64,000 nucleotides of DNA from Chloroflexota bacterium. GTDB lineage: Bacteria; Chloroflexota; Limnocylindria; P2-11E. Below, one piece after another: positions 1-64,000 of this stretch. Made by a program: the position numbers and the translations under genes. The DNA is taken from NCBI GenBank assembly GCA_027310565.1, contig DAIDAP010000036.1, forward strand, positions 26,896-90,895, written 5' to 3'. Under the pieces are notes generated by a model, which was not told the DNA's origin, ran no database searches, and saw only the letters and a program-made list of their open reading frames with translations. Position 1 is the stretch's first letter; the number at the start of each line of letters is the position of its first letter.

Positions 1-2
1 CC

Positions 3-3000
3 GGCGTCGCGCTCATGGTGAAGCCGCAGTTCGGCGTCGGGCTCGTCGTCGTGGCCGCGGCCGCGCTCTTCACCTGGATCCGCGAGGGGCAGTGGCGTCC
101 GCCGGTCCGCGTGGCGGTGGCGACCGGCGTGGCCGTCCTCGCGCTCGGCCTGCCGTTCCGCAGCGGGCCGGTCGAGCTCGTCGGGCTCGTCCGCTCCGCG
201 GCCGAGACGTACCCGTACACGTCGCTCTTCGCCTTCAACATCTGGTCGATCGTCGGGGATTTCTGGCGGCCCGACGACGCCTACGTCGTGCCCGGCGCGG
301 TCCTGCTCGTCGCGGGCCTCGCCGCGTCGTGCGCGCCGCTGTGGCGGCGCCGCGACGTCGCCACGCTCCTCGCCGCCGGGACGCTCGCCTCCCTCGCCTT
401 CTACTTCCTGCCCACGCGGGCGCACGAGCGCTACCTGTTCCCCGTGTTCGCGCTGCTCCTGCCGCTCGCCGTGACGCGCGCGCGGCTCCTGTGGCCCTAC
501 GTCGCGCTCGCGGCCTCGTTCGCCCTCACGCTCTACTTCGCGTTCACGCGCTACCCGCAGATCGTCGACCTGCGCACGCCCGAGTGGCTCGAGGCCACGC
601 TCTTCACCCGCGGCGGCCAGATCCTCGTCGCGCTGGTCATGCTCGGGCTCGCCGCCGCCATCGCCTGGCGGCTCGCGCGCGGCGACGCCTCGCTCGAGCC
701 CGAGACGGCGCGCGCGGCGGCCGCGCGGGGCGAGCCGGCCGCGCGCGGGCCATGGCGGCTGCCCGCCGCGCTCGCGCCGGGCGGTCCGCCGACGCGGCGC
801 GATCTCACGGCCGCCTTCCTCGTCGCGCTCGTGGTGCTGGCCACGCGCGGGTTCCGGCTCGACGAGCCGCGCGACATGTACTTCGACGAGGTGTACCACG
901 CGCGCACGGCGTACGAGCTGCTCGCGCAGCGCGAGCCGTACGAGTGGACGCACCCGCCCCTGGCGAAGGAGATCATGGCGCTCGGCATCCTGGCGTTCGG
1001 CGACAACCGCGTCGTCGGCAGCGAGCCCGCGCTCGCGGACGCGGTCGCCCTCGCCGTCGGGAACGACGGGCTGCGCGTCTACGCGACCGCGGGCGGCGGC
1101 CTCGAGGCGGCCACGCGGGACGGGCAGCGGCGCTCGCTCGCGACCGGGCTCGGCCCGGTCCGCGCGGCCGCGATCGACGGAGGACAGGTGATCGTCGCCA
1201 CGGACACCGAGCTCCTCGCCGTCCCGCTCGTCGAGCCGCCGGCGGGCGCGCCGATCCCCCGCATCGCGCTCCCGTTCCAGGGCGCCGCGACGCGAGGCCT
1301 CGCCCTCGCCGAGGGCCGGATCGCCGTCGCCACCACCAAGGGCCTCGCGCTCTACCCGTCGTTCGGCGAGCAGGCCCAGGTCGTCCCCGGCGAGGTCGTT
1401 GCGGTGACCGCCAAGCCGGACGCGAGCGAGTACTTCGTCCTCGAGCCCGCCGGCGTCGTGCGCGCGATCGACGCGGTCACCGGTCAGGAGCGGCTGAGGC
1501 TGAGCGGCGGCGGTCCGGGGACGGCCATCGCGTACGTGCAGGCGCCGGACCGCCTCTTCGTCGCGCGCGCCGACACGCCGGCGCTCGACGTCCAGGACCT
1601 CCAGGGCCGCTCGCTGAGCACGGTGCCGCTCGCCAACGCGCGCACCGGCGCGTTCGCGTCCGGGGCGACCGCGCTCGCGGTGGTGACGCGCTCGCAGTTC
1701 CTCTACGCGCTCGCCGACGGGCGCGTCGTCGTCGTCGAGCCGCACGGCGCGTCGCCGTTCGCGTCCATCCCCGTGACCGGGTCGCTCCTCGGCGTCGACG
1801 GCGAGGGGGACAAGCTCGTCGTGGCGGGAGCGGGCCCGGCGCAGCTCGTCGAGACCGGGCGGAGCGCCTTCGCCTGGCGTCTGCCGGGCCTGGTGTTCGC
1901 CGCGCTGCTCGCCTTCTTCCTGTACCTGCTCGCGCGCCGGCTGTTCCGGTCGCCGCTCGTCGCGTACCTCGCGGCGGGCGCGCTCGTCGTGGACGGCTCG
2001 ATGTTCGCGCAGGCCCGCATCGGGATGAACGACGTGTACGTCGGGTTCTTCATCGTCGCGTCCTGGTACTTCATCGCGGCCGCTCACGCGCCCAGGCGCA
2101 GCGCGGCGCTCGACATCCTCATCGCGGGCGTACTCGTCGGCTTCGGCGTCGCCGCGAAGTGGGCCGCCGTGTACACGCTGGGGGGCATCTTCGTCGCCTC
2201 GCTGTTCGTGACCGGCCGGGCCTACCTCGACGGGCGGATCGGCGGCGGCGGGCCGCTCGACCTGCTCGCCGGGCGTGGCCGCAACCTCGTGCTGCTCGCG
2301 GTCGCCTTCGCGCTGATCCCCCTCGCCATCTACCTGGGCTCGTACCGGTCGTGGTTCGGCGGACCGATGCAGCCGTACGGCTGGAGCCTCTGGGAGCTGC
2401 AGCAGCAGATGTACTGGTACCACAGCTCGCTGACCGCGCCCCACTGCGCGGCGTCGCCGTGGTGGGCCTGGCCGCTCGACCTCAAGCCGGTGTACTGGTA
2501 CTTCGGGGCCGCCGGCGGCGGCTGGAACGCGTACGTCTACGACGCCGGGAACATCGTGCTGTTCTGGGTGGCGCTGCCCGCCTCCGCCATCGTCGCCGGC
2601 TACGCCGTCCGCGCCCGGTCCGCCGCGCTGGCCCTCGTCGTGTTCGCGATGCTCACCCAGCTCGTCGCGTGGATCCCGATCTCACGCGTGCTCTTCTTCT
2701 ACCACTTCTTCACCGCCCTGCCCTTCTACCTGCTGGCCCTGGCGATCGTCCTCGCGCTGGTGTTCGAGCGCCGCCGCCGCGCCGTCGTGGTGTACGGCGC
2801 GATCGCGGCCGCCGTCTTCGTGCTCTTCTACCCGTACGTCTCCGCGGTGCCGGTCCCCGGTGAGCTGGGCGCCGCGTACCAGATCCTCCCGACCTGGCAG
2901 TACGACCCCACGTTCTACCCGACGGACTCGTGCCCCACGCCGATCAGCGCGAGCATCGCGTCGTCGCTCACCGTGGGCGTCGCGTGGGTCTACGAGCTCG

Positions 3001-3077
3001 CGTCCCTCGCGCTCGGCGTCGCCGTCGCCGCCGACGTCGGTTTCGTGCGGCGGGCCCTCGCACGCCTCGGGCTGTAG
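3..3077 (+). CDS. Fused GT-C glycosyltransferase with PMT (GT39) domain and inserted beta-propeller, 5' end cut by window
   Basis: The frame is open to the left window edge (GVAL precedes the listed Met), so the start is outside. Residues 1-225 are transmembrane helices with an HERYLFP motif, typical of the C-terminal half of a bacterial GT-C enzyme. From about residue 265 a second, PMT-type domain begins: the acidic pair is in MYFDEVYHARTAYE (D291/E292), followed by HPPLAKE. In ordinary PMTs the text continues directly to the WRLPG helix; here about 285 residues (roughly 332-615) of short, valine-rich repeats are inserted first, and they read like a beta-propeller. After FAWRLPGLVF the PMT helices continue to the end, with ARIGMNDVY as in the family. 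Expected role: transfer of sugar from a polyprenyl phosphate to protein or lipid at the outer face of the membrane. Acceptor unknown. Converges on the PP2C gene. Confidence 0.85.
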   Translation, partial: GVALMVKPQFGVGLVVVAAAALFTWIREGQWRPPVRVAVATGVAVLALGLPFRSGPVELVGLVRSAAETYPYTSLFAFNIWSIVGDFWRPDDAYVVPGAVLLVAGLAASCAPLWRRRDVATLLAAGTLASLAFYFLPTRAHERYLFPVFALLLPLAVTRARLLWPYVALAASFALTLYFAFTRYPQIVDLRTPEWLEATLFTRGGQILVALVMLGLAAAIAWRLARGDASLEPETARAAAARGEPAARGPWRLPAALAPGGPPTRRDLTAAFLVALVVLATRGFRLDEPRDMYFDEVYHARTAYELLAQREPYEWTHPPLAKEIMALGILAFGDNRVVGSEPALADAVALAVGNDGLRVYATAGGGLEAATRDGQRRSLATGLGPVRAAAIDGGQVIVATDTELLAVPLVEPPAGAPIPRIALPFQGAATRGLALAEGRIAVATTKGLALYPSFGEQAQVVPGEVVAVTAKPDASEYFVLEPAGVVRAIDAVTGQERLRLSGGGPGTAIAYVQAPDRLFVARADTPALDVQDLQGRSLSTVPLANARTGAFASGATALAVVTRSQFLYALADGRVVVVEPHGASPFASIPVTGSLLGVDGEGDKLVVAGAGPAQLVETGRSAFAWRLPGLVFAALLAFFLYLLARRLFRSPLVAYLAAGALVVDGSMFAQARIGMNDVYVGFFIVASWYFIAAAHAPRRSAALDILIAGVLVGFGVAAKWAAVYTLGGIFVASLFVTGRAYLDGRIGGGGPLDLLAGRGRNLVLLAVAFALIPLAIYLGSYRSWFGGPMQPYGWSLWELQQQMYWYHSSLTAPHCAASPWWAWPLDLKPVYWYFGAAGGGWNAYVYDAGNIVLFWVALPASAIVAGYAVRARSAALALVVFAMLTQLVAWIPISRVLFFYHFFTALPFYLLALAIVLALVFERRRRAVVVYGAIAAAVFVLFYPYVSAVPVPGELGAAYQILPTWQYDPTFYPTDSCPTPISASIASSLTVGVAWVYELASLALGVAVAADVGFVRRALARLGL

Positions 3078-3081
3078 GGCG

Positions 3082-3861
3082 CTAGCGAGTCGGCGGGAAG
3101 CTGAGGACGAGCGCGATCGCCGCCGCGGTGAGGATCACGACGAACGCGACGACGATGCCGAAGACGAAGAGGCCACGCGAGCCGCGCGCCGGCCGGTCGC
3201 GCGGCGCGTACAGCACCACGGTGACGTTGTCCTCGCCGCCGCGCACGAGCGCCAGGTCCACCAGGCGGTCGACTGCGGCCTGCGGCCCGCCGGCGCTCAC
3301 CGCGGCGGCGATCTCCTCGTCCGCCACGTGCCGCGTGAGGCCGTCCGAGCAGAGGACGAGGCGGTCGCCGGCGGCCAGCGTCTCGGCGTAGACGTCGGGC
3401 TGCACGCCGCGCTCGTCGCCGACGAACCGCGTGATCGCGTTCGCGGAGTCGCCGCTGTGGTCCTCGGTGATCTGGCGCGAGGCGCCGGTGCGGACGAGAT
3501 AGGCCCGGCTGTCGCCGAGGTTCGCGATCACGGCCTCGTCGCCGCGGATCGCCGCCGCGACGAGGGTGCTCGCGGCGCCGGGGTTCCCCGAGTCCTTCGC
3601 GGCGCGCAGCACGGCGCCGTTCGCCTCGCGCGCCGCCTCGGCCAGCGCGTCGCCGAGCGCGCGGTCGCGCGGCGCCGCGAAGAACCGCTCGGCGAGCTCG
3701 GTCACCGCGGCCTGCGCGGCGATCTCGCCGCCGGCCTCGCCGGCCACGCCGTCGGCGACGGCGAGGAGCACCGTCGAGCGCTCCTCGCGCACGACGTAGC
3801 GGTCCTCGTTCCCCTCCCGCACGCGCCCGGTGTCGGTGCGTGCGGCCGTGCGTGCCGTCAG
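3082..3861 (-). CDS. PP2C-family serine/threonine phosphatase, membrane anchored
   Basis: Manganese/magnesium-dependent phosphatase that should reverse the activity of the adjacent kinase. Visible PP2C motifs in order: DTGRVREGNED, AVADGVAGEAGG, NLGDSRAYL, CSDGL and EDNVTVV, followed by a single C-terminal membrane helix (LFVFGIVVAFVVILTAAAIALVL). The catalytic domain therefore sits in the cytoplasm and the protein is tail-anchored. The start is uncertain. The track uses an ATG at 3990, 116 nt inside the kinase gene; the conserved domain begins near LTARTAARTDTG, so I place the start at the CTG at 3861, and a GTG at 3822 is the alternative. It follows the kinase gene directly, as Stp/PknB pairs usually do. 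Confidence 0.88.
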   Translation of the reverse strand: MTARTAARTDTGRVREGNEDRYVVREERSTVLLAVADGVAGEAGGEIAAQAAVTELAERFFAAPRDRALGDALAEAAREANGAVLRAAKDSGNPGAASTLVAAAIRGDEAVIANLGDSRAYLVRTGASRQITEDHSGDSANAITRFVGDERGVQPDVYAETLAAGDRLVLCSDGLTRHVADEEIAAAVSAGGPQAAVDRLVDLALVRGGEDNVTVVLYAPRDRPARGSRGLFVFGIVVAFVVILTAAAIALVLSFPPTR

Positions 3862-3874
3862 CGCGCGTCCCCCG

Positions 3875-5143
3875 TCACGGGATGCAGTCCCGGCCCGCGA
3901 CGTAGAACACCTGCGCCGTCGCTCCGCGCTGGAACGAGGCGTCTGCCGCGGGCACCTGACGCACGATGCTGCACGGCCTGCCGTTTGCACCGCTCTCCGG
4001 CGAGTACTCCATGAGGCCGAAGCCCGCGCCGATGAGCACCGGCCGCGCCTCCTTGAGCGTCTTGCCGACGACGTTCGGCGTGCGGCCCGCCGCCGCGGAC
4101 GCCGAGGGCGCCGGCGACGCGTTCGGGCCGCCCGTCGGAAGCCCGCCGCTCTGGAACACCGCGAAGACGGCGAGCGTCCCGACGAGCACGGCGATGACCG
4201 CGAGCAGCGCGAGCGTCGTGTCGATGCGCGGTCCGGAGCGGCGCAGCGCCTTCGGCCCCGGCAGCACGCTCGTGGCGTCGCCGCGGTCGGCCGCCTGCGT
4301 GAGCGCGCGCGCGAACTGGCCGGCGCTCGCGTAGCGCGCGCGCGGATCGCGCGCGAGCGCGCGGCCGATGACGCGGTCGACCTCGTCGCTCACGCCGGCA
4401 CGCCGGCCGCGCAGCGTCGGCGGCGGCCCGTCGAGACGCAGGCGCAGCAGGTCGTCGGTCTCGAGCTCGGCGTACGCCGGCCGTCCCGCGAGGAGCTCGT
4501 ACGCGACGAGGCCGAGGCTGTAGATGTCGCTCTGCTCGGTCGGCGGGTCGCCGAGGACGCGCTCCGGGGCGATGTACCGCGCCGTGCCGATGAGCTCGTG
4601 CTCGCCCGGTCCGCGCGCGGCGCGCGCGATGCCGAAGTCGGCGAGCTTCGCGCGGCCGTGGTCGTCGACGATGACGTTGGCGGGCTTCACGTCGCAGTGG
4701 ATGACGCCGGCCTCGTGCGCGGCGTCGAGGGCGGCGGCGACCTGCGCCACGATCCGCGCGGCCTCGTACGCGGGCAGCGCGCCGCGCTCGGCGACGATGT
4801 CCCGCAGCGTCCTCCCGCGGACGTACTCCATGACCATGAACGAGCGGCCGTCGTCGCGTCCCTCGTCGAAGACCGTGACGACGTTGGGGTGGGAGACCTG
4901 CGCGGCGCGGCGGGCCTCGTCGGCGAAGCGCTCGCGGAACGCCTCGTCCGCGTCCGTGCCGAGGAGCTTCACCGCGACCTCGCGTCCGAGCCGCTCGTCG
5001 CGGGCGCGCCAGACCTCGCCGGCCCCGCCCGCGTCGATGCGCTGGAGCATGCGGTAGCGCTCGGCGAGCAGCTCGGTGCGCTCCTCGTCGCCGGTCGTCG
5101 CGGCCCTGCGGTCGTCCGTCGGCACGTGCGCCCCTCCCGGCAA
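3875..5143 (-). CDS. Transmembrane Ser/Thr protein kinase with one PASTA domain
   Basis: PknB-like kinase, 422 aa. The kinase domain spans about residues 28-285: glycine-rich loop IDAGGAGEVW, lysine in VAVKLL, catalytic loop IHCDVKPAN, DFGIA, and IAPERV. The usual arginine of HRD is Cys (HCD), a variant found in other bacterial kinases. A membrane helix lies at about 317-339, then a Ser/Pro/Ala-rich linker and a single extracellular PASTA repeat (TPNVVGKTLKEARPVL), which in this family senses muropeptides or lipid II. Its start is 3 nt downstream of the opcA stop, so it is in the gnd-zwf-opcA transcript. This suggests kinase control linked to carbon flux, which is inference. Confidence 0.93.
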   Translation of the reverse strand: MPGGAHVPTDDRRAATTGDEERTELLAERYRMLQRIDAGGAGEVWRARDERLGREVAVKLLGTDADEAFRERFADEARRAAQVSHPNVVTVFDEGRDDGRSFMVMEYVRGRTLRDIVAERGALPAYEAARIVAQVAAALDAAHEAGVIHCDVKPANVIVDDHGRAKLADFGIARAARGPGEHELIGTARYIAPERVLGDPPTEQSDIYSLGLVAYELLAGRPAYAELETDDLLRLRLDGPPPTLRGRRAGVSDEVDRVIGRALARDPRARYASAGQFARALTQAADRGDATSVLPGPKALRRSGPRIDTTLALLAVIAVLVGTLAVFAVFQSGGLPTGGPNASPAPSASAAAGRTPNVVGKTLKEARPVLIGAGFGLMEYSPESGANGRPCSIVRQVPAADASFQRGATAQVFYVAGRDCIP

Positions 5144-5146
5144 ACC

Positions 5147-6295
5147 CTAGGCCAGCGCCAGCAGGGCGTGCAGCGCGGCCTCGTACACGTGGTCGAATCC
5201 GGCGATGGTGAGCTCTTCGGCCATGAGATCCTCGACCGCCGGCGCGGGCAGGGGCACGACGCGCAGCGACCGTACGCGCCCGTCGAGGAGGACCGTCGCG
5301 GTGACGTGGCGCTCGTCCGGCGCCCGCTTGAGCACGAACTCGGCGACCTCGCCACGGCGCCGGCACCGGAGGCGGAACCCGGTGGTGTCCCCCGGCGCGA
5401 CGCCGCGCTCGAAGCGCGGGCGCACGCGGACGGCCAGCGGCGTGCCGTCGGCGCGCGTCATCCGGAAGAGCAGGCCGCCCGCCTCGGCGGGCGCGAGGCT
5501 CTCCGCGGGCCGCCACCCCAGACGCGACGTGAGCCACCCGACGAGGAGCAGCGCCTGCGAGGGATGGATGTCGCGGCCGTCCATGTCGACGCCGAAGCCG
5601 ACGCCGACGCCGATCGTCGCGTCGAGGAACGGCCGCCAGGCCTCGACGTCGAAGAACTGCGCGACGAGCTCGCGCCACGGGGTGAGCCGGGTCCAGTTGA
5701 GATCCGTGATCGCGATGCGCCCGCCGTCGCCGCGCCCGACGAGGCGCGCGAGGTGCGCGAGCGTCTCGGCCGGACGCGCGAAGTCCGCCGAGTCGACGAC
5801 GAGCCGGTCCGCGAGCGCGACGAGGTCGTCGAATCGCCGCGCCCGAGGCGGCGGCGAATCGGTCCACCAGAGGAACACCGGAAGGTCGGGGACGAGCAGC
5901 GGGATGACGACGCTGCGCAGGCGCGCGTCGTCGTCGTCGCGCACGCGCACGAGGATCTGCTCGCAGCGGCACACGCCGGCGCGGTCGTCGACGCGCGGGA
6001 TCCGGCAGCGCAGGTCGAGGTCCGCCGGTGGACCGCCGGGATCGCGGTCACGCCACACGACGATCGCGCGCGAGGGATGCCGCTGCGCCAGCCGGACGAT
6101 GCCGCGCGCCGCGCGCTCGGCGTGGACGCCGCGCTCGGCGTAGACGACGACGTTGAGCACGGCCGCCCGCGCGACCGTGTGGCCCTGCTCGCGCGCGTGC
6201 GCCCCGGCCGCGTGGCGCAGCCGCGCGAGCTCGCGCTCGAGCGCGCCGACGCTCGGGGCGGCCGTACCCCACACGGCCTCGTCGACGGCCGTCAT
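5147..6295 (-). CDS. opcA: Glucose-6-phosphate dehydrogenase assembly protein OpcA
   Basis: 382 aa from the ATG at 6295, which overlaps the zwf stop in an ATGA; the track start four codons earlier is less likely. OpcA is a required activator/assembly factor of Zwf in cyanobacteria and actinobacteria. Family features: N-terminal helical region, NVVVYAERGVHAERA and RHPSRAIVVWRDRDP, CRCEQI, the VIPLLVPDLPVFLWWTDSPP core, and DLNWTRLTPWRELVAQFFD. The position directly after zwf is the usual one. The C-terminal 130 residues (RRRGEVAEFVLKRAPDERHV) correspond to the second OpcA domain. No catalytic activity is expected. Confidence 0.93.
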   Translation of the reverse strand: MTAVDEAVWGTAAPSVGALERELARLRHAAGAHAREQGHTVARAAVLNVVVYAERGVHAERAARGIVRLAQRHPSRAIVVWRDRDPGGPPADLDLRCRIPRVDDRAGVCRCEQILVRVRDDDDARLRSVVIPLLVPDLPVFLWWTDSPPPRARRFDDLVALADRLVVDSADFARPAETLAHLARLVGRGDGGRIAITDLNWTRLTPWRELVAQFFDVEAWRPFLDATIGVGVGFGVDMDGRDIHPSQALLLVGWLTSRLGWRPAESLAPAEAGGLLFRMTRADGTPLAVRVRPRFERGVAPGDTTGFRLRCRRRGEVAEFVLKRAPDERHVTATVLLDGRVRSLRVVPLPAPAVEDLMAEELTIAGFDHVYEAALHALLALA

Positions 6296-7817
6296 GCCTT
6301 CCGCCACACGCGGCCGTCGCGCCGCACGAGCGCGTCGGCCTCATCGGGGCCCCACGAGCCGGCCGGGTACGTGCCGAGCGGCGGCTCCCCGCGCGCCCAC
6401 GCGGCCAGGATCGGATCGACGAAGGCCCACTGCTGCTCGACCTCGTCGCGCCGCGTGAACAGCGTCGCGTCGCCGCGCATCGCGTCGACGATGAGCGTCT
6501 CGTACGCGTCGGGCGCGTCGACCATGAACGACGCGCCGTAGACGAAGTCCATGTTCACCGAGCGGATGCGGAACCCCTGCACCGGGACCTTCGCGCCGAA
6601 CGTGAGCGAGATGCCCTCGTCGGGCTGGATGCGCAGGACGAGCTCGTTCGCCTCCACGCCCTCGGCCTCCCGCGTGAAGATGCGGTGCGGAGCGACGCGG
6701 AAGCGGACCGCGATCTCTGTCGAGCGCTTCGGCAGCCGCTTCCCGGTCCGCAGGTAGAACGGGATGCCCTCCCAGCGCCAGTTGTCGACGAAGCACTTGA
6801 GCGCGACGAACGTCTCGGTCCCGGACGCGGGCGCGATGCCCGCTTCGGACCGGTAGCCCGCCACGGCCCGGCCCTCGATGTACCCGGGGCCGTACTGCCC
6901 GCGAGCGGTGTGCGCCGGCGCCTCCTCCGGGCCGATCGGCCGCAGCGCGCGGAGGACCTTCACCTTCTCGTCCCGCACCGCGCGGTCGTCGAACGCGGCG
7001 GGCGGCTCCATGGCCACGAGCGCGAGGAGCTGCAGCAGGTGGTTCTGCACGATGTCGCGCATCGCGCCGGCGGCGTCGTAATACTCCGCCCGCTCCTCGA
7101 TGCCGAGCGTCTCGGCCACGGTGATCTGCACGTGGTCCACGTACTGCCGGTTCCAGATCGGCTCGAAGATCCCGTTCGCGAAGCGGAGCACGAGGACGTT
7201 CTGCACGGTCTCCTTGCCGAGGTAGTGGTCGATGCGGAACACCTCGTCCTCGCGGAAGACCTCGTGCACGATCCGCGACAGCTCAGTCGCGGAGCGCAGG
7301 TCGTGGCCGAACGGCTTCTCGACGACGACGCGCGAGGATCCCGGCCCGCGCAGGCCGTGCGCCCCGATCGCGCGGATGATCGGCGCGTAGGCCGCCGGCG
7401 GGGTGGCCAGGTAGAACAGGCGGTTCCCGTCCGCGCCGACCTCCGCGTCGACCCGCTGGAGCTCGCCCGCGAGCCGGTCGTAGCCGGCGTCGTCGGGCGT
7501 CGCGACGAAGCGGAGGTGCTGCGCGAAGGTCGACCAGACGTCCTCGTTGATCGGCCGCGTGCGGCTGTGCTGCGCGACCGCGTCGTGGACCTCGTCGCGG
7601 AACTCCTCGTCGCTCATCGGTCGACGCGCGGCGCTCACGACCGCGAAGGCGGCCGGCAGGAGCCGCTGCAGCGCGAGGTTGTAGAGGGCGGGCAGGAGCT
7701 TGCGGCGGGCGAGGTCGCCCGAGCCGCCGAAGAGGACCAGCGTGGTGGGTCGCGGCGCGCGCGCGAGGCGCAGCCCCTCGCGCAGCGGGTTCGGCGCGAC
7801 GGCCGTGGCGCTCGCGG

Positions 7818-7821
<4 letters not shown>
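6292..7821 (-). CDS. zwf: Glucose-6-phosphate 1-dehydrogenase
   Basis: 509 aa, full length for the family. Oxidises glucose 6-phosphate to 6-phosphogluconolactone with NADP+, the entry step of the oxidative pentose phosphate pathway. The nucleotide-binding motif FGGSGDLARRKLLPALY is at about residue 31, and the active-site signature RIDHYLGKETVQN is intact. The gene starts in an ATGA overlap with gnd upstream and ends in an ATGA overlap with opcA, so the three are translationally coupled. No 6-phosphogluconolactonase gene was recognised in the window. Confidence 0.97.
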
Positions 7822-8720
<899 letters not shown>

Positions 8721-8786
8721 GCCGCTCACCCTCCGGTGCTGGTGCCGCCGAGCATAGGCCCGACCTCCGTGGAGCGACCCGTGCGG

Positions 8787-8792
8787 TACCGT
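8787..8792 (+). promoter_or_regulatory. -10 hexamer TACCGT, 9 nt before tkt
   Basis: TACCGT fits TANNNT and ends 9 nt before the tkt ATG. No Shine-Dalgarno sequence is visible between them, so the mRNA is probably leaderless. Confidence 0.4.
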
Positions 8793-8801
8793 GGAGCGCC
8801 T

Positions 8802-10664
8802 ATGGCGACGGTCAGCGCGATCGGGAGCCGCGTCGACCTCTACCGCTCCCTCGCCCGGCAGCTGCGGGCGGACAGCATCCGGTCGTCGACGGCGGCCGGA
8901 TCCGGCCACCCGACCTCGTCGCTCTCGGCGGCCGACCTCGCGGCCGTGCTCCTCGCCGGCCACTTCCGCTACGACTGGTCGCGGCCCGACGATCCGGCGA
9001 ACGACCACCTCATCTTCTCGAAGGGCCACGCGTCGCCGCTCCTGTACGCGATGCTCCGCGCCGCCGGCGCGATCGACGACGCCGAGCTGCTCACGTTCCG
9101 CAGGCTCGGGTCGCGCCTCGAGGGCCATCCGACCCCGGTGCTGCCGTGGGTCGACGTCGCCACCGGGTCGCTCGGGCAGGGCATGCCCATCGCGGTGGGC
9201 ATGGCGTTCGCGGCGAAGCGCCTGTGGAGCGCGCCCTTCCACGTCTGGACGCTGCTCGGCGACAGCGAGAGCGCCGAAGGGTCGGTCTGGGAGGGCTTCG
9301 ACCTCGGCGGCCACGAGGGCCTCGAGAACGTCACCGTGATCGTCGACGTGAACCGGCTCGGCCAGCGCGGCCCGACGGAGCTCGGGTGGGACACCGACGC
9401 GTACGCCGCGCGCATCGAGTCGTTCGGCTGGGACGCGATCGAGATCGACGGCCACGACCTCGCGCAGATCGACGACGCGCTCGGCCGCGCGCGCGACGCG
9501 CGCCGCCCGACCGCGATCGTCGCGCGCACCGTGAAGGGGAAGGGCGTGTCGTTCCTCGAAGACAAAGAGGGCTGGCACGGGAAGGCGCTCGCGCCCGACC
9601 AGGCCGAGCAGGCGCTGCGCGAGCTCGGCGCGGAGCCCTCGCGCACGTTCGACACGCCCGGGCCGCCCCGGTGGGCGCCGCCGGCCGCGCCCGCGCCGCG
9701 CGCGCCGGAGCTGCCCGCCTACACCGCCGCCGTCGCGACGCGCAAGGCCTACGGCGAGGCGCTCGCCGCCGTCGCCGCCGCGCGCGCCGACGTCGTGGCG
9801 CTCGACGCCGAGGTGTCGAACTCCACGCACGCCGAGGACGTGAAGAAGACCGCGCCGGAGCGCTTCTTCGAGATGTACATCGCCGAGCAGAAGATGGTCG
9901 CGGCGGCGGTGGGCATGCAGGTGCTCGGCTTCCGCCCGTTCGCCTCGACGTTCGCCGCGTTCCTCACGCGCGCGTACGACTTCGTGCGCATGGCCGCGGT
10001 CTCGCGCGCGAGCATCCGGCTCGCCGGGTCGCACGCCGGCGTGTCGATCGGCGAGGACGGCCCCTCGCAGATGGCGCTCGAGGACCTCGCGATGATGCGC
10101 GCGGTCCACGGGAGCACGGTGCTGTACCCGAGCGACGGCAACCAGACCACCAAGCTCGTCGCGCAGATGGCCGACCGCGAGGGGATCGTCTACATGCGCA
10201 CGACGCGGGAGAAGACGCCGATCCTCTACGACGCCGCGGACGCGTTCCCGATCGGCGGGAGCCGGATCGTCCGCGGCGGCGGCGACGACGACCGCGTGAC
10301 GATCGTCGCCGCCGGCATCACGCTGCACGAGGCGGTGAAGGCGGCCGACGCGCTGGCGCACGAGGGCGTCCGCGTGCGGGTCATCGACGCGTACAGCGTG
10401 AAGCCGATCGACGCGCGGGCGATCGCCGACGCGGTCACGGCCAGCGGCGGCCGGCTGGTGGTCGCCGAGGATCACTGGCCCGAGGGCGGTATCGGCGAGG
10501 CCGTGCTCGAGGCGCTGGCCGCCGCGGGCGTGCGGGGCGTGGCGCTCCGCCACCTCGCGGTGCGCGAGATGCCCGGCTCGGCCAGGCCCGCGGAGCTGCT
10601 GCGCGCGGCGGGCATCGACGCGGAGGCCGTCGCGAACGCGGTGCGGGAGCTGCTGCGCCCCTAG
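8802..10664 (+). CDS. tkt: Transketolase (single-chain)
   Basis: 620 aa from the ATG at 8802; the track's first 320 residues are the antisense of gnd. Thiamine-diphosphate enzyme that transfers two-carbon units between sugar phosphates in the non-oxidative pentose phosphate pathway. Seen: AAGSGHPTSSLSAADL, FSKGHASPLLYAM, TGSLGQGMPIAVGMA, and the ThDP motif GDSESAEGSVWEG...VNRLGQ. The pyrimidine domain follows (YIAEQKMVAAAVGMQ, SHAGVSIGEDGPSQMALEDLAMMR) and then the C-terminal domain. The roughly 620-residue length matches the animal/archaeal-like short transketolases rather than the 660-residue TktA type. Divergent from gnd, sharing an 81-nt promoter region. Confidence 0.96.
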   Translation: MATVSAIGSRVDLYRSLARQLRADSIRSSTAAGSGHPTSSLSAADLAAVLLAGHFRYDWSRPDDPANDHLIFSKGHASPLLYAMLRAAGAIDDAELLTFRRLGSRLEGHPTPVLPWVDVATGSLGQGMPIAVGMAFAAKRLWSAPFHVWTLLGDSESAEGSVWEGFDLGGHEGLENVTVIVDVNRLGQRGPTELGWDTDAYAARIESFGWDAIEIDGHDLAQIDDALGRARDARRPTAIVARTVKGKGVSFLEDKEGWHGKALAPDQAEQALRELGAEPSRTFDTPGPPRWAPPAAPAPRAPELPAYTAAVATRKAYGEALAAVAAARADVVALDAEVSNSTHAEDVKKTAPERFFEMYIAEQKMVAAAVGMQVLGFRPFASTFAAFLTRAYDFVRMAAVSRASIRLAGSHAGVSIGEDGPSQMALEDLAMMRAVHGSTVLYPSDGNQTTKLVAQMADREGIVYMRTTREKTPILYDAADAFPIGGSRIVRGGGDDDRVTIVAAGITLHEAVKAADALAHEGVRVRVIDAYSVKPIDARAIADAVTASGGRLVVAEDHWPEGGIGEAVLEALAAAGVRGVALRHLAVREMPGSARPAELLRAAGIDAEAVANAVRELLRP

Positions 10665-10678
10665 GCGGCTCCGTCCGC

Positions 10679-10684
10679 TACCGT
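10679..10684 (+). promoter_or_regulatory. -10 hexamer TACCGT, 7 nt before gntK
   Basis: TACCGT lies exactly 7 nt before the first ATG of the gluconokinase gene, with no Shine-Dalgarno sequence. This supports a leaderless start at 10692 rather than the internal Met at codon 10. Confidence 0.45.
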
Positions 10685-10691
10685 CTCCCCG

Positions 10692-12185
10692 ATGCTGCGC
10701 GAGCCGCTCACGGTCGCGATGGGGAAGGCCGAGCCGCCTCTCGTGCTCGCGCTCGACATCGGCACCTCGGGGCTGCGGGCGTTCCTCTTCGATTCGCGCG
10801 GGCGGCCGATCGCGCGCGCCGTCGCGCACGCGGACCGGCCGGTGCGCACCTCGCCCGACGGCGAGGCGACCGTCGATCCCGACGAGCGCGTGCGCGCGGC
10901 CTGCGGCGCGATCGACGAGGTGCTGCGGCGCGCGGGGCGGCGCGCCGGCGAGATCGCCGCGGTCGCGGCGTCGACGTTCTGGCACAGCGTCATGGGCGTG
11001 GACGAGCGCGGGCGCCCCACGACGCGCGTCCTCACCTGGGCCGACACGCGCGCGCGCGGCGACGCCGCGGCGCTGCGGACGGAGCTCGACGCGCGCGCGG
11101 TGCACGCGCGGACCGGCTGCGTCCTCCACGCGTCGTACCTCCCGGCCAAGCTCCGCTGGCTCGCCGCGCACGAGCGCGACGCCTACCGGCGAACGGCGCG
11201 CTGGCTCTCGCTCGGCGAGTACCTGTACCTCTCGCTCCTCGGCGAGGCGCGCGCCGCGCACGGGATGGCGTCGGCGACGGGGCTCTACGACCAGCGTCTG
11301 CGGCGCTGGGACGCGCCGATGCTCGCGCACCTCGGCGTCGCGGAGCGCGCGCTCTCGCCGATCGACGACGCGCCGCTCCGCGGCCTGCGCCGCGCCTTCG
11401 CGCGCCGCTGGCCCGCGCTCGCCGACGTCCCGTGGGTCCCGGCCATCGGCGACGGGGCGTGCTCGAACGTCGGCGCCGGCGTCGTCGGACGCGGCGTCGC
11501 ATCGCTCTTCCTCGGGACCTCCGGCGCGATGCGCGTCGTGTACGCGACGGACGATCCGCCGGTCGTCGAGGGCGGGTGGACCTACCGGCTCGACGCGCGG
11601 CGCGTCGTCGCCGGCGGCGCGCTGAGCAGCGGCGGGAACGTCCTCGGCTGGCTGGGGCGGGCGTTCCCCGGCGTGGACCTCGCGCGCGTCGTGCGCGCCG
11701 CCGGCCCCGAGCGTCTCGTCGCGCTCCCGCTCCTCGCGGGAGACCGCAGCCCCACCTGGGACGACGCCGCGCGCGCCGCGGTCGCCGGCATCGGGCTCTC
11801 CGACACGGCCGAGGACGTCGCGCGCGCGATGGTCGAGGGCGTCGCGCACCGTGTCGCGCGTCTGTGGCGCGTCGTGCACGACGCGATGCCGGGCATCTCG
11901 ACCGTCGTGGCCACCGGCGGCACGCTCCTGGCGCTCCCGTGGCTCATCCAGCTCTTCGCCGACGCGATCGATCGCCCCGTCGCCATGAGCATGGCCGGCG
12001 AGGGGTCCGCGCGCGGCGCCGCGCTCGCGGCGCTCGAGCGCACCGGACACCTCTCCGACGTCGCCGCGGTCCGCTCGCCGGTCGGCCGCGTCTTCCGGCC
12101 GCGTCCGGAGGTGCACGCGCGCCTTGCCCGCGGCGTCGAGCGGCAGCGTGCGCTGGAGGAGGCGGTGCGGCCGCTCATGGGATGA
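10692..12185 (+). CDS. gntK: FGGY-family carbohydrate kinase, probably gluconokinase
   Basis: 497 aa. Two-domain FGGY sugar kinase: N-terminal phosphate motif LALDIGTSGLRAFLFD, the substrate region STFWHSVMGVDERGRPTTRVLTWADTRA, and the C-terminal ATP motif VATGGTLLALPWLIQLFADAIDRPV. The HSVMGVD...LTWADTRA stretch resembles FGGY gluconokinases more than xylulokinases. The neighbours gnd, zwf and tkt support gluconate entering the oxidative pentose phosphate pathway as 6-phosphogluconate. Xylulokinase remains possible. The TGA stop is followed after 36 nt by the LemA start. Confidence 0.8.
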   Translation: MLREPLTVAMGKAEPPLVLALDIGTSGLRAFLFDSRGRPIARAVAHADRPVRTSPDGEATVDPDERVRAACGAIDEVLRRAGRRAGEIAAVAASTFWHSVMGVDERGRPTTRVLTWADTRARGDAAALRTELDARAVHARTGCVLHASYLPAKLRWLAAHERDAYRRTARWLSLGEYLYLSLLGEARAAHGMASATGLYDQRLRRWDAPMLAHLGVAERALSPIDDAPLRGLRRAFARRWPALADVPWVPAIGDGACSNVGAGVVGRGVASLFLGTSGAMRVVYATDDPPVVEGGWTYRLDARRVVAGGALSSGGNVLGWLGRAFPGVDLARVVRAAGPERLVALPLLAGDRSPTWDDAARAAVAGIGLSDTAEDVARAMVEGVAHRVARLWRVVHDAMPGISTVVATGGTLLALPWLIQLFADAIDRPVAMSMAGEGSARGAALAALERTGHLSDVAAVRSPVGRVFRPRPEVHARLARGVERQRALEEAVRPLMG

Positions 12186-12221
12186 TTGTCGCCGCAGGAC
12201 CGCCTGCCGAAGGGGGAGGTC

Positions 12222-12785
12222 GTGGAGATCTGGATCGCCGTCGCGGTCGTCGTGGTCGTCGCCCTGTTCCTCGTCGCCACCTACAACCGCCTCGTCACGC
12301 TGCGGCAGCGCGTGAAGGAAGCGTGGTCGGATATCGACGTGCAGCTCAAGCGTCGCTACGACCTCATCCCGAACCTCGTCGCCACGGTGAAGGGCTACGC
12401 GGCGCACGAAGCCGGCGTGTTCGACCGCGTGACGCAGGCGCGCGCGAACGCGATCAGCGCGGGCCAGACCGGCGGTCCGGAGCAGCGGGCGGCCGCTGAG
12501 AACCAGCTCACCGCGGCGCTGCGCTCGGTCTTCGCCGTCGCCGAGAACTACCCGCAGCTCCAGGCGGTGCAGGAATTCAAGGACCTGTCCGAGAACCTGA
12601 CCGCGACCGAGGACAAGATCTCGTTCGCGCGCCGCTTCTACAACGGCAACGTCCGTGACTACAGCACCGCGCTGCAGACGTTCCCGACGAACCTCATGGC
12701 CGGGGCGTTCGGCTTCGCCGCCGAGCAGTACTTCGAGCTGGCGGAGGCGGCCGAGCGCGAAGCGCCGAAGGTGTCGTTCAGCTAA
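12222..12785 (+). CDS. LemA family membrane protein
   Basis: 187 aa from the GTG at 12222; the TTG at 12186 in the track lacks support, whereas a purine-rich AGGGGGAGG ends a few bases before the GTG. One N-terminal membrane helix (IWIAVAVVVVVALFLVATYN) is followed by the LemA signature KEAWSDIDVQLKRRYDLIPNLVATVKGYA and a long helical domain that ends in FNLMAGAFGF-like text. Function of the family is unclear; LemA genes commonly sit beside htpX, as here. Confidence 0.93.
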   Translation: MEIWIAVAVVVVVALFLVATYNRLVTLRQRVKEAWSDIDVQLKRRYDLIPNLVATVKGYAAHEAGVFDRVTQARANAISAGQTGGPEQRAAAENQLTAALRSVFAVAENYPQLQAVQEFKDLSENLTATEDKISFARRFYNGNVRDYSTALQTFPTNLMAGAFGFAAEQYFELAEAAEREAPKVSFS

Positions 12786-12793
12786 GCCCGGCG

Positions 12794-13717
12794 ATGGCAA
12801 CAGAGGCGCCGCGGCTGAACATCTACGACGCGGTCGCGGCGAATCGCTGGCGCACCGTCGTGCTCGTCGCGGTCTTCACCGTGATCGTGACGGCGCTCGC
12901 CTACTTCGTCGGCGAGTACTTCGCCCCGGGCGGCGGCATCGCGCTCCTGCCCTTCGGGCTCGGTCTCTCCGCCGTGTCGGCCGCGGGCTCGTACCTCGCG
13001 GGGGACCGGGTCATCCTGGCCCAGAGCCGGGCGCGGGAGCTCGCACCGGGCGCCGAGCCGCGGCTGCGCAACGTCGTCGAGACGCTCGCGATCGGACTGG
13101 GGATCCAGCCGCCGAAGCTGTACGTCATCGAAGATCCCGCGCCCAACGCCTTCGCGACCGGGCGCGATCCGGCGCACGCGTCCATCGCCGTGACGCGCGG
13201 GCTCCTCGAGAAGATGGACCGGACCGAGCTCGAGGGCGTGCTCGCGCACGAGATGAGCCACGTCGTGAACCGCGACATCCGTGTCATGCTCCTCATCGCC
13301 GTGCTCGTCGGGTCCGTCGCGCTGATCTCCGACCTCCTGCTGCGCTCGTTCTGGTGGGGGGGTGCCCGCCGGCGCGGCGGCCGCGAACGCGGCGGCGGCG
13401 CGATCATCGCGCTCGTCGCGCTCGCGCTCGCGATCCTCACGCCGATCGTCGCGGCGATCATCCAGCTCGCGGTCTCGCGGCAGCGCGAGTACCTCGCCGA
13501 TGCCTCGGGCGCCCTCCTCACGCGGTACCCGCCGGGGCTCGCCAGCGCGCTGCGCAAGATCGCGGCGGATCCCGCGCCCCTGGCCGTGGCGAACAAGGCG
13601 ACGGCGTCGTTGTACATCTGGAATCCGTTGAAAGACTCGCCGCGCGCCATGGACGGCCTGTTCGACACGCACCCGCCGATCGCCGAGCGGATCAAGCGCC
13701 TCGAAGCGATGGGCTGA
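12794..13717 (+). CDS. htpX: M48-family zinc metalloprotease HtpX
   Basis: 307 aa. Membrane protease for quality control of membrane proteins. Two N-terminal helices (VVLVAVFTVIVTALAYFVGEYF and the following segment) precede the zinc site LAHEMSHVVNRD (HEXXH); the third ligand is in QREYLADASG, followed by two further hydrophobic segments flanked by RRGGRERGG. HTHPPIAERIKRLEAM-type text (DTHPPIAERIKRL) closes the protein, as in the family. It begins 8 nt after lemA and continues into the propeller gene, so the three probably form an operon. Confidence 0.95.
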   Translation: MATEAPRLNIYDAVAANRWRTVVLVAVFTVIVTALAYFVGEYFAPGGGIALLPFGLGLSAVSAAGSYLAGDRVILAQSRARELAPGAEPRLRNVVETLAIGLGIQPPKLYVIEDPAPNAFATGRDPAHASIAVTRGLLEKMDRTELEGVLAHEMSHVVNRDIRVMLLIAVLVGSVALISDLLLRSFWWGGARRRGGRERGGGAIIALVALALAILTPIVAAIIQLAVSRQREYLADASGALLTRYPPGLASALRKIAADPAPLAVANKATASLYIWNPLKDSPRAMDGLFDTHPPIAERIKRLEAMG

Positions 13718-13722
13718 GGAGG

Positions 13723-14703
13723 GTGCGGACCTCCACGGCGGGGATCGTCGCGGCGCTGCTCGTCGTCGCCGCGGCCGTGCTGGGGCTGGGCGCGAGCGTC
13801 CTCGCGCGCAGGCCGCCACCCACGCCGGTCGTCGTCACGTTCACGCCCGCTCCGACCACGCCGCCGCCGGCGCCGACCACCGATCCCGCGGTGTTCCGCC
13901 AGCGCCTGGCCGGCGGCTGCGCGACGGCCGACAACGTCTGGGTGGTGAGCGACGGCGGGACGCTGATCCGGTACGCCGGCAGGGACTGGGAGCAGGTCGA
14001 CGCCACGCTGCGGTCGCTGGTGCGCGCCGCGTGCGACGACCGCGGCCTCATCGCCGTCGGACCGGCGGGCGGCGTGCTGCTCGTCGACGAGAGCGCCCAG
14101 ACGGTGAGCTCGGTCTACCTCGGCGTCGAGGACCTCTGGGGCGTCGCGGTCACGGCGGAGGGCGACCTCGTCACGGGGGCGAACGGGGAGGTGCAGCTCC
14201 TCGCGGGCGGCTCGTGGCAGCCCTTCGCGGAGGGGATCCGGACCGATCTCCTGGCGATCGCCGCCTTCTCGCTGCGGTCGGCGTGGGCGGTCGGCGCCGG
14301 CGGCGCCTCCTACCGCCTCGAGCCCGCCGGCTGGCGCGCGGTCCCGACCGGCGTCCAAGCGGCGCTCCGCGCCGTCGCCGCGACCACGGTGACCGACGCG
14401 GTCGCCGTCGGCGACGCGGGCACCGTGCTGCGCTTCGACGGCACGGGCTGGCGGACGGCCGAGAGCGGCGTCAGCACGACGCTGCGCGACGTCATCGTGG
14501 CGCCCGCGCTCTGGATCGTCGGCGACGGCGGCGTCGTGCTCACCGGCGAGCCGCTGCGGAACCTGGACATCGGAACGTCGTGCGATCTCCGCGCCGTGTT
14601 CGCGAAAGGCCAGGACGTGTGGATCGTCGGCTCCGCCGGCTCGCGCGGCGGCGTGTGGCGGCTGCGCGGCGGCGCCGTCGCCGAGAAGTGGGGAGTCTGT
14701 TAG
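13723..14703 (+). CDS. Membrane-anchored beta-propeller protein (Ycf48-like repeats)
   Basis: 326 aa from the GTG at 13723, which lies 5 nt after htpX; the track joins it to antisense text. One N-terminal membrane anchor (STAGIVAALLVVAAAVLGLGASV) and a Pro/Thr linker are followed by six or seven repeats. Their form is VWVVSDGGTLIRYAGRDWEQV, AWAVGAGGASYRLEPAGWRAV, AVAVGDAGTVLRFDGTGWRTA and LWIVGDGGVVL. This pattern (aVG..GtllR.dg..W) is that of Ycf48-like or kelch-like outer-face propellers. Likely binds a partner outside the membrane, perhaps in the HtpX/LemA quality-control context. No catalytic residues seen. Confidence 0.75.
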   Translation: MRTSTAGIVAALLVVAAAVLGLGASVLARRPPPTPVVVTFTPAPTTPPPAPTTDPAVFRQRLAGGCATADNVWVVSDGGTLIRYAGRDWEQVDATLRSLVRAACDDRGLIAVGPAGGVLLVDESAQTVSSVYLGVEDLWGVAVTAEGDLVTGANGEVQLLAGGSWQPFAEGIRTDLLAIAAFSLRSAWAVGAGGASYRLEPAGWRAVPTGVQAALRAVAATTVTDAVAVGDAGTVLRFDGTGWRTAESGVSTTLRDVIVAPALWIVGDGGVVLTGEPLRNLDIGTSCDLRAVFAKGQDVWIVGSAGSRGGVWRLRGGAVAEKWGVC

Positions 14704-14718
14704 CCCGTGTCACGACAC

Positions 14719-14724
14719 TAAACT
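14719..14724 (+). promoter_or_regulatory. -10 hexamer TAAACT, 7 nt before the CoA-transferase gene
   Basis: TAAACT ends 7 nt before the GTG at 14732 and no Shine-Dalgarno sequence is visible, so a leaderless start is likely. It overlaps a GTCACGACACTA string that also ends the inverted repeats of the 37.4-kb element. Confidence 0.4.
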
Positions 14725-14731
14725 CGCCGGA

Positions 14732-15931
14732 GTGCCACACGACGCGCCGCTCGCCGGCATCCGCGTGCTCGAGGTCGGCAACTACATGGCCGGGCCGTTC
14801 TGCGGTATGCAGCTCGCGGACCTCGGCGCCGACGTCGTGAAGGTCGAAGACCCGCGCGGCGGCGACCTGTCGCGGCGGCTCGAGCCGATCGTGGACGGCG
14901 AGAGCGGCAACTTCGTGCGGATCAACCGCGGAAAGCGCAGCATCGCGCTCGATCTGAAGCGCCAGCCGGCGAAGGCGCTCTTCCGCCGCCTCGCGGCGAA
15001 CGCCGACGTCATCGTCGAGAACCTGCGCCCCGGTACGATGCGCGACCTCGGCCTCGACCCGCGCGAGCTGCTCGACGCGAACCCGCGGCTCGTCTACGCC
15101 GCGGTGACCGGCTGGGGGCTCGACGGCCCGTACGCCGATCGCCCCGCGCTCGACATCATCGTGCAGGCCATGAGCGGACTCATGAGCGTGACCGGTGAGG
15201 AGGGCGGCGCTCCGGTGAAGGTCGGCGTCTCGATCTCGGACCTCGCCGCCGGCCTCTACGCGACGATCGCGGTGCAGGCCGCGCTCATGGTCCGCGCGCG
15301 CGACGGCCGCGGGCAGCTCGTCGACGTGTCGATGTTCGAGTCCTCGGTGTCGCTCGCGGTCTGGGAGTCCGGCATCTACTTCACGACGGGCGAGGTGCCG
15401 CGCGCCGCCGGATCGGCGCACAAGCTCGTCGGCCCGTACCAGGCGGTCCGCGCGTCCGACCGTCACTTCGTGCTCGGCGCGACGACGCCGCCCACGTGGG
15501 CCGCGTTCTGCGCCGCGCTCGACCTCGGGCGCCTCGAGCGCGACGCGCGATTCGCCGACGGCACGCTGCGCCGCCACAACGCCGACGCGCTCATCCCGCT
15601 CATCGAGGAGGTCACCCGGGCGCGTCCGGCGTCGCACTGGCTCTCGGTCCTGCGCGCGGCGGGCGTGCCGTGCGGCGAGATCTCCGACTACGCCGCGGTG
15701 TTCGAGGACGCGCACCTGCGGTCGCGTGGCTTCTTCGTCGACCTCGCGCACCCGACGCTGGGGACGGTGCGCGCGCTGGGGACGCCGCTGCGCCTGACCT
15801 CGTCGCCGCCGCGCATCGAGCGCGCCGGCCCGCTCCTCGGCGAGCACACGCGCGAGGTCCTGGCCGGGGCCGGGTGCGCGCCGGGCGACATCGACGCGCT
15901 CCTCGCCGAGGGCACGGTCGCGGCCCCGTGA
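14732..15931 (+). CDS. CaiB/BaiF family CoA-transferase (type III)
   Basis: 399 aa. Moves CoA between organic acids, forming an aspartyl-CoA intermediate. Family signatures: IRVLEVGNYMAGPFCGMQLADLGADVVKVE, RINRGKRSIALDLKRQ, DVIVENLRPGTM, YAAVTGWGLDGPYADRPALDIIVQAMSGLMSVTG, and DVSMFES. The catalytic Asp is probably in PALDIIVQAMSG. Substrate cannot be read from the sequence. The TGA stop overlaps the GTG of the enoyl-CoA hydratase gene, so the two are coupled and probably act in one acyl-CoA degradation route. Confidence 0.92.
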   Translation: MPHDAPLAGIRVLEVGNYMAGPFCGMQLADLGADVVKVEDPRGGDLSRRLEPIVDGESGNFVRINRGKRSIALDLKRQPAKALFRRLAANADVIVENLRPGTMRDLGLDPRELLDANPRLVYAAVTGWGLDGPYADRPALDIIVQAMSGLMSVTGEEGGAPVKVGVSISDLAAGLYATIAVQAALMVRARDGRGQLVDVSMFESSVSLAVWESGIYFTTGEVPRAAGSAHKLVGPYQAVRASDRHFVLGATTPPTWAAFCAALDLGRLERDARFADGTLRRHNADALIPLIEEVTRARPASHWLSVLRAAGVPCGEISDYAAVFEDAHLRSRGFFVDLAHPTLGTVRALGTPLRLTSSPPRIERAGPLLGEHTREVLAGAGCAPGDIDALLAEGTVAAP

Positions 15932-16728
15932 GCCGTGCGGTCCCGGGCTCCGGCGACGTCCGCGTCGAGCTGCGGGACGCGGGCGCGCTGTGGGTGACGT
16001 TCGCACGCGGCCGCACCCGCAACGCGATGACGTTCGCGATGTACGAGGAGCTCGAGGCCGCCGCGCATCGTGCCGACGCCGACGCCGGCGTGCGCGCCCT
16101 GGTGCTCGCCGGAGAGGGCGGCGCGTTCGTCGCCGGCACCGACATCGCGCAGTTCGCCGGATTCCGCACCGCGGAGGATGCGTACCGCTACGAGGACTTC
16201 ATGGAGCGCGTGCTCGGAGCGCTCGAGGCCGTGCGCAAGCCGACGATCGCGGCGATCGGCGGTGCGACCACCGGCGGCGGGCTCGCGATCGCGTCCGCGT
16301 GCGACCTGCGGATCGCGACGACGGGCGCGACGTTCGGCATGCCGATCGCGCGCACGCTCGGCAACTGCCTCGCCCTCGCGAACCTCGTCCGCGTCGCGTC
16401 GCTCATCGGCGCCGCCCGCACGAAGGAGCTCGTGTTCACGGCGCGCATCGTCACCGCCGCCGAGGCGCTCGCGAGCGGTCTCGTCACCGAGGTCGTGGCC
16501 GACGACGCGGCGCTGTCCGCGCGAGTCGACGAGCTCGTGCGGCTCCTGTCGGGCCACGCGCCGCTCACGCTGTGGGCGACCAAGGAGGGGCTGCGCCGGG
16601 TGCGCGAGCGGCTGCTGCGCGAGGAGGACGGGCGCGACCTCGTCGCGCTGTGCTACACCAGCGCCGATTTCCGGGAGGGCGTCCGCGCGTTCCTGGAGAA
16701 GCGCCGGCCCGTCTGGCGGGGCGAGTGA
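15928..16728 (+). CDS. Enoyl-CoA hydratase/isomerase family protein
   Basis: 266 aa from the GTG at 15928 in a GTGA overlap with the CoA-transferase gene. Crotonase fold: ARGRTRNAMTFAMYEEL, oxyanion-hole region VLAGEGGAFVAGTDIAQF, and AIGGATTGGGLAIASACDLRIAT. The second catalytic Glu of classical hydratases (usual form ACDLRIA...FGxPE) is replaced here by MPIARTLGNCLALANLVR, so activity may be isomerase or hydrolase rather than hydratase. Acts with the upstream CoA-transferase on an unknown acyl-CoA. Confidence 0.88.
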   Translation: MSRAVPGSGDVRVELRDAGALWVTFARGRTRNAMTFAMYEELEAAAHRADADAGVRALVLAGEGGAFVAGTDIAQFAGFRTAEDAYRYEDFMERVLGALEAVRKPTIAAIGGATTGGGLAIASACDLRIATTGATFGMPIARTLGNCLALANLVRVASLIGAARTKELVFTARIVTAAEALASGLVTEVVADDAALSARVDELVRLLSGHAPLTLWATKEGLRRVRERLLREEDGRDLVALCYTSADFREGVRAFLEKRRPVWRGE

Positions 16729-16735
16729 TCCGCGC

Positions 16736-18349
16736 TCAGCGCGCCAGCCAGACCAGGGCCAGATCCTGGCCCACGCCCGCGCCCGGCTGGATGCGCCAAC
16801 CGCGCAGCTCGCGCGCGTAGGGCACCGTCCGCCCCCACCACAGGAGCGGATACGCGTAGGCCTTGTCGTCGAGGATGTACTTGGTCGCCTGGGCGACGAG
16901 GCTCGCGCGCTTGCCCGCGTCGAGCTCGGTGCTCTGCGCCGCGATCATGTCGTCGAGCGCGCCGTCGCCGAACGCGCCGCGGAAGCGCGCGAGCTGGAGG
17001 TCGGGCTCGTCGATCGCGGCGCAGGCGACGTCCAGGGCCACGTCGTACGCGCCCGTCCGCAGCGCCTCCTGGTACGCGGCCGGCGCGCGCGCGTCACGCG
17101 TGACGGCGAGGCCGACCTGCTTCCACTGCTCGACGAGGTACGCCGAGAGGGCGTCGTACGGGGCGGCGTCGGGGGTCAGCAGCGTGAAGCGCAGCGAGGC
17201 CGCGCCCGCGTCGGCGAGGAGCTGCTTCGCGTCCGTCTTGTTCTTGGCGGCGTCGGTGCCGAAGCCCTTGAGCGCCTGCAGGTCCGTGCCGGCGAGCTCG
17301 AAACGGCTCGTCGGGCGCAGGAGCCCGCCCACGTCGCGCAGCGGCGTGGTCTTCCGCAGCTCGGACGACGCGCCGTAGCGGTCGATCGCGAGCGAGACCG
17401 CCTGGCGCACCTTCACGTCGTCGAAGGGCTTCCGCGTCCGGTTCGGGATGAGGTCGTTCACGCAGTTGAGCGACGAGTCCTGGATCGCGGCCGAGTCGCC
17501 GAGCGCGGTCACGATCGGACCGACCTGCCCCGGCGCGAAGCCCGCGAAGTCGACGAGCGCGCTCTTCTTCGCGACGGCGTCGGCCCGCGCGGCGGTATCG
17601 GTCAGGATGATCGCTCGGAACCCGTCGAGGTACGGCAGGCGCGCCCCGCTCGCGTCGGTCCCGAAGTAGTCGGCGTTCCGCTTGCCGACGAGCTCCTTGC
17701 CCGGGTCGCTCGAGACGTACGTGAAGGGACCGGTGCCGTCGACGTTCTTCTCGTAGAAGCGGATGTCGCCCTGGAGCTTCGCCGCGCTCTCGATCACGTT
17801 CCAGGGCGACGCGAGCAGGGTCTTGAACGCGGCCGAGGGCCGCTTCAGCGTGAAGACCACGGTCGACGGGTCCGGCGCGGCCACGGCGTCGACCATCGCG
17901 TAGTCGTCCCTGCGCGCCGAGTTCACGCCGGACGGCGGGGACACGATCTTCCGGTACGTGGCGACGACGTCCGCGGAGGTCAGCGCGGCGCCGTCGTGGA
18001 ACCTCACGTCGCCGCGCAGCTTCACCGTGACCGTGAGGTTGTCGGCCGAGAAGCTCGGCTGGCCCTGCGCGACGTCGGGCAGGACCTCCGCCGGCTGGTT
18101 CGGGTCGATCCGGTACAGCACGCTGTAGAAGGGCGCCACGAGCTCGAGCACCGTCGGCGACGTCTCGCGGTGCGGGTCGAGCGACGGCGGCTGGCCGTCG
18201 ACGACGAAGGTGAGCGTGCCGCCGGCCTGCGCCGGGACGCCGGTCACCGCCGAGGACGGCGACGGCGACGGTGCGGGCTGGGCGGCGCAGCCGCCGAGCA
18301 CGAGCGCGGCGATGAGGGGGAGCGCGAAGAAGCGGCGGGTGTCGGTCAT
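16736..18349 (-). CDS. ABC transporter solute-binding lipoprotein, family 5 (peptide/nickel type)
   Basis: 537 aa. Lipoprotein signal ends in ALVLGGCAAQ (lipobox LGGC), followed by a Pro/Ser linker and the SBP_bac_5 fold: TLTFVVDGQPPSLDPHRETSPT, VAQGQPSFSADNLTVTVKLRGDVRFHDGAALTSADVVATYRK, and a C-terminal oligopeptide-binding-like lobe. The gene has a ribosome binding site (CAGGAGC) and TAGAGT as a -10, 12 nt upstream of the ATG. No permease or ATPase gene is adjacent, so it is an orphan binding protein in this window. Substrate unknown. Confidence 0.92.
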   Translation of the reverse strand: MTDTRRFFALPLIAALVLGGCAAQPAPSPSPSSAVTGVPAQAGGTLTFVVDGQPPSLDPHRETSPTVLELVAPFYSVLYRIDPNQPAEVLPDVAQGQPSFSADNLTVTVKLRGDVRFHDGAALTSADVVATYRKIVSPPSGVNSARRDDYAMVDAVAAPDPSTVVFTLKRPSAAFKTLLASPWNVIESAAKLQGDIRFYEKNVDGTGPFTYVSSDPGKELVGKRNADYFGTDASGARLPYLDGFRAIILTDTAARADAVAKKSALVDFAGFAPGQVGPIVTALGDSAAIQDSSLNCVNDLIPNRTRKPFDDVKVRQAVSLAIDRYGASSELRKTTPLRDVGGLLRPTSRFELAGTDLQALKGFGTDAAKNKTDAKQLLADAGAASLRFTLLTPDAAPYDALSAYLVEQWKQVGLAVTRDARAPAAYQEALRTGAYDVALDVACAAIDEPDLQLARFRGAFGDGALDDMIAAQSTELDAGKRASLVAQATKYILDDKAYAYPLLWWGRTVPYARELRGWRIQPGAGVGQDLALVWLAR

Positions 18350-18369
18350 GCGGTGCTCCTGACTCTACG

Positions 18370-19479
18370 TCATGCCCGGCGCGCGAGGACGTCCCGGTAG
18401 ACGTCGACGAGCTGTGCGGTCACGTGCCCCCAGTCGTACTCCGGCGCGCGCGCCGCGCCCGCCCGTCCGAGGCCCTCGCGCAGCGATGGATCGCCGATGA
18501 GCCGCCCGAGCGCCGCCGCGAGCGCGTCCGGGTCACGCGGCTCCACCAGCAGGCCGGTGACGTTGCGCTGCACCACACGCTTGTACCCGTGGATGTCCGA
18601 CGCGACGACGGCGCGACCGGCGGCCATCGCCTCGAGCAGGACGATCCCGAACGACTCCTGCCCCGTCGAGGGCGCGCAGAAGATGTCCGCGGTCTTGTAG
18701 AAGCGCGCCTTGTCGATGTCGCTCACGCGCCCCGCGAACAGCACGTCGGGCACGCGGTTGTCGCGGACGAAGCGGCGCAGCTCGCCGATCTGCGGCCCGG
18801 AGCTCGCGAGGATGAGCCGCGTGTCGGGGTGCCGCGTCTTGAGCGCCGCGTAGGCGCGCATGAGGTACATCGCGCCCTTGCGCGGCTCGGCGCGGCCGAC
18901 GAAGAGGATGTTCACCTTGCCGTCCCCGAACTCGGGGAACGGCCGCGCGCCCGCGTAGAACTCCACGTCCACGCCGTTCGGGATGATGCGGTAGTCGTCC
19001 GGGAAGTAGCGCGACACGAAGTGGCGCGCGGCGCTGGAGACGCAGATGCGAGCGTCGAGCTTGTTCATGTACCGGTCGAGCACGAAGCGGCCGAGCCAGT
19101 AGGACACCGAGAAGCCGCCGAAGGCGTGGAACGTCGCCACATGGGGGCACCTGGCGGAGTCGAGGATCTGGAACGACAGGAACGGAACGAACGGCTCGTG
19201 GTGGTGGATGATGTCGAACCGCTCGCGCTCGAGCATGCGTGACACGAGCCACTCCAGACGCAGGGAGAGCGTGACGCGCCCGATGCTGCCGTTGAACGGC
19301 ACCGCGACGGCCCGGCCGATCTGGATGACGTCCTGAGCGGGCGGGTCGTCGCCCCATGGCGCGGTGATGATCCGGACCTCGTGCCCGAGCTCGCGCAGGT
19401 GGACGTAGGTCTCACGGATGTGCTCGTTCGCGCCGCCGGGCCGCGGGTACGCGTAGGGCGAGACGATGCCGACCTTCAC
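18370..19479 (-). CDS. GT4 glycosyltransferase, PimA-like
   Basis: 369 aa, GTG start with a purine-rich site (GAGGGGA) upstream. GT-B fold: KVGIVSPYAYPRPGGANEHIRE at the N-terminus, YRIIPNGVDVEFY, the donor-site region ILFVGRAEPRKGAMYLMRAY, and FCAPSTGQESFGIVLLEAMAAGRAVVASDIHGY with the EX7E motif. The opening PGGAxEHI and the company of ino1, pgsA and acyltransferase genes match actinobacterial PimA, the GDP-mannose:phosphatidylinositol mannosyltransferase. The assignment rests partly on that context; another lipid or glycan acceptor is possible. Last gene of the cassette. Confidence 0.85.
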   Translation of the reverse strand: MKVGIVSPYAYPRPGGANEHIRETYVHLRELGHEVRIITAPWGDDPPAQDVIQIGRAVAVPFNGSIGRVTLSLRLEWLVSRMLERERFDIIHHHEPFVPFLSFQILDSARCPHVATFHAFGGFSVSYWLGRFVLDRYMNKLDARICVSSAARHFVSRYFPDDYRIIPNGVDVEFYAGARPFPEFGDGKVNILFVGRAEPRKGAMYLMRAYAALKTRHPDTRLILASSGPQIGELRRFVRDNRVPDVLFAGRVSDIDKARFYKTADIFCAPSTGQESFGIVLLEAMAAGRAVVASDIHGYKRVVQRNVTGLLVEPRDPDALAAALGRLIGDPSLREGLGRAGAARAPEYDWGHVTAQLVDVYRDVLARRA

Positions 19480-19525
19480 GCGGCCGTCCCCTCGCGCCCG
19501 GCTCGGCGCGCCGCTCGCGGCCGGC

Positions 19526-20245
19526 TCACGGCCGTCTCGCCCCGCGGCGGGCCCGCTTCATCGGGTCGCGCACCATCGAGCGCCACTGCTGGCGCGCGAC
19601 GCCGTCGAGGTGCTCGCGCAGCGTCCAGTGGCGTCCGTGCGGCCGCGTGGTGCGGTCGAGGATCGCGCGGCGCAGGTCCGCGGCGCTCGCGCCGGGGAAC
19701 TCCGTCCAGGCCGTGCCGACGAGCTGCGCGTGGTGCGCGTCGCTCGAGCCTGTCTCGGCGACGTGGAGCACGGTCGCGTTGAGCCACGTCGCGCGGTGAC
19801 GGCGCACGCGGCCGGCGTACGAGGGGTTGCGCAGCTCGATGCCGTCGACGCGGCACGCGCCGCCGGCGTCGTGCAGCTGGCGGAGCGCGCGCTCGCCGAT
19901 CGAGAACGTGAGGTAGGAGAGCGGGTGGGGGATGATCGCGATGCCGCCCATGGCGTGGACGCGCGCGACGGTGTCCATGAGCGGAGCGAACATCGGGAGC
20001 TCGTCCTCGACCCACAGCGCGAGCAGGTGGCCGGACCGCGTCGTCACCTCGACCCCGGTCACGATCGCGACCGGGCTGGCGCGCCGCGCGGCGAGGTCGC
20101 GCAGCACGAACGCGCCCCGGATGTCGTCGTGATCGGTGAGCGCGATGACGTCGAGCCCGTCGCGCTCGGCGGCGTCGAGGATCGCCTCGGGCGGCGCGAG
20201 CCCGTCGCCGAGGTCCGAGTGCAGCTGCAGGTCGGCCCTACCCAC
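19526..20245 (-). CDS. PHP-domain metal-dependent phosphoesterase
   Basis: 239 aa from the GTG at 20245, overlapping the upstream acyltransferase stop by 8 nt; the longer track start has no PHP text. Metal ligands are visible as DLQLHSDLGDG, ALTDHDDI, GVEVTTRSGHLLAL, IIPHPLS, and GSSDAHHA. This matches the YciV/RNase AM-like PHP group that hydrolyses nucleotide or other phosphoesters. It lies inside the inositol-lipid cassette between acyltransferase and mannosyltransferase genes. A role as the missing phosphatidylinositol-phosphate phosphatase is a hypothesis (see findings). Confidence 0.85.
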   Translation of the reverse strand: MGRADLQLHSDLGDGLAPPEAILDAAERDGLDVIALTDHDDIRGAFVLRDLAARRASPVAIVTGVEVTTRSGHLLALWVEDELPMFAPLMDTVARVHAMGGIAIIPHPLSYLTFSIGERALRQLHDAGGACRVDGIELRNPSYAGRVRRHRATWLNATVLHVAETGSSDAHHAQLVGTAWTEFPGASAADLRRAILDRTTRPHGRHWTLREHLDGVARQQWRSMVRDPMKRARRGARRP

Positions 20246-21077
20246 GCCCCCAGACCTCCTCGAAGACCGTCCACTGCTCGGGGCTGCGCCGCACGTAGCG
20301 CTCCAGCACGCGCGACCAGCGTCGCACGCCCTCACGCACGTCGGCGGTGCGGTCGCCGGTCGACGGCAGCTCGAGCCGCGGCTCGAACGAGGCGGTGAGC
20401 CGGCCCCGGTCCCGGCCGGAGAACGCCGGGATGAGCGGCGCCCCGGTGCGCAGCGCGAGGACCACGTGCGCGGAGGGCAGCAGCGCGTCGCGCCCGAAGA
20501 ACGGGACGCGCTCGCCGACGCCGGTGACCGCGCGGTCCGCGAGCACGCCCACGATCTTGCCCTCGCGCAGCGCGCGGACGATCGCGAGGCCCGCGGTGGT
20601 CGGCACGAGCTGGAGGCCGAGCGACCGGCGCGCCCGGTTCACGGCGCGCTGGAACTCGGTGTGCGCCGTCTCGACCGGCAGGACCGTTTCGTAGCCGTGC
20701 GCGACGAGCATCTGCCCGACGAGCGAGATCGGCCCGAGGTGCGCGCTCGCGACGATGATCCCGCGGCCGCCGGCGCGCGCGCGCTCGAGGTGCTCCCAGC
20801 CGGTGACCCGGATGCGCGCGAGCAGCTCGTCCGGCGCGGTGGCCGGGATGCGGAAGACCTCGAGGTAGTTCCGCGCCTGCTCGACGAAGACGCGGCGCAC
20901 CGGCGCCTCCGCCCGCTCCGGCGCGATCACCCGCAGGTTCGCGCGCACCGCCCGGCGGGCGCCCGGCGACGCGGCCCAGGCGAGCGTCCCGACGATCTCG
21001 GCGGCCGGGATCGCCACCCCTTCGGGGACGCGTGGCAGCGCGCGCTCGGCGGCCCGCAGCAGGGCGCCGGCGGCCAC
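20238..21077 (-). CDS. LpxL/HtrB-type lysophospholipid acyltransferase (second copy)
   Basis: 279 aa from the GTG at 21077, which follows the preceding stop by 2 nt; the track start overlaps the upstream gene by 49 nt. Fold of the LpxL/HtrB/PatA family: NLRVIAP, ARNYLEVFRIPA, GRGIIVASAHLGPISLVGQMLVAHG, GLQLVPTTAGLAIVRALREGKIVGVLADR, and LALRTGAPLIPAF. The catalytic HX4(D/E) is weakened: SAHLGPISL offers H but no acidic residue in the usual place, unlike its neighbour with HFGNFE. So it may be catalytically altered or act as a partner subunit. In this setting it would acylate a PI-mannoside-like lipid, as actinobacterial PatA does. Confidence 0.82.
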   Translation of the reverse strand: MAAGALLRAAERALPRVPEGVAIPAAEIVGTLAWAASPGARRAVRANLRVIAPERAEAPVRRVFVEQARNYLEVFRIPATAPDELLARIRVTGWEHLERARAGGRGIIVASAHLGPISLVGQMLVAHGYETVLPVETAHTEFQRAVNRARRSLGLQLVPTTAGLAIVRALREGKIVGVLADRAVTGVGERVPFFGRDALLPSAHVVLALRTGAPLIPAFSGRDRGRLTASFEPRLELPSTGDRTADVREGVRRWSRVLERYVRRSPEQWTVFEEVWGRG

Positions 21078-21079
21078 GG

Positions 21080-21988
21080 TCAGGTCGTCTCGCCCGCGCG
21101 CGGCCACATCGGGCGGAAGATGTACCACTGGTCCGGGTCGGGGCGAAGCAGCCCCTCGAGCGCGCCGACGACGGACTGCGTCGCGCGCTCCACGTCGTGC
21201 GCGGCCTGCTTCGTGCGCGCGACGAAGATCGGCGGCAGCGCGACGCCGCGGAAGGTGTTGTCGCGCTCACGCTTCACCGCGGCGACGACGATGGGCGCCC
21301 CCGAGACGCGCGCGAGCGCGGCCGCGATCGTCGGGAACGTCGTCGGGAGGCCGAAGAACGTCGCCTGGATGTTGTCGAGCTCGTGCGCGCGCGGCCCGAG
21401 GTCCATCATGAATCCGACCATCTCGTTGCGCCTGAGCGCGGCGAGGACGCGCTTCGCCGATCCCTCGGGTGGCACGATGTTGACGTTCTTGTGCTCGCGA
21501 TTCGCGACGAGCAGGTCCATGAGGCGCTGGTTATCGAGATCGTCGGCCACCACGGTGATCGGGATCTCCTGCGCGATGCGCGCGCCGCCGAGCTCGAAGT
21601 TCCCGAAGTGCGCGCTGACGAAGATGAGCCCCCTGCCGTGCTCGCGCGCCGCTCGGAGGTGCCCGAGCGACCGGTCGTCGACGTCGACGAGCCGTTCGAG
21701 GTCGCCGTGATGCATGGCCGGGAAGCGCATGATCTCGGTCACGTACTTGGCGAAGTTGCGGAAGCTGCGGCGGGACACGCGCGCCACCTCCGGATCGGCC
21801 GAGGAGCGCGCGAGCACGATCGAGAAGTTGTGCTTCGTGATCTCACGCTTGTCCGACCAGAGGAGGTACGCCGCCTCCCCGGCGAGCACCGCGCCGGCGT
21901 AGACGAGCCGCGCCGGGAGGCGCTGCACCAGCGCCGCCGCGGCGCGCCAGCCCCAGTAGAGGAATCCCTCGAGCAGATGCGGGCGCAT
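21080..21988 (-). CDS. LpxL/HtrB-type lysophospholipid acyltransferase (first copy)
   Basis: 302 aa from the ATG at 21988, sharing an A with the ino1 stop (TGATG). Peripheral membrane acyltransferase of the LpxL/HtrB/PatA group: a hydrophobic N-terminus, ITKHNFSIVLA, SFRNFAKYVTEIMRFP, the catalytic HX4E motif in FVSAHFGNFELGG, NVNIVPPEGSAKRVLAALRRNEMVGFMMDLG, and GAPIVVAAVKRE. Full length for the family. In actinobacteria the single homologue (PatA) palmitoylates PIM1/PIM2 beside pgsA and pimA; here two paralogues stand in tandem. Confidence 0.88.
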   Translation of the reverse strand: MRPHLLEGFLYWGWRAAAALVQRLPARLVYAGAVLAGEAAYLLWSDKREITKHNFSIVLARSSADPEVARVSRRSFRNFAKYVTEIMRFPAMHHGDLERLVDVDDRSLGHLRAAREHGRGLIFVSAHFGNFELGGARIAQEIPITVVADDLDNQRLMDLLVANREHKNVNIVPPEGSAKRVLAALRRNEMVGFMMDLGPRAHELDNIQATFFGLPTTFPTIAAALARVSGAPIVVAAVKRERDNTFRGVALPPIFVARTKQAAHDVERATQSVVGALEGLLRPDPDQWYIFRPMWPRAGETT

Positions 21989-23124
21989 CACCGACCCGTC
22001 AGGGTACGGCTGTCGTCACCGCGGATGAACGCCTCGACGGCCTCCCGCGCCTCGTCGTCGTGGATCTGTTTCGGCGGCGACTTCATGAAGTAGGACGACG
22101 GCGCGACGAGCGTGCCGGAGAGACCGCGGTCGAGCGCGAGCTTCGCGCAGCGGATCGCGTCGATGACCACCCCGGCGCTGTTCGGCGAGTCCCACACCTC
22201 GAGCTTGACCTCCGCGTTCAGCGGCACGTCTCCGAAGGTGGTGCCCTCCATGCGGATGTAGCACCACTTGCGGTCGAGCAGCCACGGCACGTAGTCGGAC
22301 GGTCCCACGTGGACGTCGTCCGCGGGGATCGGGTAGTCGAGCATGCTCGTGACCGCGTTCGTCTTGCTGATCTTCTTCGACTCGAGCCGCTCGCGCTCGA
22401 GCATGTTGAGGAAGTCGGTGTTCCCGCCGAAGTTCAGCTGGTACGTGCGGTCGAGCCGCACCCCGCGGTCCATGAACAGCCGGGTGAGGACGCGATGCGT
22501 GATCGTCGCGCCGACCTGCGACTTGATGTCGTCGCCGATGATCGGCAGCTTCGCCGCCGCGAAGCGCTTCTGCCACCGCGGCTCGCGGCCGATGAAGACC
22601 GGGATGCAGTTCACGAACGCGCACCCGGCCTGGAGGATCTGCTCGACGTACCAGCGGGTCGCGTCCTCGCTGCCGACCGGCAGGTAGGAGACGACGACGT
22701 CGACCTTGCGGTCCTTCAGGATGCCGACGATGTCGTCGGTCTCGCCGGCGGCCTTGGTGATCACCTGCGACAGGTACTTCCCGATCCCGTCGAGCGTCAT
22801 CCCGCGGCCGACCTTCACGCCGGTCTTCGGGACGTCGGCGAACCGGTACGTGTTGTTCGGCTTCGCGTAGATCGCGTCGGCGAGGTCCTTGCCGACCTTG
22901 TTGCGGTCGACGTCGAACGCCGCGACGAACTCGAGGTCCGCCAGGTGGTAGCCGCCGAGGTCGACGTGCATGATCCCCGGAATCTTGTCGCCGGGCTTGG
23001 CGTCGCGGTAGTAGTGGACGCCCTGGACGAGCGAGGACGCGCAGTTCCCGACGCCGATGATCGCGACGCGGATCTTGCGCGCTCCCCTCGTCCGAGCCGT
23101 CACGCGCTTCTTCGCTGGCATCAC
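21988..23124 (-). CDS. ino1: Inositol-3-phosphate (myo-inositol-1-phosphate) synthase
   Basis: 378 aa. Converts glucose 6-phosphate to L-myo-inositol 1-phosphate using bound NAD+. The form matches the short actinobacterial/archaeal Ino1: [94 protein letters not shown], and GPSDYVPWL. The start is GTG-ATG at 23124/23121 behind GAGAGG. It is 12 nt downstream of the phosphatidyltransferase gene. Product use is expected in phosphatidylinositol phosphate synthesis by that neighbour. Confidence 0.96.
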
Positions 23125-23136
23125 ATGTACCTCTCT

Positions 23137-23742
23137 TTATGTCCTCAGCGCTCGTGCCACGTGCACGATGCGCTGGATGGTGGTGAGCGTCGCGAGGAAC
23201 GCGACGACGGCGACCGCCGCCGCGAAAAGGCTGAGGCCCCCGGTGGCGGTCCAGGCAGCGACACCGAGGACGAGGATGACGAGCCGGGCCTCGCGTGGCG
23301 CGAGGCCCACGTCCGCCGCGACACCGAGCGACTCCGCCTTCGCGCGGATGTACGGGACCGCGGACCCCGCGACGAGCGCGGCGAGCGCGGACCAGAAGAG
23401 CAGCCGGTCGCCGGAGGACGCGCCGAGCCAGGCCGCCGCGATGCCGAACGCGCCGTCGGAGAGGCGGTCGAAGGTCGAGTCGAGGAAGGCTCCAAGGCGC
23501 GTGCCGCCGCCGGCGGCGCGCGCGATCTGCCCGTCGAGCGTGTCGGCGAGCGCGCCGGCCAGCAGGACGACGAGCGCCGCCGCCGGCATCGCGAGAGCGA
23601 GGAGGGTCGCCCCGGTCACGGTGAGCAAAAAGCCGAGCGCCGTCACCGCGTTGGCGCTCACGCCGATCCGGTGGAGCGCGCGGGCGAGCGGCGCGAGGCC
23701 GCCGCGGGCGGTGGAGCGCGCGCGCTCGGGGACGATGCTCAC
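23137..23742 (-). CDS. pgsA: CDP-alcohol phosphatidyltransferase, probable phosphatidylinositol-phosphate synthase
   Basis: 201 aa from the GTG at 23742 in a GTGA overlap with the regulator; the track start is far too long. The full catalytic signature D(x)2DG(x)2AR(x)8G(x)3D(x)3D is present: DTLDGQIARAAGGGTRLGAF, then LDSTFD. Several membrane helices follow. In prokaryotes the enzyme beside ino1 joins CDP-diacylglycerol to inositol 1-phosphate. A phosphatidylglycerol-phosphate or other CDP-alcohol role cannot be excluded from the motif alone, but ino1 directly downstream makes inositol phosphate the best candidate. Confidence 0.88.
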   Translation of the reverse strand: MSIVPERARSTARGGLAPLARALHRIGVSANAVTALGFLLTVTGATLLALAMPAAALVVLLAGALADTLDGQIARAAGGGTRLGAFLDSTFDRLSDGAFGIAAAWLGASSGDRLLFWSALAALVAGSAVPYIRAKAESLGVAADVGLAPREARLVILVLGVAAWTATGGLSLFAAAVAVVAFLATLTTIQRIVHVARALRT

Positions 23743-24032
23743 GACCGGTTGGCGAGCGTGCGGAACGTCTGCTCCTGCAGCTCCGCGAACCGCTCGCGGT
23801 CGAACGAGCAGCGCACCTCGCGGCCGACGCGCGCCGTGCGCACGATGCCCGCGCGCGTGAGGCGGCGGAGGTGCCACGACATGAGCGGCTGGCTGATGCG
23901 CAGGCGCCGGACGAGAGCGGTGACCGAGGACTCGCCCTCCGTCGCGAGGATCTGGACGACGCGGAGGCGCGTCACGTCGCCGAGCGCCCGGTGGAACGCC
24001 TTGAGGTCGCGCAGGGACGATGGGCTGAGCAC
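23739..24032 (-). CDS. ArsR/SmtB-type winged-helix regulator
   Basis: 97 aa, GTG start behind AAGGGGAG. Winged-helix DNA-binding protein: [24 protein letters not shown], helix-turn-helix [43 protein letters not shown]. No CxC or other metal-binding cysteines are present, so it is probably not metal responsive. It heads the pgsA-ino1-acyltransferase-PHP-GT4 cassette in one transcriptional direction and is translationally coupled to pgsA. It is probably the repressor of the cassette, which is inference. Confidence 0.88.
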
Positions 24033-24058
24033 GGCTCCCCTTCCGCGGTGTCCCTCTG

Positions 24059-24087
24059 ACTATAAGCGACTCTTTATGTGTCGGCAA
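24059..24087 (-). promoter_or_regulatory. Promoter of the inositol-lipid cassette, TTGCCG-17-TATAGT
   Basis: On the minus strand TTGCCG and TATAGT are separated by 17 nt. The AT-rich core ATAAGCGACTCTTTAT, with 4-bp inverted ends, lies between and over the -10, and is a plausible operator for the winged-helix regulator. It occupies the 89-nt gap to divergent rarA. Confidence 0.5.
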
Positions 24088-24121
24088 CGCTTCGGCGGCC
24101 CGGCGGTGGGACAATCGCGGT

Positions 24122-25453
24122 ATGCCGGACACGCGACCGCTCGCCGCGCGCATGCGGCCACGCGACCTCGATGAGCTCGTCGGCCAGGAGCACCTCGTGG
24201 GAGCGGGCCGCGTCGTCCGGAAGGCGATCGACGCCGGGCAGCCGCCGTCGATGATCCTGTGGGGTCCGCCGGGCACCGGAAAGACGACGCTCGCCGCGAT
24301 CGCCGCGAAGCGCGCACGGGCTCGGCTCGTCGCGATCTCGGCGGTATCGAGCGGAGTCGCCGACCTGCGGAAGATCATCGACGAGGCGCGCAGGCTCCGC
24401 GACATGAGCGGGCAGCGCACGGTCTTGTTCATCGACGAGATCCACCGCTTCAACAAGGCCCAGCAGGACGTGGTGCTGCCCTACGTGGAGAACGGCGACG
24501 TCGTCCTGATCGGCGCGACGACGGAGAACCCCTCGTTCGAGGTGAACTCGGCGCTGCTGTCGCGGTCCCGCGTGTACGTCCTGCGGCCGCTCGGCGAGGA
24601 GGACGTCCGCGCCATCGTCCGGCGTGCGCTGTCGGACGAGCGCGGCCTGGCGGGGCGCGCCCGGCTGGCGCCCGAGGCGGAGGCCGCGCTCGTCGCGGTG
24701 TCGAACGGCGACGCGCGCGTCGCGCTGAACGCCCTGGAGCTCGCGGCGGACGCGACCGGCGGCACGCGCGAGATCACGCTCGGCGACATCCGCGAGGCGC
24801 TCCAGCGGCGCAGCCTGCTCTACGACCGCGCCGGGGACCAGCACTACGACACGATCAGCGCGTTCATCAAGAGCGTGCGCGGATCGGATCCCGATGCGGC
24901 CCTGTACTGGCTGATGCGGATGATCGACGCGGGCGAGGACCCGATGTTCATCGCGCGGCGCATCGTCATCCTGGCGGGCGAGGACGTCGGTCTGGCCGAT
25001 CCGCAGGCGCTGGTGATCGCGAGCGCCGCGCAGCAGGCCGCGCACCTCATCGGTCTCCCCGAGGCGTACTACCCGCTGGCCGAGGCGACGGTGTACCTGG
25101 CGCTCGCGCCGAAGTCGGACTCGCTGAAGCGCGGCCTCGGCGAGCTCCAGCGCGACCTCGCCGAGACGCGCGCGGATCCGGTGCCGCTGCACCTGCGCAA
25201 CGCGCCGACCGGGCTGATGCGGCAGCTCGGATACGGGAAGGACTACCAGTACGCGCACGACTTCGAGGGTCACGTCGTCCCGGGCGAGACGTACCTGCCG
25301 GAGCCGCTGCGCGAGCGCAGGTACTACGTGCCGACGGACCTGGGCGCGGAGGCCGAGCTCAGGAGGCGGGTCGAGGCTTTGCGCCGATCCGCGCGAGCAG
25401 CAGGCCCAGCTCGAACAGGAGATACATCGGGATCGCGACCAGGGACTGATTGA
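24122..25453 (+). CDS. rarA: Replication-associated recombination protein A (RarA/MgsA)
   Basis: 443 aa AAA+ ATPase of the clamp-loader group that acts at stalled replication forks. Seen: [15 protein letters not shown], Walker [15 protein letters not shown], Walker [39 protein letters not shown] (sensor 1), then the tetramerisation region [35 protein letters not shown], and HLRNAPT...GKDYQYAHD. The last about 30 residues ([13 protein letters not shown]...) have no family counterpart and lie in the 95-nt tail-to-tail overlap with tatC. Confidence 0.95.
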
Positions 25454-26084
25454 ACGGGTCGGGGGTGGGCGTCAGGATCGCGGCGATCACGAACACCAGG
25501 AGGAAGACGTAGCGCCGCTGCCTCGTGAGCCAGGACCGCTGGACGACGCCGACGCGGACGAGCGCGAAGATGATCGCGGGCATCTCGAACACCAGACCCA
25601 CGGCGAGGATGAACGTCGTGACGAACGACAGGTACTCCGACGCCCGCAGCTGATTCTCGAACACGTCGCTCGCGAACGTGATGAGGAAGCGGACCGCGTT
25701 CGGCAGCAGGAGGAAGTAGGCGAACAGCATGCCTGCGACGAACAGCAGGAGCACGAAGGGGCCCAGCAGGAGGACGAAGCGTCGTTCGTTGGGATGGAGC
25801 GCCGGGTCGATGTACGCGAAGATCTCGTACAGGATCACCGGCATCGCGAGCGCGATCCCCGAGAACAGCGCGACGCGCATGTACGTGGTGAAGTTCTCGG
25901 TCGGGCTGAGCGACGTCAGCTTGCTCACGCCGGCCGGCAGGATGAGCAGGCGGATGATGTCGGTGGTGAAGAAGAACGCGATGGCGGTGGTCACGACGAC
26001 TGCGATGGCCGCGACCATGAGGCGGTCGCGCAGCTCGGTCAGGTGCTGGATCAGCGAGAGCTCTTTGTCGCGCGAAGCGCTCAT
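25359..26084 (-). CDS. tatC: Sec-independent protein translocase TatC
   Basis: 241 aa from the ATG at 26084 ([22 protein letters not shown]). Integral membrane receptor for twin-arginine signal peptides, with six helices. Family text: the N-terminal [52 protein letters not shown], a following helix pair [38 protein letters not shown], and [21 protein letters not shown]. TatA/B genes are not in the window. Its 3' end overlaps the rarA 3' end by 95 nt. It would export Tat substrates such as the tail-tube-like protein at 42.3 kb. Confidence 0.96.
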
Positions 26085-26091
26085 CGCCGGA

Positions 26092-26097
26092 ACGCTA
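26092..26097 (-). promoter_or_regulatory. -10 hexamer TAGCGT, 7 nt before tatC
   Basis: TAGCGT on the minus strand ends exactly 7 nt before the tatC ATG, with no Shine-Dalgarno sequence, so a leaderless start is likely. Confidence 0.4.
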
Positions 26098-26120
26098 GCG
26101 CAGGTACACTCGAGGTGTTC

Positions 26121-26192
26121 GCCCCCGTAGCTCAGTGGATAGAGCGCAGGCCTCCGAAGCCTGAAGCAGCGGTTCGAGTCCGCTCGGGGGTA
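26121..26192 (+). tRNA. tRNA-Arg (anticodon CCG)
   Basis: Complete 72-nt cloverleaf. The acceptor stem GCCCCCG pairs with CGGGGGT; the D arm is GCTC/GAGC. The anticodon stem CAGGC/GCCTG holds loop CTCCGAA, giving anticodon CCG, which reads the CGG arginine codon frequent in this G+C-rich genome. The T arm is AGCGG-TTCGAGT-CCGCT, and the discriminator base is A. CCA is not encoded. It is absent from the ORF track. Confidence 0.96.
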
Positions 26193-26207
26193 CCGGTGGC
26201 CGCCCGA

Positions 26208-26223
26208 CGCCGGCCGGCCGGCG
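26208..26223 (+). terminator. G+C-rich palindrome after tRNA-Arg
   Basis: CGCCGGCCGGCCGGCG is a perfect 16-bp palindrome, with GCCC/GGGC outer arms, starting 15 nt after the tRNA. It could form a stable hairpin that ends or processes the tRNA transcript. There is no T-tract, so the terminator role is uncertain. Confidence 0.3.
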
Positions 26224-26317
26224 GGCGACGGCGTTCCGCGGGCCGGTCGCGGGGCGCGCGACCGCCGAGGCACCGATCGTGCACCGGGTACCCTCCCGTA
26301 GATCGGAGGTGCGTTCC

Positions 26318-26581
26318 ATGGGTCTCCTCGCTTTCCTCGTCGTGGGTCTGGTCGCCGGGTTCATCGCCCGCTGGCTGGTGCCCGGGCCGGATCCGATGGG
26401 CTGGGTCGGCACGCTGATCCTCGGTGTCATCGGGTCGTTCGTCGGCGGCACGCTCGCCGCGCTCTTCTTCGGAGGGACGGTCGATCTCACGGCATCGGGC
26501 CTGGTCGGGTCGATCGTGGGCGCGATCATCGTGCTGCTCGTCTGGCGCGGGCTGGGCGGGAGCCGCGCGAGGACCGTCTAG
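26318..26581 (+). CDS. GlsB/YeaQ/YmgE family small membrane protein
   Basis: 87 aa from the ATG at 26318, behind GGAGGT with 7-nt spacing; the track start 13 codons earlier has no such site. Three membrane helices with the family pattern: LLAFLVVGLVAGFIARWLVPG, GWVGTLILGVIGSFVGGTLA, and SGLVGSIVGAIIVLLVWRGL. Members are often called transglycosylase-associated or general stress membrane proteins; the biochemical role is unknown. The gene ends in a 4-nt convergent overlap with the 67-residue gene on the other strand. Confidence 0.88.
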   Translation: MGLLAFLVVGLVAGFIARWLVPGPDPMGWVGTLILGVIGSFVGGTLAALFFGGTVDLTASGLVGSIVGAIIVLLVWRGLGGSRARTV

Positions 26582-26781
26582 AGCGCCTGCGAGGGGTGGT
26601 CCGGGGGCGGCTCCTCGGCTGACCGCAGACGGGTCACATGGATCCAGAAGCGCCCGAGGCGGCTGCTCACCAGCCACTCCTCGCGGTTCGGGGACGACCG
26701 CACGAGCCGACCCTCGTGCCACTCGTCTCCGGGCGCGGGCGAGTAGAGCACGCGCGCGCCGGGACGCAGCTCGAGCCGCAT
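26578..26781 (-). CDS. 67-residue protein coupled to the AAA ATPase gene
   Basis: The track hides it at the end of a long shadow frame. The start ATG at 26781 shares its A with the ATPase stop (TGATG), so it is translationally coupled. Sequence: MRLELRPGARVLYSPAPGDEWHEGRLVRSSPNREEW followed by LVSSRLGRFWIHVTRLR. The alternating hydrophobic pattern and RPGARVLY...WHEGRL read like a small SH3/Tudor-like beta barrel. No family recognised. It is probably a partner of the ATPase, which is inference. Confidence 0.6.
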   Translation of the reverse strand: MRLELRPGARVLYSPAPGDEWHEGRLVRSSPNREEWLVSSRLGRFWIHVTRLRSAEEPPPDHPSQAL

Positions 26782-27974
26782 CAATGCTGCGGAACGATAG
26801 CGGCTTCGCCGCCGGACATGCGGCGGACGTACTCCGCGAACATCGGCTCGACGAAGTCGTACTTCCCGCGGCCGAGCCGCGTCACCAGCCCTCGCGCGCG
26901 CAGCGCCTCGAGCGCGCGCAGGACCTCTGGCCGCGGGACCTCCCCCTCGCTCGCGTAGAGCACGGCGCGCTCGGCCACGCGCTTCGCGATCGCCTGCAGG
27001 TACTTCTGCCGGCCGATCTCGCTCCAGTGCAGCGCGAACGGACGCTCGAGCTCGCGCATCGCCTGCTCGTAGGCGACGGCGAGCAGCTCCGCGGTCACCG
27101 TGCGCTGGCCGGAGTCGCGCATCAGGTAGTAGAGCGCGGCGCAGAGCTGCATCGTGTCCTGCGGGTGCCCGCCCGTCGCGTCGATGAGGCGATCCACGAC
27201 GGACTCGTCGACGGCGATCCTGCGCTCGGCGAACTTGCCGCGGATGTAGTCGAGCCAGTCGTCGGGCGCGATCCCGAAGCGGTGGCCGCCGGCGTCGGCG
27301 AGGTCGAGCGGGACCGCGAAGCGGTAGAAGGCGCGTCCCTTCTCGCTGAACAGCTGCTCCATGATGCCCTCCTCGGAGCCGAGGAAGGCGTACGCGACAC
27401 CCCGCTGCGCCTGCAGGTGCGTGCGCATGACGTCGAAGACGCGCGGCCCGAGCCGGCCGGCGGCCTGGAACTCGTCGAACACGACGACGACCCGCTTCCC
27501 GCCGCGGGCCGCGAGCGTGCGCGGGAGGTCGAGCGCGGCGTCGAAGAAGCGCTGCGCGTTCGTCTCGCGCGCGAGCTCGAGCGCCAGCTCGACGTGCTCG
27601 TACTTCACCCGCACCGTCGGCCGCATGCCGGCGGCGACCGCCTTGGCCTGCGCGAGCGTGCGCTCGGTGCCCGACACGTTCTCGAGGAGCGCGTCGGCGA
27701 GACGCTCGCCGAGCCCGCGGAGGTCGGTCGCGCCCAGGCAGTCGACGTAGGCGGTGAGCGCGCCCTTGCGCCGCAGGCGGCGCAGGACCTCGAGGATGAT
27801 CGACGTCTTTCCGATGCGGCGCGGCCCCGCGACGAGCAGATGGCTCCCGTCGCTCAGACGCTCGACCGCGCGCCGGATGTAGGCCTCGCGGCCGACGAGG
27901 TCCGCCGCCGGGACCGGCCCGCCCACCGGGAAGTGGGGCGGCGGAGCGGCGACGCGGCCGAACGGCCCGGGCAT
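26781..27974 (-). CDS. AAA/STAND-type ATPase (archaeal ATPase family-like)
   Basis: 397 aa from the ATG at 27974 (MPGPFGRVAAPPPHFPVGGPV); the track start lies further upstream across the promoter. P-loop region LVAGPRRIGKTSIILEVLRRLRRKG (GPRRIGKTS), Walker B KRVVVVFDEFQAAG, sensor-like YAFLGSEEGIMEQLFSEKGRAFYRFAVPLDL, and a C-terminal winged-helix-like region (EVLRALEALRARGLVTRLGRGKYDFVEPMFAEYVRR). This order is that of PF01637-type ATPases, which often act as regulators or mobile-element proteins. It has its own promoter and a coupled 67-residue gene. Function unknown. Confidence 0.82.
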   Translation of the reverse strand: MPGPFGRVAAPPPHFPVGGPVPAADLVGREAYIRRAVERLSDGSHLLVAGPRRIGKTSIILEVLRRLRRKGALTAYVDCLGATDLRGLGERLADALLENVSGTERTLAQAKAVAAGMRPTVRVKYEHVELALELARETNAQRFFDAALDLPRTLAARGGKRVVVVFDEFQAAGRLGPRVFDVMRTHLQAQRGVAYAFLGSEEGIMEQLFSEKGRAFYRFAVPLDLADAGGHRFGIAPDDWLDYIRGKFAERRIAVDESVVDRLIDATGGHPQDTMQLCAALYYLMRDSGQRTVTAELLAVAYEQAMRELERPFALHWSEIGRQKYLQAIAKRVAERAVLYASEGEVPRPEVLRALEALRARGLVTRLGRGKYDFVEPMFAEYVRRMSGGEAAIVPQH

Positions 27975-27982
27975 CGCCGCCC

Positions 27983-27988
27983 AGTATA
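27983..27988 (-). promoter_or_regulatory. -10 hexamer TATACT, 8 nt before the ATPase gene
   Basis: TATACT on the minus strand ends 8 nt before the ATG at 27974, which fits leaderless transcription. It overlaps the palindrome listed next. Confidence 0.45.
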
Positions 27989-28000
27989 CATAGGATGTAT
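27986..28000. promoter_or_regulatory. AT-rich palindrome ATACAT-AGG-ATGTAT (candidate operator)
   Basis: Six-base perfect inverted arms separated by 3 nt, an AT-rich island in G+C-rich DNA. It overlaps the -10 of the ATPase gene and lies 50 nt before the divergent 28051 gene. A repressor bound here would block the ATPase promoter. The cognate protein is unknown, possibly autoregulation. Confidence 0.5.
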
Positions 28001-28050
28001 CCAAAGGTTGCCGCGGATGCGTACACGGCTGCCGTGCGAGCATCGACGGC

Positions 28051-28485
28051 GTGGGGCTCGTCGACCGCGTGCTGGGGCGGCGCGACCGGGAGCGGCAGCG
28101 CCGGCTCGCCGCCGCCTCCGCCGCCGTGGACCGCGAGCTCGCGGCGAACCTCGAGCTCGCGGCGATGTTCGGCCAGACGCGCCAGGCGGTCGTCCTCGAG
28201 AATGGCGAGTTCGCGCGCCACCGTGCCGTGCTGGAGAGCGAGCTGCCGTCGGTCTTCGACGGCCTGCGCGACCTGTACGCGCGTATCCCCGACGCGGAAT
28301 CGGCCATGGAGCGCCGGGGTCCGGCCGGATCGCTGCGGCCGGAGGATCGCTCGATCGTCGAGGGCTGGGAGGGCGACGCGCGATCGCTCCAGCGCGAGCT
28401 GCGTTCCGCGGCCGCCGCGCCGCCGCCGTCGCTGGCGTCGCTGCTCCTCGGCCGTCTGCGCGGAGGCCCGTCCGGCAGGGGATAG
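28051..28485 (+). CDS. Hypothetical helical protein
   Basis: 144 aa, GTG start. Not recognised. It is highly charged and predicted largely helical: RRDRERQRRLAAASAAVDRELAANLELAAMFGQTRQAVVLENGEFARHRAVLE, then a C-terminal Ala/Pro/Gly-rich tail. There is no membrane segment, and no cysteines. The N-terminal 90 residues could form a coiled coil. It is divergent from the AAA ATPase gene and 47 nt upstream of the PBP1A gene; relation to either is unknown. Confidence 0.6.
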   Translation: MGLVDRVLGRRDRERQRRLAAASAAVDRELAANLELAAMFGQTRQAVVLENGEFARHRAVLESELPSVFDGLRDLYARIPDAESAMERRGPAGSLRPEDRSIVEGWEGDARSLQRELRSAAAAPPPSLASLLLGRLRGGPSGRG

Positions 28486-28532
28486 CCCCGCCGCTGGCTA
28501 ATGGCACGTGACCTGCATCGTTAAGCCGTCGG

Positions 28533-30860
28533 ATGGCAGGTCCGCTCAGACCGGGTCGCGCCTATCGCGCGTACCGCTTCCCGCAGCGCAAGGGTGGCCG
28601 CCTCTGGCGCCGTCCGGGACCGGCCGTTCGGCTCGGCCCGCTCGCCGGAGGAGCGCTCGCGTTCGTGCTCGCGATGGGCGCGCTGGCCGGCACCGCCGCG
28701 GCCGCCGTCATCGGGTACCTCGCCGCCGACCTCCCGGAGGCTCAGGACCTCGCGAGCGTCCCCGTGCCCCTCACGACGCGGATCTACGACCGCTCGGGCG
28801 AGCGCCTCCTGTACACGCTCGAGAATCAGCGTCGCGACCTCGTCGGCCTCGAGGCGATCCCGCAGCGCCTTCAGGACGCCACCATCGCGATCGAGGACAA
28901 GACCTTCTGGACGAACCCCGGCATCGACGTCGGCGGCATCATCCGCGCCGCGAACGCGAACCTCTCGAGCGGCGGCATCAGCCAGGGCGGCTCCACCATC
29001 ACCCAGCAGCTCATCAAGCAGCGCCTGCTCGGCGACGACCCCACGTTCACGCGGAAGATCAAGGAGGCGATCCTGGCGATCGAGGCGACGAGGACGTTCA
29101 CGAAGAAGCAGATCCTCGAGATGTACTTCAACCAGGTCTACTACGGGAACCAGTCGTACGGCGTGCGGGCGGCGGCGCAGACGTACTTCGGCGTCGCGGA
29201 CCTGAACCAGCTCACGCTCGGCCAGGTCGCGCTCCTCGCGGGGCTGCCGCAGGCGCCCTCGTCGTACGACCCGATCGTCAATCCGGACGGGGCCTACGCC
29301 CGCCGAGCCGCGGTGCTCCAGGCCATGGTCGACAACGGCTACGTCAGCGCCGACGAGGCCGCCGCGGCGCAGGACGAGCCGATCGTCGTGAAGCCCGCGG
29401 CAACGGCGCTGTGGGCGGCCCACTTCACGTTCCGCGTCCGCGAGCAGCTCATCCGCGAGGTCGGCGAGAAGGCGGCCTACGAGGGCGGGTTCACCGTCAT
29501 CACGACGCTCGACTGGAACATGCAGGCGCTCGCGGAGAAGGAGGTGAAGGCGAAGGTCGATTCGCTCAAGGGCGCGAACGTGAACAACGCGGCGCTCATC
29601 ACGATGGATCCGCGGACCGGCGAGATCCTGGCCTACGTCGGATCGTACGACTACAACATCAACACGCCGAAGATGCGCGGCGACTACGACCACGCGGGCA
29701 TCGCGCTCCGGCAGCCCGGCTCGACGTTCAAGCTGTTCACCTACCTCGCCGGCATGGAGTTCGCGGGGCTGACCGCCTCCTCGCGGCTCTACGACATCGA
29801 GTTCAAGATGCGTGACGGCAGCGGGCAGGTCTACGCCCCGAGGGACGCGACGCTGCAGCAGCACGGGCCGACGACGGTGCGGCAGGCGCTGCGCGAGTCG
29901 CTGAACCTCCCGGCCCTGCAGGTCGCGCGCACCGTCGGCGTCGACCGCATCATCGACGTCGTCGGCCAGCTCGGCATCCAGCGCGAGTTCGCCCGATCCC
30001 GCCTCGGCATCTCGTTCGGCATCGGCGCCGGCGAGATGCGCCTCATCGACATGGCGAGCGCGTATCAGGTCGTGGCGAACATGGGCGTGCGCGTCGAGCC
30101 GACGATGATCCTGAAGATCATCGACCCGAAGGGGAAGGTCGTCCGCGACTTCTCCAAGCCCGAGGGACGCCAGGTGCTCGACCCGCGTCTGGCGTGGGTG
30201 ATGACCGACATCCTCAAGGACAACACGAATCCGCAGGCCTCGTTCGTGTTCGGCCCGTGGACGACGATCGGGCGGCCGGCGGCGCTCAAGACCGGCACGA
30301 CCGACAACCTGCAGGACGTGCTCGCGATCGGCTACACGCCGCAGCGTCTGACCGCGGTGTGGATGGGCAACTCGGACAACTCGCAGATGTACGGCATCAC
30401 CTCGGCGATGGCGCCGGGCGTGCTGTGGCGCGACTACATGAAGCAGGTCGTGGCCGGGCTGCCGGTGGAGTGGTACCCGGAGCCGGACGGCATGGTCGAC
30501 CGCGTCGTCTGCGTCAATCCGTCGCCGTACGGCGGCAACGGCTCGGGCGAGCTGCCGGGTCCGTTCTGCCCGCCGGGCTTCCGCTTCACCGAGCACTACC
30601 TGGCGGGGACCGAGCCGAAGAAGAACGACGCCGACTTCTACACCTCGTGCGGCATCCGCCTCGCTGCGCCGTTCGCCGACTGGCAGGCCGACTACAACCG
30701 CTGGGCCGCGGGTGCGGTGAACGGCAGCTACGGCTACGGGCGGTTCAACTGGCAGATCTGCGGGTTCTCGCCCTCGCCCTCGCCGTCGGCGTCGCCGGGC
30801 GCGAGCGCCTCGCCGCGGCCGACGACCACGCCGAGGCCGACGAGGCGGCCGCGTCCCTGA
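28533..30860 (+). CDS. Class A penicillin-binding protein (PBP1A-like), bifunctional
   Basis: 775 aa. Polymerises glycan strands and cross-links peptides at the outer membrane face. One N-terminal helix (LAGGALAFVLAMGALAGTAAAAVIGYL) precedes the GT51 domain: IAIEDKTFWTNPGIDVGGIIRA (catalytic Glu), QGGSTITQQLIKQ, RKIKEAILAIEATRTFTKKQILEMYFNQVYYG. The transpeptidase domain has SxxK in RQPGSTFKLF (around residue 396), SLN in RESLNLPALQ, and KTGTT. The C-terminus is a Ser/Pro/Thr-rich tail. Full length. No Shine-Dalgarno sequence is evident at the ATG. Confidence 0.95.
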   Translation: MAGPLRPGRAYRAYRFPQRKGGRLWRRPGPAVRLGPLAGGALAFVLAMGALAGTAAAAVIGYLAADLPEAQDLASVPVPLTTRIYDRSGERLLYTLENQRRDLVGLEAIPQRLQDATIAIEDKTFWTNPGIDVGGIIRAANANLSSGGISQGGSTITQQLIKQRLLGDDPTFTRKIKEAILAIEATRTFTKKQILEMYFNQVYYGNQSYGVRAAAQTYFGVADLNQLTLGQVALLAGLPQAPSSYDPIVNPDGAYARRAAVLQAMVDNGYVSADEAAAAQDEPIVVKPAATALWAAHFTFRVREQLIREVGEKAAYEGGFTVITTLDWNMQALAEKEVKAKVDSLKGANVNNAALITMDPRTGEILAYVGSYDYNINTPKMRGDYDHAGIALRQPGSTFKLFTYLAGMEFAGLTASSRLYDIEFKMRDGSGQVYAPRDATLQQHGPTTVRQALRESLNLPALQVARTVGVDRIIDVVGQLGIQREFARSRLGISFGIGAGEMRLIDMASAYQVVANMGVRVEPTMILKIIDPKGKVVRDFSKPEGRQVLDPRLAWVMTDILKDNTNPQASFVFGPWTTIGRPAALKTGTTDNLQDVLAIGYTPQRLTAVWMGNSDNSQMYGITSAMAPGVLWRDYMKQVVAGLPVEWYPEPDGMVDRVVCVNPSPYGGNGSGELPGPFCPPGFRFTEHYLAGTEPKKNDADFYTSCGIRLAAPFADWQADYNRWAAGAVNGSYGYGRFNWQICGFSPSPSPSASPGASASPRPTTTPRPTRRPRP

Positions 30861-30873
30861 CCTGACGCCTCTC

Positions 30874-30879
30874 TAGACT
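30874..30879 (+). promoter_or_regulatory. -10 hexamer TAGACT, 7 nt before the polyprenyl synthase gene
   Basis: TAGACT ends 7 nt before the GTG at 30887, with no Shine-Dalgarno sequence, so a leaderless start is likely. It lies in the 26-nt gap after the PBP1A gene. Confidence 0.42.
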
Positions 30880-30886
30880 TCGTCTC

Positions 30887-31867
30887 GTGGCCGACGTCGC
30901 GAGGGCCTCGTTCTACGAGCCCGTCGAGCAGGAGCTGCGCGAGCTCGAAGCGCGCCTGCGCGGCGTGGCGCGCGGCGGCCATCCGACCTTCGGCGCCGCG
31001 GTCGAGCACCTCTTCTCCGCGCCGGGGAAGCTGCTGCGCCCGACGCTGGTGTTCCTCGCGGCGCGCTTCGGCACGCGCCCCGACCCCGCCGTCGTCCTCA
31101 ACCTCGCGCTGTCGCTCGAGCTCGTGCACACGGCGTCGCTCGTGCACGACGACATCGTCGACCGCGCCGACCTCCGGAGGAACATGCCGACCGTCAACGC
31201 GCGCTGGGGCGACGACGCGGCGCTCATCGTCGGCGACTACCTCTTCGCGAAGGCCTATGCGCTCGCGGCGGTGCTGCCGAAGCCGGAGGTCATCGCGATC
31301 GTCGCGCAGACCGTCTTCGCGCTGTGCGACGGGGAGCTCAAGGAGGTCACCATGGAGCGCGCGCTGCCGAGCGAGGAGCAGTACCTCGAGCGCATCGAGC
31401 TGAAGACCGCCTCGCTCTACGCGGCCTGCTGCCAGGGCGCCGCCCTGCTCACCGAGGCTGAGCCGGAGCACGTCGCCGCGCTGGGCGCGTTCGGCACGAA
31501 CCTCGGGCTCGCGTTCCAGATCACCGACGACATCCTCGACGTGGTCGGCGACGAGAGCGAGTTCGGGAAGACCGTCGGCCGCGATCTCGCCGAGGGCATG
31601 CCCACGCTGCCGATGATCTACGCGGCGCTCGAGGCCGACGGTTACGCGGGCGAGCTCGCGCGGCGGATCACGCGGATCGGGAAGGCGGAGGGCGAGGTGC
31701 GCGATCTCCTCCGCGTGATCCGCGAGAGCGGCGGACCGGCGCGCGCCCGAGAGCGAGCGCTCGCGTTCCACGATCTCGCGGCCAGTGCCCTGGACGCGCT
31801 TCCCGATGGGCGGGAGCGGGCCGCGCTGCGCGACCTCGCGGACTTCGTGATCAGCCGGGTGCGTTAG
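30887..31867 (+). CDS. Polyprenyl diphosphate synthase (long-chain, trans type)
   Basis: 326 aa. Condenses isopentenyl diphosphate onto allylic diphosphates to make the prenyl tail of menaquinone. First Asp-rich motif VHDDIVDRADLRRNMPT (DDxxD) and second ITDDILDVVGDESEFGKTVGRDLAEGMPTLPMIY (DDxxD); GKLLRPTLVFLAA is the substrate-binding Lys/Arg region. The length and absence of bulky residues before the first motif suit octaprenyl to decaprenyl products, but chain length cannot be fixed here. It lies downstream of the PBP1A gene and converges on ricT. Confidence 0.92.
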   Translation: MADVARASFYEPVEQELRELEARLRGVARGGHPTFGAAVEHLFSAPGKLLRPTLVFLAARFGTRPDPAVVLNLALSLELVHTASLVHDDIVDRADLRRNMPTVNARWGDDAALIVGDYLFAKAYALAAVLPKPEVIAIVAQTVFALCDGELKEVTMERALPSEEQYLERIELKTASLYAACCQGAALLTEAEPEHVAALGAFGTNLGLAFQITDDILDVVGDESEFGKTVGRDLAEGMPTLPMIYAALEADGYAGELARRITRIGKAEGEVRDLLRVIRESGGPARARERALAFHDLAASALDALPDGRERAALRDLADFVISRVR

Positions 31868-32853
31868 CTCCGCTGGCGGCGGTCGCGGCCGCCGCGGCGC
31901 CCCCGACGGCGCTTGCGCCGGGCTCCGTCCTCGCCGACGGGGGTGGGGCGCTCCATGCGCGGCACCTCGTCGCCGCCGTAGGAGCCGACGCCGCGCGTGT
32001 GCGCGCCGACGCGCGAGAACTCGACGCCGAGCTCTTGCGCGGTGATCTCCGCCCGTCCGCCGGTCGCGAGCTCCACGACCACGGCCTCCTTCACGACGTT
32101 GGTGCCCTGGGTCACGGCGCAGCCGCTCGTGCCGCACTGTCCGCCCTGGCAGGAGGGGATGTGGAACACCTCGCCGACCTTCGGGAGCTTCCCCTTGACC
32201 TCCTGGTAGGTCTCGAGCTCGTAGATGAGGCAGCACTTGAGACGCCCGCACACGCCGGTGAGCTTGGCCTGGTTGAGCGGCAGGTCCTGCTCCTTCGCCA
32301 TGCGGATCGATATGTTCGAGAACTTGTCGAGCCAGCTCGAGCAGCAGAGCTCGCGCCCGCACGTCCCCACGCCGGTCATCACCTTCGTCTCGTCGCGCGC
32401 TCCCAGACGGCGAAGCTCGATGCGCGTGCCGAACCGTGCCGCGAACGCGTCGGTGAGCTCGGCGAGGTTGAGCCGGTCCTCGCTCTGCTGCGAGTAGAAG
32501 ACCGTGAGCGCGGTGCCGTCGAACTGCCAGTCGCAGCCGAGCACCTTCAGCGGGAGCCCGCGCTCGCGCACCATCCCCGCCGCCGTGACCGCGGCCTCGG
32601 CCTCCATCCGCTTGCGTCTGTTGATCTCGAGCACGTCCGACGCGGTCGCCTTGCGCTCGACGACGCCGAGCGGCATGTCGACCTGCACGAGCGGCGAGTC
32701 GGTGGGGAGGATCTGGATCCGGGCGGCGTCGAGGCCGACCTCGGTGCGCACTATGACCCACTGGTTGATCGTGAAGTCGCCGATCTGACCGGGCTCGAAG
32801 AAGTACATGCGGCCTGCCTTCGCGAAGCGGACGCCGACGACCGTGCGCATCAT
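31864..32853 (-). CDS. ricT: PSP1 domain protein (RicT/YaaT type)
   Basis: 329 aa; the track start is far upstream in antisense text. Start ATG-ATG at 32853 overlaps the holB stop (ATGA). PSP1 core: GKV/FAKAGRMYFFEPGQ, DWQFDGTALTVFYSQQSEDRLNLAELTDAFAARFGTRIELRRLGARDETK, then the cysteine-rich region GVGTCGRELCCSSWL...GVCGRLKCCLIYE, which in Bacillus RicT/YaaT holds iron-sulfur clusters. The tail is Arg-rich. In Firmicutes this protein forms the Y-complex affecting RNase Y and phosphorelay. The holB-ricT order matches Firmicutes. Confidence 0.93.
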   Translation of the reverse strand: MMRTVVGVRFAKAGRMYFFEPGQIGDFTINQWVIVRTEVGLDAARIQILPTDSPLVQVDMPLGVVERKATASDVLEINRRKRMEAEAAVTAAGMVRERGLPLKVLGCDWQFDGTALTVFYSQQSEDRLNLAELTDAFAARFGTRIELRRLGARDETKVMTGVGTCGRELCCSSWLDKFSNISIRMAKEQDLPLNQAKLTGVCGRLKCCLIYELETYQEVKGKLPKVGEVFHIPSCQGGQCGTSGCAVTQGTNVVKEAVVVELATGGRAEITAQELGVEFSRVGAHTRGVGSYGGDEVPRMERPTPVGEDGARRKRRRGRRGGRDRRQRS

Positions 32854-33887
32854 GCGGCGGCCGCCAGGTCCGCGCGGTAGGGGAGCCGCAGCGCGAGCAG
32901 CTCCAGCAGCATGCGCGCGCTCACCGTCGTCTCGACGACGTCGCGCCGCCAGCGTTCGAACGCCTGCGCGAGGTCGACCAGCTCGCGTCCGCCGGTGCTG
33001 GCGGCGAGCTTCGCCGACTCGGCCGCGCGCTCGGGGCGCACGGCCCGCTCGGGCGCTCCCGCCGCGACGAAGGCGGCGTCGCGCAGCAGCTCGCCCCATT
33101 CGACGAGGCGGGTCTCGATCTGCGCGCTGCGCTTCTGCGTGTCGGTGCGCGACTCGGCGAGGTCGGCGGCCCACGCGAAGCGGTCGGTGAGCCGGCTGGC
33201 CACGAGCGTGTAGAACTCGCGCTCGAGCGCCCGCCGCGCCTCGCGCTCGGCCTCGTCGATCGCCAGCCGGATCGCGACACCCGGCTTCCCGGCGGCCGCC
33301 GCCGCGTAGCGCGCGGCGTCGGGGCCCAACCGCGCGACGAGCGCCGCCTCGATCTCGGCGCGCGGCACGGGGCGGAACGGGATCGGCTGCACGCGCGAGC
33401 GGATCGTGTCGAGGAGCCGCGAGGGCGTGGGGGTCACCAGGAGGAGACACGCGTGCGCCGGCGGCTCCTCGAGCGTCTTGAGCAGCGCCGTCTCGGCGTG
33501 CTCGGAGAGGTCGGCCGCGTCGTCGATGATCACGACGCGGGTGCGGCCCTCGAGCGGGCGCAGCGCGAGATCCTGCTGCATCGCGCGGACCTGCTCGATG
33601 CTGATGTTCTTGCGGTCGTCGCGCGTGCCGCTGTCCACCAGGCGCGTCACCTCGCGGACGTCCGGATGCAGGCCGCGCTCGATCTTCCGGCAGGCGACGC
33701 ATGCGCCGCAGCCGCCGCTCACGCGCGGCTCGCGATCGCAGTTGAGCGTCTGCGCGAGCCGGATCGCGACGGTGTGCTTGCCGATCGAGCGCGGTCCGCT
33801 GAGCTCGTACGCATGGGCAACGTCGCCACGGACCGCCTGGTCCCCGAGCCTGTCGAGGAGGCGACGCTGCCCGATGACATCTCGCAT
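32850..33887 (-). CDS. holB: DNA polymerase III delta-prime (clamp loader) subunit
   Basis: 345 aa. Clamp-loader ATPase-like subunit: MRDVIGQRRLLDRLGDQAVRGDVAHAYELSGPRSIGKHTVAIRLAQTLNC, zinc module GGCGACVACRKIERGLHPDV, RTRVVIIDDAADLSEHAETALLKTLEEPPAHACLLLVT, and TIRSRVQPIPF (sensor). The P-loop is intact (GPRSIGKHT), as is usual for Firmicutes/Chloroflexota HolB. Coupled to ricT by a 4-nt overlap. Confidence 0.93.
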   Translation of the reverse strand: MRDVIGQRRLLDRLGDQAVRGDVAHAYELSGPRSIGKHTVAIRLAQTLNCDREPRVSGGCGACVACRKIERGLHPDVREVTRLVDSGTRDDRKNISIEQVRAMQQDLALRPLEGRTRVVIIDDAADLSEHAETALLKTLEEPPAHACLLLVTPTPSRLLDTIRSRVQPIPFRPVPRAEIEAALVARLGPDAARYAAAAAGKPGVAIRLAIDEAEREARRALEREFYTLVASRLTDRFAWAADLAESRTDTQKRSAQIETRLVEWGELLRDAAFVAAGAPERAVRPERAAESAKLAASTGGRELVDLAQAFERWRRDVVETTVSARMLLELLALRLPYRADLAAAA

Positions 33888-33913
33888 CGGGTCAGGGCGA
33901 TTCTATGCTCTCG

Positions 33914-33994
33914 CTAGCAGCAGGGCTCGTCGCTCTGCGGCGGGCAGCAGACGGGTGAGGGACAGCACGGCTGCGGGCAGCACGGCTCGCTCAT
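33914..33994 (-). CDS. 26-residue cysteine-pair peptide in the arsenic operon
   Basis: Too short for the track. It reads MSEPCCPQPCCPSPVCCPPQ followed by SDEPCC: four CC pairs, eight cysteines in 26 residues, with Pro spacers. It has the strongest Shine-Dalgarno of the region, GAGAAAGGAGG, 6 nt before the ATG, and this site lies on the stop codon of arsR, so translation is coupled. The gene follows arsR by 14 nt on the same strand and stops 27 nt before holB. Vicinal dithiols bind As(III) tightly, so an arsenite-binding, metallothionein-like or chaperone role is the natural inference. No family recognised. Confidence 0.7.
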   Translation of the reverse strand: MSEPCCPQPCCPSPVCCPPQSDEPCC

Positions 33995-34008
33995 CGGGGC
34001 CTCCTTTC

Positions 34009-34353
34009 TCAGCGCAGCGCGTCGACCAGACGCCGGATGTGCGCCGGGAGATGCGGCGTGAGACGGTAGTACGTCCAGATGCCGCGGCGCGTCGCCTCCA
34101 CCAGCCCGGCGTCGCGGAGCTTCCCGATGTGGTGCGAGATGGTCCCCTGCGTGAGGCCGAACGTCGCGGTGAAGTCGCAGACGCACGCCGGCTCGGTCGC
34201 CTCGCGCAGCGCGAGGACGATCTGCAGCCGCGTCGGATCGGCGAGCGCCCGGAGGACGGCCGCGAGCTCGCCGGCGCGCTCCGCGGGCAACTCGGGCTCG
34301 AGCGCGCAGCACACGCCACGCTCACGGTCCGGAAGGATCCGCGCCGCGCTCAT
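34009..34353 (-). CDS. arsR: Arsenical-resistance regulator ArsR
   Basis: 114 aa from the ATG at 34353. Winged-helix repressor: LRALADPTRLQIVLALREATEPACVCDFTATFGLTQGTISHHIGKLRDAGLV. The metal site CVCDF corresponds to the ELCVCDL arsenite motif of plasmid R773 ArsR, and a further pair is present in GVCCALEPEL near the N-terminus. It should release its operator when As(III) binds. It is divergent from arsM across an operator and co-transcribed with the 26-residue peptide. Confidence 0.95.
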   Translation of the reverse strand: MSAARILPDRERGVCCALEPELPAERAGELAAVLRALADPTRLQIVLALREATEPACVCDFTATFGLTQGTISHHIGKLRDAGLVEATRRGIWTYYRLTPHLPAHIRRLVDALR

Positions 34354-34360
34354 CGCGGCG

Positions 34361-34389
34361 ATCGTAGCAGACCCATTGACGACTATCAA
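34361..34389 (-). promoter_or_regulatory. arsR promoter TTGATA-17-TACGAT
   Basis: On the minus strand TTGATA and TACGAT are 17 nt apart. The -10 ends 7 nt before the arsR ATG, so the mRNA is probably leaderless. The -35 overlaps the ArsR operator candidate, as expected for self-repression. Confidence 0.6.
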
Positions 34390-34391
34390 TG
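34374..34391. promoter_or_regulatory. Candidate ArsR operator CATTGA-N6-TCAATG
   Basis: Six-base perfect inverted arms with a 6-nt spacer, in the layout of known ArsR operators. It lies between divergent arsR and arsM, covering the arsR -35 and a TTGACG that could be the arsM -35. Confidence 0.6.
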
Positions 34392-34442
34392 CGTTGTGGG
34401 AGCATGTGGCGGGCGCCGCCGGCGGCGCGCGGGAGGACGAAG

Positions 34443-35195
34443 ATGAGCGAACTCCAGGAGGCGGTGCGCGCGAGGTACGCCGAGCGCGCGCTGCGGATGG
34501 CGAAGACACCGGGGAGCTGTTGCGACGACGCGGGCTCGACCCGCGACGCCTACAGCGGCGAGGAGCTCGCGAGCGTCGGCCTCGGTCCCGCCGCGAGCCT
34601 CGGCTGCGGGAACCCGACCCTGCTCGCCGACCTCCGTCCCGGTGAGCGCGTGCTGGATCTGGGGTCCGGCGCGGGCGTCGACGTGCTGCTCTCCGCGCGC
34701 CGCGTGTCGCCCGGCGGGCACGCCTACGGCGTGGACATGACCGACGAGATGCTCGCGGTCGCGCGCGAGCACCAGCGCCGCGCGGGCATCGCGAACGCGT
34801 CGTTCCACAAGGGCACGATCGAGGCGCTGCCGCTCGACGACGCGAGCGTCGACGTCGTCATCTCGAACTGCGTCATCAACCTCGCGGCCGACAAGCGGGC
34901 GGTGCTCCGCGAGGCGTTCCGGGTGCTCCGGGATGGCGGACGCCTCGCGGTCGCCGACATGGTGGCGCTCGAGGAGCTGGCGCCGGCGGCGAAGCGGCGC
35001 CTCGACCTGTGGGCCGGCTGCGTCGCCGGGACGATCACGGTGGAGGAGTACGCCGCCGCGCTGCGTGAGGTCGGCTTCACGGACGTCGCGATCGAGGTGA
35101 CGCGCGAGGTCACGCTCGACGGCGTCGCCGGACGGATCGCGAGCGCCTACCTGAGGGCCCGCAAGCCGTCGCGGGACGTGACCGCCGCGGCGTAG
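34443..35195 (+). CDS. arsM: Arsenite S-adenosylmethionine methyltransferase ArsM
   Basis: 250 aa from the ATG at 34443 behind GGGAGG; the track start 18 codons earlier lacks a site. Methylates As(III). Cysteines expected for the arsenic site are present in GSCCDD, LGCGNP, SNCVINL and DLWAGCVAG. SAM motif I is ERVLDLGSGAGVDVLLSARRV. Its promoter region includes the CATTGA-N6-TCAATG operator and a perfect 16-bp palindrome GCGCCGCCGGCGGCGC (34413-34428) in the 5' leader. The last 49 nt overlap the end of the GT4 gene on the other strand. Confidence 0.94.
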   Translation: MSELQEAVRARYAERALRMAKTPGSCCDDAGSTRDAYSGEELASVGLGPAASLGCGNPTLLADLRPGERVLDLGSGAGVDVLLSARRVSPGGHAYGVDMTDEMLAVAREHQRRAGIANASFHKGTIEALPLDDASVDVVISNCVINLAADKRAVLREAFRVLRDGGRLAVADMVALEELAPAAKRRLDLWAGCVAGTITVEEYAAALREVGFTDVAIEVTREVTLDGVAGRIASAYLRARKPSRDVTAAA

Positions 35196-36238
35196 ACCGC
35201 CTCGGTCCGGCGCGCGACCGCGGGCCAGCTGAACTCGGCGCGCGCGCGCTCGCGGCCGGCCGCTCCCATGCGCCGCGCGCCGTCCGGATCGGCGAGCAGC
35301 GCGAGGACCGCATCCGCGATCGCGCGCGGCTCGTTCCGCGCGTGCAGCCCGTCCACGCCTTCGCGCACGACCTCGCGCAGCGGCGGGATGTCGCCGGCGA
35401 CCACCGGCAGGCCGGCGGTCCACGCCTCGAGGTAGGCGTGGCCGAACGTCTCGTGCTCGCTCGGCATGGCGAAGATCGTCGCCCGCGCGAACGCCTCGGC
35501 CTTCTCGCGCTCGCTCACCACGCCGCGCTCGATCCAGCGGGGATCCGCACGCGGCCTGGCGAGGCGCGCGCTCCACGCCGGCTGGCCGATCGCGACGAAC
35601 CGCGCGTCGGGCCGCTCCCGCCATACCAGCGGCGCCGCGTCGCGCAGCGCGTGGTATCCCTTGTAGCGCTCCTTCCGCCCGACGAAGAGCACCGTCGCGG
35701 GCTCGCGCGGCACGTCCGGCAGCGCCGCGAGGTTCGGCCCGATCCCGGTGACGTGGACCCGCGCCACGCCGCGCGCGCGGTACCACGCCGCCTCCCACTC
35801 GGTCAGCGCGATGAGCGCGTCGTCGCGCCGGTACCGCGCGAGGTCGGCCCGCCCGCCGCCGGAGAAGGGCTGCCCCGGATGGACCAGGGGCGTCTCCACG
35901 AACGCGGCGCCGGCGGCTCGGGCCGCCGATGCGAGCTCGCCCGCCCACTCGCGCGCCAGCGAGTGCACGACGTCCGCGCCGGCGACGACGCGCCGCAGGT
36001 CGTCCGCGCGCACCAGCGTGGTCGGCAGGAGCGCGTCGACGGCCGCGCCCAGCCTGCCCCCGCGTACGTCGAGGAGGGTCAGGCCGCCGGCGTCCATGCC
36101 GGCGCGCCGCCAGGGCGGGCGCATGCCGACGAGCGTGACGTCGTGACCGAGCGCGCGCAGCTCGCGTTCGAGCGCGCGCGCGAAGGTCTCGGAGCCGCCG
36201 ACGGTCGAGACGAGCTTCTTCGCGACGACGACGCGCAA
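35147..36238 (-). CDS. GT4 glycosyltransferase (A)
   Basis: 363 aa, TTG start (MRVVVAKKLVSTVGGSETFA). GT-B fold: N-terminal TVGGSETFARALERELRALGHDVTLVG, VTGIGPNLAALP, donor-site TVLFVGRKERYKGYHALRDA, and IFAMPSEHETFGHAYLEAWTAGLPVVAGDIPPLREVV with the EX7E motif. It is 7 nt downstream of a related GT4 gene, so the two are a tandem pair. The acceptor and sugar cannot be deduced. A retaining mechanism is expected for GT4. Its 3' end overlaps arsM convergently. Confidence 0.9.
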   Translation of the reverse strand: MRVVVAKKLVSTVGGSETFARALERELRALGHDVTLVGMRPPWRRAGMDAGGLTLLDVRGGRLGAAVDALLPTTLVRADDLRRVVAGADVVHSLAREWAGELASAARAAGAAFVETPLVHPGQPFSGGGRADLARYRRDDALIALTEWEAAWYRARGVARVHVTGIGPNLAALPDVPREPATVLFVGRKERYKGYHALRDAAPLVWRERPDARFVAIGQPAWSARLARPRADPRWIERGVVSEREKAEAFARATIFAMPSEHETFGHAYLEAWTAGLPVVAGDIPPLREVVREGVDGLHARNEPRAIADAVLALLADPDGARRMGAAGRERARAEFSWPAVARRTEAVYAAAVTSRDGLRALR

Positions 36239-36245
36239 GACGCCG

Positions 36246-37391
36246 CTACGCCAACGCCTCGTCGGCGCTGATGTGCGCGGCCGCGGCGCGCTCGTACGCG
36301 GACTCGACGCGGTCCATGACGCGCTCCCAGTCCCATCGTTCGGCGGTCTTCGCCGCGCCCGCGCGGCCCATGCGCGCGCGCAGGTCCGCGTCGTCGAGGA
36401 GCACGGCGATCGCGTCGGCGATCTCGCCGACGCGCTGCCGCACGACGAAGCCGTCCTCGCCGTGCGCGATCACCTCACGCAGCGGCGGGATGTCGCCGCC
36501 GATCACGGGCCTCTCGTGCAGCCAGGCCTCGAGGTAGCCGATGCCGAAGGTCTCGTGGAGCGAGGGCATCGCGTACAGCGAGCATGCGTCGAACGCCGCC
36601 GCCTTCTCGGCGTTCGTGGCGCGCTCGATCGGGATGATCCGCTCGTCGGTGTGGCGTGCGAACTCGTCCACGACCGAGCCGTAGAAGCCGGCGAGTCCGA
36701 TGAACACGAAGCGCGTCTCGGGGTGGCGCTGCCACACGCGCTCCGCGGCGTCCAGCAGGTGGACGAAGCCCTTGTAGCGCTCGCGCCGTCCCACGTAGAG
36801 GACGACGGGCGCGTCCGGCGGGATGCGGTGCCTGCGCCGGAAGTCGTGGCCGTCGGTCGATCGGGTCGCGTTCGGGCCCATGCCCGTCGTGACGACGCGG
36901 TAGGGATCGATCCCGTACGAGGCGTACCAGCCGCGCTCCCACTCGGTCATCGTCGTGATCGCGGTCGCGCGGCGGTACCGCTCGAAGTCCGACGGGAGGT
37001 CTCCGCCGTGGAACTGGCCGGGGTGCGCGAGCGGCGTCAGCACCACCGGGACGTCGAGTGCCTCGCCCACGCGGAGCGAGCTGTCGAGGTACTCCCGGCC
37101 GACGTTGTGGATGAGATCGCGGTCCCCCGCGTGGCGCTCGAGCTCGGACGTCGGCATGAGGTCGACGAGCGTGGACGCGTCGACGAAGAGCCCGAAGATG
37201 CCGCCGCGCGGCTTGACCTGGACGACGTCCACGCCGCTCCGGGTCGTGAACCTGGTGCGCTCGTCGAACGCCTGCGTGCAGACCACGCGAACGTCGTGGC
37301 CGCGTGCTGCGAGGCGTGTCGCGAACTGGTAGGCGAGGCTCTCGGACCCGCCCATGGGCGCGAACGTTCGCTTGGTGAACAGGATCCGCAT
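36246..37391 (-). CDS. GT4 glycosyltransferase (B)
   Basis: 381 aa from the ATG at 37391 behind AAGGAGAG; the six-codon longer track start is unlikely. Start MRILFTKRTFAPMGGSESLAYQFA; donor region VVLYVGRRERYKGFVHLLDAAERVWQ; and YAMPSLHETFGIGYLEAWLHERPVIGGDIPPLREVI with EX7E. It is about 40% like its downstream neighbour by eye, so the pair probably arose by duplication and may add successive sugars. The MITE-like element lies in its upstream region. Confidence 0.9.
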   Translation of the reverse strand: MRILFTKRTFAPMGGSESLAYQFATRLAARGHDVRVVCTQAFDERTRFTTRSGVDVVQVKPRGGIFGLFVDASTLVDLMPTSELERHAGDRDLIHNVGREYLDSSLRVGEALDVPVVLTPLAHPGQFHGGDLPSDFERYRRATAITTMTEWERGWYASYGIDPYRVVTTGMGPNATRSTDGHDFRRRHRIPPDAPVVLYVGRRERYKGFVHLLDAAERVWQRHPETRFVFIGLAGFYGSVVDEFARHTDERIIPIERATNAEKAAAFDACSLYAMPSLHETFGIGYLEAWLHERPVIGGDIPPLREVIAHGEDGFVVRQRVGEIADAIAVLLDDADLRARMGRAGAAKTAERWDWERVMDRVESAYERAAAAHISADEALA

Positions 37392-37434
37392 TGCCGCTCT
37401 CCTTAGCACGCGCCCTGCCGCCCGGCCGGCTCCG

Positions 37435-37621
37435 CCTAGTGTCGTGACCCGGAATACATGCGCAGCCGCATCGGTACCGGATCCGCCGATGCCTGTGTCG
37501 CCTTCGTCCGGACGCTCCTCACGTACCTGCGGCTACGCTCCGGCGCGTCCCTCCTCGGCTCCTTGGCCTCGGCGTCCCGGTACCGCGCGTCTGCACATGA
37601 CTTCCGGGTCACGACACTAGG
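37435..37621. mobile_element. 187-bp MITE-like element with 20-bp terminal inverted repeats
   Basis: CCTAGTGTCGTGACCCGGAA at 37435-37454 is the exact reverse complement of TTCCGGGTCACGACACTAGG at 37602-37621. Similarity continues imperfectly inward. If the outer TA is the target duplication, the element is Tc1/mariner-IS630-like. The interior has no credible gene but contains a 7-bp hairpin (37468-37474 with 37486-37492). It fills the gap between the HNH endonuclease and a GT4 gene. Confidence 0.7.
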
Positions 37622-38144
37622 ACGCGGCCTCCTCGAGTCCGATGAACTTGGCCCAGGCGAGCTCGCCGCCGCGCACGTACGACGCGTAGAGGTACGTCGG
37701 CGTGGCCGGCGGGCGCCTCGGCGGGCGCAGGAGGACCATCTTCGATTCGGCGAGCGTTCGCCCGCCCTTGCGGTGGTTGCACGGGCGGCACGCCGCCACG
37801 ACGTTCTCCCAGGTGTGCTGTCCGCCGCGATGGCGGGGCATCACGTGGTCCAGCGTCAGGTCGTTGCCCCGCCTCCCGCAGTACTGGCAGGTGTGGTCGT
37901 CCCGCTGGAGGACCTCCCTGCGGGTCAGCTTCACGACCGGCCGCGGCCGCTTGATGTGGTAGGCGAGCCGGATGACCGACGGCGAGGCGAACGACAGCCG
38001 CTCGCTCGTCACGATGTGGCCGTTCTGCTCGATGACGGTCGCCTTCTGCTTCGTGAGCAGCACGACGGCGCGCCGGACGTTGCACACGTTCAGCGGCTGG
38101 TAGTCCGAGTTCAGCACCAGGACGTTCGCGTCGATGACCGCCAT
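37617..38144 (-). CDS. HNH endonuclease domain protein
   Basis: 175 aa. N-terminal strand-rich part ([32 protein letters not shown]) is followed by the HNH core: [56 protein letters not shown]. CxxC pairs bind zinc, and the DH, N and H residues are the nuclease triad. This is the common chromosomal HNH type found in Chloroflexota, actinobacteria and cyanobacteria, of unknown cellular role. Its stop codon lies inside the inverted repeat of the MITE-like element. It is divergent from pdxS. Confidence 0.9.
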
Positions 38145-38150
38145 GTACCG

Positions 38151-38156
38151 ATTCTA
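38151..38156 (-). promoter_or_regulatory. -10 hexamer TAGAAT, 6 nt before the HNH gene
   Basis: TAGAAT on the minus strand ends 6 nt before the ATG at 38144, with no Shine-Dalgarno sequence, so a leaderless start is likely. Confidence 0.42.
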
Positions 38157-38168
38157 CGGGCCGCGCGG

Positions 38169-38174
38169 TACGAT
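38169..38174 (+). promoter_or_regulatory. -10 hexamer TACGAT, 7 nt before pdxS
   Basis: TACGAT ends 7 nt before the pdxS ATG at 38182. The same hexamer and spacing occurs before arsR. The hexamer is part of a 37-nt region shared with the divergent HNH gene. Confidence 0.45.
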
Positions 38175-38181
38175 TGGGTCG

Positions 38182-39096
38182 ATGGCACCCTCCCAGAACG
38201 GCTCCGGCGGGCAGGCCCACACCGGCACCTGGACCCTCAAGACCGGGCTCGCGCAGATGCTCAAGGGCGGCGTGATCATGGACGTCGTCACGGCCGAGCA
38301 CGCGCGCATCGCCGAAGAGGCCGGCGCCGTGGCGGTGATGGCGCTCGAGCGCGTCCCCGCCGACATCCGCGCCTCCGGCGGCGTCGCGCGCATGAGCGAC
38401 CCCGAGAAGGTCCTCGAGATCATGGCCGCCGTCACCATCCCGGTGATGGCGAAGGCGCGCATCGGGCACTTCGTCGAGGCGCAGGTGCTCGAGGCGCTCG
38501 GCGTCGACTACGTCGACGAGAGCGAGGTCCTGACGCCTGCCGACGAGCAGTTCCACATCGACAAGCACGCGTTCAAGGTCCCGTTCGTGTGCGGCGCGCG
38601 TGACCTGGGCGAGGCGCTCCGCCGGATCAACGAGGGGGCGGCGATGATCCGCAGCAAGGGTGAGGCCGGCACCGGCAACGTCGTCGAAGCCGTTCGCCAC
38701 CTGCGCGCGATCACGTCGCAGCTCCGCGCGCTCGCCGACATGGACGAGGCGGCGCTCGCGGAGAGGGCGTCCGAATACCGGGTCCCGGTCGACCTGGTGA
38801 AGCGCGTCGCGCAGGCACGCAAGCTGCCGGTCGTGCTGTTCTGCGCGGGCGGCATCGCGACTCCCGCGGACGCCGCGCTCATGATGCAGCTCGGCGCGGA
38901 GGGGAACTTCGTCGGCTCGGGCATCTTCAAGTCCGCGGAGCCGGCGCGTCGCGCGAAGGCGATCGTCGAAGCGACGACGCATTACACCGACGCGAAGCTC
39001 GTCGCCGAGGTCTCGCGCGGGCTCGGCGAGCCGATGCGCGGCATGTCGCTCGAGACGATCCCGCCCGCCGAACGTCTTGCCGTCCGCGGCTGGTGA
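38182..39096 (+). CDS. pdxS: Pyridoxal 5'-phosphate synthase, lyase subunit PdxS
   Basis: 304 aa from the ATG at 38182; 16 codons shorter than the track. Builds PLP from ribose 5-phosphate, glyceraldehyde 3-phosphate and ammonia from PdxT. Seen: [80 protein letters not shown], the active Lys region [41 protein letters not shown], and the phosphate-binding [30 protein letters not shown]. Full length. It overlaps pdxT by 20 nt. Confidence 0.97.
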
Positions 39097-39685
39097 CCCG
39101 AAGAGCCGACCGGCCCGCGTAGGCGTCCTCGGCCTCCAGGGCGATTTCGCCGAGCACCTCCGGACGCTCACGCGCCTCGGCGCGGAGGCGATCGACGTGC
39201 GCCGTCCCGAGCAGCTCGACGAGATCGACGCCCTCATCATCCCCGGCGGCGAGAGTACGACGATCGGCAAGCTCGCCGAGCGCTACGCGTTCATCCCGAA
39301 GCTGCGCGAGCGCGTCGCGGCGGGCATGCCGGTGTGGGGCACGTGCGCGGGCGCGATCTTCCTCGCGAAGGACGTCCCCGGGCACCCGCACCCCCTCGCG
39401 GCGGTCATGGACATCACCGTCGAGCGCAACGCGTTCGGCCGCCAGATCGATTCGTTCGAGGCCGACATCGACGTGCGCGGCATGGGCGGCGGTCCGTTCC
39501 ACGCGGTGTTCATCCGCGCGCCGAAGATCAGGGCGACCGGACGGGACGTCGACGTGCTCGCGACGCTGCCCGACGGCGCCGTCGTCGCCGTGCGCGAGGG
39601 CGCGCTCCTCGCGACGTCGTTCCACCCGGAGCTCACCAGCGACGACCGGTTCCACCGCTACTTCCTCGCGATGGGGAGGCGCTGA
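39077..39685 (+). CDS. pdxT: Pyridoxal 5'-phosphate synthase, glutaminase subunit PdxT
   Basis: 202 aa, TTG start at 39077; no ATG or GTG in this frame before the domain. Class I glutaminase that channels ammonia to PdxS. Seen: [30 protein letters not shown], catalytic Cys in [13 protein letters not shown], and the His/Glu pair in [18 protein letters not shown]. Its stop shares an A with the start of the next gene (TGATG). Confidence 0.95.
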
Positions 39686-40671
39686 TGCCGGCGCGCGCCG
39701 CGACGCCGTTCGACGCGCCGCGCATCTCCGCGCTCCTCGAGCGGTCGCTGCGCTCGCCGGAGAGCGTGGTCGCCTCCGCCCTGCCGGCGCCGTTCGCGGG
39801 CGGCGCCGTCCCGGGGCTGCGCGCGCTGGGGCTCGGCATCTTCGGGCTCGCGGGCGGCCGCCTGCGTGTCTACCTCGACGAGGTGCGCGGACAGCTGCGC
39901 AGCGTCGCGCTGGTGTACGGCGGGAGGCGCGCGGAGTGGGTGATCCTCATGCTCGCCTCGCTGCCCGAGCCCGGCGGCGCGGACAGCGCGTTCCGGCTCC
40001 TCTCCGGCGTCAGCGGCGCGGCGGCGCGCGCGGGCATGCATCGCCTGTTCGCCGCGGCGCCCGACGACGCGATGCCGCGCGAGACCTTCTTCCAGACCGG
40101 CTTCTACTCGTACACGCGCGAGACCTGGTACGCCGCGAGCGGCATGCGCCTCGCGCCGGCGCGCCGCGAGGGCTGGCGCGCCGCGACGGGGACCGACGCG
40201 CACGACCTGTTCCGCTTCTACACGGCGACGACGCCGCACGCGGTCCAGCGTGCGGAGCAGCTCTCGGTGCCCGACTTCGACCTCTCGCGCCGCGGCGGCG
40301 CGTACGATCCGCCGCACCTCAGCGGTGGCAACCCGCTCGCGATGCGCCGCGCGCTCGCGCTCGTGGACGGGGACGAGCGGACGACGCGCGCGGTCGCCCT
40401 CGCGTTCGCGGGCCGCGAGCGCCACCCGCACGTCGTGAAGGTGCGCACGCGCGAGGGCGACGTGGACCTGGCGCGCGACCTCGTGCGCGCGAGCGTGCGC
40501 GCGCTTGAGCCAGACCGCCCCGTCGCCGCACCGGTGCGCTCGTACGAGGAGCACGTCGGCCGTGCGCTGCTCGCGGAGGGCTTCCGCGACCTCGCGACCA
40601 CGATGCTCTTCGTCAAGGAGCTGGCCGTTCGCGTCGAGGAGCCGGCGTTCGCGCCCGCGGTGGTCCGCTAG
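39685..40671 (+). CDS. GNAT-like acetyltransferase, divergent
   Basis: 328 aa from the ATG at 39685, coupled to pdxT by TGATG; the track start is upstream in antisense text. The N-terminus [27 protein letters not shown] and the middle section ALVYGGRRAEWVILMLASLPEPGG...RLLSGVSGAAARAGMHRLFAAAPDD...FFQTGFYSYTRE resemble GNAT N-acyltransferase text. The Arg/Gly-rich acetyl-CoA loop is not clear. Two related domains may be present, since the C-terminal HVVKVRTREGDVD...FVKELAVRV also looks like a GNAT core. Substrate unknown. Confidence 0.55.
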   Translation: MPARAATPFDAPRISALLERSLRSPESVVASALPAPFAGGAVPGLRALGLGIFGLAGGRLRVYLDEVRGQLRSVALVYGGRRAEWVILMLASLPEPGGADSAFRLLSGVSGAAARAGMHRLFAAAPDDAMPRETFFQTGFYSYTRETWYAASGMRLAPARREGWRAATGTDAHDLFRFYTATTPHAVQRAEQLSVPDFDLSRRGGAYDPPHLSGGNPLAMRRALALVDGDERTTRAVALAFAGRERHPHVVKVRTREGDVDLARDLVRASVRALEPDRPVAAPVRSYEEHVGRALLAEGFRDLATTMLFVKELAVRVEEPAFAPAVVR

Positions 40672-40683
40672 CGTCAGGAGGCT

Positions 40684-40980
40684 CTAGCCGCCCGCGATCG
40701 CGCCCAGCACGATGAACGGCTCCTCGCCACGGCCGACCGCGGACGGCAGCGGCGCATCCGGAGGATCGTGCGTGAGGTCCTGCTCGCACGCGAAGAAGCG
40801 CAGGAAGGGCCGGCGCCGCTGGGTCGTGTGGTCGCGGATCGTGCCACGCAGCATCGGATAGGCGGCCTCGAGCGCGTCGAGCACGGAGCGCTGCGTCACC
40901 GCGCCGTCGACGCGGAGCGTGACCTCGCTCGCCACGCCCGCCAGGGTGCGCAGATGGTGCGGAAGGACCACGCGGATCAC
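40684..40980 (-). CDS. MoaD/ThiS-like small protein with C-terminal Gly-Gly
   Basis: 98 aa from the GTG at 40980 in a GTGA overlap with the Asp-box gene; absent from the track. Starts [42 protein letters not shown] and ends [13 protein letters not shown]. The beta-grasp pattern and the terminal GG fit MoaD/ThiS sulfur carriers, but RTLAG and the length are those of the group paired with sialidase-like propellers in actinobacteria rather than of the molybdopterin enzyme. Activation by an E1-like enzyme is possible and not visible here. Confidence 0.75.
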
Positions 40981-42164
40981 CGGAGCGTCTGCACCTCCAC
41001 CGACAGCACCGCCGGGAGATCGCGCACGATGGCCGACCAGGTGTCGCCCGCGTCGGCCGACGCATAGACCTGCCCGCCGGTGGTCCCGAAGTACACCCCG
41101 CACGCGTCCAGCGAGTCCACGGCCATGGCGTCGCGCAGGACGTTCACGTAGCAGTGGCGCTGCGGCAGCCCCCTCGTGAGCGCCTCCCATTCGTTGCCGC
41201 CGGTGCGGCTGCGGTAGACCCTGAGCCTGCCGTCGGGCGGGAAGTGCTCGGCGTCGCTCTTGATCGGGACCACGTAGATCGTCTCCGGCTCGTTCGCGTG
41301 GACGTCGATGACGAATCCGAAGTCGGTCGGCAGATCCCCGCTCACCTCCGTCCACGAGTCGCCCGCGTCGTCGCTGCGCAGCACGTCCCAGTGCTTCTGC
41401 ATGAACAGCACGTTCGGACGAGAGCGGTGCATCGCGATGCGATGGACGCAGTGGCCGACCTCCGCCGTCGGGTCGGGGAGGTACTGCGACCGCAGACCGC
41501 GGTTTATCGGCTTCCAGCTCCGGCCGCCGTCGTCGGTGCGGAACGCGCCGGCGGACGAGATCGCCACGAACAGACGGTCGCGATCTTCGGGATCCGCGAT
41601 GATCGTGTGCAGGCACAGGCCGCCGGCGCCGGGCTGCCACTGCGGCCCCGTCCCGTGCCCGCGCAATCCCGCGACCTCGCTCCAGGTGCGTCCGCCGTCG
41701 GTCGAGCGGAAGAGCGCGGCGTCCTCGACGCCCGCGAGGACGGTGTCGGGGTCGGTGAGCGAGGGCTCGAGATGCCAGACGCGCTTGAACTCCCACGGCC
41801 GCTGCGACCCGTCGTACCACTGGTGCGTGGTGAGCGCGCTGCCGGTGGCGGCAGAGGCGTCGTACACGAACTTGTTGCTCTCGCCCTTCGGCATGCCGTC
41901 GGGCGTGGTCGTCGGCTCGCCGCGGGGCGTCCCCGGCTGGTGCCAGGTCTTCCCGCCGTCGTCAGAGCGCTGGACGATCTGTCCGAACCAGCTGCTCGTC
42001 TGCGATGCGTAGAGGCGGTCAGGATCCACCGGCGAGCCCTTGAGGTGGTAGATCTCCCAGCCCGCGAAGTGCGGACCGCCGACGGTCCAGTCCGTCCGCC
42101 TGCCGTCGGACTCGAGGATGAACGCGCCCTTCCGGGTGCCGACCAGGACGCGGACTCCACTCAT
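40977..42164 (-). CDS. Asp-box (BNR/VPS10-like) beta-propeller protein
   Basis: 395 aa, ATG behind GAGGGGGA. Six or more Asp-box turns of the type SxDxGx[63 protein letters not shown]. This is a six- or seven-bladed propeller of the sialidase/sortilin repeat class. There is no signal peptide. The catalytic Arg triad of sialidases is not evident, so I do not call it a sialidase. A family with this domain and a downstream MoaD-like gene is common in actinobacteria and Chloroflexota, of unknown function. Confidence 0.83.
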
Positions 42165-42271
42165 GTCGCTCCCCCTCGCATGCGAGATCAGAGAACGGGA
42201 TGACTATCGCACGCGACGAGCGCTCCGCTCGATGCCGCGCGGAGGCGGCTGCCGGGACGGCGGTCGCTCGG

Positions 42272-43363
42272 CTAGCCGCTCGGCGGGGGCGACGGTGTCG
42301 GCGACGGTGTCGGCGCGCTCCCGCCGCCGAGGTACGTGAAGGCCATCCGCTCGCAGTAGAGCGAGAACGAGACCTTCCCCGGCGAGTCGTCGGTATCGAG
42401 CGTGTCGTCACTCGCGGCGAAGATGCCGAGACCGACGAAGTCGATGCGCAGAAGCTCGCCCTTCAGGTCCGACGTGAAGAACGTGAGGCTGCCGGTCTTC
42501 TCCCGGCCCTGGTCGTTGTTGCCCCTGATGACGAAGTCCTCGTGCCAGTCGTACCACGTCTGCGCGCTCGACTGCGCGATAGTGACCACGAGATTGGGGA
42601 CCTCGACGGTCCCGGGCTCGCGCTCGTAGTCGCGCTGCTCGCCGATGGGATTCTCGACCACCTTCTGCTTCAGGGTGAACGCGTCGATCTTCGCGACGCG
42701 CGAGGTGTCCAGCCCGTCGATCTGCAGCCGGAAGTTCGACGGAAGCCACTGCTTCTGCCTGCCCCTCGCGACGGTGGGGAGGGCCAGCGTCGCGTTTGGC
42801 GGCGCCACCTGCGTGTACGCCGGGGAGAACCGGATCGTCAGGTAGGCGGGCTCCTTCGAGCTGCCGTCGCAGGCGGGGATGGTGGTCTCGGTGATGAGCG
42901 CACCGTAGAACTTCCGCGTCGCCAGCGGCCTGCTGTTGTAGTCGGCTGCGACGATCTCGCCGTCCTTGCGCAGGGATTCCATCGACCACGACGCCGCGAT
43001 CCAGTCGTAGACCGCCTTCGACATCGAGAAGCCGATCTGCATCGAGATGTCCTCGTACTTCACGCCGGCGATGTGCTTGCGCACGACGCCGTCGGCCCCG
43101 ACCTTCTCGTTCACGACCTCCGCGACCGCGTGCCCGCCCTCGACGTCCTGGAGCCAGCCGACGTCGACGTTGTCGATCGCCAGCATGAACTTGCCGGCGC
43201 TATAGGAGCGTCCCGAGACGGGGTTCCCGTCGGCGCGCGGGGCGTCCGGATCGACCGCGGCCGCGACCTTGCCCGCGCCCCAGATCGCGGCCCCGAGCGC
43301 GACCCCGGTCGCGCCCGCGGCGGTGCCGAGGAAGCGGCGTCGCGAAGTCCCCGTGCTCTCCAT
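42272..43363 (-). CDS. Tat-exported T4 gp19-like tail-tube family protein
   Basis: 363 aa from the ATG at 43363 behind GGGGAGG; the track start belongs to antisense text. Twin-arginine signal: STGTSRRRFLGTAAGATGVA with a hydrophobic stretch ending near GKVAAA. The mature part opens SYSAGKFMLAIDNVDVGWLQDVEGG, which is the tail-tube family text (gp19, PF06841). A duplicated gp19-like half follows near NLVVTIAQSSAQTWYDWHEDFVIRG. The C-terminus is a Gly/Ser/Pro-rich tail (GGGSAPTPSPTPSPPPSG). Tail tubes are normally cytosolic; Tat targeting would place it outside. No other tail or injection-system gene is nearby. Function unknown. Confidence 0.72.
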   Translation of the reverse strand: MESTGTSRRRFLGTAAGATGVALGAAIWGAGKVAAAVDPDAPRADGNPVSGRSYSAGKFMLAIDNVDVGWLQDVEGGHAVAEVVNEKVGADGVVRKHIAGVKYEDISMQIGFSMSKAVYDWIAASWSMESLRKDGEIVAADYNSRPLATRKFYGALITETTIPACDGSSKEPAYLTIRFSPAYTQVAPPNATLALPTVARGRQKQWLPSNFRLQIDGLDTSRVAKIDAFTLKQKVVENPIGEQRDYEREPGTVEVPNLVVTIAQSSAQTWYDWHEDFVIRGNNDQGREKTGSLTFFTSDLKGELLRIDFVGLGIFAASDDTLDTDDSPGKVSFSLYCERMAFTYLGGGSAPTPSPTPSPPPSG

Positions 43364-43410
43364 CTCGTACCTCCCCAGGGCGGCCGGTTGCCGGGAGGCT
43401 AGCACGGCGC

Positions 43411-44928
43411 TCAGGCGTTCAAGCGCAGGAAGCCGCGGGACAACAGGTGTCGCGCGAGCCGGGCCGCCTCGGCGAGGAAGTCTTCGACCGGCGCGCCGTC
43501 GGCCGCGAACCGCCCCGCCGCCGCGCGGGCCGCTTCCTCGAGCGTCCGCGCCCCGTCGAGCTTCGTGAGGAGCTCCGCGCCGAACGCCTCGATCTCGGTA
43601 CGGAGCCGCAACCCCTCCTCGAGCCGGAGGCTCGCGGCCTCCACCACGAAAGCCCCATCGCGCAGGCGCAGCGTCTGGTCGAGGCGGTGCGCGGGCTCGA
43701 CGGCGAGCACGGTGGCGAGCAGCGCGACGTCGTCGTGGCTCGCGAGGTAGTCCTCCGCGGCGATGAGGCGCCCGATCTGCGCGCCGGAGGCCGGCTCGCG
43801 CTGGCCGTTCGCGTCGTCCGACCGCGTCCAGTGCGTCTTCGCGGCGCGTCTTCTCAGGATGACGGCCCCGTAGCCGAGGGCCGCGTATCCGAGCTCGCGA
43901 TACGAGGCCGTCCAGCGATCCAGCGCGCGCTCGTAGGCGGTGGGGTCGGGGGCGCGCTGGAGCGGCTCGTTCCACGTCGCGGCGTATCCGAGCGGCGTCG
44001 CGCTCGCCTGGTGGATGAGCCACGCGTCGCAGCCGAGGTCGCGGACCCATGCCTCGAGCGGCGCTTCCCAGCGCGCGGCGGCGGGCATGCCCCACGACAC
44101 GAGCACGAACGCGCGGCCGGCCTCCGCGAGGTGCGCCGCGGCCTCGCGCACGACCATGCGGCTGACACCGTCGCCGCGCATGCCGCTGTCGCGGAAGGCG
44201 ACGACGTTGTCCGGCGAGATCACGAACGGCGGGTTGGATACGACGAGGTCGAACTTCTCCCCACGGACGGGCTCGAAGAACGAGCCCTGCCGGCACTCGA
44301 CGTTCCGGACCCCGTTCAGCGCGGCGTTGAAGCGCGTGTACTCGAGCGCGCGCGGATTGATGTCGCAGGCGACCACGCGGTCCGCATGCGTCGCGGCGAG
44401 CACGCTCTGTATGCCGCAGCCGCAGCCGACGTCGAGCACGTCGCGGACGCGATCGCGCACCGTGAGGCTCGCGAGGAACACCGACGACGTCGTCACGCCC
44501 ATGACGTGGTCGGCCGGGACGTCGGGATCGCTCTCGAGGGTCGCATCGCAGGCGAAGAGGAAGCCGCTCGAGGGCAGCAGCCGCACGCCGGAGCGCACAC
44601 GATCGCCGTCGCGCCGCAGCAGACCGAGGCGCAGCGCGCGCTCGAGGGGCAGCGGTGCGAGCGCGCGGCGCGGATGCTCGGCCTCGACGTCCACCGAGAT
44701 GAGGAAGAGGCGGAGCAGGTCCGCCAGGCGGTCGTCCTGCGGCAGCAGGCGGAGGAGGACCGGCACGTCCTCCGGGCGGGGCGTGAGGCGCTCACCCTCC
44801 GCTCGGAGCATGACCCGCATGTGCTCCGGGTCGTACGCGGCCGAGACGACGGCCTCGCGGAGCAGCGTGATGCCCTCCCGGTCCGAGCCGTCGAGCGTCA
44901 CCGGACGTTCCGTGCCGACCCGCTCCAC
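43411..44928 (-). CDS. Class I SAM methyltransferase with N-terminal extension
   Basis: 505 aa from the GTG at 44928 (leaderless, see next entry). N-terminal about 140 residues ([35 protein letters not shown]) are helical; the central domain has SAM motif DVLDVGCGCGIQSVLAATHADRVVACDINPRAL and the NPPF motif VSNPPFVISPDNV, as in glutamine/adenine N-methyltransferases related to HemK. The C-terminal about 180 residues are an added domain with no recognised fold. This architecture is known in actinobacteria as a DUF7059-type methyltransferase; substrate unknown. Divergent from the R3H/AAA gene. Confidence 0.82.
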   Translation of the reverse strand: MERVGTERPVTLDGSDREGITLLREAVVSAAYDPEHMRVMLRAEGERLTPRPEDVPVLLRLLPQDDRLADLLRLFLISVDVEAEHPRRALAPLPLERALRLGLLRRDGDRVRSGVRLLPSSGFLFACDATLESDPDVPADHVMGVTTSSVFLASLTVRDRVRDVLDVGCGCGIQSVLAATHADRVVACDINPRALEYTRFNAALNGVRNVECRQGSFFEPVRGEKFDLVVSNPPFVISPDNVVAFRDSGMRGDGVSRMVVREAAAHLAEAGRAFVLVSWGMPAAARWEAPLEAWVRDLGCDAWLIHQASATPLGYAATWNEPLQRAPDPTAYERALDRWTASYRELGYAALGYGAVILRRRAAKTHWTRSDDANGQREPASGAQIGRLIAAEDYLASHDDVALLATVLAVEPAHRLDQTLRLRDGAFVVEAASLRLEEGLRLRTEIEAFGAELLTKLDGARTLEEAARAAAGRFAADGAPVEDFLAEAARLARHLLSRGFLRLNA

Positions 44929-44935
44929 CGGACAG

Positions 44936-44941
44936 ACGATA
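44936..44941 (-). promoter_or_regulatory. -10 hexamer TATCGT, 7 nt before the methyltransferase gene
   Basis: TATCGT on the minus strand ends 7 nt before the GTG at 44928, with no Shine-Dalgarno sequence, and so fixes the start of this gene. Confidence 0.45.
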
Positions 44942-45009
44942 GGGCGGCCCTCGATATGCTTGAGTACGGATGCGTGGACTCTCGCGCATGGGCGGTGGAT
45001 GACGTGACC

Positions 45010-46530
45010 ATGCAGCAGCAGAGCGACGAGCTCGACGCGCTTCTCCGCGGTCTTCCCTCCGACCTCGCGTCCCGGGTCGGCGCGCTCGACGGCCTCGACG
45101 GTCTCCTCGAGATCGTCATGGACCTCGGCCGGCCGCCCGAGGCGCGCTTCGCCGGTCGAGAGGAGCTCCTCTCGCAGCGCGAGGTGTCCGCCGAGGACAT
45201 CGCGTACGTCATCTCGCACATCGGGCAGTTCGGCGGCGACAACCGCGCCGGCATCGAGCGCACGCTGCATCGCATCAGCGCGCTGCGGAACCGCGCGGGG
45301 AAGGTCGTCGGCCTCACGCTCCGCGTCGGCCGCGCCGTCTACGGGACGGTCGAGATCATCCGCGACATCGTCGAGTCGGGGAAGAGCATCCTCCTGCTCG
45401 GGCGACCCGGCGTCGGCAAGACCACGATGCTCCGCGAGGTCGCCCGCGTGCTCGCCGACGACCTGGGCGAGCGCGTCGTCGTCGTCGACACCTCGAACGA
45501 GATCGCCGGCGACGGCGACATCCCGCACCCCGGGATCGGACGCGCGCGGCGTATGCAGGTGCCCACGCCGTCGCTGCAGCACGCGGTGATGATCGAGGCG
45601 GTCGAGAACCACATGCCCGAGGTGGTCGTCATCGACGAGATCGGCACCGAGCAGGAGGCCGCCGCGGCGCGCACCATCGCCGAGCGCGGCGTCCAGCTCG
45701 TCGCGACGGCGCACGGGAACACGCTCGAGAACCTCATGCTGAACCCGACTCTCACCGACCTCGTCGGGGGCATTCAGACCGTCACCCTGTCCGACGAGGA
45801 GGCACGCCGCCGCGGGACGCAGAAGTCGGTGCTCGAGCGCAAGGCACCCCCGACCTTCCAGGTGCTCGTCGAGATCCAGGCGTACCAGCGTGTCGCGATC
45901 TACCTCGACGTGGCGCAGACGGTCGACGCGATCCTCCTCGGCCTGCCGGTGTCGCCGGAGCTGCGCGAGCGCGGCGCGAGCGGCGAGATCGAGCGCTCGA
46001 CGAAGGAGCCGTCGCGCGCGCCGGCGGAGGCCGTCGAGCGGCGCAGCACGCCGCGGAACGGGCTCGGCGAGGGGCTTCGCGAGACGATCAAGGTGTATCC
46101 GTTCGGCGTGTCCTGGAACCGCGTCGAGGACGCCGCGCGCGGCCTCGGCATGCCGATCGCGATCGTGCGCGAGCCGGACGACGCCGACGTCGTCATCACG
46201 CTCAAGAACTACTACCGGCGCAAGACGCCGCGCCTGCGGAACGCCGAGTCGTCGGGGATCCCGATCTACATCGCGCGCAGCAACTCGTCGAGCCAGATCG
46301 CGAGCGCGCTCGCATCCGTCGTCGAGCTGCGGCGCGGCCCCGAGGACCGGGCGCTCGAGGAGGCGCGCGAGGCGATCGAGTCCGTCGCGAACGGCACACG
46401 CGACGAGGTCGAGCTCGCCCCGCAGAACGCGTACGTTCGGCGGCTGCAGCACGAGCTCGCCGAGCGCGCGAGCCTCTCGTCGCGCTCGACCGGGCACGAG
46501 CCGCTGCGGCGCGTGCAGATCTACCGGTGA
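45010..46530 (+). CDS. AAA ATPase with R3H nucleic-acid-binding domain (Ycf45/SpoIIIAA-like)
   Basis: 506 aa from the ATG at 45010; GTG codons at 44974 and 44995 and an ATG at 44956 are alternatives. Cytoplasmic ATPase: the upstream helical region (LRGLPSDLASRVGALDG), Walker A SILLLGRPGVGKTTMLREVARVL, Walker B MPEVVVIDEIGTEQEA, and ATAHGNTLENLMLNPTL. The C-terminal half has DVAQTVDAILLG and a region GVSWNRVEDAARGLGMPIAIVREPDDADVVITLKNYYRRKTPRLRNAE. R3H is inferred from the Ycf45 family, whose members combine these parts; function unclear. It overlaps tmk (GTGA). Confidence 0.88.
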   Translation: MQQQSDELDALLRGLPSDLASRVGALDGLDGLLEIVMDLGRPPEARFAGREELLSQREVSAEDIAYVISHIGQFGGDNRAGIERTLHRISALRNRAGKVVGLTLRVGRAVYGTVEIIRDIVESGKSILLLGRPGVGKTTMLREVARVLADDLGERVVVVDTSNEIAGDGDIPHPGIGRARRMQVPTPSLQHAVMIEAVENHMPEVVVIDEIGTEQEAAAARTIAERGVQLVATAHGNTLENLMLNPTLTDLVGGIQTVTLSDEEARRRGTQKSVLERKAPPTFQVLVEIQAYQRVAIYLDVAQTVDAILLGLPVSPELRERGASGEIERSTKEPSRAPAEAVERRSTPRNGLGEGLRETIKVYPFGVSWNRVEDAARGLGMPIAIVREPDDADVVITLKNYYRRKTPRLRNAESSGIPIYIARSNSSSQIASALASVVELRRGPEDRALEEAREAIESVANGTRDEVELAPQNAYVRRLQHELAERASLSSRSTGHEPLRRVQIYR

Positions 46531-47162
46531 CGCGAGCGCTCTTCCTGTCGTTCGAGGGCGGAGAGGGCTCCGGCAAGTCCGTGCAGACGGCGGCGCTCGC
46601 GCGATCCATCGGCGAGCGTGGCCGTGACGTCGTCCTCACGCGCGAGCCGGGCGGCACGCCGGCGGGCGAGCGCATCCGCGAGATCCTCCTGCACGCCAGG
46701 GAGGCGCCGCTCTCGCCGGAGGCCCAGGTGCTCCTCTACAGCGCGGCTCGCGCGCAGCTCGTCCGCGAGGTGATCCGGCCGGCGCTCGACGCGGGGCGGA
46801 TCGTCATCGCGGACCGCTACTTCGACTCCACGCTCGCGTACCAGGGCTACGGCCACGGCGTCGCGCTCGAGCAGATCCGCGGGGTGACCGGCCTCGCCGT
46901 CGGCGGGCTCGTGCCCGATCGCACGTTCCTGCTGGACGTTCCCGTCTCGGTCGCCCTGCCGCGCTCGGGGTGGCGCAGCGCGGCGACGTGGGACCGCTTC
47001 GAGGTGCTGGGGAGCGACTTTCACGAGCGGGTGCGCGACGGCTACCTGCGACTGGCGGCGGCGGAGCCGGAGCGCTTCGTCGTCGTGCGCGGCGACCGGG
47101 ACGAGGCATCCATCGCGAGCGACATCCGCCGCGAGGTCGACGCGCTGCTGACGCCGGTCTAG
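46527..47162 (+). CDS. tmk: Thymidylate kinase
   Basis: 211 aa, GTG start in a GTGA overlap with the R3H/AAA gene. Phosphorylates dTMP to dTDP. P-loop LSFEGGEGSGKSVQTAALA, DR(E/Y) substrate motif ADRYFDSTLAYQGYG, and LREPGGTPAGERIREILL. The lid is the short VSVALPRSG form. Full length. Confidence 0.95.
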   Translation: MTRALFLSFEGGEGSGKSVQTAALARSIGERGRDVVLTREPGGTPAGERIREILLHAREAPLSPEAQVLLYSAARAQLVREVIRPALDAGRIVIADRYFDSTLAYQGYGHGVALEQIRGVTGLAVGGLVPDRTFLLDVPVSVALPRSGWRSAATWDRFEVLGSDFHERVRDGYLRLAAAEPERFVVVRGDRDEASIASDIRREVDALLTPV

Positions 47163-47467
47163 CTCCTCGCACCTCGACCGCGGGCGCCGACCACCGCGAG
47201 CGCGATGACGGCGGCGACCTGCAGTGCGACGATGAGCCCGAAGACCAGGGCCCCCGTGAGCGGTGCGTCCGCGGCGACCTTGAGTCCTCCGGCGCGATCG
47301 AGTGCCCAGGCGGGGGCGACCACCGCGGCAAGCGCCGCGGCGGTGGTGACCGGCGATGTCCGGCGCCGTGAGGTGCCCGGCGGGCCAGACCGCGCCGCGA
47401 GCCAGTAGGCGGTGGCGAGCGCGAGGAGCACGAGCGCGCTCGTCGCGATGTAGCCGAGCGGGCTCAT
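47159..47467 (-). CDS. Small integral membrane protein, unknown
   Basis: 102 aa from the ATG at 47467, behind GGAGGG; the track TTG at 47473 is two codons earlier. Three hydrophobic segments: IATSALVLLALATAYWLAA, TAAALAAVVAPAWALD and GALVFGLIVALQVAAVIALAVVG. Not recognised. It is downstream of the cysteine-rich frame on the same strand and converges on tmk with a 4-nt overlap. Confidence 0.55.
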   Translation of the reverse strand: MSPLGYIATSALVLLALATAYWLAARSGPPGTSRRRTSPVTTAAALAAVVAPAWALDRAGGLKVAADAPLTGALVFGLIVALQVAAVIALAVVGARGRGARS

Positions 47468-47480
47468 GGACAAACCCTCC

Positions 47481-47693
47481 CTAGCATGGCTCGCGTACGT
47501 AGTAGCACGAGTAGGCGGTCACGACCGTGCACATGACCACCGTGATCACTTCGCAGATCGCGCCGCACGGCGGACACGAGACGCCCACGCCGAAGCAGAC
47601 GACCGTTGACTCCGCCCAGCAAGAGAGGCCCACGCCAAGCTCGCACGCGACGGTGCAGACGACGCCATTCAGTCCACAATCGGTCGCGAGCCT
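47481..47693 (-). pseudogene. Cysteine-rich reading frame, start not visible (possible C-terminal domain)
   Basis: Minus-strand frame without ATG/GTG/TTG start, not in the track. From DCG it encodes 66 residues with 11 cysteines: DCGLNGVVCTVACELGVGLS, then CWAESTVVCF, SCPPCGAIC and CTVVTAYSCYYVREPC, stop TAG at 47481. It overlaps the end of the MauE-like frame, shifted by -1, and the upstream frame closes at a TGA about 40 codons before DCG. The alternation of Cys and hydrophobic residues recalls halocin C8-like or similar Cys-rich secreted domains; that resemblance is weak. A frameshift (real or from sequencing) joining it to the upstream frame would explain the absent start. Confidence 0.45.
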
Positions 47694-48283
47694 CGAGGCG
47701 ACGCCGCTCCCGCGCGCACCATGCTCCGGGTGGAGGCGGACGCGCTTCTCGCCACACCGACGTATCGCACCAGCGCGTCCTCAGCCGAGAACGTGATCGT
47801 CGAGCGGCGTCGTGGCCGACGAGCCATAACGTCGAAGACGTCCGTTGTGTCGGCGGAATGCGCGTCCCACACGTTGGCGAAGGACTTCGTCCCGCCGCCG
47901 GCCTCGAGGCCGTAGTAGAGCCGCGCGCGATCGCCGCGCTCGTTCGCGAACGGGACCATCGCGAAGTAGCCGCTCAACGCGCGGTCGCTCGCGAGGTACG
48001 CGTCGGTCCCGTACGCCAGGTGCAGGTCCGGCTGCATGCCGCGCGACTGCATCGCCGCCGCGTCCGCCGCGACCCCGACGACGAGCGCGCCGCCGATGGC
48101 CAGCTCGCCGACCGGTATCGCGCGGGCCAGCGGCGCGGCGAGGCTCGCCGGCAGGATCCGGTAGCCGCGGAAGGCCCGGGCGAAGGAGTCGGGCCCGATC
48201 CGCAGCGTGGCCAGTCCGGCGACGACGAACACGATGCCGGCCGCTACCCGCGCGACCCCCTCGGCGGAGGAGGCAAGTTCCAT
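47669..48283 (-). CDS. MauE/DoxX-like membrane protein, possibly chimeric
   Basis: 204 aa from the ATG at 48283, GTG alternatives upstream. The first 75 residues match the start of a MauE-like membrane protein: VARVAAGIVFVVAGLATLRIGP and FRGYRILPASLAAPLARAIPVGELAIGGALVVG. The rest (DLHLAYGTDAYLASDRALSGYFAMVPFANERGDRARLYYGLEAGG) has no further helices, unlike MauE, and looks like part of a secreted protein. So the frame may be a fusion created by deletion, and it is possibly frameshifted into the Cys-rich frame listed before. Function unknown. Direct repeats of GACCATT lie upstream. Confidence 0.5.
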   Translation of the reverse strand: MELASSAEGVARVAAGIVFVVAGLATLRIGPDSFARAFRGYRILPASLAAPLARAIPVGELAIGGALVVGVAADAAAMQSRGMQPDLHLAYGTDAYLASDRALSGYFAMVPFANERGDRARLYYGLEAGGGTKSFANVWDAHSADTTDVFDVMARRPRRRSTITFSAEDALVRYVGVARSASASTRSMVRAGAASPRGSRPIVD

Positions 48284-48330
48284 GGCCGACGACAGTGGGT
48301 GCAGCGGACGCCGTGTACATCGCGCGAAAT

Positions 48331-48361
48331 GACCATTCCTTGACCATTGCGATCGACCATT
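48331..48361. promoter_or_regulatory. Three direct repeats of GACCATT, 11 and 13 nt apart
   Basis: GACCATT occurs at 48331, 48342 and 48355, about one helical turn apart, in the gap between the MauE-like gene and darA. This spacing is that of PhoB/OmpR-type direct-repeat sites. It could control either gene. Confidence 0.45.
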
Positions 48362-48391
48362 GACGGCCGCCGTGCGCGATGCCCGCCGGTG

Positions 48392-48397
48392 TACAGT
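48392..48397 (+). promoter_or_regulatory. -10 hexamer TACAGT, 9 nt before darA
   Basis: TACAGT ends 9 nt before the ATG at 48407 and no Shine-Dalgarno sequence is visible. The GACCATT repeats lie upstream of it. Confidence 0.38.
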
Positions 48398-48406
48398 CGC
48401 GGCGCA

Positions 48407-48736
48407 ATGAAGCTGGTCATCGCGATCGTGCACCCTGAGGACGCCGGTGCCCTCGTCGACGCCCTCACCGACAAGGAGTACCGGGTCACCCGGCTCCAGT
48501 CCCAGGGCGGGTTCCTGAAGCAGAGCAACGCCTCGATCATGGTCGGGGTCGAGGAGGCGCAGGTGGACGACGTGCTCGCGACGATCCGCGAGACCTGCCA
48601 CGCGCGCACGCAGCACATCAGCCCGATGCCGCCGATCATGGAGCCGGGCGAGTTCTACATGCCCTATCCGGTGGAGGTCACCTTCGGCGGAGCGACCGTC
48701 TTCGTCCTCGACGTCGCCCGCTACGAGCGCATCTAG
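48407..48736 (+). CDS. darA: Cyclic-di-AMP receptor, DarA/PstA (PII-like)
   Basis: 109 aa from the ATG at 48407; the track start is earlier. PII-like trimer family (PF06153): MKLVIAIVHPEDAGALVDALTDKEYRVTRLQSQGGFLKQSNASIMVGVEEAQVDDVLATIRE. The GGFL...N and GVE residues are those of the c-di-AMP site. In Firmicutes darA follows tmk; here it is about 1.2 kb downstream of it with small genes between. Role: signal reception, target unknown. Confidence 0.92.
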   Translation: MKLVIAIVHPEDAGALVDALTDKEYRVTRLQSQGGFLKQSNASIMVGVEEAQVDDVLATIRETCHARTQHISPMPPIMEPGEFYMPYPVEVTFGGATVFVLDVARYERI

Positions 48737-48746
48737 CGCCGCCGCG

Positions 48747-49013
48747 TCGACGTCCCGGCCGCTCTTCGGGCCGTTCGGCGGGCTCCTCCTCGTCGCCCTG
48801 CTCCTGCCGGTCGCGCTGTCGCAGGCCGAGGGCGGCGCGATCACGGCGCTCGCGCGGGCGCTGCCGAGTGGGGCGCTCGCCGCGGCGGTGCGCGCGGCGA
48901 CGATCTCGAACGTCGGGATCGCCGAGTACGTGCCGCAGCTCACGTACCTCGTCGCGCTCGGCGTCGCCGCGACGGGCGTCGCGACCTGGGCGATCCGCCG
49001 CGATCCGTCATGA
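48747..49013 (+). other. Open frame for a two-helix membrane protein with no standard start
   Basis: Following darA, this frame encodes SRPLFGPFGGLLLVALLLPV, then LSQAEGGAITALARALPSGA and IAEYVPQLTYLVALGVAATG, ending WAIRRDPS at the TGA at 49011. Two clear hydrophobic segments and a plausible end make it look coding. No ATG, GTG or TTG precedes the first helix in frame; the first GTG is at about 48890, after it. It might use CTG, or be the remnant of a longer gene. Not in the track. Confidence 0.35.
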
Positions 49014-49023
49014 TCGGCTAGCG

Positions 49024-49278
49024 ATGCCACCACGCGAGGTCGTCGTCGCAACGATGTCGGACCGCTATAGCGCCGAGTTCGTCGTGTCGCGTCTGCGCGA
49101 GGCCGGCATCGCCGCGCGGATGACGTCGAAGGTCGAGCCATCGTGGACGACCGGCAGCCCCACGCGCGTCATGCCCGTGGAGGTCCGCGTCCCCGAGGCA
49201 CAGGCTGAGGAGGCGCGCGCGCTCCTCGCCGCGGCTCAGTCCGAGGAGCCGCCGGACGGTGCCGAGGGCAACGGATAA
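49024..49278 (+). CDS. DUF2007-type signal transducing protein (small)
   Basis: 84 aa from the ATG at 49024; the track start is 52 codons earlier. Pattern VVVATMSDRYSAEFVVSRLREAGIAARMTSKVE...VEVRVPEAQAEEARALLAAAQSE is the DUF2007 fold (PF09413), a ferredoxin-like domain of unknown role. The tail is acidic. Confidence 0.75.
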   Translation: MPPREVVVATMSDRYSAEFVVSRLREAGIAARMTSKVEPSWTTGSPTRVMPVEVRVPEAQAEEARALLAAAQSEEPPDGAEGNG

Positions 49279-49611
49279 CCCACACCTTTCGCTGATCGAC
49301 GCGTGACGTGTCGGAGGCGTGAGCGCCTCAGTCAGCGATCGCACTGTGGTGCTCACGTGCGGCGCGATCGTGACGCGGGGCGCGCTGGACAACAGGACGG
49401 GCGTTGACGCACGGATGCTCCGGCTCACGCCGTCAGCTCGGACACCACGCCGCCGGACTCGGCCAACGCAGCGCGATGGTCAATTCGAGCACGGCGTCTC
49501 CATCGCCGTCCGGCGGGAATGGCGATGAAGATGGCCGAATCTGAGGATGCCGGCAGGCTCGCCCACGAGCATCCTGCCCACGTCCGACGACATCGGATGG
49601 GGGAGGCGGCG
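49279..49611. other. Intergenic stretch with no confident gene
   Basis: About 330 nt without a credible ORF. It contains a 6-bp stem with a TGAG loop at 49314-49329 (GAGGCG...CGCCTC) just after the DUF2007 gene, which could be a weak terminator without T-tract. I see nothing else. Confidence 0.4.
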
Positions 49612-49755
49612 ATGCAGCGGCAGCCCGCGAAGATCGTCCCGTTCACGAACAAGCGACGTGAGCTTCGCGTACGTCTGACGTCCACGGGAGAGGCGATCCG
49701 CACCTTACCCGCGCTCCGCGGCCGCGGGAACGACGATGGACCCCGGGCGGCGTAG
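49612..49755 (+). CDS. 47-residue basic protein, unknown
   Basis: Start ATG at 49612 behind GGGGGAGG, five nt upstream; the track's earlier start at 49519 has no site. Sequence MQRQPAKIVPFTNKRRELRV then RLTSTGEAIRTLPALR, Arg/Lys rich. It ends next to, and convergent with, the LuxR gene. The Shine-Dalgarno match is the main reason to call it; no family recognised. Confidence 0.45.
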   Translation: MQRQPAKIVPFTNKRRELRVRLTSTGEAIRTLPALRGRGNDDGPRAA

Positions 49756-51414
49756 CTACCGGGTCGGCCGGCGGACCAGCGCGGCGGCCGCGGTGCGATT
49801 CGCGGCGCCGAGCTTCGCGCGCGCGTTCGCGATGTGCCGCGCCACGGTGTGGGGACTGAGGAAGAGCTTGTCGGCGATCCGTTTGTTGGTCAATCCCTCC
49901 GCAGCGAGCGCGAGGACCTCTACCTCGCGCTCGCTCAAACCGCTGGGGCGCTCGCGCACCGCCGCGGCCGTCTTACCGACGTCGTCGCGGCGTTGCGCGA
50001 GCTTGGCGAGCGTTTCCTTCGCGTGCGTCGTGTTGATCTGCCCGAGCGCGTCGACCGCCGCACGCCGCACCTTGTCGGGCGTGTTCGGGTCGTCGATGTA
50101 GCGTGTCGCGACCTCGCTGGTCACGTTCGGCCGATTCGCCGTGATCGCGAGCTCGAGGATGCTCTCGGAGCGTTCGCCCATCGCGGTGAGCCCGAGCGCC
50201 GCGTCGGCCGCGATCTCCGTCGGGACGAGTGCTGGGCGGCGCCACCCCGTGACATCGAGCAGCATGCGGAGATGTCGGGCGGGGCTAGCACGCGGATCCA
50301 GTGCTGTCATCCAGGTAAGCGCACTGATCTGCAGCCATACGTTGCCAGCCCGTCGCGCGAGGCGCTCAGCGTCCTCGAAGGCCTCATAGCGACGACCTGA
50401 ATACCCGGAGAGGAAGATCGGGAGACCCTTCAGTCCCGGCGTTGCCTTGCGGGACTTTGCGGCAAGCCCTGCCAGCTCGGTCTTATTTCCAGGCACCCCA
50501 CTCCAGAGATCGCCTGCGACCCTCCACGACGCGGCCTGAAGCTCACCACGCGGGGAGGCAAGACGAGCCGCGATGTAGCCGGTCACTTGGGCCGCCCACG
50601 TCAGGGTTGCGTCTGATCGCAACGGCAGCAGGGGCATCAGGTAGGACAGGAGTTCCCACGTGCCCAGCGGCGACGGCCCCGTTGGCTGTACGACTCTGGG
50701 GATCGTCGCTAGTTCGAAGTCGACTGAGTCTCCCATAGCTAGACGCGTCAACTCAGCAAGGTCGTGGGCCATCGCTCTCAGAGGCTCGCCCGTGTCGCCG
50801 AGTCGCTCCCCCTCCTGGGCCAGTGCGTGCGCCACCTCAAGACGGCCGGCGTGACTCTCGCCAATGGCTAGCATGACCGTGTCGTGCAAGCGGCGAAATC
50901 TCATATGCCTGCCAATGGCTATATCCGATCGCCGCCACAGTTCCTCAGTGAAGACACCTGAGATCTTCATTGCCCACTTCTTGAGAAGACGCATCTCACG
51001 ACGCATCTCGTATTCGTACGCCTCAAAGAGCCTTCGTTGATGCAGCGCGATCCCGACCGGGATCGCGACGTGATCGAGCGGGGCAGTAACAATCTCCCGC
51101 ACACCGTGCGTCTCAACAGGCTCGCTCTCGAGTCCCCTGAGACCATCCCAGTCTCCGTGGTCCAGCATCGCCGATGCTCGGTAGCGATCGAATACAGGGT
51201 CGACGCCCGATGGCAACCGAAGGACAAGCTGCAGGAGTTCGCGCCCGTACGCGCCATCCGTAACGGCCCCATCCATGACGCGACTTAATTCGCTTCGAAC
51301 AGCCGTCCAGTCTTGGTTGTTGAATGCCTGAGCGAGAGGGCGTGGGAGATCGGCTTGGCCTACCTCGGCCCAAAGATCTGGCGGGTCGGTTGTGCGCCGA
51401 GCGTCGCCCTTCAC
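49756..51414 (-). CDS. LuxR-family transcriptional regulator with large helical N-terminus
   Basis: 552 aa, GTG start behind GGGGGAGAG. The last 70 residues are a LuxR/GerE helix-turn-helix: RPSGLSEREVEVLALAAEGLTNKRIADKLFLSPHTVARHIANARAKLGAANRTAAAALV. The long N-terminal region has no P-loop and looks like TPR or other helical repeats (ELSRVMDGAVTDGAYG..., LARRAGNVWLQISALTWMTAL), possibly a ligand- or peptide-binding module. It is divergent from a 25-residue peptide gene across an inverted repeat, a layout typical of signal-responsive regulators. Ligand unknown. Confidence 0.83.
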   Translation of the reverse strand: MKGDARRTTDPPDLWAEVGQADLPRPLAQAFNNQDWTAVRSELSRVMDGAVTDGAYGRELLQLVLRLPSGVDPVFDRYRASAMLDHGDWDGLRGLESEPVETHGVREIVTAPLDHVAIPVGIALHQRRLFEAYEYEMRREMRLLKKWAMKISGVFTEELWRRSDIAIGRHMRFRRLHDTVMLAIGESHAGRLEVAHALAQEGERLGDTGEPLRAMAHDLAELTRLAMGDSVDFELATIPRVVQPTGPSPLGTWELLSYLMPLLPLRSDATLTWAAQVTGYIAARLASPRGELQAASWRVAGDLWSGVPGNKTELAGLAAKSRKATPGLKGLPIFLSGYSGRRYEAFEDAERLARRAGNVWLQISALTWMTALDPRASPARHLRMLLDVTGWRRPALVPTEIAADAALGLTAMGERSESILELAITANRPNVTSEVATRYIDDPNTPDKVRRAAVDALGQINTTHAKETLAKLAQRRDDVGKTAAAVRERPSGLSEREVEVLALAAEGLTNKRIADKLFLSPHTVARHIANARAKLGAANRTAAAALVRRPTR

Positions 51415-51465
51415 CTCTCCCCCGGTTAGCGCGCAACTTTGCGGACTCGGCCTGGTCTGTCTGAA

Positions 51466-51479
51466 CGGTATCAGTACCG
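51466..51479. promoter_or_regulatory. Inverted repeat CGGTA-TCAG-TACCG (candidate LuxR operator)
   Basis: Five-base perfect inverted arms with a 4-nt spacer, in the gap between the LuxR start (51414) and the micropeptide start (51549). Its site is suitable for regulation of both genes. Confidence 0.4.
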
Positions 51480-51548
51480 GGAAGTGCCTAAAGGCTCAAG
51501 CAGCGTCTGCCGATGACCGGAACGAGCTCCGGCGAAGGGAGGTCTCGA

Positions 51549-51626
51549 ATGCGGCGGATTCTCATGGCGGTGGCGGCCCTCGCAGCGCTTGTTCTTGGCG
51601 GCGGGGCGGGCGTCTCCGGCATCTAA
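51549..51626 (+). CDS. 25-residue hydrophobic micropeptide divergent from the LuxR gene
   Basis: Too short for the track. ATG at 51549 behind AAGGGAGG with 6-nt spacing; sequence MRRILMAVAALAALVLGGGA then GVSGI, stop TAA. Positive N-terminus plus one hydrophobic segment resembles a signal peptide or a small membrane peptide; there is no room for a large mature part. It is followed by a 14-bp hairpin terminator, so it forms a monocistronic unit. Peptide signal, leader peptide or small membrane protein are possible. Confidence 0.6.
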   Translation: MRRILMAVAALAALVLGGGAGVSGI

Positions 51627-51662
51627 GGCATATTCGCGTCCTCGCGCGTGCACGAAAGCGCG

Positions 51663-51694
51663 CGAGACGGGAGCCCTAAAGGGCTCCCGTCTCG
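51663..51694 (+). terminator. Strong hairpin terminator, 14-bp stem
   Basis: CGAGACGGGAGCCC and GGGCTCCCGTCTCG form a perfect 14-bp stem with TAAA loop, followed by TAGTTCTAG. It closes the micropeptide transcript before the HD-GYP gene. It could act in both directions. Confidence 0.8.
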
Positions 51695-51732
51695 TAGTTC
51701 TAGACCGCGCCCGGTTTCGCCGACGGCCTCGC

Positions 51733-51738
51733 TATTCT
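51733..51738 (+). promoter_or_regulatory. -10 hexamer TATTCT, 7 nt before the HD-GYP gene
   Basis: TATTCT ends 7 nt before the GTG at 51746, with no Shine-Dalgarno sequence, so a leaderless start is likely. Confidence 0.45.
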
Positions 51739-51745
51739 TCGGCGC

Positions 51746-53110
51746 GTGTCTGTTGTCGCTGCGCCGCATGGTCGCCTAGCCTTCCTGGTCTACGGCGTGA
51801 TCGGGGCCGGGCTGGTGGTCCTAGTCCAGGTCTCGGTCCCTCTGCCCGTCGGCCTTGACCTTGGGCGCATCTTCTTCTGGACGGCGATTGCCCTCGCGCT
51901 CGCTGCACTGCCGGTGCGGCTACCCGGCGGCATCGTCGCCCATACGACTACGGCCCCTCTTATTGCTGCCGTCTTTGACTCCCTCCTTCCCAATCCCTTC
52001 GCTCTCGTCTGGGTTGCACTCATTGGAACCGTCGAGCTACGCGACCTCCGGCGCCAGTTGCCCCTGTGGGGAACTGCCTACAACCGCTTCGCGTATGTCC
52101 TTTCGGCCTACGCGAGTTACCTCGCCGTTCAGGCATCGAACGCCGCAATCCGCCCCGACGATCCTCTGGGCATCATCGCCCAGATCGTTTTGGCCGGCAT
52201 CGCCTTTAGCTTTGTCAATATGCTGCTCGCAGTAAGCCTCGCGAGTGTCCGAACGAGCACGCCATTCGCGCGGGTCTGGTCCCTAAGCATCGCGAACGTC
52301 TTGAGTGGTCTTGTGGCCCTCGTGCCCCTTGGTTGGCTCATGGCCGAGATCGCCATGAAGGTCGGTCTGTGGGCGGCCGCGATGTTCATGGTTCCGCTGT
52401 ATCTCGCCCGCTTCGCGTTCAGCAAGTACGCCGAGACGCGCGAGCTCTTCTTCGGAACCGTGAGCGCACTGTCACAGGCGATCGATGCGAAGGATGGATT
52501 CACACGGGGCCATGCCGACCGCGTCTCACGTATCGCCGGCGCGATCGCGCGTGAGCTGAACGTCCCCGAGCGCCAGATCGAGCAGATCGAGCTCGCGGGC
52601 CTCCTCCACGACATCGGGAAGATCGGTGTCGAGGACCGCATCCTCATGAAGCCGCAGCGGCTCGAGGCGGACGAGCAGGAGCTCATGCGCCGGCATCCGA
52701 TCTACGGCGCGTCGATCCTGGAGCCGTCGGCGGCGCTCCGACCACTCGTCCCCATCGTGCTGCACCACCATGAGAACTACGACGGCAGCGGGTACCCGGA
52801 AGGGCTGAAGGGCGAGGAGATCCCGATCGGCGCGCGGATCATGATCGTGGCCGACGCCTACGAGGCGATGACCTCCGATCGCATCTACCGCAAGGCGATC
52901 GGGCACGACAATGCCATGGAGCAGCTCAACAAGCACAAGGGCCGTCAGTTCGATCCGAAGGTCGTCCGGGCGCTGGAGCAGGTCGTGAGCTCGAAGGGGT
53001 CCGCGGCTTTCGAGATGAGCGATCTGCCGCCGATCAACTACGAGACGCTCGCGGAGCTGCGCCGCCGGCTCGCTCGCGAACCGATGGTTCGCGACGCCCA
53101 TGCTGGCTAG
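51746..53110 (+). CDS. HD-GYP domain phosphodiesterase, membrane anchored
   Basis: 454 aa. N-terminal about 230 residues contain six or seven membrane helices, a sensor-like region. The C-terminal HD-GYP domain has HD in LAGLLHDIGKIGVEDRILMKP, HHENYDGSGYPEGLKGEEIPIGARIMIVADAYEAMTSDR, and the start helix FTRGHADRVSRIAGAIAREL. Expected to hydrolyse c-di-GMP or related dinucleotides. The gene overlaps the DUF5317-MFS gene by 11 nt. Confidence 0.93.
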   Translation: MSVVAAPHGRLAFLVYGVIGAGLVVLVQVSVPLPVGLDLGRIFFWTAIALALAALPVRLPGGIVAHTTTAPLIAAVFDSLLPNPFALVWVALIGTVELRDLRRQLPLWGTAYNRFAYVLSAYASYLAVQASNAAIRPDDPLGIIAQIVLAGIAFSFVNMLLAVSLASVRTSTPFARVWSLSIANVLSGLVALVPLGWLMAEIAMKVGLWAAAMFMVPLYLARFAFSKYAETRELFFGTVSALSQAIDAKDGFTRGHADRVSRIAGAIARELNVPERQIEQIELAGLLHDIGKIGVEDRILMKPQRLEADEQELMRRHPIYGASILEPSAALRPLVPIVLHHHENYDGSGYPEGLKGEEIPIGARIMIVADAYEAMTSDRIYRKAIGHDNAMEQLNKHKGRQFDPKVVRALEQVVSSKGSAAFEMSDLPPINYETLAELRRRLAREPMVRDAHAG

Positions 53111-54806
53111 TGGAGTCCTCGCCGGCATAGCAGCGGGCATCGCGTTCGGGGGCGATTGGCGAAGGCTCAGCACACTCACGCTGCGCCTGTGGCCGCTCCT
53201 GGTGCTCGCGGCGCTGGCCCGCGCCGCGACGTTCTTCGATCCCAACCTACCGCTGTGGTTGTACCTCGCGGGCTACGCCGGCATCGCGCTCGTCGCGGCG
53301 GCGAACTGGGGGCTTCCGGGCGCGGCGCTCATCGCGGTCGGCACGACGATGAACATGGCCGCAATCTCGCTCAACTCCGGCATGCCGTACGATCCCGCGC
53401 TGGTCGCCAGCGTCGGCGCTCGGATCCCGTCCGGCGAGTTCTACGTGATCCTGGACGCGTCGACCCGGCTGCCGTTCTTCGCCGACGTCGTGCCGATCGG
53501 ACCTCTCCGCGGCGTCTACAGCGTCGGCGATCTGCTCATCGCGCTGGGCGGCTTCCTCATCCCGTTCATGTGGCTCCAGCCGACCCCGCAGGCCGACGCC
53601 ACGCGACATCAGCTGCGCTCCACGAACTTCGCGCTCTTCTGGCTCGCGCAGGTCATCAGCAAGTTCGGAGACCCCATCACGGTCATCGCGCTGACGTTCG
53701 CGACGTACCGACTGACGCAGTCCGCCCTGGTCACCGCGCTCGCCGTCGCGACCGCGACGATCCCGAACGCGGTGTTCGGCTTCGTCGGCGGCGCGGTGGC
53801 CGACGCGATCGGGACCCGGCGGGCGATGCTCTGGTCGGACATCACGCGCGTCGCGCTCGTCGCGCTGATCCCGCCCCTGCTCGCCGCGGAGGTACCGCTG
53901 GTCTACGTCTTCGTCCTGGCGTTCCTCTCCGGCATCGCCGGGGCGATCTTCAACCCGGCACGCGCCGCGATCGTCCCGGCGCTGATCTCGCGGGAGCGGC
54001 TGGCCGCGGCGAACTCGCTGGTCTTCGCCTCGGACCGCGCGGTCGAGATCGTCGGGGCGCTCGCGGCCGGGGTCTTCGTCGCGACGGTCGGCGACGCCGC
54101 GTTCTACCTGGACGCGCTCACCTTCGCCGTCTCGGCGGTGCTGCTCTCACGTCTGGTGGTGATCGAGGAGCCGCGCAGCTTCCGGTGGTCGGCGCTCCTC
54201 GGAGACGTGGGTGCCGGCCTGTCGTTCCTGCGTGCGTCCACGGTGCTGTGGTCGAACACGGTCTTCTCGCTCATCGCGCAGGTCGCCAATCCGGTGATCA
54301 ACACGCTCGCGCCGGTCCTCCTGGTGCGCCGGTTCGCGGGCAACGACGCGGCCATGGGCGCGGTGTTGTTCGGCGGATCGGAGGCGGCGATCGCGCTCGG
54401 CGCGGTCGTCGGCAGCGCCGTCCTGCCCGGCTACATCGGCCGTCTGCGCAAGGGTCGGGCCCTCATCACCGGTTTCCTCCTCACCGGCGCGATGATCATC
54501 GCCATCGCGGCGGCGCCGACCTACCCCGTGGCCGTCGCCCTGTTCGCGGTGCTCGGCTTCACGAACGTGCTCTTCTACGTCCCGACCGTCACCATCCTCC
54601 AGGAGTTCACCCCGCAGGAGATGACCGCGCGCGTCTTCGGCGCGCGCTACGCGCTCACGAACCTCAGCTGGCTGCCCGTCATCTTCCTCGGTGGCTATGT
54701 CGGCGATCTCGTCGGGGTCGACGTGCTGATCGCCGCGGCCGGTGCCATCACGCTCGTCGCGGCGCTCGCCGCGACGCTCGTCCCCTCCATCCGCGACGTT
54801 CCCTGA
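53100..54806 (+). CDS. DUF5317-MFS fusion transporter
   Basis: 568 aa. Residues 1-160 are membrane text of the DUF5317 kind (GVLAGIAAGIAFGGDWRRLSTLTLRLWPLLVLAALARAATFF...LNSGMPYDPALV). From about residue 165 a 12-helix MFS_3-type exporter begins: NFALFWLAQVISKFGDPITVIALTFATYRLT, VADAIGTRRAMLWSDITRVALVALIPP, and FTPQEMTARVFGARYALTNLSWLPVIFLGGYVGDL. MFS_3 members often export siderophores or drugs. The HD-GYP gene overlaps it, so the two may be linked. The substrate is unknown. Confidence 0.83.
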   Translation: MLASGVLAGIAAGIAFGGDWRRLSTLTLRLWPLLVLAALARAATFFDPNLPLWLYLAGYAGIALVAAANWGLPGAALIAVGTTMNMAAISLNSGMPYDPALVASVGARIPSGEFYVILDASTRLPFFADVVPIGPLRGVYSVGDLLIALGGFLIPFMWLQPTPQADATRHQLRSTNFALFWLAQVISKFGDPITVIALTFATYRLTQSALVTALAVATATIPNAVFGFVGGAVADAIGTRRAMLWSDITRVALVALIPPLLAAEVPLVYVFVLAFLSGIAGAIFNPARAAIVPALISRERLAAANSLVFASDRAVEIVGALAAGVFVATVGDAAFYLDALTFAVSAVLLSRLVVIEEPRSFRWSALLGDVGAGLSFLRASTVLWSNTVFSLIAQVANPVINTLAPVLLVRRFAGNDAAMGAVLFGGSEAAIALGAVVGSAVLPGYIGRLRKGRALITGFLLTGAMIIAIAAAPTYPVAVALFAVLGFTNVLFYVPTVTILQEFTPQEMTARVFGARYALTNLSWLPVIFLGGYVGDLVGVDVLIAAAGAITLVAALAATLVPSIRDVP

Positions 54807-54845
54807 CCCTGCGCGGCAGGCGCGGCCGTCGGTGACCCGGCCGAT

Positions 54846-54851
54846 TTGACA
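54846..54851 (+). promoter_or_regulatory. TTGACA -35 candidate upstream of the sigma-54 response regulator
   Basis: TTGACA with GAGACT 18 nt downstream is the best promoter in this 140-nt gap. It would give a leader of about 70 nt, and so it differs from the leaderless starts of this window. Confidence 0.3.
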
Positions 54852-54947
54852 TGTACGCTTCGCGGCACAGAGACTGTGCCAGCGAACGGGGACGACCGCT
54901 CGCAGCCGTTCGATTCGAGGCCCGTTGGGAAGGAACCGTACAGAATC

Positions 54948-56339
<1,392 letters not shown>

Positions 56340-56348
56340 GAGGTCGCC

Positions 56349-56603
56349 GTGTTCACCCTGCTGCGCGTCGCGAGCCGCTCGTTCGCGGCCGGGTTCGTCG
56401 TTGGGATCCTCGTCGCGCCCGGCCCGGGCGCGGAGACGCGTCGGCGCTTGAGCGAGGCGATCGCGACGGCTCTGCGGAGCGTGCTGGCGCTCGCGGCGCT
56501 GCCGCCCGTCGAGCCGCGCCGCGCGCTCACGGACGGTCACGGCGAGCCCGCGCCGGCGCGACGCCGCCGCTCCCGCGCCAGACGCGATGCCGGCGCGTCG
56601 TAA
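56349..56603 (+). CDS. YtxH-like small protein
   Basis: 84 aa, GTG start behind AGGAGG. One hydrophobic segment (SFAAGFVVGILVAPGPGAETRRRLSEA) has the GxLxAPxxGxETRxxL pattern of YtxH-type general-stress proteins. The rest is Arg-rich and unordered. It overlaps the next gene by 17 nt. Confidence 0.6.
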   Translation: MFTLLRVASRSFAAGFVVGILVAPGPGAETRRRLSEAIATALRSVLALAALPPVEPRRALTDGHGEPAPARRRRSRARRDAGAS

Positions 56604-56811
56604 GAGCACCGGCGGCGTCGTCCGCCTGACCGAATCGAGCGGCGCGTCCTCGCGCGGCTGGGAGGCGGCCGTCGCCGCGGCCGTGCGGGCGAGCGAGGTC
56701 GCGAGGCCGATCGGCGTCGAGGTGTCCCGCCTGTGGGCGGACTGGGACGGCCGCAAGCTCTCCCGCTACCACGCGACGGTGAAGGTCGCTTACCGTCAGT
56801 CTCTGAAGTAG
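56587..56811 (+). CDS. Dodecin-like small protein
   Basis: 74 aa. The pattern SSRGWEAAVAAAVRASEVARPIGVEVSRLWADWDGRKLSRYHATVKVAYRQ fits the helix-flanked beta-sheet of dodecins (flavin-storing dodecamers), with ESSxxSWExAVxxAV near the N-terminus. The usual conserved Trp of the flavin pocket is not clear. The ATG overlaps the previous gene, so translation is probably coupled. Confidence 0.5.
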   Translation: MPARRKSTGGVVRLTESSGASSRGWEAAVAAAVRASEVARPIGVEVSRLWADWDGRKLSRYHATVKVAYRQSLK

Positions 56812-56846
56812 CCAACTGTCGCGCTTCTTGACATACTGGCTCCCGC

Positions 56847-57437
56847 ATGGCCGGTAGCCCGACCGATCCGCTGTGGCGCGTGCTCGTCGCGAACGACGCC
56901 GAGCTGCTCGGGCGGCTGCGCCTCTCCGCCGCCGAGGCGGCGCGCGTCTGCGACGTGACACCGCGGCAGCTCATCTACTGGACGAAGAAGGGGCTGGTGA
57001 AGCCGTCGGCCGACGGGGCCGGGCCCGGTTCGTACGACGTCTACGCGATGGAGAAGGTGATCCGCATCCGTCAGGCCCTGGCGAAGGGCTATTCCCTCGA
57101 AAAGGCCGCGCAGCTCGTGCAGCGCGAGCTCACGGCGCTGCACGGAGAGGCGAAGCGGCTCGACCAGATGGGCCCCGAGGAGCTGGAGGACGAGCTGCGC
57201 GCGCGGCTCGAGCGCCTGGAGGAGCGTGTCGCGGTTCTGCGGCGCAGCCTGCCGGCCGCCCTCTCGCTGGCCCGGCTGCGCCGCGCGGTCGCCGAGCTCG
57301 AGCGCCTCCAGGCGCACGGCGCGCTCGACAGCTCCGCGGCGACCGGTGAAGGTGGGAAGGCGCTCGTCCTGCGGCTCGGACGCGCGGTGGACGAGCTCGA
57401 GCTCCTGCTCCGCGAGGTCCAGCCCGCCGCCGTCTAG
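56847..57437 (+). CDS. MerR-family transcriptional regulator
   Basis: 196 aa. N-terminal winged helix: LRLSAAEAARVCDVTPRQLIYWTKKGLVKPSADGAGPGSYDVYAMEKVIRIRQALAKGYSLEKAAQLV, followed by a long helical dimerisation region (ELEDELRARLERLEERVAVLRRSLP...ELERLQAHGAL). No metal-binding cysteines are seen, so it is probably not a metal regulator. Direct TTGACATACTGG text lies upstream. Confidence 0.9.
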   Translation: MAGSPTDPLWRVLVANDAELLGRLRLSAAEAARVCDVTPRQLIYWTKKGLVKPSADGAGPGSYDVYAMEKVIRIRQALAKGYSLEKAAQLVQRELTALHGEAKRLDQMGPEELEDELRARLERLEERVAVLRRSLPAALSLARLRRAVAELERLQAHGALDSSAATGEGGKALVLRLGRAVDELELLLREVQPAAV

Positions 57438-57440
57438 CCT
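57435..57440 (+). promoter_or_regulatory. -10 hexamer TAGCCT, 8 nt before murT
   Basis: TAGCCT ends 8 nt before the GTG at 57449, overlapping the end of the MerR gene. No Shine-Dalgarno sequence is visible, so a leaderless start is likely. Confidence 0.4.
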
Positions 57441-57448
57441 GTTCGGTC

Positions 57449-58840
57449 GTGCCCGACTCCCTCGCCACGCTCGCCAACGCCGCGGGCAAGATCACGCGAC
57501 TCGGCCTCACGCTCTCCGGTCGCGGTGGCACCGCGCTCCCCGGTCTGGTCACGCTGCAGCTCGATCCGGACTTCATCGCGGCGGCGACGCGCGCGCTCCC
57601 GCACGGCGTCGTCCTCGTCTCGGGCACGAACGGGAAGACGACGACGGCGCGCATGCTCTCCGACGTCGCGCGCGCCGCCGGGTGGCAGCCGATCCACAAC
57701 CGCTCGGGATCGAACCTCGAGCGCGGCATCGCCGGCGCGCTCCTCGCCGACGCGACCTGGCGCGGCGAGCCGCGCGGCGACCTCGGGCTGTTCGAGGTGG
57801 ACGAGGCGTCGCTGCCGCGCGTCCTGGGCCGTGTGCGGCCGCGGGCCGTCGTGATCACGAACCTCTTCCGCGACCAGCTCGACCGCTACTTCGAGCTCGA
57901 CCAGCTCGCGCGCCGCATCGGCGACGCGATCGCGGCGCTCGACCCGTCGGTCACGCTCGTGCTGAACGCCGACGACCCGATCGTGGCGTCCCTCGGCCCG
58001 CGTCACCGCGGCGCCGCGCTCTACTTCGGCGTCGACGACCCGTCGGTGGGCGGCAGCGTACCGCAGGCGATCAGCGACGCGACACGCTGCCCCCGCTGCC
58101 GCGCGCCGCTGCGCTACGCGCGCGTCGTCCTCGCGCACGAGGGCGACTGGTCCTGCACGTCTTGCGGCCTGACGCGCCCGGCGCGGGACGTGAGCGCGTC
58201 GCGCGTCGCGCTCGCCGCGGCCGGGAGCGAGGTCGCGCTCGGCGGACCGGTCCCCGGCGCGTTCGACGACCTGCGCGTCCCGCTCCCCGGCCTCTACAAC
58301 GTGTACAACGCGCTCGCGACCGTCGCCGCCGCGCGCGCGCTGGACATCGAGCGCGCGACGGTGACGCGCGCCATCGGATCGTTCCGCGCGGCGTTCGGAC
58401 GGCTCGAGCAGGTGGACGTCGCCGGGCGCTCCGTGCGTCTCGTGCTGGTGAAGAACCCCGCGGGCTTCAACGCCGCGATCGCCGCGCTGCTCGAGACCGG
58501 CCGCCGCCCCCGGCTCCTCGCCGCGCTGAACGATCGGGACGCCGACGGGCGCGACGTGTCCTGGATCTGGGACGCGGACTTCGAGTCGCTCGCGCCGTCC
58601 GTCGACCACGCCGTCGTGACCGGTCTGCGCTCGCGCGACCTCGCGAACCGCCTGAAGTACGCGGGCGTCCCGCGCGAGCGCGTCGACGTCGTCGACGGCT
58701 GGGCCGCCGCGATCGACCGTGCCGTCGGTGGCGTCCCGCGCGGCGGCGAGCTCGTCGTCCTCGCGACCTACACGGCGATGCTCGCGCTCCGCGGCGAGCT
58801 CGCGCGGCGCGGGCACGTCGCGCCGTTCTGGGAGGATTGA
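57449..58840 (+). CDS. murT: Lipid II isoglutaminyl synthase, ligase subunit MurT
   Basis: 463 aa. Mur-ligase fold: ATP-binding VLVSGTNGKTTTARMLSDV, LFEVDEASLPRVL, ITNLFRDQLDRYFELDQLARRI, the zinc-finger insertion CPRCRAPLRYARVVLAHEGDWSCTSC, and PGLYNVYNALATVAAARAL. The Mur-ligase and the zinc ribbon identify MurT rather than MurC-F. With GatD it converts D-Glu of lipid II to D-isoglutamine in Gram-positive cell walls. It starts within 5 nt before gatD. Confidence 0.95.
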   Translation: MPDSLATLANAAGKITRLGLTLSGRGGTALPGLVTLQLDPDFIAAATRALPHGVVLVSGTNGKTTTARMLSDVARAAGWQPIHNRSGSNLERGIAGALLADATWRGEPRGDLGLFEVDEASLPRVLGRVRPRAVVITNLFRDQLDRYFELDQLARRIGDAIAALDPSVTLVLNADDPIVASLGPRHRGAALYFGVDDPSVGGSVPQAISDATRCPRCRAPLRYARVVLAHEGDWSCTSCGLTRPARDVSASRVALAAAGSEVALGGPVPGAFDDLRVPLPGLYNVYNALATVAAARALDIERATVTRAIGSFRAAFGRLEQVDVAGRSVRLVLVKNPAGFNAAIAALLETGRRPRLLAALNDRDADGRDVSWIWDADFESLAPSVDHAVVTGLRSRDLANRLKYAGVPRERVDVVDGWAAAIDRAVGGVPRGGELVVLATYTAMLALRGELARRGHVAPFWED

Positions 58841-58844
58841 GCGA

Positions 58845-59570
58845 GTGGACCTGCGCATCGCGCACCTGTACCCCGACCTCATGAGCATCTACGGCGATCG
58901 CGGCAACGTCCTCGCGCTCGCGCAGCGCGCGCGCTGGCGCGACGTCGCGGTCGAGGTGCGCCCGTACAGCGCGGGCGTGCCGTTCGACGCCGAGTGGCCC
59001 GACCTCCTCTTCTTCGGCGGCGGACAGGACGTGGGGCAGGACATCGTCGGCGCCGACCTCGCGGGGCCAGGCGGCGACGCGGTGCGCCGCATGGTCGCGG
59101 GCGGCGCCGCGGCGCTGCTCGTCTGCGGCGGGTACCAGCTCTTCGGCCACGAGTACGTGCCGGAGCAGGGCGCGCCGATCCCGGGGCTCGGCATGCTCGA
59201 CGTGCGCACGCGCGCCGGGAAGAAGCGCTTCGTCGGCAATCTCGTCGCCGACACGCCCGACGGCCGGCTCGTGGGGTTCGAGAACCACAGCGGACGCACC
59301 TACCTGGGCCCCGAGGCGAAGCCGCTCGGCACCGTCGTCGTCGGCCACGGCAACAACGGCGAGGACCGGACCGAGGGCGCGGTGCAGGGCCGTGTCATCG
59401 GCACCTACAGCCACGGCTCGTGCCTGCCGAAGAACCCCTGGCTCGCGGACAAGCTGCTCGGGTGGGCGCTCGAGCGGCGGCACGGCGCGGTCAGCCTGCG
59501 GCCGCTCGACGACGCCGAGGAGCGCGCCGCGAGCGAGCAGGCCGCCCTCGTCGCGCGCGCGCGACCCTAG
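58845..59570 (+). CDS. gatD: Lipid II isoglutaminyl synthase, glutamine amidotransferase subunit GatD
   Basis: 241 aa from the GTG at 58845. Cobyric-acid-synthase-type glutaminase: LRIAHLYPDLMSIYGDRGNVLAL, LLFFGGGQDVGQDIV, catalytic Cys in LLVCGGYQLFG, and His in GTYSHGSCLPKNPWLAD. Supplies ammonia to MurT. The murT-gatD pair fixes a Gram-positive-type wall. Confidence 0.95.
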   Translation: MDLRIAHLYPDLMSIYGDRGNVLALAQRARWRDVAVEVRPYSAGVPFDAEWPDLLFFGGGQDVGQDIVGADLAGPGGDAVRRMVAGGAAALLVCGGYQLFGHEYVPEQGAPIPGLGMLDVRTRAGKKRFVGNLVADTPDGRLVGFENHSGRTYLGPEAKPLGTVVVGHGNNGEDRTEGAVQGRVIGTYSHGSCLPKNPWLADKLLGWALERRHGAVSLRPLDDAEERAASEQAALVARARP

Positions 59571-59633
59571 TACCGCGGTACCGCCCGCGCCTCCTCTTCG
59601 TGCCGCGCCACGAATGGCGTTCGATCCGCTCCG

Positions 59634-60662
59634 ATGCGTGTGCGTCCGCTCCTCGTCGGTCTCGCGCTTGCGATGCCCCTCGCGGCCGCGTCGCATATCG
59701 CGTCGGCGGACGACGGCTCGCCCAGCGCGAGCCCGTCGCCGCGGCCTCCCTTCGTGGTGCTCCGCCCTTTCGCGGAGCCGACCGGGCCGATCACCGCGGT
59801 CGGCGGGCGCGTGCCCGAGATCGTCCTGCTCGTCGGCGGGTTCGGCTCGGACAACGGCGACGACGCGTTCGGTGAGCTGACGGCCAGCCTGGTCTCCAAC
59901 GGGCTCGTCGTGCGGCGCTTCGGCGCCGACGACTCGTTCCGGTACGACACGCTGGGCTCGATCGACCAGAGCGCCGACACGCTGTGCGCCGCCGTGCGCT
60001 CGGCGGCGCGCGAGTACGCGGCGGTGAGCATCGTGGCGCACTCGATGGGCGGCGTCGTCGTCGATCGGGCGATGAGCCGGTGCATGACCGGCGGCGAGGT
60101 CGCGACGTACGTCGCGTGGTCGTCGCCGCACGCCGGGAGCAGCGTCGCGCGGCGCGGCCAGGACGCGCTCGCGCTCGCCGGCGACGCGCGCTCGGACCTC
60201 GCCGGGCTGCTCGCGGGCCTCGGCCCCAGTCTCGATACGGCCGCGGCTCGCGACCTGGCGTCGCCTCCCGCGCGCACGCCGGTTCCCGGTCCGGTCCGCC
60301 TCGACCTGCGCGAGGCGACCGACCTCCTGGTCCCCTCGCGCGACGCGCGCGACGGCGCGGTCACGCAGCGGACCCTGCTCGGCAGCCTGGAGGGGCACGG
60401 CGGGATCCTCACCGACGATCGCGCGATCGAGCTCACCGAGCGCACCATCCTCGAGCGCCGCGTCCCGCCGGACGACCGCGGCGCGCTGCTCCAGGGCGCG
60501 AGCGCGGCGCTCGCCGGGCTCGTCGACCTCCTCGGCGGTCGCCTGCTGGAGGCGCTCTTCGTCGTCGCGGCGCTCGCGGGCCTGACGCTGCGGGCGCGGC
60601 GCTTCCTCATCGACCCGGTGCTCCAGCCGGACTGGCGGCGGTACCTGCCGTGGTCCGGCTGA
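59634..60662 (+). CDS. Secreted alpha/beta-hydrolase (lipase-like) with membrane tail
   Basis: 342 aa. N-terminal signal peptide (PLLVGLALAMPLAAASHIASADD) and Ser/Pro linker; alpha/beta-hydrolase with nucleophile VAHSMGGVVVDRA, oxyanion region VGGFGSDNGDD, and His in EGHGGILTDD. A single C-terminal membrane helix (LLEALFVVAALAGLTLRARRF) anchors it. Expected to be a lipase, esterase or acyltransferase on the outside. It overlaps the first TadE-like gene by 13 nt, suggesting a link to the pilus operon. Confidence 0.8.
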   Translation: MRVRPLLVGLALAMPLAAASHIASADDGSPSASPSPRPPFVVLRPFAEPTGPITAVGGRVPEIVLLVGGFGSDNGDDAFGELTASLVSNGLVVRRFGADDSFRYDTLGSIDQSADTLCAAVRSAAREYAAVSIVAHSMGGVVVDRAMSRCMTGGEVATYVAWSSPHAGSSVARRGQDALALAGDARSDLAGLLAGLGPSLDTAAARDLASPPARTPVPGPVRLDLREATDLLVPSRDARDGAVTQRTLLGSLEGHGGILTDDRAIELTERTILERRVPPDDRGALLQGASAALAGLVDLLGGRLLEALFVVAALAGLTLRARRFLIDPVLQPDWRRYLPWSG

Positions 60663-61054
60663 GCGGCGAGCGGGGCCAGGCGATCGTCGAGCTCGCGCTG
60701 GTGCTCCCGGTGCTCCTCGCCTCCGGCATCGCGATCGTCCTCGTCGCCGAGATCGGGGTCGCGCGTCTGGCGCTCCAGAACGCCGTCGCCGAGGGCGCTC
60801 GGGCCGGCGCGCTCACGAACGACGACGCGCAGATCCGGCGGACGCTCGCGGCGGCGGTCGCGCCGCTTCCGCCCGACCAGGTCGTGACGGAGATCGCGCC
60901 CGCGGCGGACGCGCCCCCGCGCTCCGGCGACCCGCGCGGCGCGCTGCTCACCGTCAGCGCGAGCTACCGCGTGCCGCTGCCGCTCGCGTTCGTCGGTCTC
61001 GGCGAGATCACCGTGCGTGCGTCGACCGTGCGCCGTGTCGAGTGGACGCCGTGA
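60650..61054 (+). CDS. TadE-like pseudopilin/pilus assembly protein (A)
   Basis: 134 aa from the GTG at 60650, overlapping the hydrolase gene by 13 nt. TadE-type N-terminus GERGQAIVELALVLPVLLASGIAIVLVAEIGVARLALQNAVAEGARAGAL, the conserved ERG...E pattern plus helix. Overlaps the next gene by GTGA. Confidence 0.83.
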   Translation: MVRLSGERGQAIVELALVLPVLLASGIAIVLVAEIGVARLALQNAVAEGARAGALTNDDAQIRRTLAAAVAPLPPDQVVTEIAPAADAPPRSGDPRGALLTVSASYRVPLPLAFVGLGEITVRASTVRRVEWTP

Positions 61055-61422
61055 GCGACGAGCGCGGCCAGGCGCTGGTCCTCGCGGTGCTCATGCTGGC
61101 GATGGCGGCCGTCGCGATCGGCGGTCTCCGTCTCGCGCAGGACCGCATCCTCGCCGCGGAGCAGGGTCGCCGCGCCGGGGAGGCCGCCGTCGAGGCGGCG
61201 GCCGCGGTCGTCGCCGACGCCCTCGCGGCGGGTCAGGACGTCCGCGGTGGCGCCGTCGCGGCGCGCGCGCGGTCGGCCGCGGCGGACCTCTCGCGGCGGA
61301 ACGGCGGCGGCGCGGTGTCGGACGTCGCGGTCGCGTGTGGAGCGCGCTGGACCGTGGTGCGCATCCGCGTGGAGGACGCGAGCTACAGCGCCGCGATCGA
61401 GGCGACGTGCTCCCCGCGCTGA
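61051..61422 (+). CDS. TadE/TadG-like protein (B)
   Basis: 123 aa from the GTG at 61051. Short TadE-like text: DERGQALVLAVLMLAMAAVAIGGLRLAQDRILAAEQGRRAGEAAVEAAAAVVADALA. Resembles actinobacterial helicase/secretion neighbourhood TadE-like proteins. Pilin-like role inferred. Confidence 0.75.
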   Translation: MSDERGQALVLAVLMLAMAAVAIGGLRLAQDRILAAEQGRRAGEAAVEAAAAVVADALAAGQDVRGGAVAARARSAAADLSRRNGGGAVSDVAVACGARWTVVRIRVEDASYSAAIEATCSPR

Positions 61423-61439
61423 CCGCCTCGCGGCGCCGC

Positions 61440-61820
61440 GTGACGCCGCGTCGCCTCGCGCTCGCCGCCGCGTCCGCCGTGCTCACCGCTGCGTCGGTCG
61501 GCACGGCGCTCGCGGCGCCGGCCGAGATGCCGCCGCCGGCTCTCGCCGATGCGCTCGCGCCGTCGACGTGGGCGATGGAGGTGCCCGCGGCGTGGCTCGC
61601 CACGGTGCCGGCGGGACTGCGGGCCGGTGACCGCATCGACCTGCTCGCGACGCGCACGGGCGAGCGCGCCTACGCGGTCCCGATCGCGTTCGCGCTGCGG
61701 GTCATGTCGAACGGCGCGGGCGGCCTCGTCCTCGAGGTGGACGAGGGCGACGCGGTCGCGCTCGCGACGGCGCGCGGCGGAGGTCTGCTCATCGTCCCGA
61801 TCCTCCGCTCGACACGGTGA
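61440..61820 (+). CDS. CpaB/RcpC-like short secreted protein
   Basis: 126 aa from the GTG at 61440 with a clear signal peptide (TPRRLALAAASAVLTAASVGTALA); GTG at 61407 is an alternative. The rest, APSTWAMEVPAAWLATVPAGLRAGDRIDLLATRTGERAYAVPIAF, has the flavour of the SAF/CpaB domain, but is short. Overlaps the CpaE-like gene by 4 nt. Confidence 0.55.
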   Translation: MTPRRLALAAASAVLTAASVGTALAAPAEMPPPALADALAPSTWAMEVPAAWLATVPAGLRAGDRIDLLATRTGERAYAVPIAFALRVMSNGAGGLVLEVDEGDAVALATARGGGLLIVPILRSTR

Positions 61821-62758
61821 GGGGGCGCACCCGCGCGCTCGTGCTCGGCGGCGGCGAGCTGCGCGAGAGCGCGCTGGCGCTGGGTCTCGAGCTCGTCGAC
61901 GCCGGTGCCGAGCTCGCCATCGTCGACCTGCGCGACGCCGCCGCGCTCCGGGCGGCCGCGTCGCTGCCCGCGACGCTCCCGCGCGTCGTGGTCGCGGGCG
62001 AGGCCGAGCGCCCGCTCCTCGACGCGCTCGCCGTGGAGCCGTCGCGCGTCGCGAGCGCGTGCGACGCGCGCGCCATCGGACCGCTCGTCGCCGCGGCCAC
62101 GCCGGCGCGGCCGCGCAGCGCGACGCGCGTCGTGATCGTGAGCGCGGTCCGCGGCGGCGTCGGCCGCACGCTGCTCGTCGCGAACCTCGCGCGCCGCCTC
62201 GCGCAGCGCCTCTCCGTGACGGCGATCGACCTCAGCGGGACCGGCGCGCTCGCGTGGTGGCTCGCGTGCGAGCCGCGGCCGTGGTCGGAGCTCGAGGCGC
62301 TGGGCGACGAGCTGTCGCCGGACCACCTCGCGCTGCTGGCCACCCAGGCGCTCCCCGGCCTGCGTGTGGTCGGCGGCCCGCCGTCCGCGCCCACGCCGCC
62401 GATCGCGATCGCCGCGATCCGCGCGGCGCTCGTCCTGGACGATCTCGTGCTCCTCGACGCGCCGCTCGCGACCGACGCGCTCTTCGCCGCGGCCGCGCGC
62501 GCCGCTGACCGCGTGCTCGTCCTCGCGTACGAGGACGCGCTCTCGGCCGCGACGCTCGCGGCCGTCGCGCCGCCGGACGGCTGGCTCATCCTCTCGCAGT
62601 CGCGCGCGGTCCGTCTCGGCGAGCGCGAGGTCTTCCGCGCGCTCCCGCGCGACGAGGCCGCGGTGTCGGCCGCGCTCGCGCGCCGCGACCGCGTGGGCGG
62701 TGGCCTCGGGCGCGCGTACGACGACCTCGCCGAGATCCTCGCGCTCGACGCGTCATGA
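61817..62758 (+). CDS. CpaE/TadZ-like P-loop protein with altered Walker A
   Basis: 313 aa, GTG start in a GTGA overlap. ParA/MinD-like domain after a receiver-like N-terminal part: RVVIVSAVRGGVGRTLLVANLARRLAQRLSVTAIDLSG. The deviant Walker A KGGxGKT reads RGGVGRT, with both Lys replaced by Arg, so ATP binding may be weak or absent. LLDAPLATDALFAAAARAADRVLVLAY follows. Tad localisation role by family. Confidence 0.82.
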   Translation: MRGRTRALVLGGGELRESALALGLELVDAGAELAIVDLRDAAALRAAASLPATLPRVVVAGEAERPLLDALAVEPSRVASACDARAIGPLVAAATPARPRSATRVVIVSAVRGGVGRTLLVANLARRLAQRLSVTAIDLSGTGALAWWLACEPRPWSELEALGDELSPDHLALLATQALPGLRVVGGPPSAPTPPIAIAAIRAALVLDDLVLLDAPLATDALFAAAARAADRVLVLAYEDALSAATLAAVAPPDGWLILSQSRAVRLGEREVFRALPRDEAAVSAALARRDRVGGGLGRAYDDLAEILALDAS

Positions 62759-63870
62759 CCGCCGAGAGCGTCCGCGCGCGTCTCGAGCGCGCGATCGTCG
62801 CCCGGCTGCGCGAGGCGCCCGACGGCCGGCCTCGGCGCGAGCAGCTCGCGCCGGCGCTGCGCGAGGCGTTGGCGGCGGAGCGCGTGGCGGTGCCGTCGGG
62901 CGAGCTGCGCGAGCTCGAGCGCCACTTCGACGACCGGCTCTTCGGTCTCGGCCCGCTCGCGGCGCTGCTGCGCGACGAGCGGGTCAGCGAGGTCATGGTG
63001 AACGGCACGCGCGGCGTCTGGGTCGAGCGCGACGGACGGCTCGAGGCGGCGCCGATCCGGTTCGCCGACGACGAGGAGATCCTCGTGCTCGTCGAGCGGC
63101 TCGTCGCGCCGCTCGGACGCCGCATCGATCTCGCGACGCCGCTCGTGGATGCCCGCCTCCCCGACGGCTCGCGCGTGCACGCGGTGATCCCGCCGATCTC
63201 GCTCGCCGGTCCGATCCTCACCATCCGCCGCTTCTCGAGCCGTCCGCTCGGACCCGACGACCTCGTGCGCAACGGCACCTGCGCGCGCGAGATGATGGAC
63301 CTGCTCGTCGCGGCGGTGCGCGCCCGCCGATCGGTGCTCGTCTCCGGCGGCACGTCGAGCGGCAAGACGACGACGCTCAACGCGCTCGCGTTCGCGATCG
63401 GAGAGCGGGAGCGCGTGGTCACGATCGAGGACGCGGCGGAGCTGCGGCTGCCGCAGGCGAACGTCGTGTCGCTCGAGACGCGCGCCCCGAGCGTCGAGGG
63501 CACCGGCGCCGTCGACGTCCGGACGCTCCTGCGTGCCGCGCTGCGCATGCGGCCGGATCGCATCGTCGTCGGCGAGGTCCGCGGCGGCGAGGCGCTCGAC
63601 ATGCTCCAGGCGATGAACACCGGGCACCGCGGATCGCTCACCACGGCGCACGCGAACGGGCCGTACGAGGCGCTGCTGCGACTCGAGACGATGGCGCTCA
63701 TGGCGGGCGTCGACCTGCCGCTCCCCGCGATCCGCGAGCAGATCCGCCGCGGCATCGAGCTCGTCGTGCACCAGGAGCGCGCGCCGGACGGCGCTCGGCG
63801 CATCACCGCCGTCATGGAGCTGCTGCCCGACCGCCGCGACGACTACGCGCTGCGCGCCGTCGCCGCGTGA
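62755..63870 (+). CDS. cpaF: Type II/IV secretion system ATPase, CpaF/TadA
   Basis: 371 aa, ATGA overlap with the CpaE-like gene. Secretion ATPase: FGLGPLAALLRDERVSEVMVNGTRGVWVERDGRLEAAPIRFADDEE, Walker A LVSGGTSSGKTTTLNALAFAI, Asp box VVTIEDAAELRLPQANVVSLETR, Walker B RPDRIVVGEVRGGEALDMLQAMNTGHRGSLTTAHANGP. Energises pilus assembly. The next genes in tad loci, tadB and tadC, do not follow; an IS110-family element begins 17 nt later. Confidence 0.95.
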   Translation: MTAESVRARLERAIVARLREAPDGRPRREQLAPALREALAAERVAVPSGELRELERHFDDRLFGLGPLAALLRDERVSEVMVNGTRGVWVERDGRLEAAPIRFADDEEILVLVERLVAPLGRRIDLATPLVDARLPDGSRVHAVIPPISLAGPILTIRRFSSRPLGPDDLVRNGTCAREMMDLLVAAVRARRSVLVSGGTSSGKTTTLNALAFAIGERERVVTIEDAAELRLPQANVVSLETRAPSVEGTGAVDVRTLLRAALRMRPDRIVVGEVRGGEALDMLQAMNTGHRGSLTTAHANGPYEALLRLETMALMAGVDLPLPAIREQIRRGIELVVHQERAPDGARRITAVMELLPDRRDDYALRAVAA

Positions 63871-63887
63871 GACTTCCTGTGTCAACC

Positions 63888-64000
63888 TCAGGCCGCGAAC
63901 CGAGCCGCCGCGGCCGCGAGATGACGTACGTCGTCATAAGACGTTCGGTCCTGCCAGCAGCGCCACAGAACGCGCAGCCAGGCGCGGGCGAGGATACGGA
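63888..64000 (-). mobile_element. IS110/IS116-family transposase C-terminus, cut by window edge
   Basis: Absent from the track. The minus-strand frame open to the right edge reads RILARAWLRVLWRCWQDRTS, then YDDVRHLAAAAARFAA, stop TGA at 63888. ARAWLRVxWRCWQDxxxYDxxxH is the well-known C-terminal end of IS110/IS116-type transposases. The element boundary should lie between the cpaF stop and 63888; the outer sequence is not visible. Confidence 0.78.

Follow-up and report, generated by a model that had tools for sequence, protein, structure and literature searches.

The ars locus studied here lies on a window of 64,000 nucleotides, the whole stretch of DNA that was analysed, and consists of a repressor gene, a methyltransferase gene that diverges from it, and a very small Cys-rich gene directly behind the repressor gene. 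The genes and signals of this region are listed below.

32850..33887, minus strand: holB, the DNA polymerase III delta-prime subunit, the usual downstream neighbour of the ars locus in this family
33994..33914, minus strand, stop codon included: a 26-codon mini-gene encoding MSEPCCPQPCCPSPVCCPPQSDEPCC, with eight Cys as four CC pairs
33995..34008, minus strand: the intercistronic gap from the arsR stop to the peptide start, with an AAGGAGG Shine-Dalgarno sequence
34009..34353, minus strand: arsR, an ArsR/SmtB-type repressor of 114 aa with C15-C16 and a CVC motif (PF01022; NF033788 above cut-off)
34361..34389, minus strand: a sigma-70-like promoter, TTGATA-17-TACGAT, for arsR and the peptide gene, overlapped by the putative operator
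34375..34390, no strand assigned: the palindrome ATTGACGACTATCAAT between arsR and arsM, identified from the sequence and from relatives
34443..35195, plus strand: arsM, an arsenite S-adenosylmethionine methyltransferase of 250 aa (NF008823, 282 bits against a cut-off of 263)

Translation of 33994..33914 on the minus strand gives MSEPCCPQPCCPSPVCCPPQSDEPCC, in which eight of the 26 residues are Cys and each of the four CC pairs is flanked by proline on one or both sides, confirming the initial annotation in this respect; the initial annotation named no strand, and the plus strand at 33914..33994 is broken by a stop codon in that register. The peptide ATG lies 14 nt downstream of the arsR TGA, with the AAGGAGG sequence 5 nt upstream of it. 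The duplex formed by this Shine-Dalgarno sequence with the anti-Shine-Dalgarno has an energy of −11.6 kcal/mol, the lowest among 12 starts scored (a few of them approximate), followed by arsM at −10.3 kcal/mol, and the earlier claim that it is the strongest such signal of the region is borne out.

The same scoring finds no Shine-Dalgarno sequence at the starts of arsR and holB, as expected if both are leaderless, and arsR looks leaderless. A TAGAAT(C)-like element ∼10–20 nt upstream of the holB start, with no Shine-Dalgarno sequence (33887-33910 in the window), is found in many genomes of the family; leaderless transcripts are suggested to be common there. The palindrome ATTGACGACTATCAAT is the probable ArsR operator, and similar palindromes lie between arsR and arsM in most of the relatives for which the intergenic region was read. 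In the window's genome, G000, arsM diverges from arsR and its product has no C-terminal Cys tail. holB is a flanking gene, outside the arsenic function.

Comparisons with related genomes indicate that the 26-codon reading frame is almost certainly a real gene. Six close homologues come from a sister genus within the family (one each in G128, G129, G131 and G137, and two copies in G134) and two looser ones in G135 and G144, all of them in arsR-arsM loci. Conservation of the CC pairs beside ars genes in related genomes was a point on which the initial annotation had staked its claim, and the claim survives. Across seven homologous genes, pS is 0.58 and pN 0.12 (pN/pS ∼0.20), and the variable sites number 5, 7 and 19 at the three codon positions, with 19 of 24 third positions variable; the other reading frames drift, or are interrupted by stops in some members. 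Purifying selection acts on the peptide reading frame. An alignment of six sequences contains 15 invariant columns, and MSEPCCPQPCCPSPVCCPPQSDEPCC fits the family pattern E-P-C-C-P-x-P-C-C-P-x-P-x-C-C-P-P ... P-C-C-stop beside arsM or arsR, in which conservation extends past the cysteines to the prolines and the P-C-C end. G+C-rich DNA does yield chance CCP-like readings, which make up most matches of a wide scan, but the idea that the peptide is such a spurious ORF is effectively refuted by the codon-position pattern, the pN/pS ratio, the conserved Shine-Dalgarno sequence and the specificity for the locus, no comparable Cys-rich mini-ORF being found behind any of ∼952 non-ars ORFs in related DNA.

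That wide scan, for CCPxxCCPxxxCC across 84,980 species, gave matches of which nearly all those listed are out-of-frame or compositional; the clear family members among the matches listed come from only three contigs, in the same family of soil Chloroflexota. Weak matches at class and phylum level (E 0.02 to 1) were not taken as homologues, and inspection of the class-level sites revealed no small multi-CC ORF. Plasmids gave no match to the peptide by tblastn, for which a 26-residue query is insensitive. The peptide matches no family in Pfam or NCBIfam at E≤1, so that the earlier statement that it has no described family holds for these two libraries, and 10 mini-peptides compared with them at E≤10 gave no relevant family. 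Two other Cys-rich sequences were noted: L194, from the pattern scan, encodes a secreted-looking protein with CCPRTCCPKPVCC directly after a signal-peptide-like start, and a long ORF of Streptomyces monomycini (L112, minus strand, near 5195 of the reverse complement) ends in the dense Cys run DCDCCDSCECCNCCPDSCCPDSCCCDGCCCDC.

The placement of the gene varies between relatives. Among the homologue carriers it lies directly behind arsR only in G000; in G129, G131, G134, G137, G135 and G144 it follows arsM with a 4-nt ATGA or GTGA overlap and is itself followed by holB, and in G128 it is upstream of arsM and divergent from arsR. The ars transcript ends with this gene in G000 and in most relatives. 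The ars loci at holB in G139, G140, G132, G136, G138 and G150 have no detectable peptide, and in G141 a short sequence downstream of arsR, GACGAACCCATGCTGCTGA, may be what is left of the ...DEPCC end. Close relatives that lack the peptide at the corresponding syntenic position show that it is dispensable, and the variable placement and the absences together mark the gene as accessory, its constant being the ars locus. The coupling to arsR proposed in the initial annotation is therefore upheld in part: the spacing of 14 nt is real in G000, but the arrangement is not conserved, and the homologues have arsM rather than arsR as their neighbour.

Cys-rich elements are also found on ArsM itself. Among 103 ArsM coding regions of the same class, which come from related, non-independent genomes and make Fisher values for tails and mini-ORFs optimistic, 48 encode a tail in which at least three of the last 20 residues are Cys, and in a further 9 the number is two. 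The same test is positive for 22 of 958 long ORFs and for none of 12 paralogous methyltransferases; 3 of 40 ArsM from other Chloroflexota classes, a sample that is not random, also have such a tail. The tails are of the types CCGGxGCC, CGCGxGGCC and CGPDCC (class examples L077-L086 and L250-L335, e.g. CCGGSGCC and CGCGSGGCC). Several g2 ArsM (L067, L068, L069, L071, L072) are ∼330–350 aa long and have an extra N-terminal segment (e.g. ...LVAAEQVCCATSRWELHREGDEVRVTV...).

A Cys-rich mini-ORF stands directly behind arsM in 9 of the 103 regions, the frequency being 8/46 behind tail-less ArsM compared with 1/57 otherwise. Scoring of the 958 control ORFs for mini-ORFs gave six positives, all six of them ars genes, and hence none for the ∼952 that are non-ars. 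The other mini-peptides have no evident homology to that of the window. They include MTSCDCPCGPDCPCGG, MSACDCPCGPSCPCGC and MLSRSIDAECGPECPDCGPDCPCEC; MDENTVASAVPQDCCGDCCCEGCGDDCDGCC, upstream of arsM in the order-mate G127; MTTSCTDCCCDKHCCGCGTR, behind arsR in G058; and MRNNDGCCDGNCDCAGGACC / MRHDDGCCDGGCDCGPGCC, divergent from arsR in G165 and G171. Tail and mini-gene are present together in G058, G060, G165 and G171. In G146, a Cys-rich mini-gene for 40 residues, MSELTTGQTTKDASGDCTCCSDGCCPACATLPCCDEATSC, lies across the operator from arsR and just before holB (L313:1978-2100). No arsM was found in this genome, which is 70% complete; the 40-codon gene may stand alone, or it may be what remains, in remodelled form, of the 5' end of an arsM since lost. 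On a quick tree with many unresolved forks, tails require 11 changes and mini-genes 8, and both likely arose several times.

None of arsA, arsB and acr3 lies within the ars locus of the window, and Acr3 was found neither in the G000 genome (97.5% complete) nor in any peptide carrier; it is present in 1 of 28 family genomes, and its cut-off is exceeded in 14 of 177 class genomes. Two ArsB-family proteins of G000 were rejected as ArsB, since they score 118 and 115 bits where the cut-off is 415. The genome encodes ArsB/NhaD-superfamily transporters at G000:C36:139301-140542 and G000:C8:396036-397148 (L311, L312), for which MamN is the nearest model and which fall below all cut-offs. A role as efflux donor, one of those first suggested for the peptide, is unlikely because neither Acr3 nor a true ArsB was found in G000, its ArsB-like proteins scoring well short of the ArsB cut-offs; a pump from outside these families may be present.

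We conclude that the peptide very likely has an arsenic function and that it probably binds trivalent arsenic. Our preferred reading, to which we give a probability of about 0.6, is that it may serve as an ArsR-controlled thiol carrier or buffer for As(III) and MAs(III), working with ArsM. We favour it because the peptide appears to be strongly translated, has four CC pairs and stands under an ArsR-type promoter, with ArsM as the sole enzyme encoded by the locus. Cys elements that form part of ArsM, or that follow its gene, speak for a peptide acting at the enzyme, through substrate hand-off and the holding of MAs(III); that the peptide acts mainly there, and not as a bulk sink, we rate as an even chance. 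Of the roles first proposed, arsenite buffer and ArsM chaperone are still the best readings, and the link to ArsM has been strengthened by the overlap with arsM in relatives and by the Cys tails of ArsM.

The proposed mechanism would begin with arsenite releasing ArsR from its operator in the arsR-arsM intergenic region, whereupon the arsR-peptide mRNA and arsM would be made together. The peptide would then be translated from its very strong Shine-Dalgarno sequence, probably aided by ribosomes finishing arsR, and its proline spacers should hold it extended. As(III) favours three thiolates and methylarsenite two; the four CC pairs could chelate the former through three thiols or the latter through two. 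The peptide would keep arsenic bound to thiols, which is how ArsM accepts it as substrate, and would retain the toxic MAs(III) intermediate until its further methylation. Arsenite-dependent expression, arsenic binding and hand-off to ArsM are steps that we infer from the genes and their arrangement. The peptide would in this way be a detached counterpart of the Cys-rich C-terminal tail carried by many ArsM of the same class. Comparison of CCGGxGCC and CGCGxGGCC with the CCPxPCCPxPxCCPP of the peptide, however, shows that CC pairs are all that the listed tails have in common with it, and since there is no evident alignable sequence the counterpart is one of functional analogy only.

The main rival, left standing by the arrangement in G146 and by the missing pump, is that the peptide is a bulk arsenic sink, a metallothionein-like molecule that merely lowers free cytosolic As(III) and has no specific dealings with ArsM. 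Sequestration would help a cell in which no efflux pump is found, the Shine-Dalgarno sequence of the peptide is very strong, the G000 peptide is carried on the arsR transcript and not on that of arsM, and in G146 a Cys-rich mini-gene faces arsR where no arsM was found. On the other hand, in many relatives ArsM bears a Cys tail of its own, and mini-genes lie against arsM so that start and stop codons overlap; this suggests that the element works close to the enzyme and in amounts that match it. We consider a simple sink a serious but doubtful explanation. It is improbable that the peptide is instead a redox partner, whose CC pairs would shuttle disulfides and re-reduce the catalytic cysteines of ArsM between methylation steps while carrying no arsenic. 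Although thiol reductants are needed for turnover of ArsM/AS3MT, and a C-terminal Cys368-Cys369 disulfide is present in human AS3MT (PMC4211708), four CC pairs exceed the needs of a redox arm, the peptide has no CxxC motif and no thioredoxin-like fold, and G146 has a Cys-rich mini-gene in a genome in which arsM was not detected.

The position of mini-genes directly behind arsR in G000 and G058, the latter encoding a non-homologous peptide, would suit a partner of the sensor that tunes induction by bringing As(III) to ArsR or stripping it off, but most relatives have the peptide behind arsM, on the opposite side of the divergent promoter, and we regard such a role as very improbable. A Cys-codon leader peptide acting as an attenuator, and not as a functional protein, could be imagined for a short Cys-rich frame upstream of arsM, as in G128 and G127; it is rejected because of the gene order, the peptide gene being the last of the ars transcript in G000 and most relatives, with downstream a holB that is unrelated to arsenic and has its own TAGAAT-like element just before its start, and residues other than Cys (the prolines and the P-C-C end) are conserved.

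A more general proposal can be put forward very tentatively, and to us seems on balance unlikely. It is that the class as a whole uses dedicated gene-encoded polythiol carriers for arsenic methylation, invented several times, in the form of an ArsM tail or of a 16-40-codon ArsR-controlled gene, and that these replace efflux pumps and glutathione-type carriers. In the literature on Cys-rich small proteins in ars and arsM operons nothing matching was found, most subscription papers lying outside the search, and according to a 2025 study no specific gene for intracellular arsenic sequestration is known in ars operons (PMC12093948). If our preferred reading, as a carrier or buffer, is correct, the conserved gene for the eight-Cys peptide, placed beside arsR and arsM, would fill that gap, and biosensors and clean-up could draw on the peptide as a minimal natural scaffold that binds arsenic. 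Together, the peptide and the ArsM tails make testable how ArsM is supplied with thiol-bound arsenite, and how methylarsenite is contained, in bacteria with no recognised arsenite pump. Genes this small are overlooked, neither of the two family libraries having a match.

Several known systems share features with the peptide. The bacterial metallothioneins SmtA/BmtA and MymT are small, Cys-rich, gene-encoded binders of soft metals, and SmtA is under the control of an ArsR/SmtB-family regulator. The peptide is likewise small and gene-encoded, with a high Cys fraction (about 30%), but it is shorter, has CC pairs with Pro spacers, is tied to arsenic genes and matches no Pfam or NCBIfam family. ArsD, a folded arsenite metallochaperone of ∼120 residues with a role in efflux, uses vicinal Cys pairs to pass As(III) to its same-operon partner, the ArsA ATPase; the peptide too has vicinal Cys pairs, four CC, in an ars operon and adjoining arsR, whereas it has only 26 residues and its locus has no arsA, arsB or acr3. 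The C-terminal Cys pair of MerA provides an analogue for hand-off. Phytochelatins are likewise short peptides with many thiols and detoxify As(III) (PMC9917255), but are enzymatic products of glutathione, whereas the peptide is genetically encoded. Arsenic- or metal-linked selenoprotein families (ArsM/AhpD, the UXPK-star methyltransferase and the Cys-Cys-COOH SaoC) have extra Cys/Sec elements, some of them on ArsM-like domains (PMC13188914); in comparison, the peptide has no evidence of selenocysteine, no fusion and no model match. The tails of arsenite methyltransferases resemble the peptide in their CC pairs, although it is a separate gene and sequence homology to the tails is not evident. 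Among parts already described, the closest is the Cys368-Cys369 pair at the C-terminus of human AS3MT, demonstrated by mass spectrometry (PMC4211708), which is a tail and not a gene.

Follow-up and report, generated by a model that had tools for sequence, protein, structure and literature searches.

The usual view of tail-tube proteins is that they belong to injection machines put together in the cytosol. The tubes of extracellular contractile injection systems (eCIS; CIS1 and CIS5; TIGR02241 and PF06841) are single-domain proteins without signals, and their genes stand beside those for sheath and baseplate. In the T5 protein pb6 the tube domain is duplicated; every two subunits are fused, giving a trimeric ring of six pseudo-subunits, and polymerisation of pb6 increases at high salt and low pH (PMC8718954). 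The protein analyzed here, P0001, is encoded in a 64-kb stretch of Chloroflexota DNA (the window) and resembles both systems in part. Each of its domains belongs by sequence to the superfamily of the eCIS tubes and is close to them by fold (TMt about 0.7 to the PVC, AlgoCIS and Streptomyces CIS tubes), but the protein is neither single-domain nor signal-less, nor is it encoded next to sheath and baseplate genes. Like the major tail proteins of T5 (pb6) and P74-26, it has two tube domains per chain in a similar relative placement (TMq 0.53-0.61). Unlike these, it is accompanied by no phage genes and carries an export-type signal; its identity to them is about 9-12%, and its domain sequences are closer to the contractile gp19/TIGR02241 tubes.

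Two further groups deserve comparison. The lone Hcp proteins (PF05638) of Chloroflexota also have the tube fold with no contractile machine in view, and some of them bear signals and some stand behind the same methyltransferase family as P0001; they differ in belonging to another Pfam family, in being mostly single-domain and in that the members found in cassettes lack signals. Collagen-like bacterial surface proteins are approached by a relative of P0001 (G012:C62) that combines a Sec-type signal, PF01391 repeats and tandem gp19 domains, whereas P0001 itself has no collagen stalk.

The first-pass annotation had placed the protein at 42272-43363, and these positions were confirmed exactly: the gene (contig C21, minus strand) is a clean ORF of 363 codons with its ATG at 43363, behind a good ribosome-binding site. 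The features of the gene, and two others in the window on which the argument draws, are as follows.

43370..43376, minus strand: Shine-Dalgarno-like GGGGAGG, 6 nt before the ATG of the tube gene (sequence)
42272..43363, minus strand: tandem tail-tube-like protein P0001, 363 aa (ORF and translation; PF06841; full-length homologues in G013 and G001, 36-37% identity)
43256..43363, minus strand: putative Tat-type signal, residues 1-36, with SRRRFLG, a weakly hydrophobic core and AxA (motif; TIGR01409 score; homologue in G013; TatC in the genome)
42818..43207, minus strand: predicted tail-tube domain 1, residues about 53-182 (tube-only HMM 61.3 bits, i-E 1e-17; PF06841; AF2 pLDDT about 90)
42332..42751, minus strand: predicted tail-tube domain 2, residues about 205-344 (tube-only HMM 28.1 bits, i-E 1.8e-7; AF2 fold; aligned to the T5 and P74-26 tubes)
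42275..42331, minus strand: Gly, then a Pro/Ser/Thr-rich C-terminal tail, residues 345-363 (sequence; not conserved in homologues)
43411..44898 (start codon anywhere within 44898-44928), minus strand: methyltransferase DUF7059-MTS-DUF7782 with an NPPF motif (Pfam; paralogues precede Hcp genes)
25428..26048, minus strand: TatC, core of the Tat translocase (PF00902, E 7.4e-66)

A single gp19-like tail-tube body had been proposed for this protein. The family assignment held, but two such domains are present in tandem. PF06841 (gp19) matched residues 58-177 (56 bits and E 4.2e-15 for the whole protein, cut-off 28 bits), and a further region in this frame was matched more weakly (19 bits, E 0.0017). 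TIGR02241 gave E 1.2e-11 and 44.5 bits, under its cut-off of 62.4. PF05638 (Hcp) was absent from the Pfam matches up to E 1, and the related TssD family PF17642 reached E 0.011, below its cut-off. To avoid circularity we left all members of the protein's own family out of a tube-only HMM, which was based on 71 ordinary single-domain tubes from other loci. This profile matched domain 1 and, at residues 207-311, domain 2; among 1000 shuffled sequences the highest score was 9.1 bits.

The tail-tube claim had been staked beforehand on structure prediction, and the predicted structure does contain the fold, in two copies, as judged by AlphaFold2 and by Foldseek against solved tubes. A monomer model of residues 45-348 obtained with a 51-row alignment had a pLDDT of 88 and a pTM of 0.85, and consists of a unit of strands, a helix and further strands that occurs two times. 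With the three homologues alone the pLDDT was 36; this was remedied by adding 46 single-domain tubes and the collagen-linked and Sec-signalled relatives. Because MAFFT put all single-domain tubes on domain 1, the alignment is deep just for that domain, and domain 2 is aligned in four sequences only. Foldseek matched the model to solved tubes with a probability of 1.00, and the top seven PDB chains were siphophage tube or tube-like tail proteins of about 290-470 residues, among them those of T5, its relative DT57C, P74-26 and SH-Ab15497, with alignments of 328-368 columns and a TMq of 0.53-0.61. Next came the single-domain tubes of eCIS, T4 and Hcp, which reached a TMq of at most 0.40, with TMt up to 0.76. 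Since a lone domain never exceeds a TMq of about 0.4, the tandem-tube matches must superpose the two domains jointly, and the relative placement of these domains thus resembles that in tandem tubes. Together, the profile matches and the predicted fold show that P0001 carries a tandem duplication of the tail-tube domain.

The N-terminus of P0001 had been read as a canonical twin-arginine signal, and as a sequence feature this reading stands: SRRRFL lies at residue 7 and AxA at 34, and the stretch between them is weakly hydrophobic (15-residue Kyte-Doolittle maximum 1.43, versus 2.35-2.47 in Sec-type relatives). The NCBIfam TAT profile TIGR01409 scored 14.9 bits against a cut-off of 16.7. The motif recurs as STRRRFLGTAAGVTGAL in the G013 homologue, and no RR motif was present in any of the 71 ordinary single-domain tubes. 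Two other apparent Tat-plus-gp19 proteins (L014 and L015) were rejected, as their likeness to P0001 is confined to the signal. P0001 is likely exported, and the Tat pathway is the probable route in this species.

A search for paralogues and their neighbors in Chloroflexota had been proposed; it returned tandem homologues within the GTDB family of the window only (G013, G001 and G012:C62). In the genome of the window (G000), the gene for P0001 is the sole gp19 gene. The G013 and G001 proteins are 36% and 37% identical to P0001, with the signal motifs STRRRFLG and SRKRFL, respectively, the latter having RK in place of RR. The third (L058:7863-9269) is about 20% identical and consists of a Sec-type signal, collagen-like GPTG repeats and two divergent gp19 domains (PF06841 E 3e-8; PF01391, collagen, E 1e-7); it scored 39 bits against a profile of the other three tandem proteins, versus 0.7 for shuffles. 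G012 also encodes a single-domain CIS5-like tube protein of 169 aa with a Sec-type signal (G012:C173, L004:1444-1950; TIGR02241 E 1.4e-39). Its gene stands outside any injection-system locus, as does the G015:C39 counterpart (L057:8070-8533), which is split by a frameshift, either real or from assembly. Genes of the gp19 type are patchy in the family, occurring in 5 of the 28 genomes when the frameshifted single-domain copy is included. All four tandem proteins and the single-domain one have export-type N-termini, of three kinds. As the tandem proteins carry RR, RR, RK and Sec-type signals, the common trait is an export-type N-terminus, and the route of export varies. The expectation that these proteins must be folded before export therefore cannot hold family-wide.

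The tube proteins of G000 and G013 are 36% identical, compared with 74-93% for the proteins of the flanking genes, and so have either diverged fast or been replaced in place. Rapid divergence relative to neighbors is usual for exposed surface proteins and would fit a secreted adhesive or ligand-binding protein, in which the tube fold would be a stable beta-sandwich head that forms no rings and of which the collagen-stalked relative would be the archetype. The joining of collagen repeats to tandem gp19 domains in G012:C62 and the Pro/Ser tail of P0001 point the same way, the tail having been noted in the first-pass annotation and being indeed present, but missing from the homologues. We nevertheless consider this explanation unlikely: the structural match to ring-forming tandem tubes is full-length, with both domains superposed together, and a collagen trimer would suit a trimeric ring just as well. 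As collagen helices too are trimeric, the collagen-stalked relative is in keeping with a trimer. By analogy with pb6, a trimeric ring of P0001 itself is conceivable, at a little under even chances.

The METHYLTRANSFERASE link concerns the methyltransferase gene, which lies directly upstream of the tube gene on the same strand, at a distance of 47 bp. Four copies of this methyltransferase family are present among the 28 genomes of the family, and all four precede a gene for a tube-fold protein. The other three copies precede Hcp (PF05638) genes. The G000:C15 cassette (L123:4492-8160) comprises the methyltransferase, a small Tat-like dirigent-like protein and two Hcp genes, in a genome without PF04984; G013:C80 (L125:1-2781) has the same gene order, also with two Hcp genes; and G005:C104 (L124:7256-9951) has the methyltransferase, a related dirigent-like ORF and one Hcp gene. 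The Hcp proteins of the cassettes have no signal of their own. In another Chloroflexota family (G255, L129:4498-7112) a dirigent-like gene with a Tat-like N-terminus and an Hcp gene occur with the methyltransferase gene convergent to them, and the cassette thus extends beyond the family of the window. Elsewhere in Chloroflexota, lone Hcp-family proteins with signal peptides or a lipoprotein-type signal were also seen (L115, L116, L119 and L120).

The adjacency of this methyltransferase to a gp19 gene is found in G000 only, being absent in G013, G001 and G012. The three Hcp cassettes of the family probably go back to a single ancestral arrangement, and the adjacency in the window therefore counts as one independent coincidence, of the order of 1 in 1000 by our own estimate, which takes 2-3 tube genes in a total of perhaps 2,800. 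This is suggestive of a functional association, without proving it, and a functional link between P0001 and the methyltransferase can be proposed only tentatively. It also suggests that tubes of the gp19 and Hcp types are interchangeable as the tube component of a small methyltransferase-tube cassette. In actinobacteria (Tsukamurella; Nonomuraea) genes of this methyltransferase family stand alone, so the link to tubes is not a trait of the entire methyltransferase family.

A methyltransferase directly upstream is cytoplasmic in type, which would agree with P0001 itself being a cytoplasmic protein that works with it inside the cell, its Tat-like stretch being a false positive; the TAT score slightly under the curated cut-off and the signal-less Hcp proteins of the cassettes would be expected as well. 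Against this stand the export-type N-termini, of three kinds, on all four tandem proteins and the single-domain one, and the Tat-like N-terminus of the protein that accompanies the cassette Hcp genes, and we regard a cytoplasmic P0001 as improbable.

The claim that no sheath or tube partner is nearby proved true on a wider scale, with one qualification. The draft genome G000 (2.79 Mb, 38 contigs, 97.5% complete) contains no match to the sheath family PF04984 and no second gp19 gene; it does hold two Hcp-type tube genes, on a contig other than that of the window (C15). Genomes of a sister family in the same class served as positive controls and hold eCIS loci of the ordinary make-up, two tubes plus a sheath. 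No baseplate, spike or tape-measure gene adjoins the tube gene, whose neighbors are pdxS, pdxT and genes for GNAT-like, ThiS/MoaD-like, BNR, methyltransferase and R3H/AAA proteins, and tmk, all of them housekeeping or unrelated genes. Searches of phage (50,697 records), plasmids (72,556 records) and, in two scans, IMG/VR gave no similar sequence, and a scan of 84,980 genomes added no tandem relatives. Distant members may have escaped these searches, since it took PF06841 to detect the collagen-linked relative, at only 20% identity. A match on a Deinococcus plasmid was rejected as a relative, being an ordinary tube inside a sheath/baseplate cluster. We are almost certain that P0001 is an orphan protein with a tandem tube fold.

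In both G000 and G013 the tube gene lies between the GNAT-like and R3H/AAA ATPase genes. In the congeners G012, G014 and G015 this gap measures about 30-295 bp and has no gp19 gene, and several other family members have different DNA there. The site is variable, yet the tube gene occupies it in at least two species. In the window the gap spans about 40670-45000 and can be described as a variable insertion site that is nearly closed in some relatives. It also contains, downstream of the tube gene and in its orientation, a gene for a BNR/sortilin-like propeller followed by a ThiS/MoaD-like gene (40684-42164, minus strand), a pair that is missing from the matching site in G013. No full match to the methyltransferase was found at E 1e-15 in the gap of other genomes; short matches there were discounted, as they show 32-37% identity over short stretches only.

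The location of the gene and the absence of phage, plasmid and viral matches argue against a prophage remnant, and the notion that P0001 is left over from a decaying prophage or eCIS that lost its other genes, with an incidental signal-like N-terminus, is the least probable of those considered: eCIS with gp19 tubes are common in the sister family of the same class, so that a donor is at hand, and gp19-type genes are patchy and in one case frameshifted, but the ORF is intact and preceded by a good ribosome-binding site, homologues at only 36-37% identity have retained both the tandem architecture and the signal, one chromosomal site is used in two species, the genome has neither sheath nor other gp19 gene, and the phages, plasmids and viral contigs searched hold no relative.

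The explanation that we favor, with slightly better than even confidence, is that P0001 is a tail-tube protein that has been domesticated and has ceased to work in an injection machine, is exported in folded form and may make a trimeric ring outside. The first-pass annotation, too, had raised the possibility of a tube or ring protein repurposed for the cell exterior, and this is still the best reading, except that over its full length the protein resembles the T5 and P74-26 tandem tubes rather than one gp19 ring subunit. P0001 would fold in the cytoplasm, its SRRRFLG motif would be recognised by TatC, and it would cross the membrane already folded, with cleavage after AxA near residue 36. Chloroflexota are usually described as single-membraned, and Tat export would therefore put the protein outside the cell. 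There, three chains, contributing six tube domains, would assemble into a pseudo-hexameric ring as in T5 pb6; our best guess is that this ring then serves as a structural or binding element of the surface. The methyltransferase may modify the protein of its cassette before export.

A wider proposal can be drawn from these loci, which we rate as decidedly unlikely as it stands: soil Chloroflexota would have domesticated both tandem gp19 and Hcp proteins as free-standing secreted rings, served by a dedicated methyltransferase with an NPP[FY] motif and exported folded by Tat, the gp19 pairs through their own signal and Hcp perhaps by piggy-backing on the adjacent Tat-signalled dirigent-like partner. 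If true, part of a contractile machine would have been turned into an extracellular device without contraction. The tube fold and the families involved are already known; within the open-licence literature, however, neither an exported gp19 protein, an exported tandem tube without a machine nor a methyltransferase-Hcp cassette was found described. An export signal, the lack of a machine, a collagen-stalked sister and a methyltransferase shared with lone Hcp proteins together point to a free-standing extracellular use of the tube fold. For bacteria that have no type VI system, this would place lone 'Hcp' annotations in a context that can be tested, and natural tandem tubes are candidates for use as scaffolds in the design of pores and rings.
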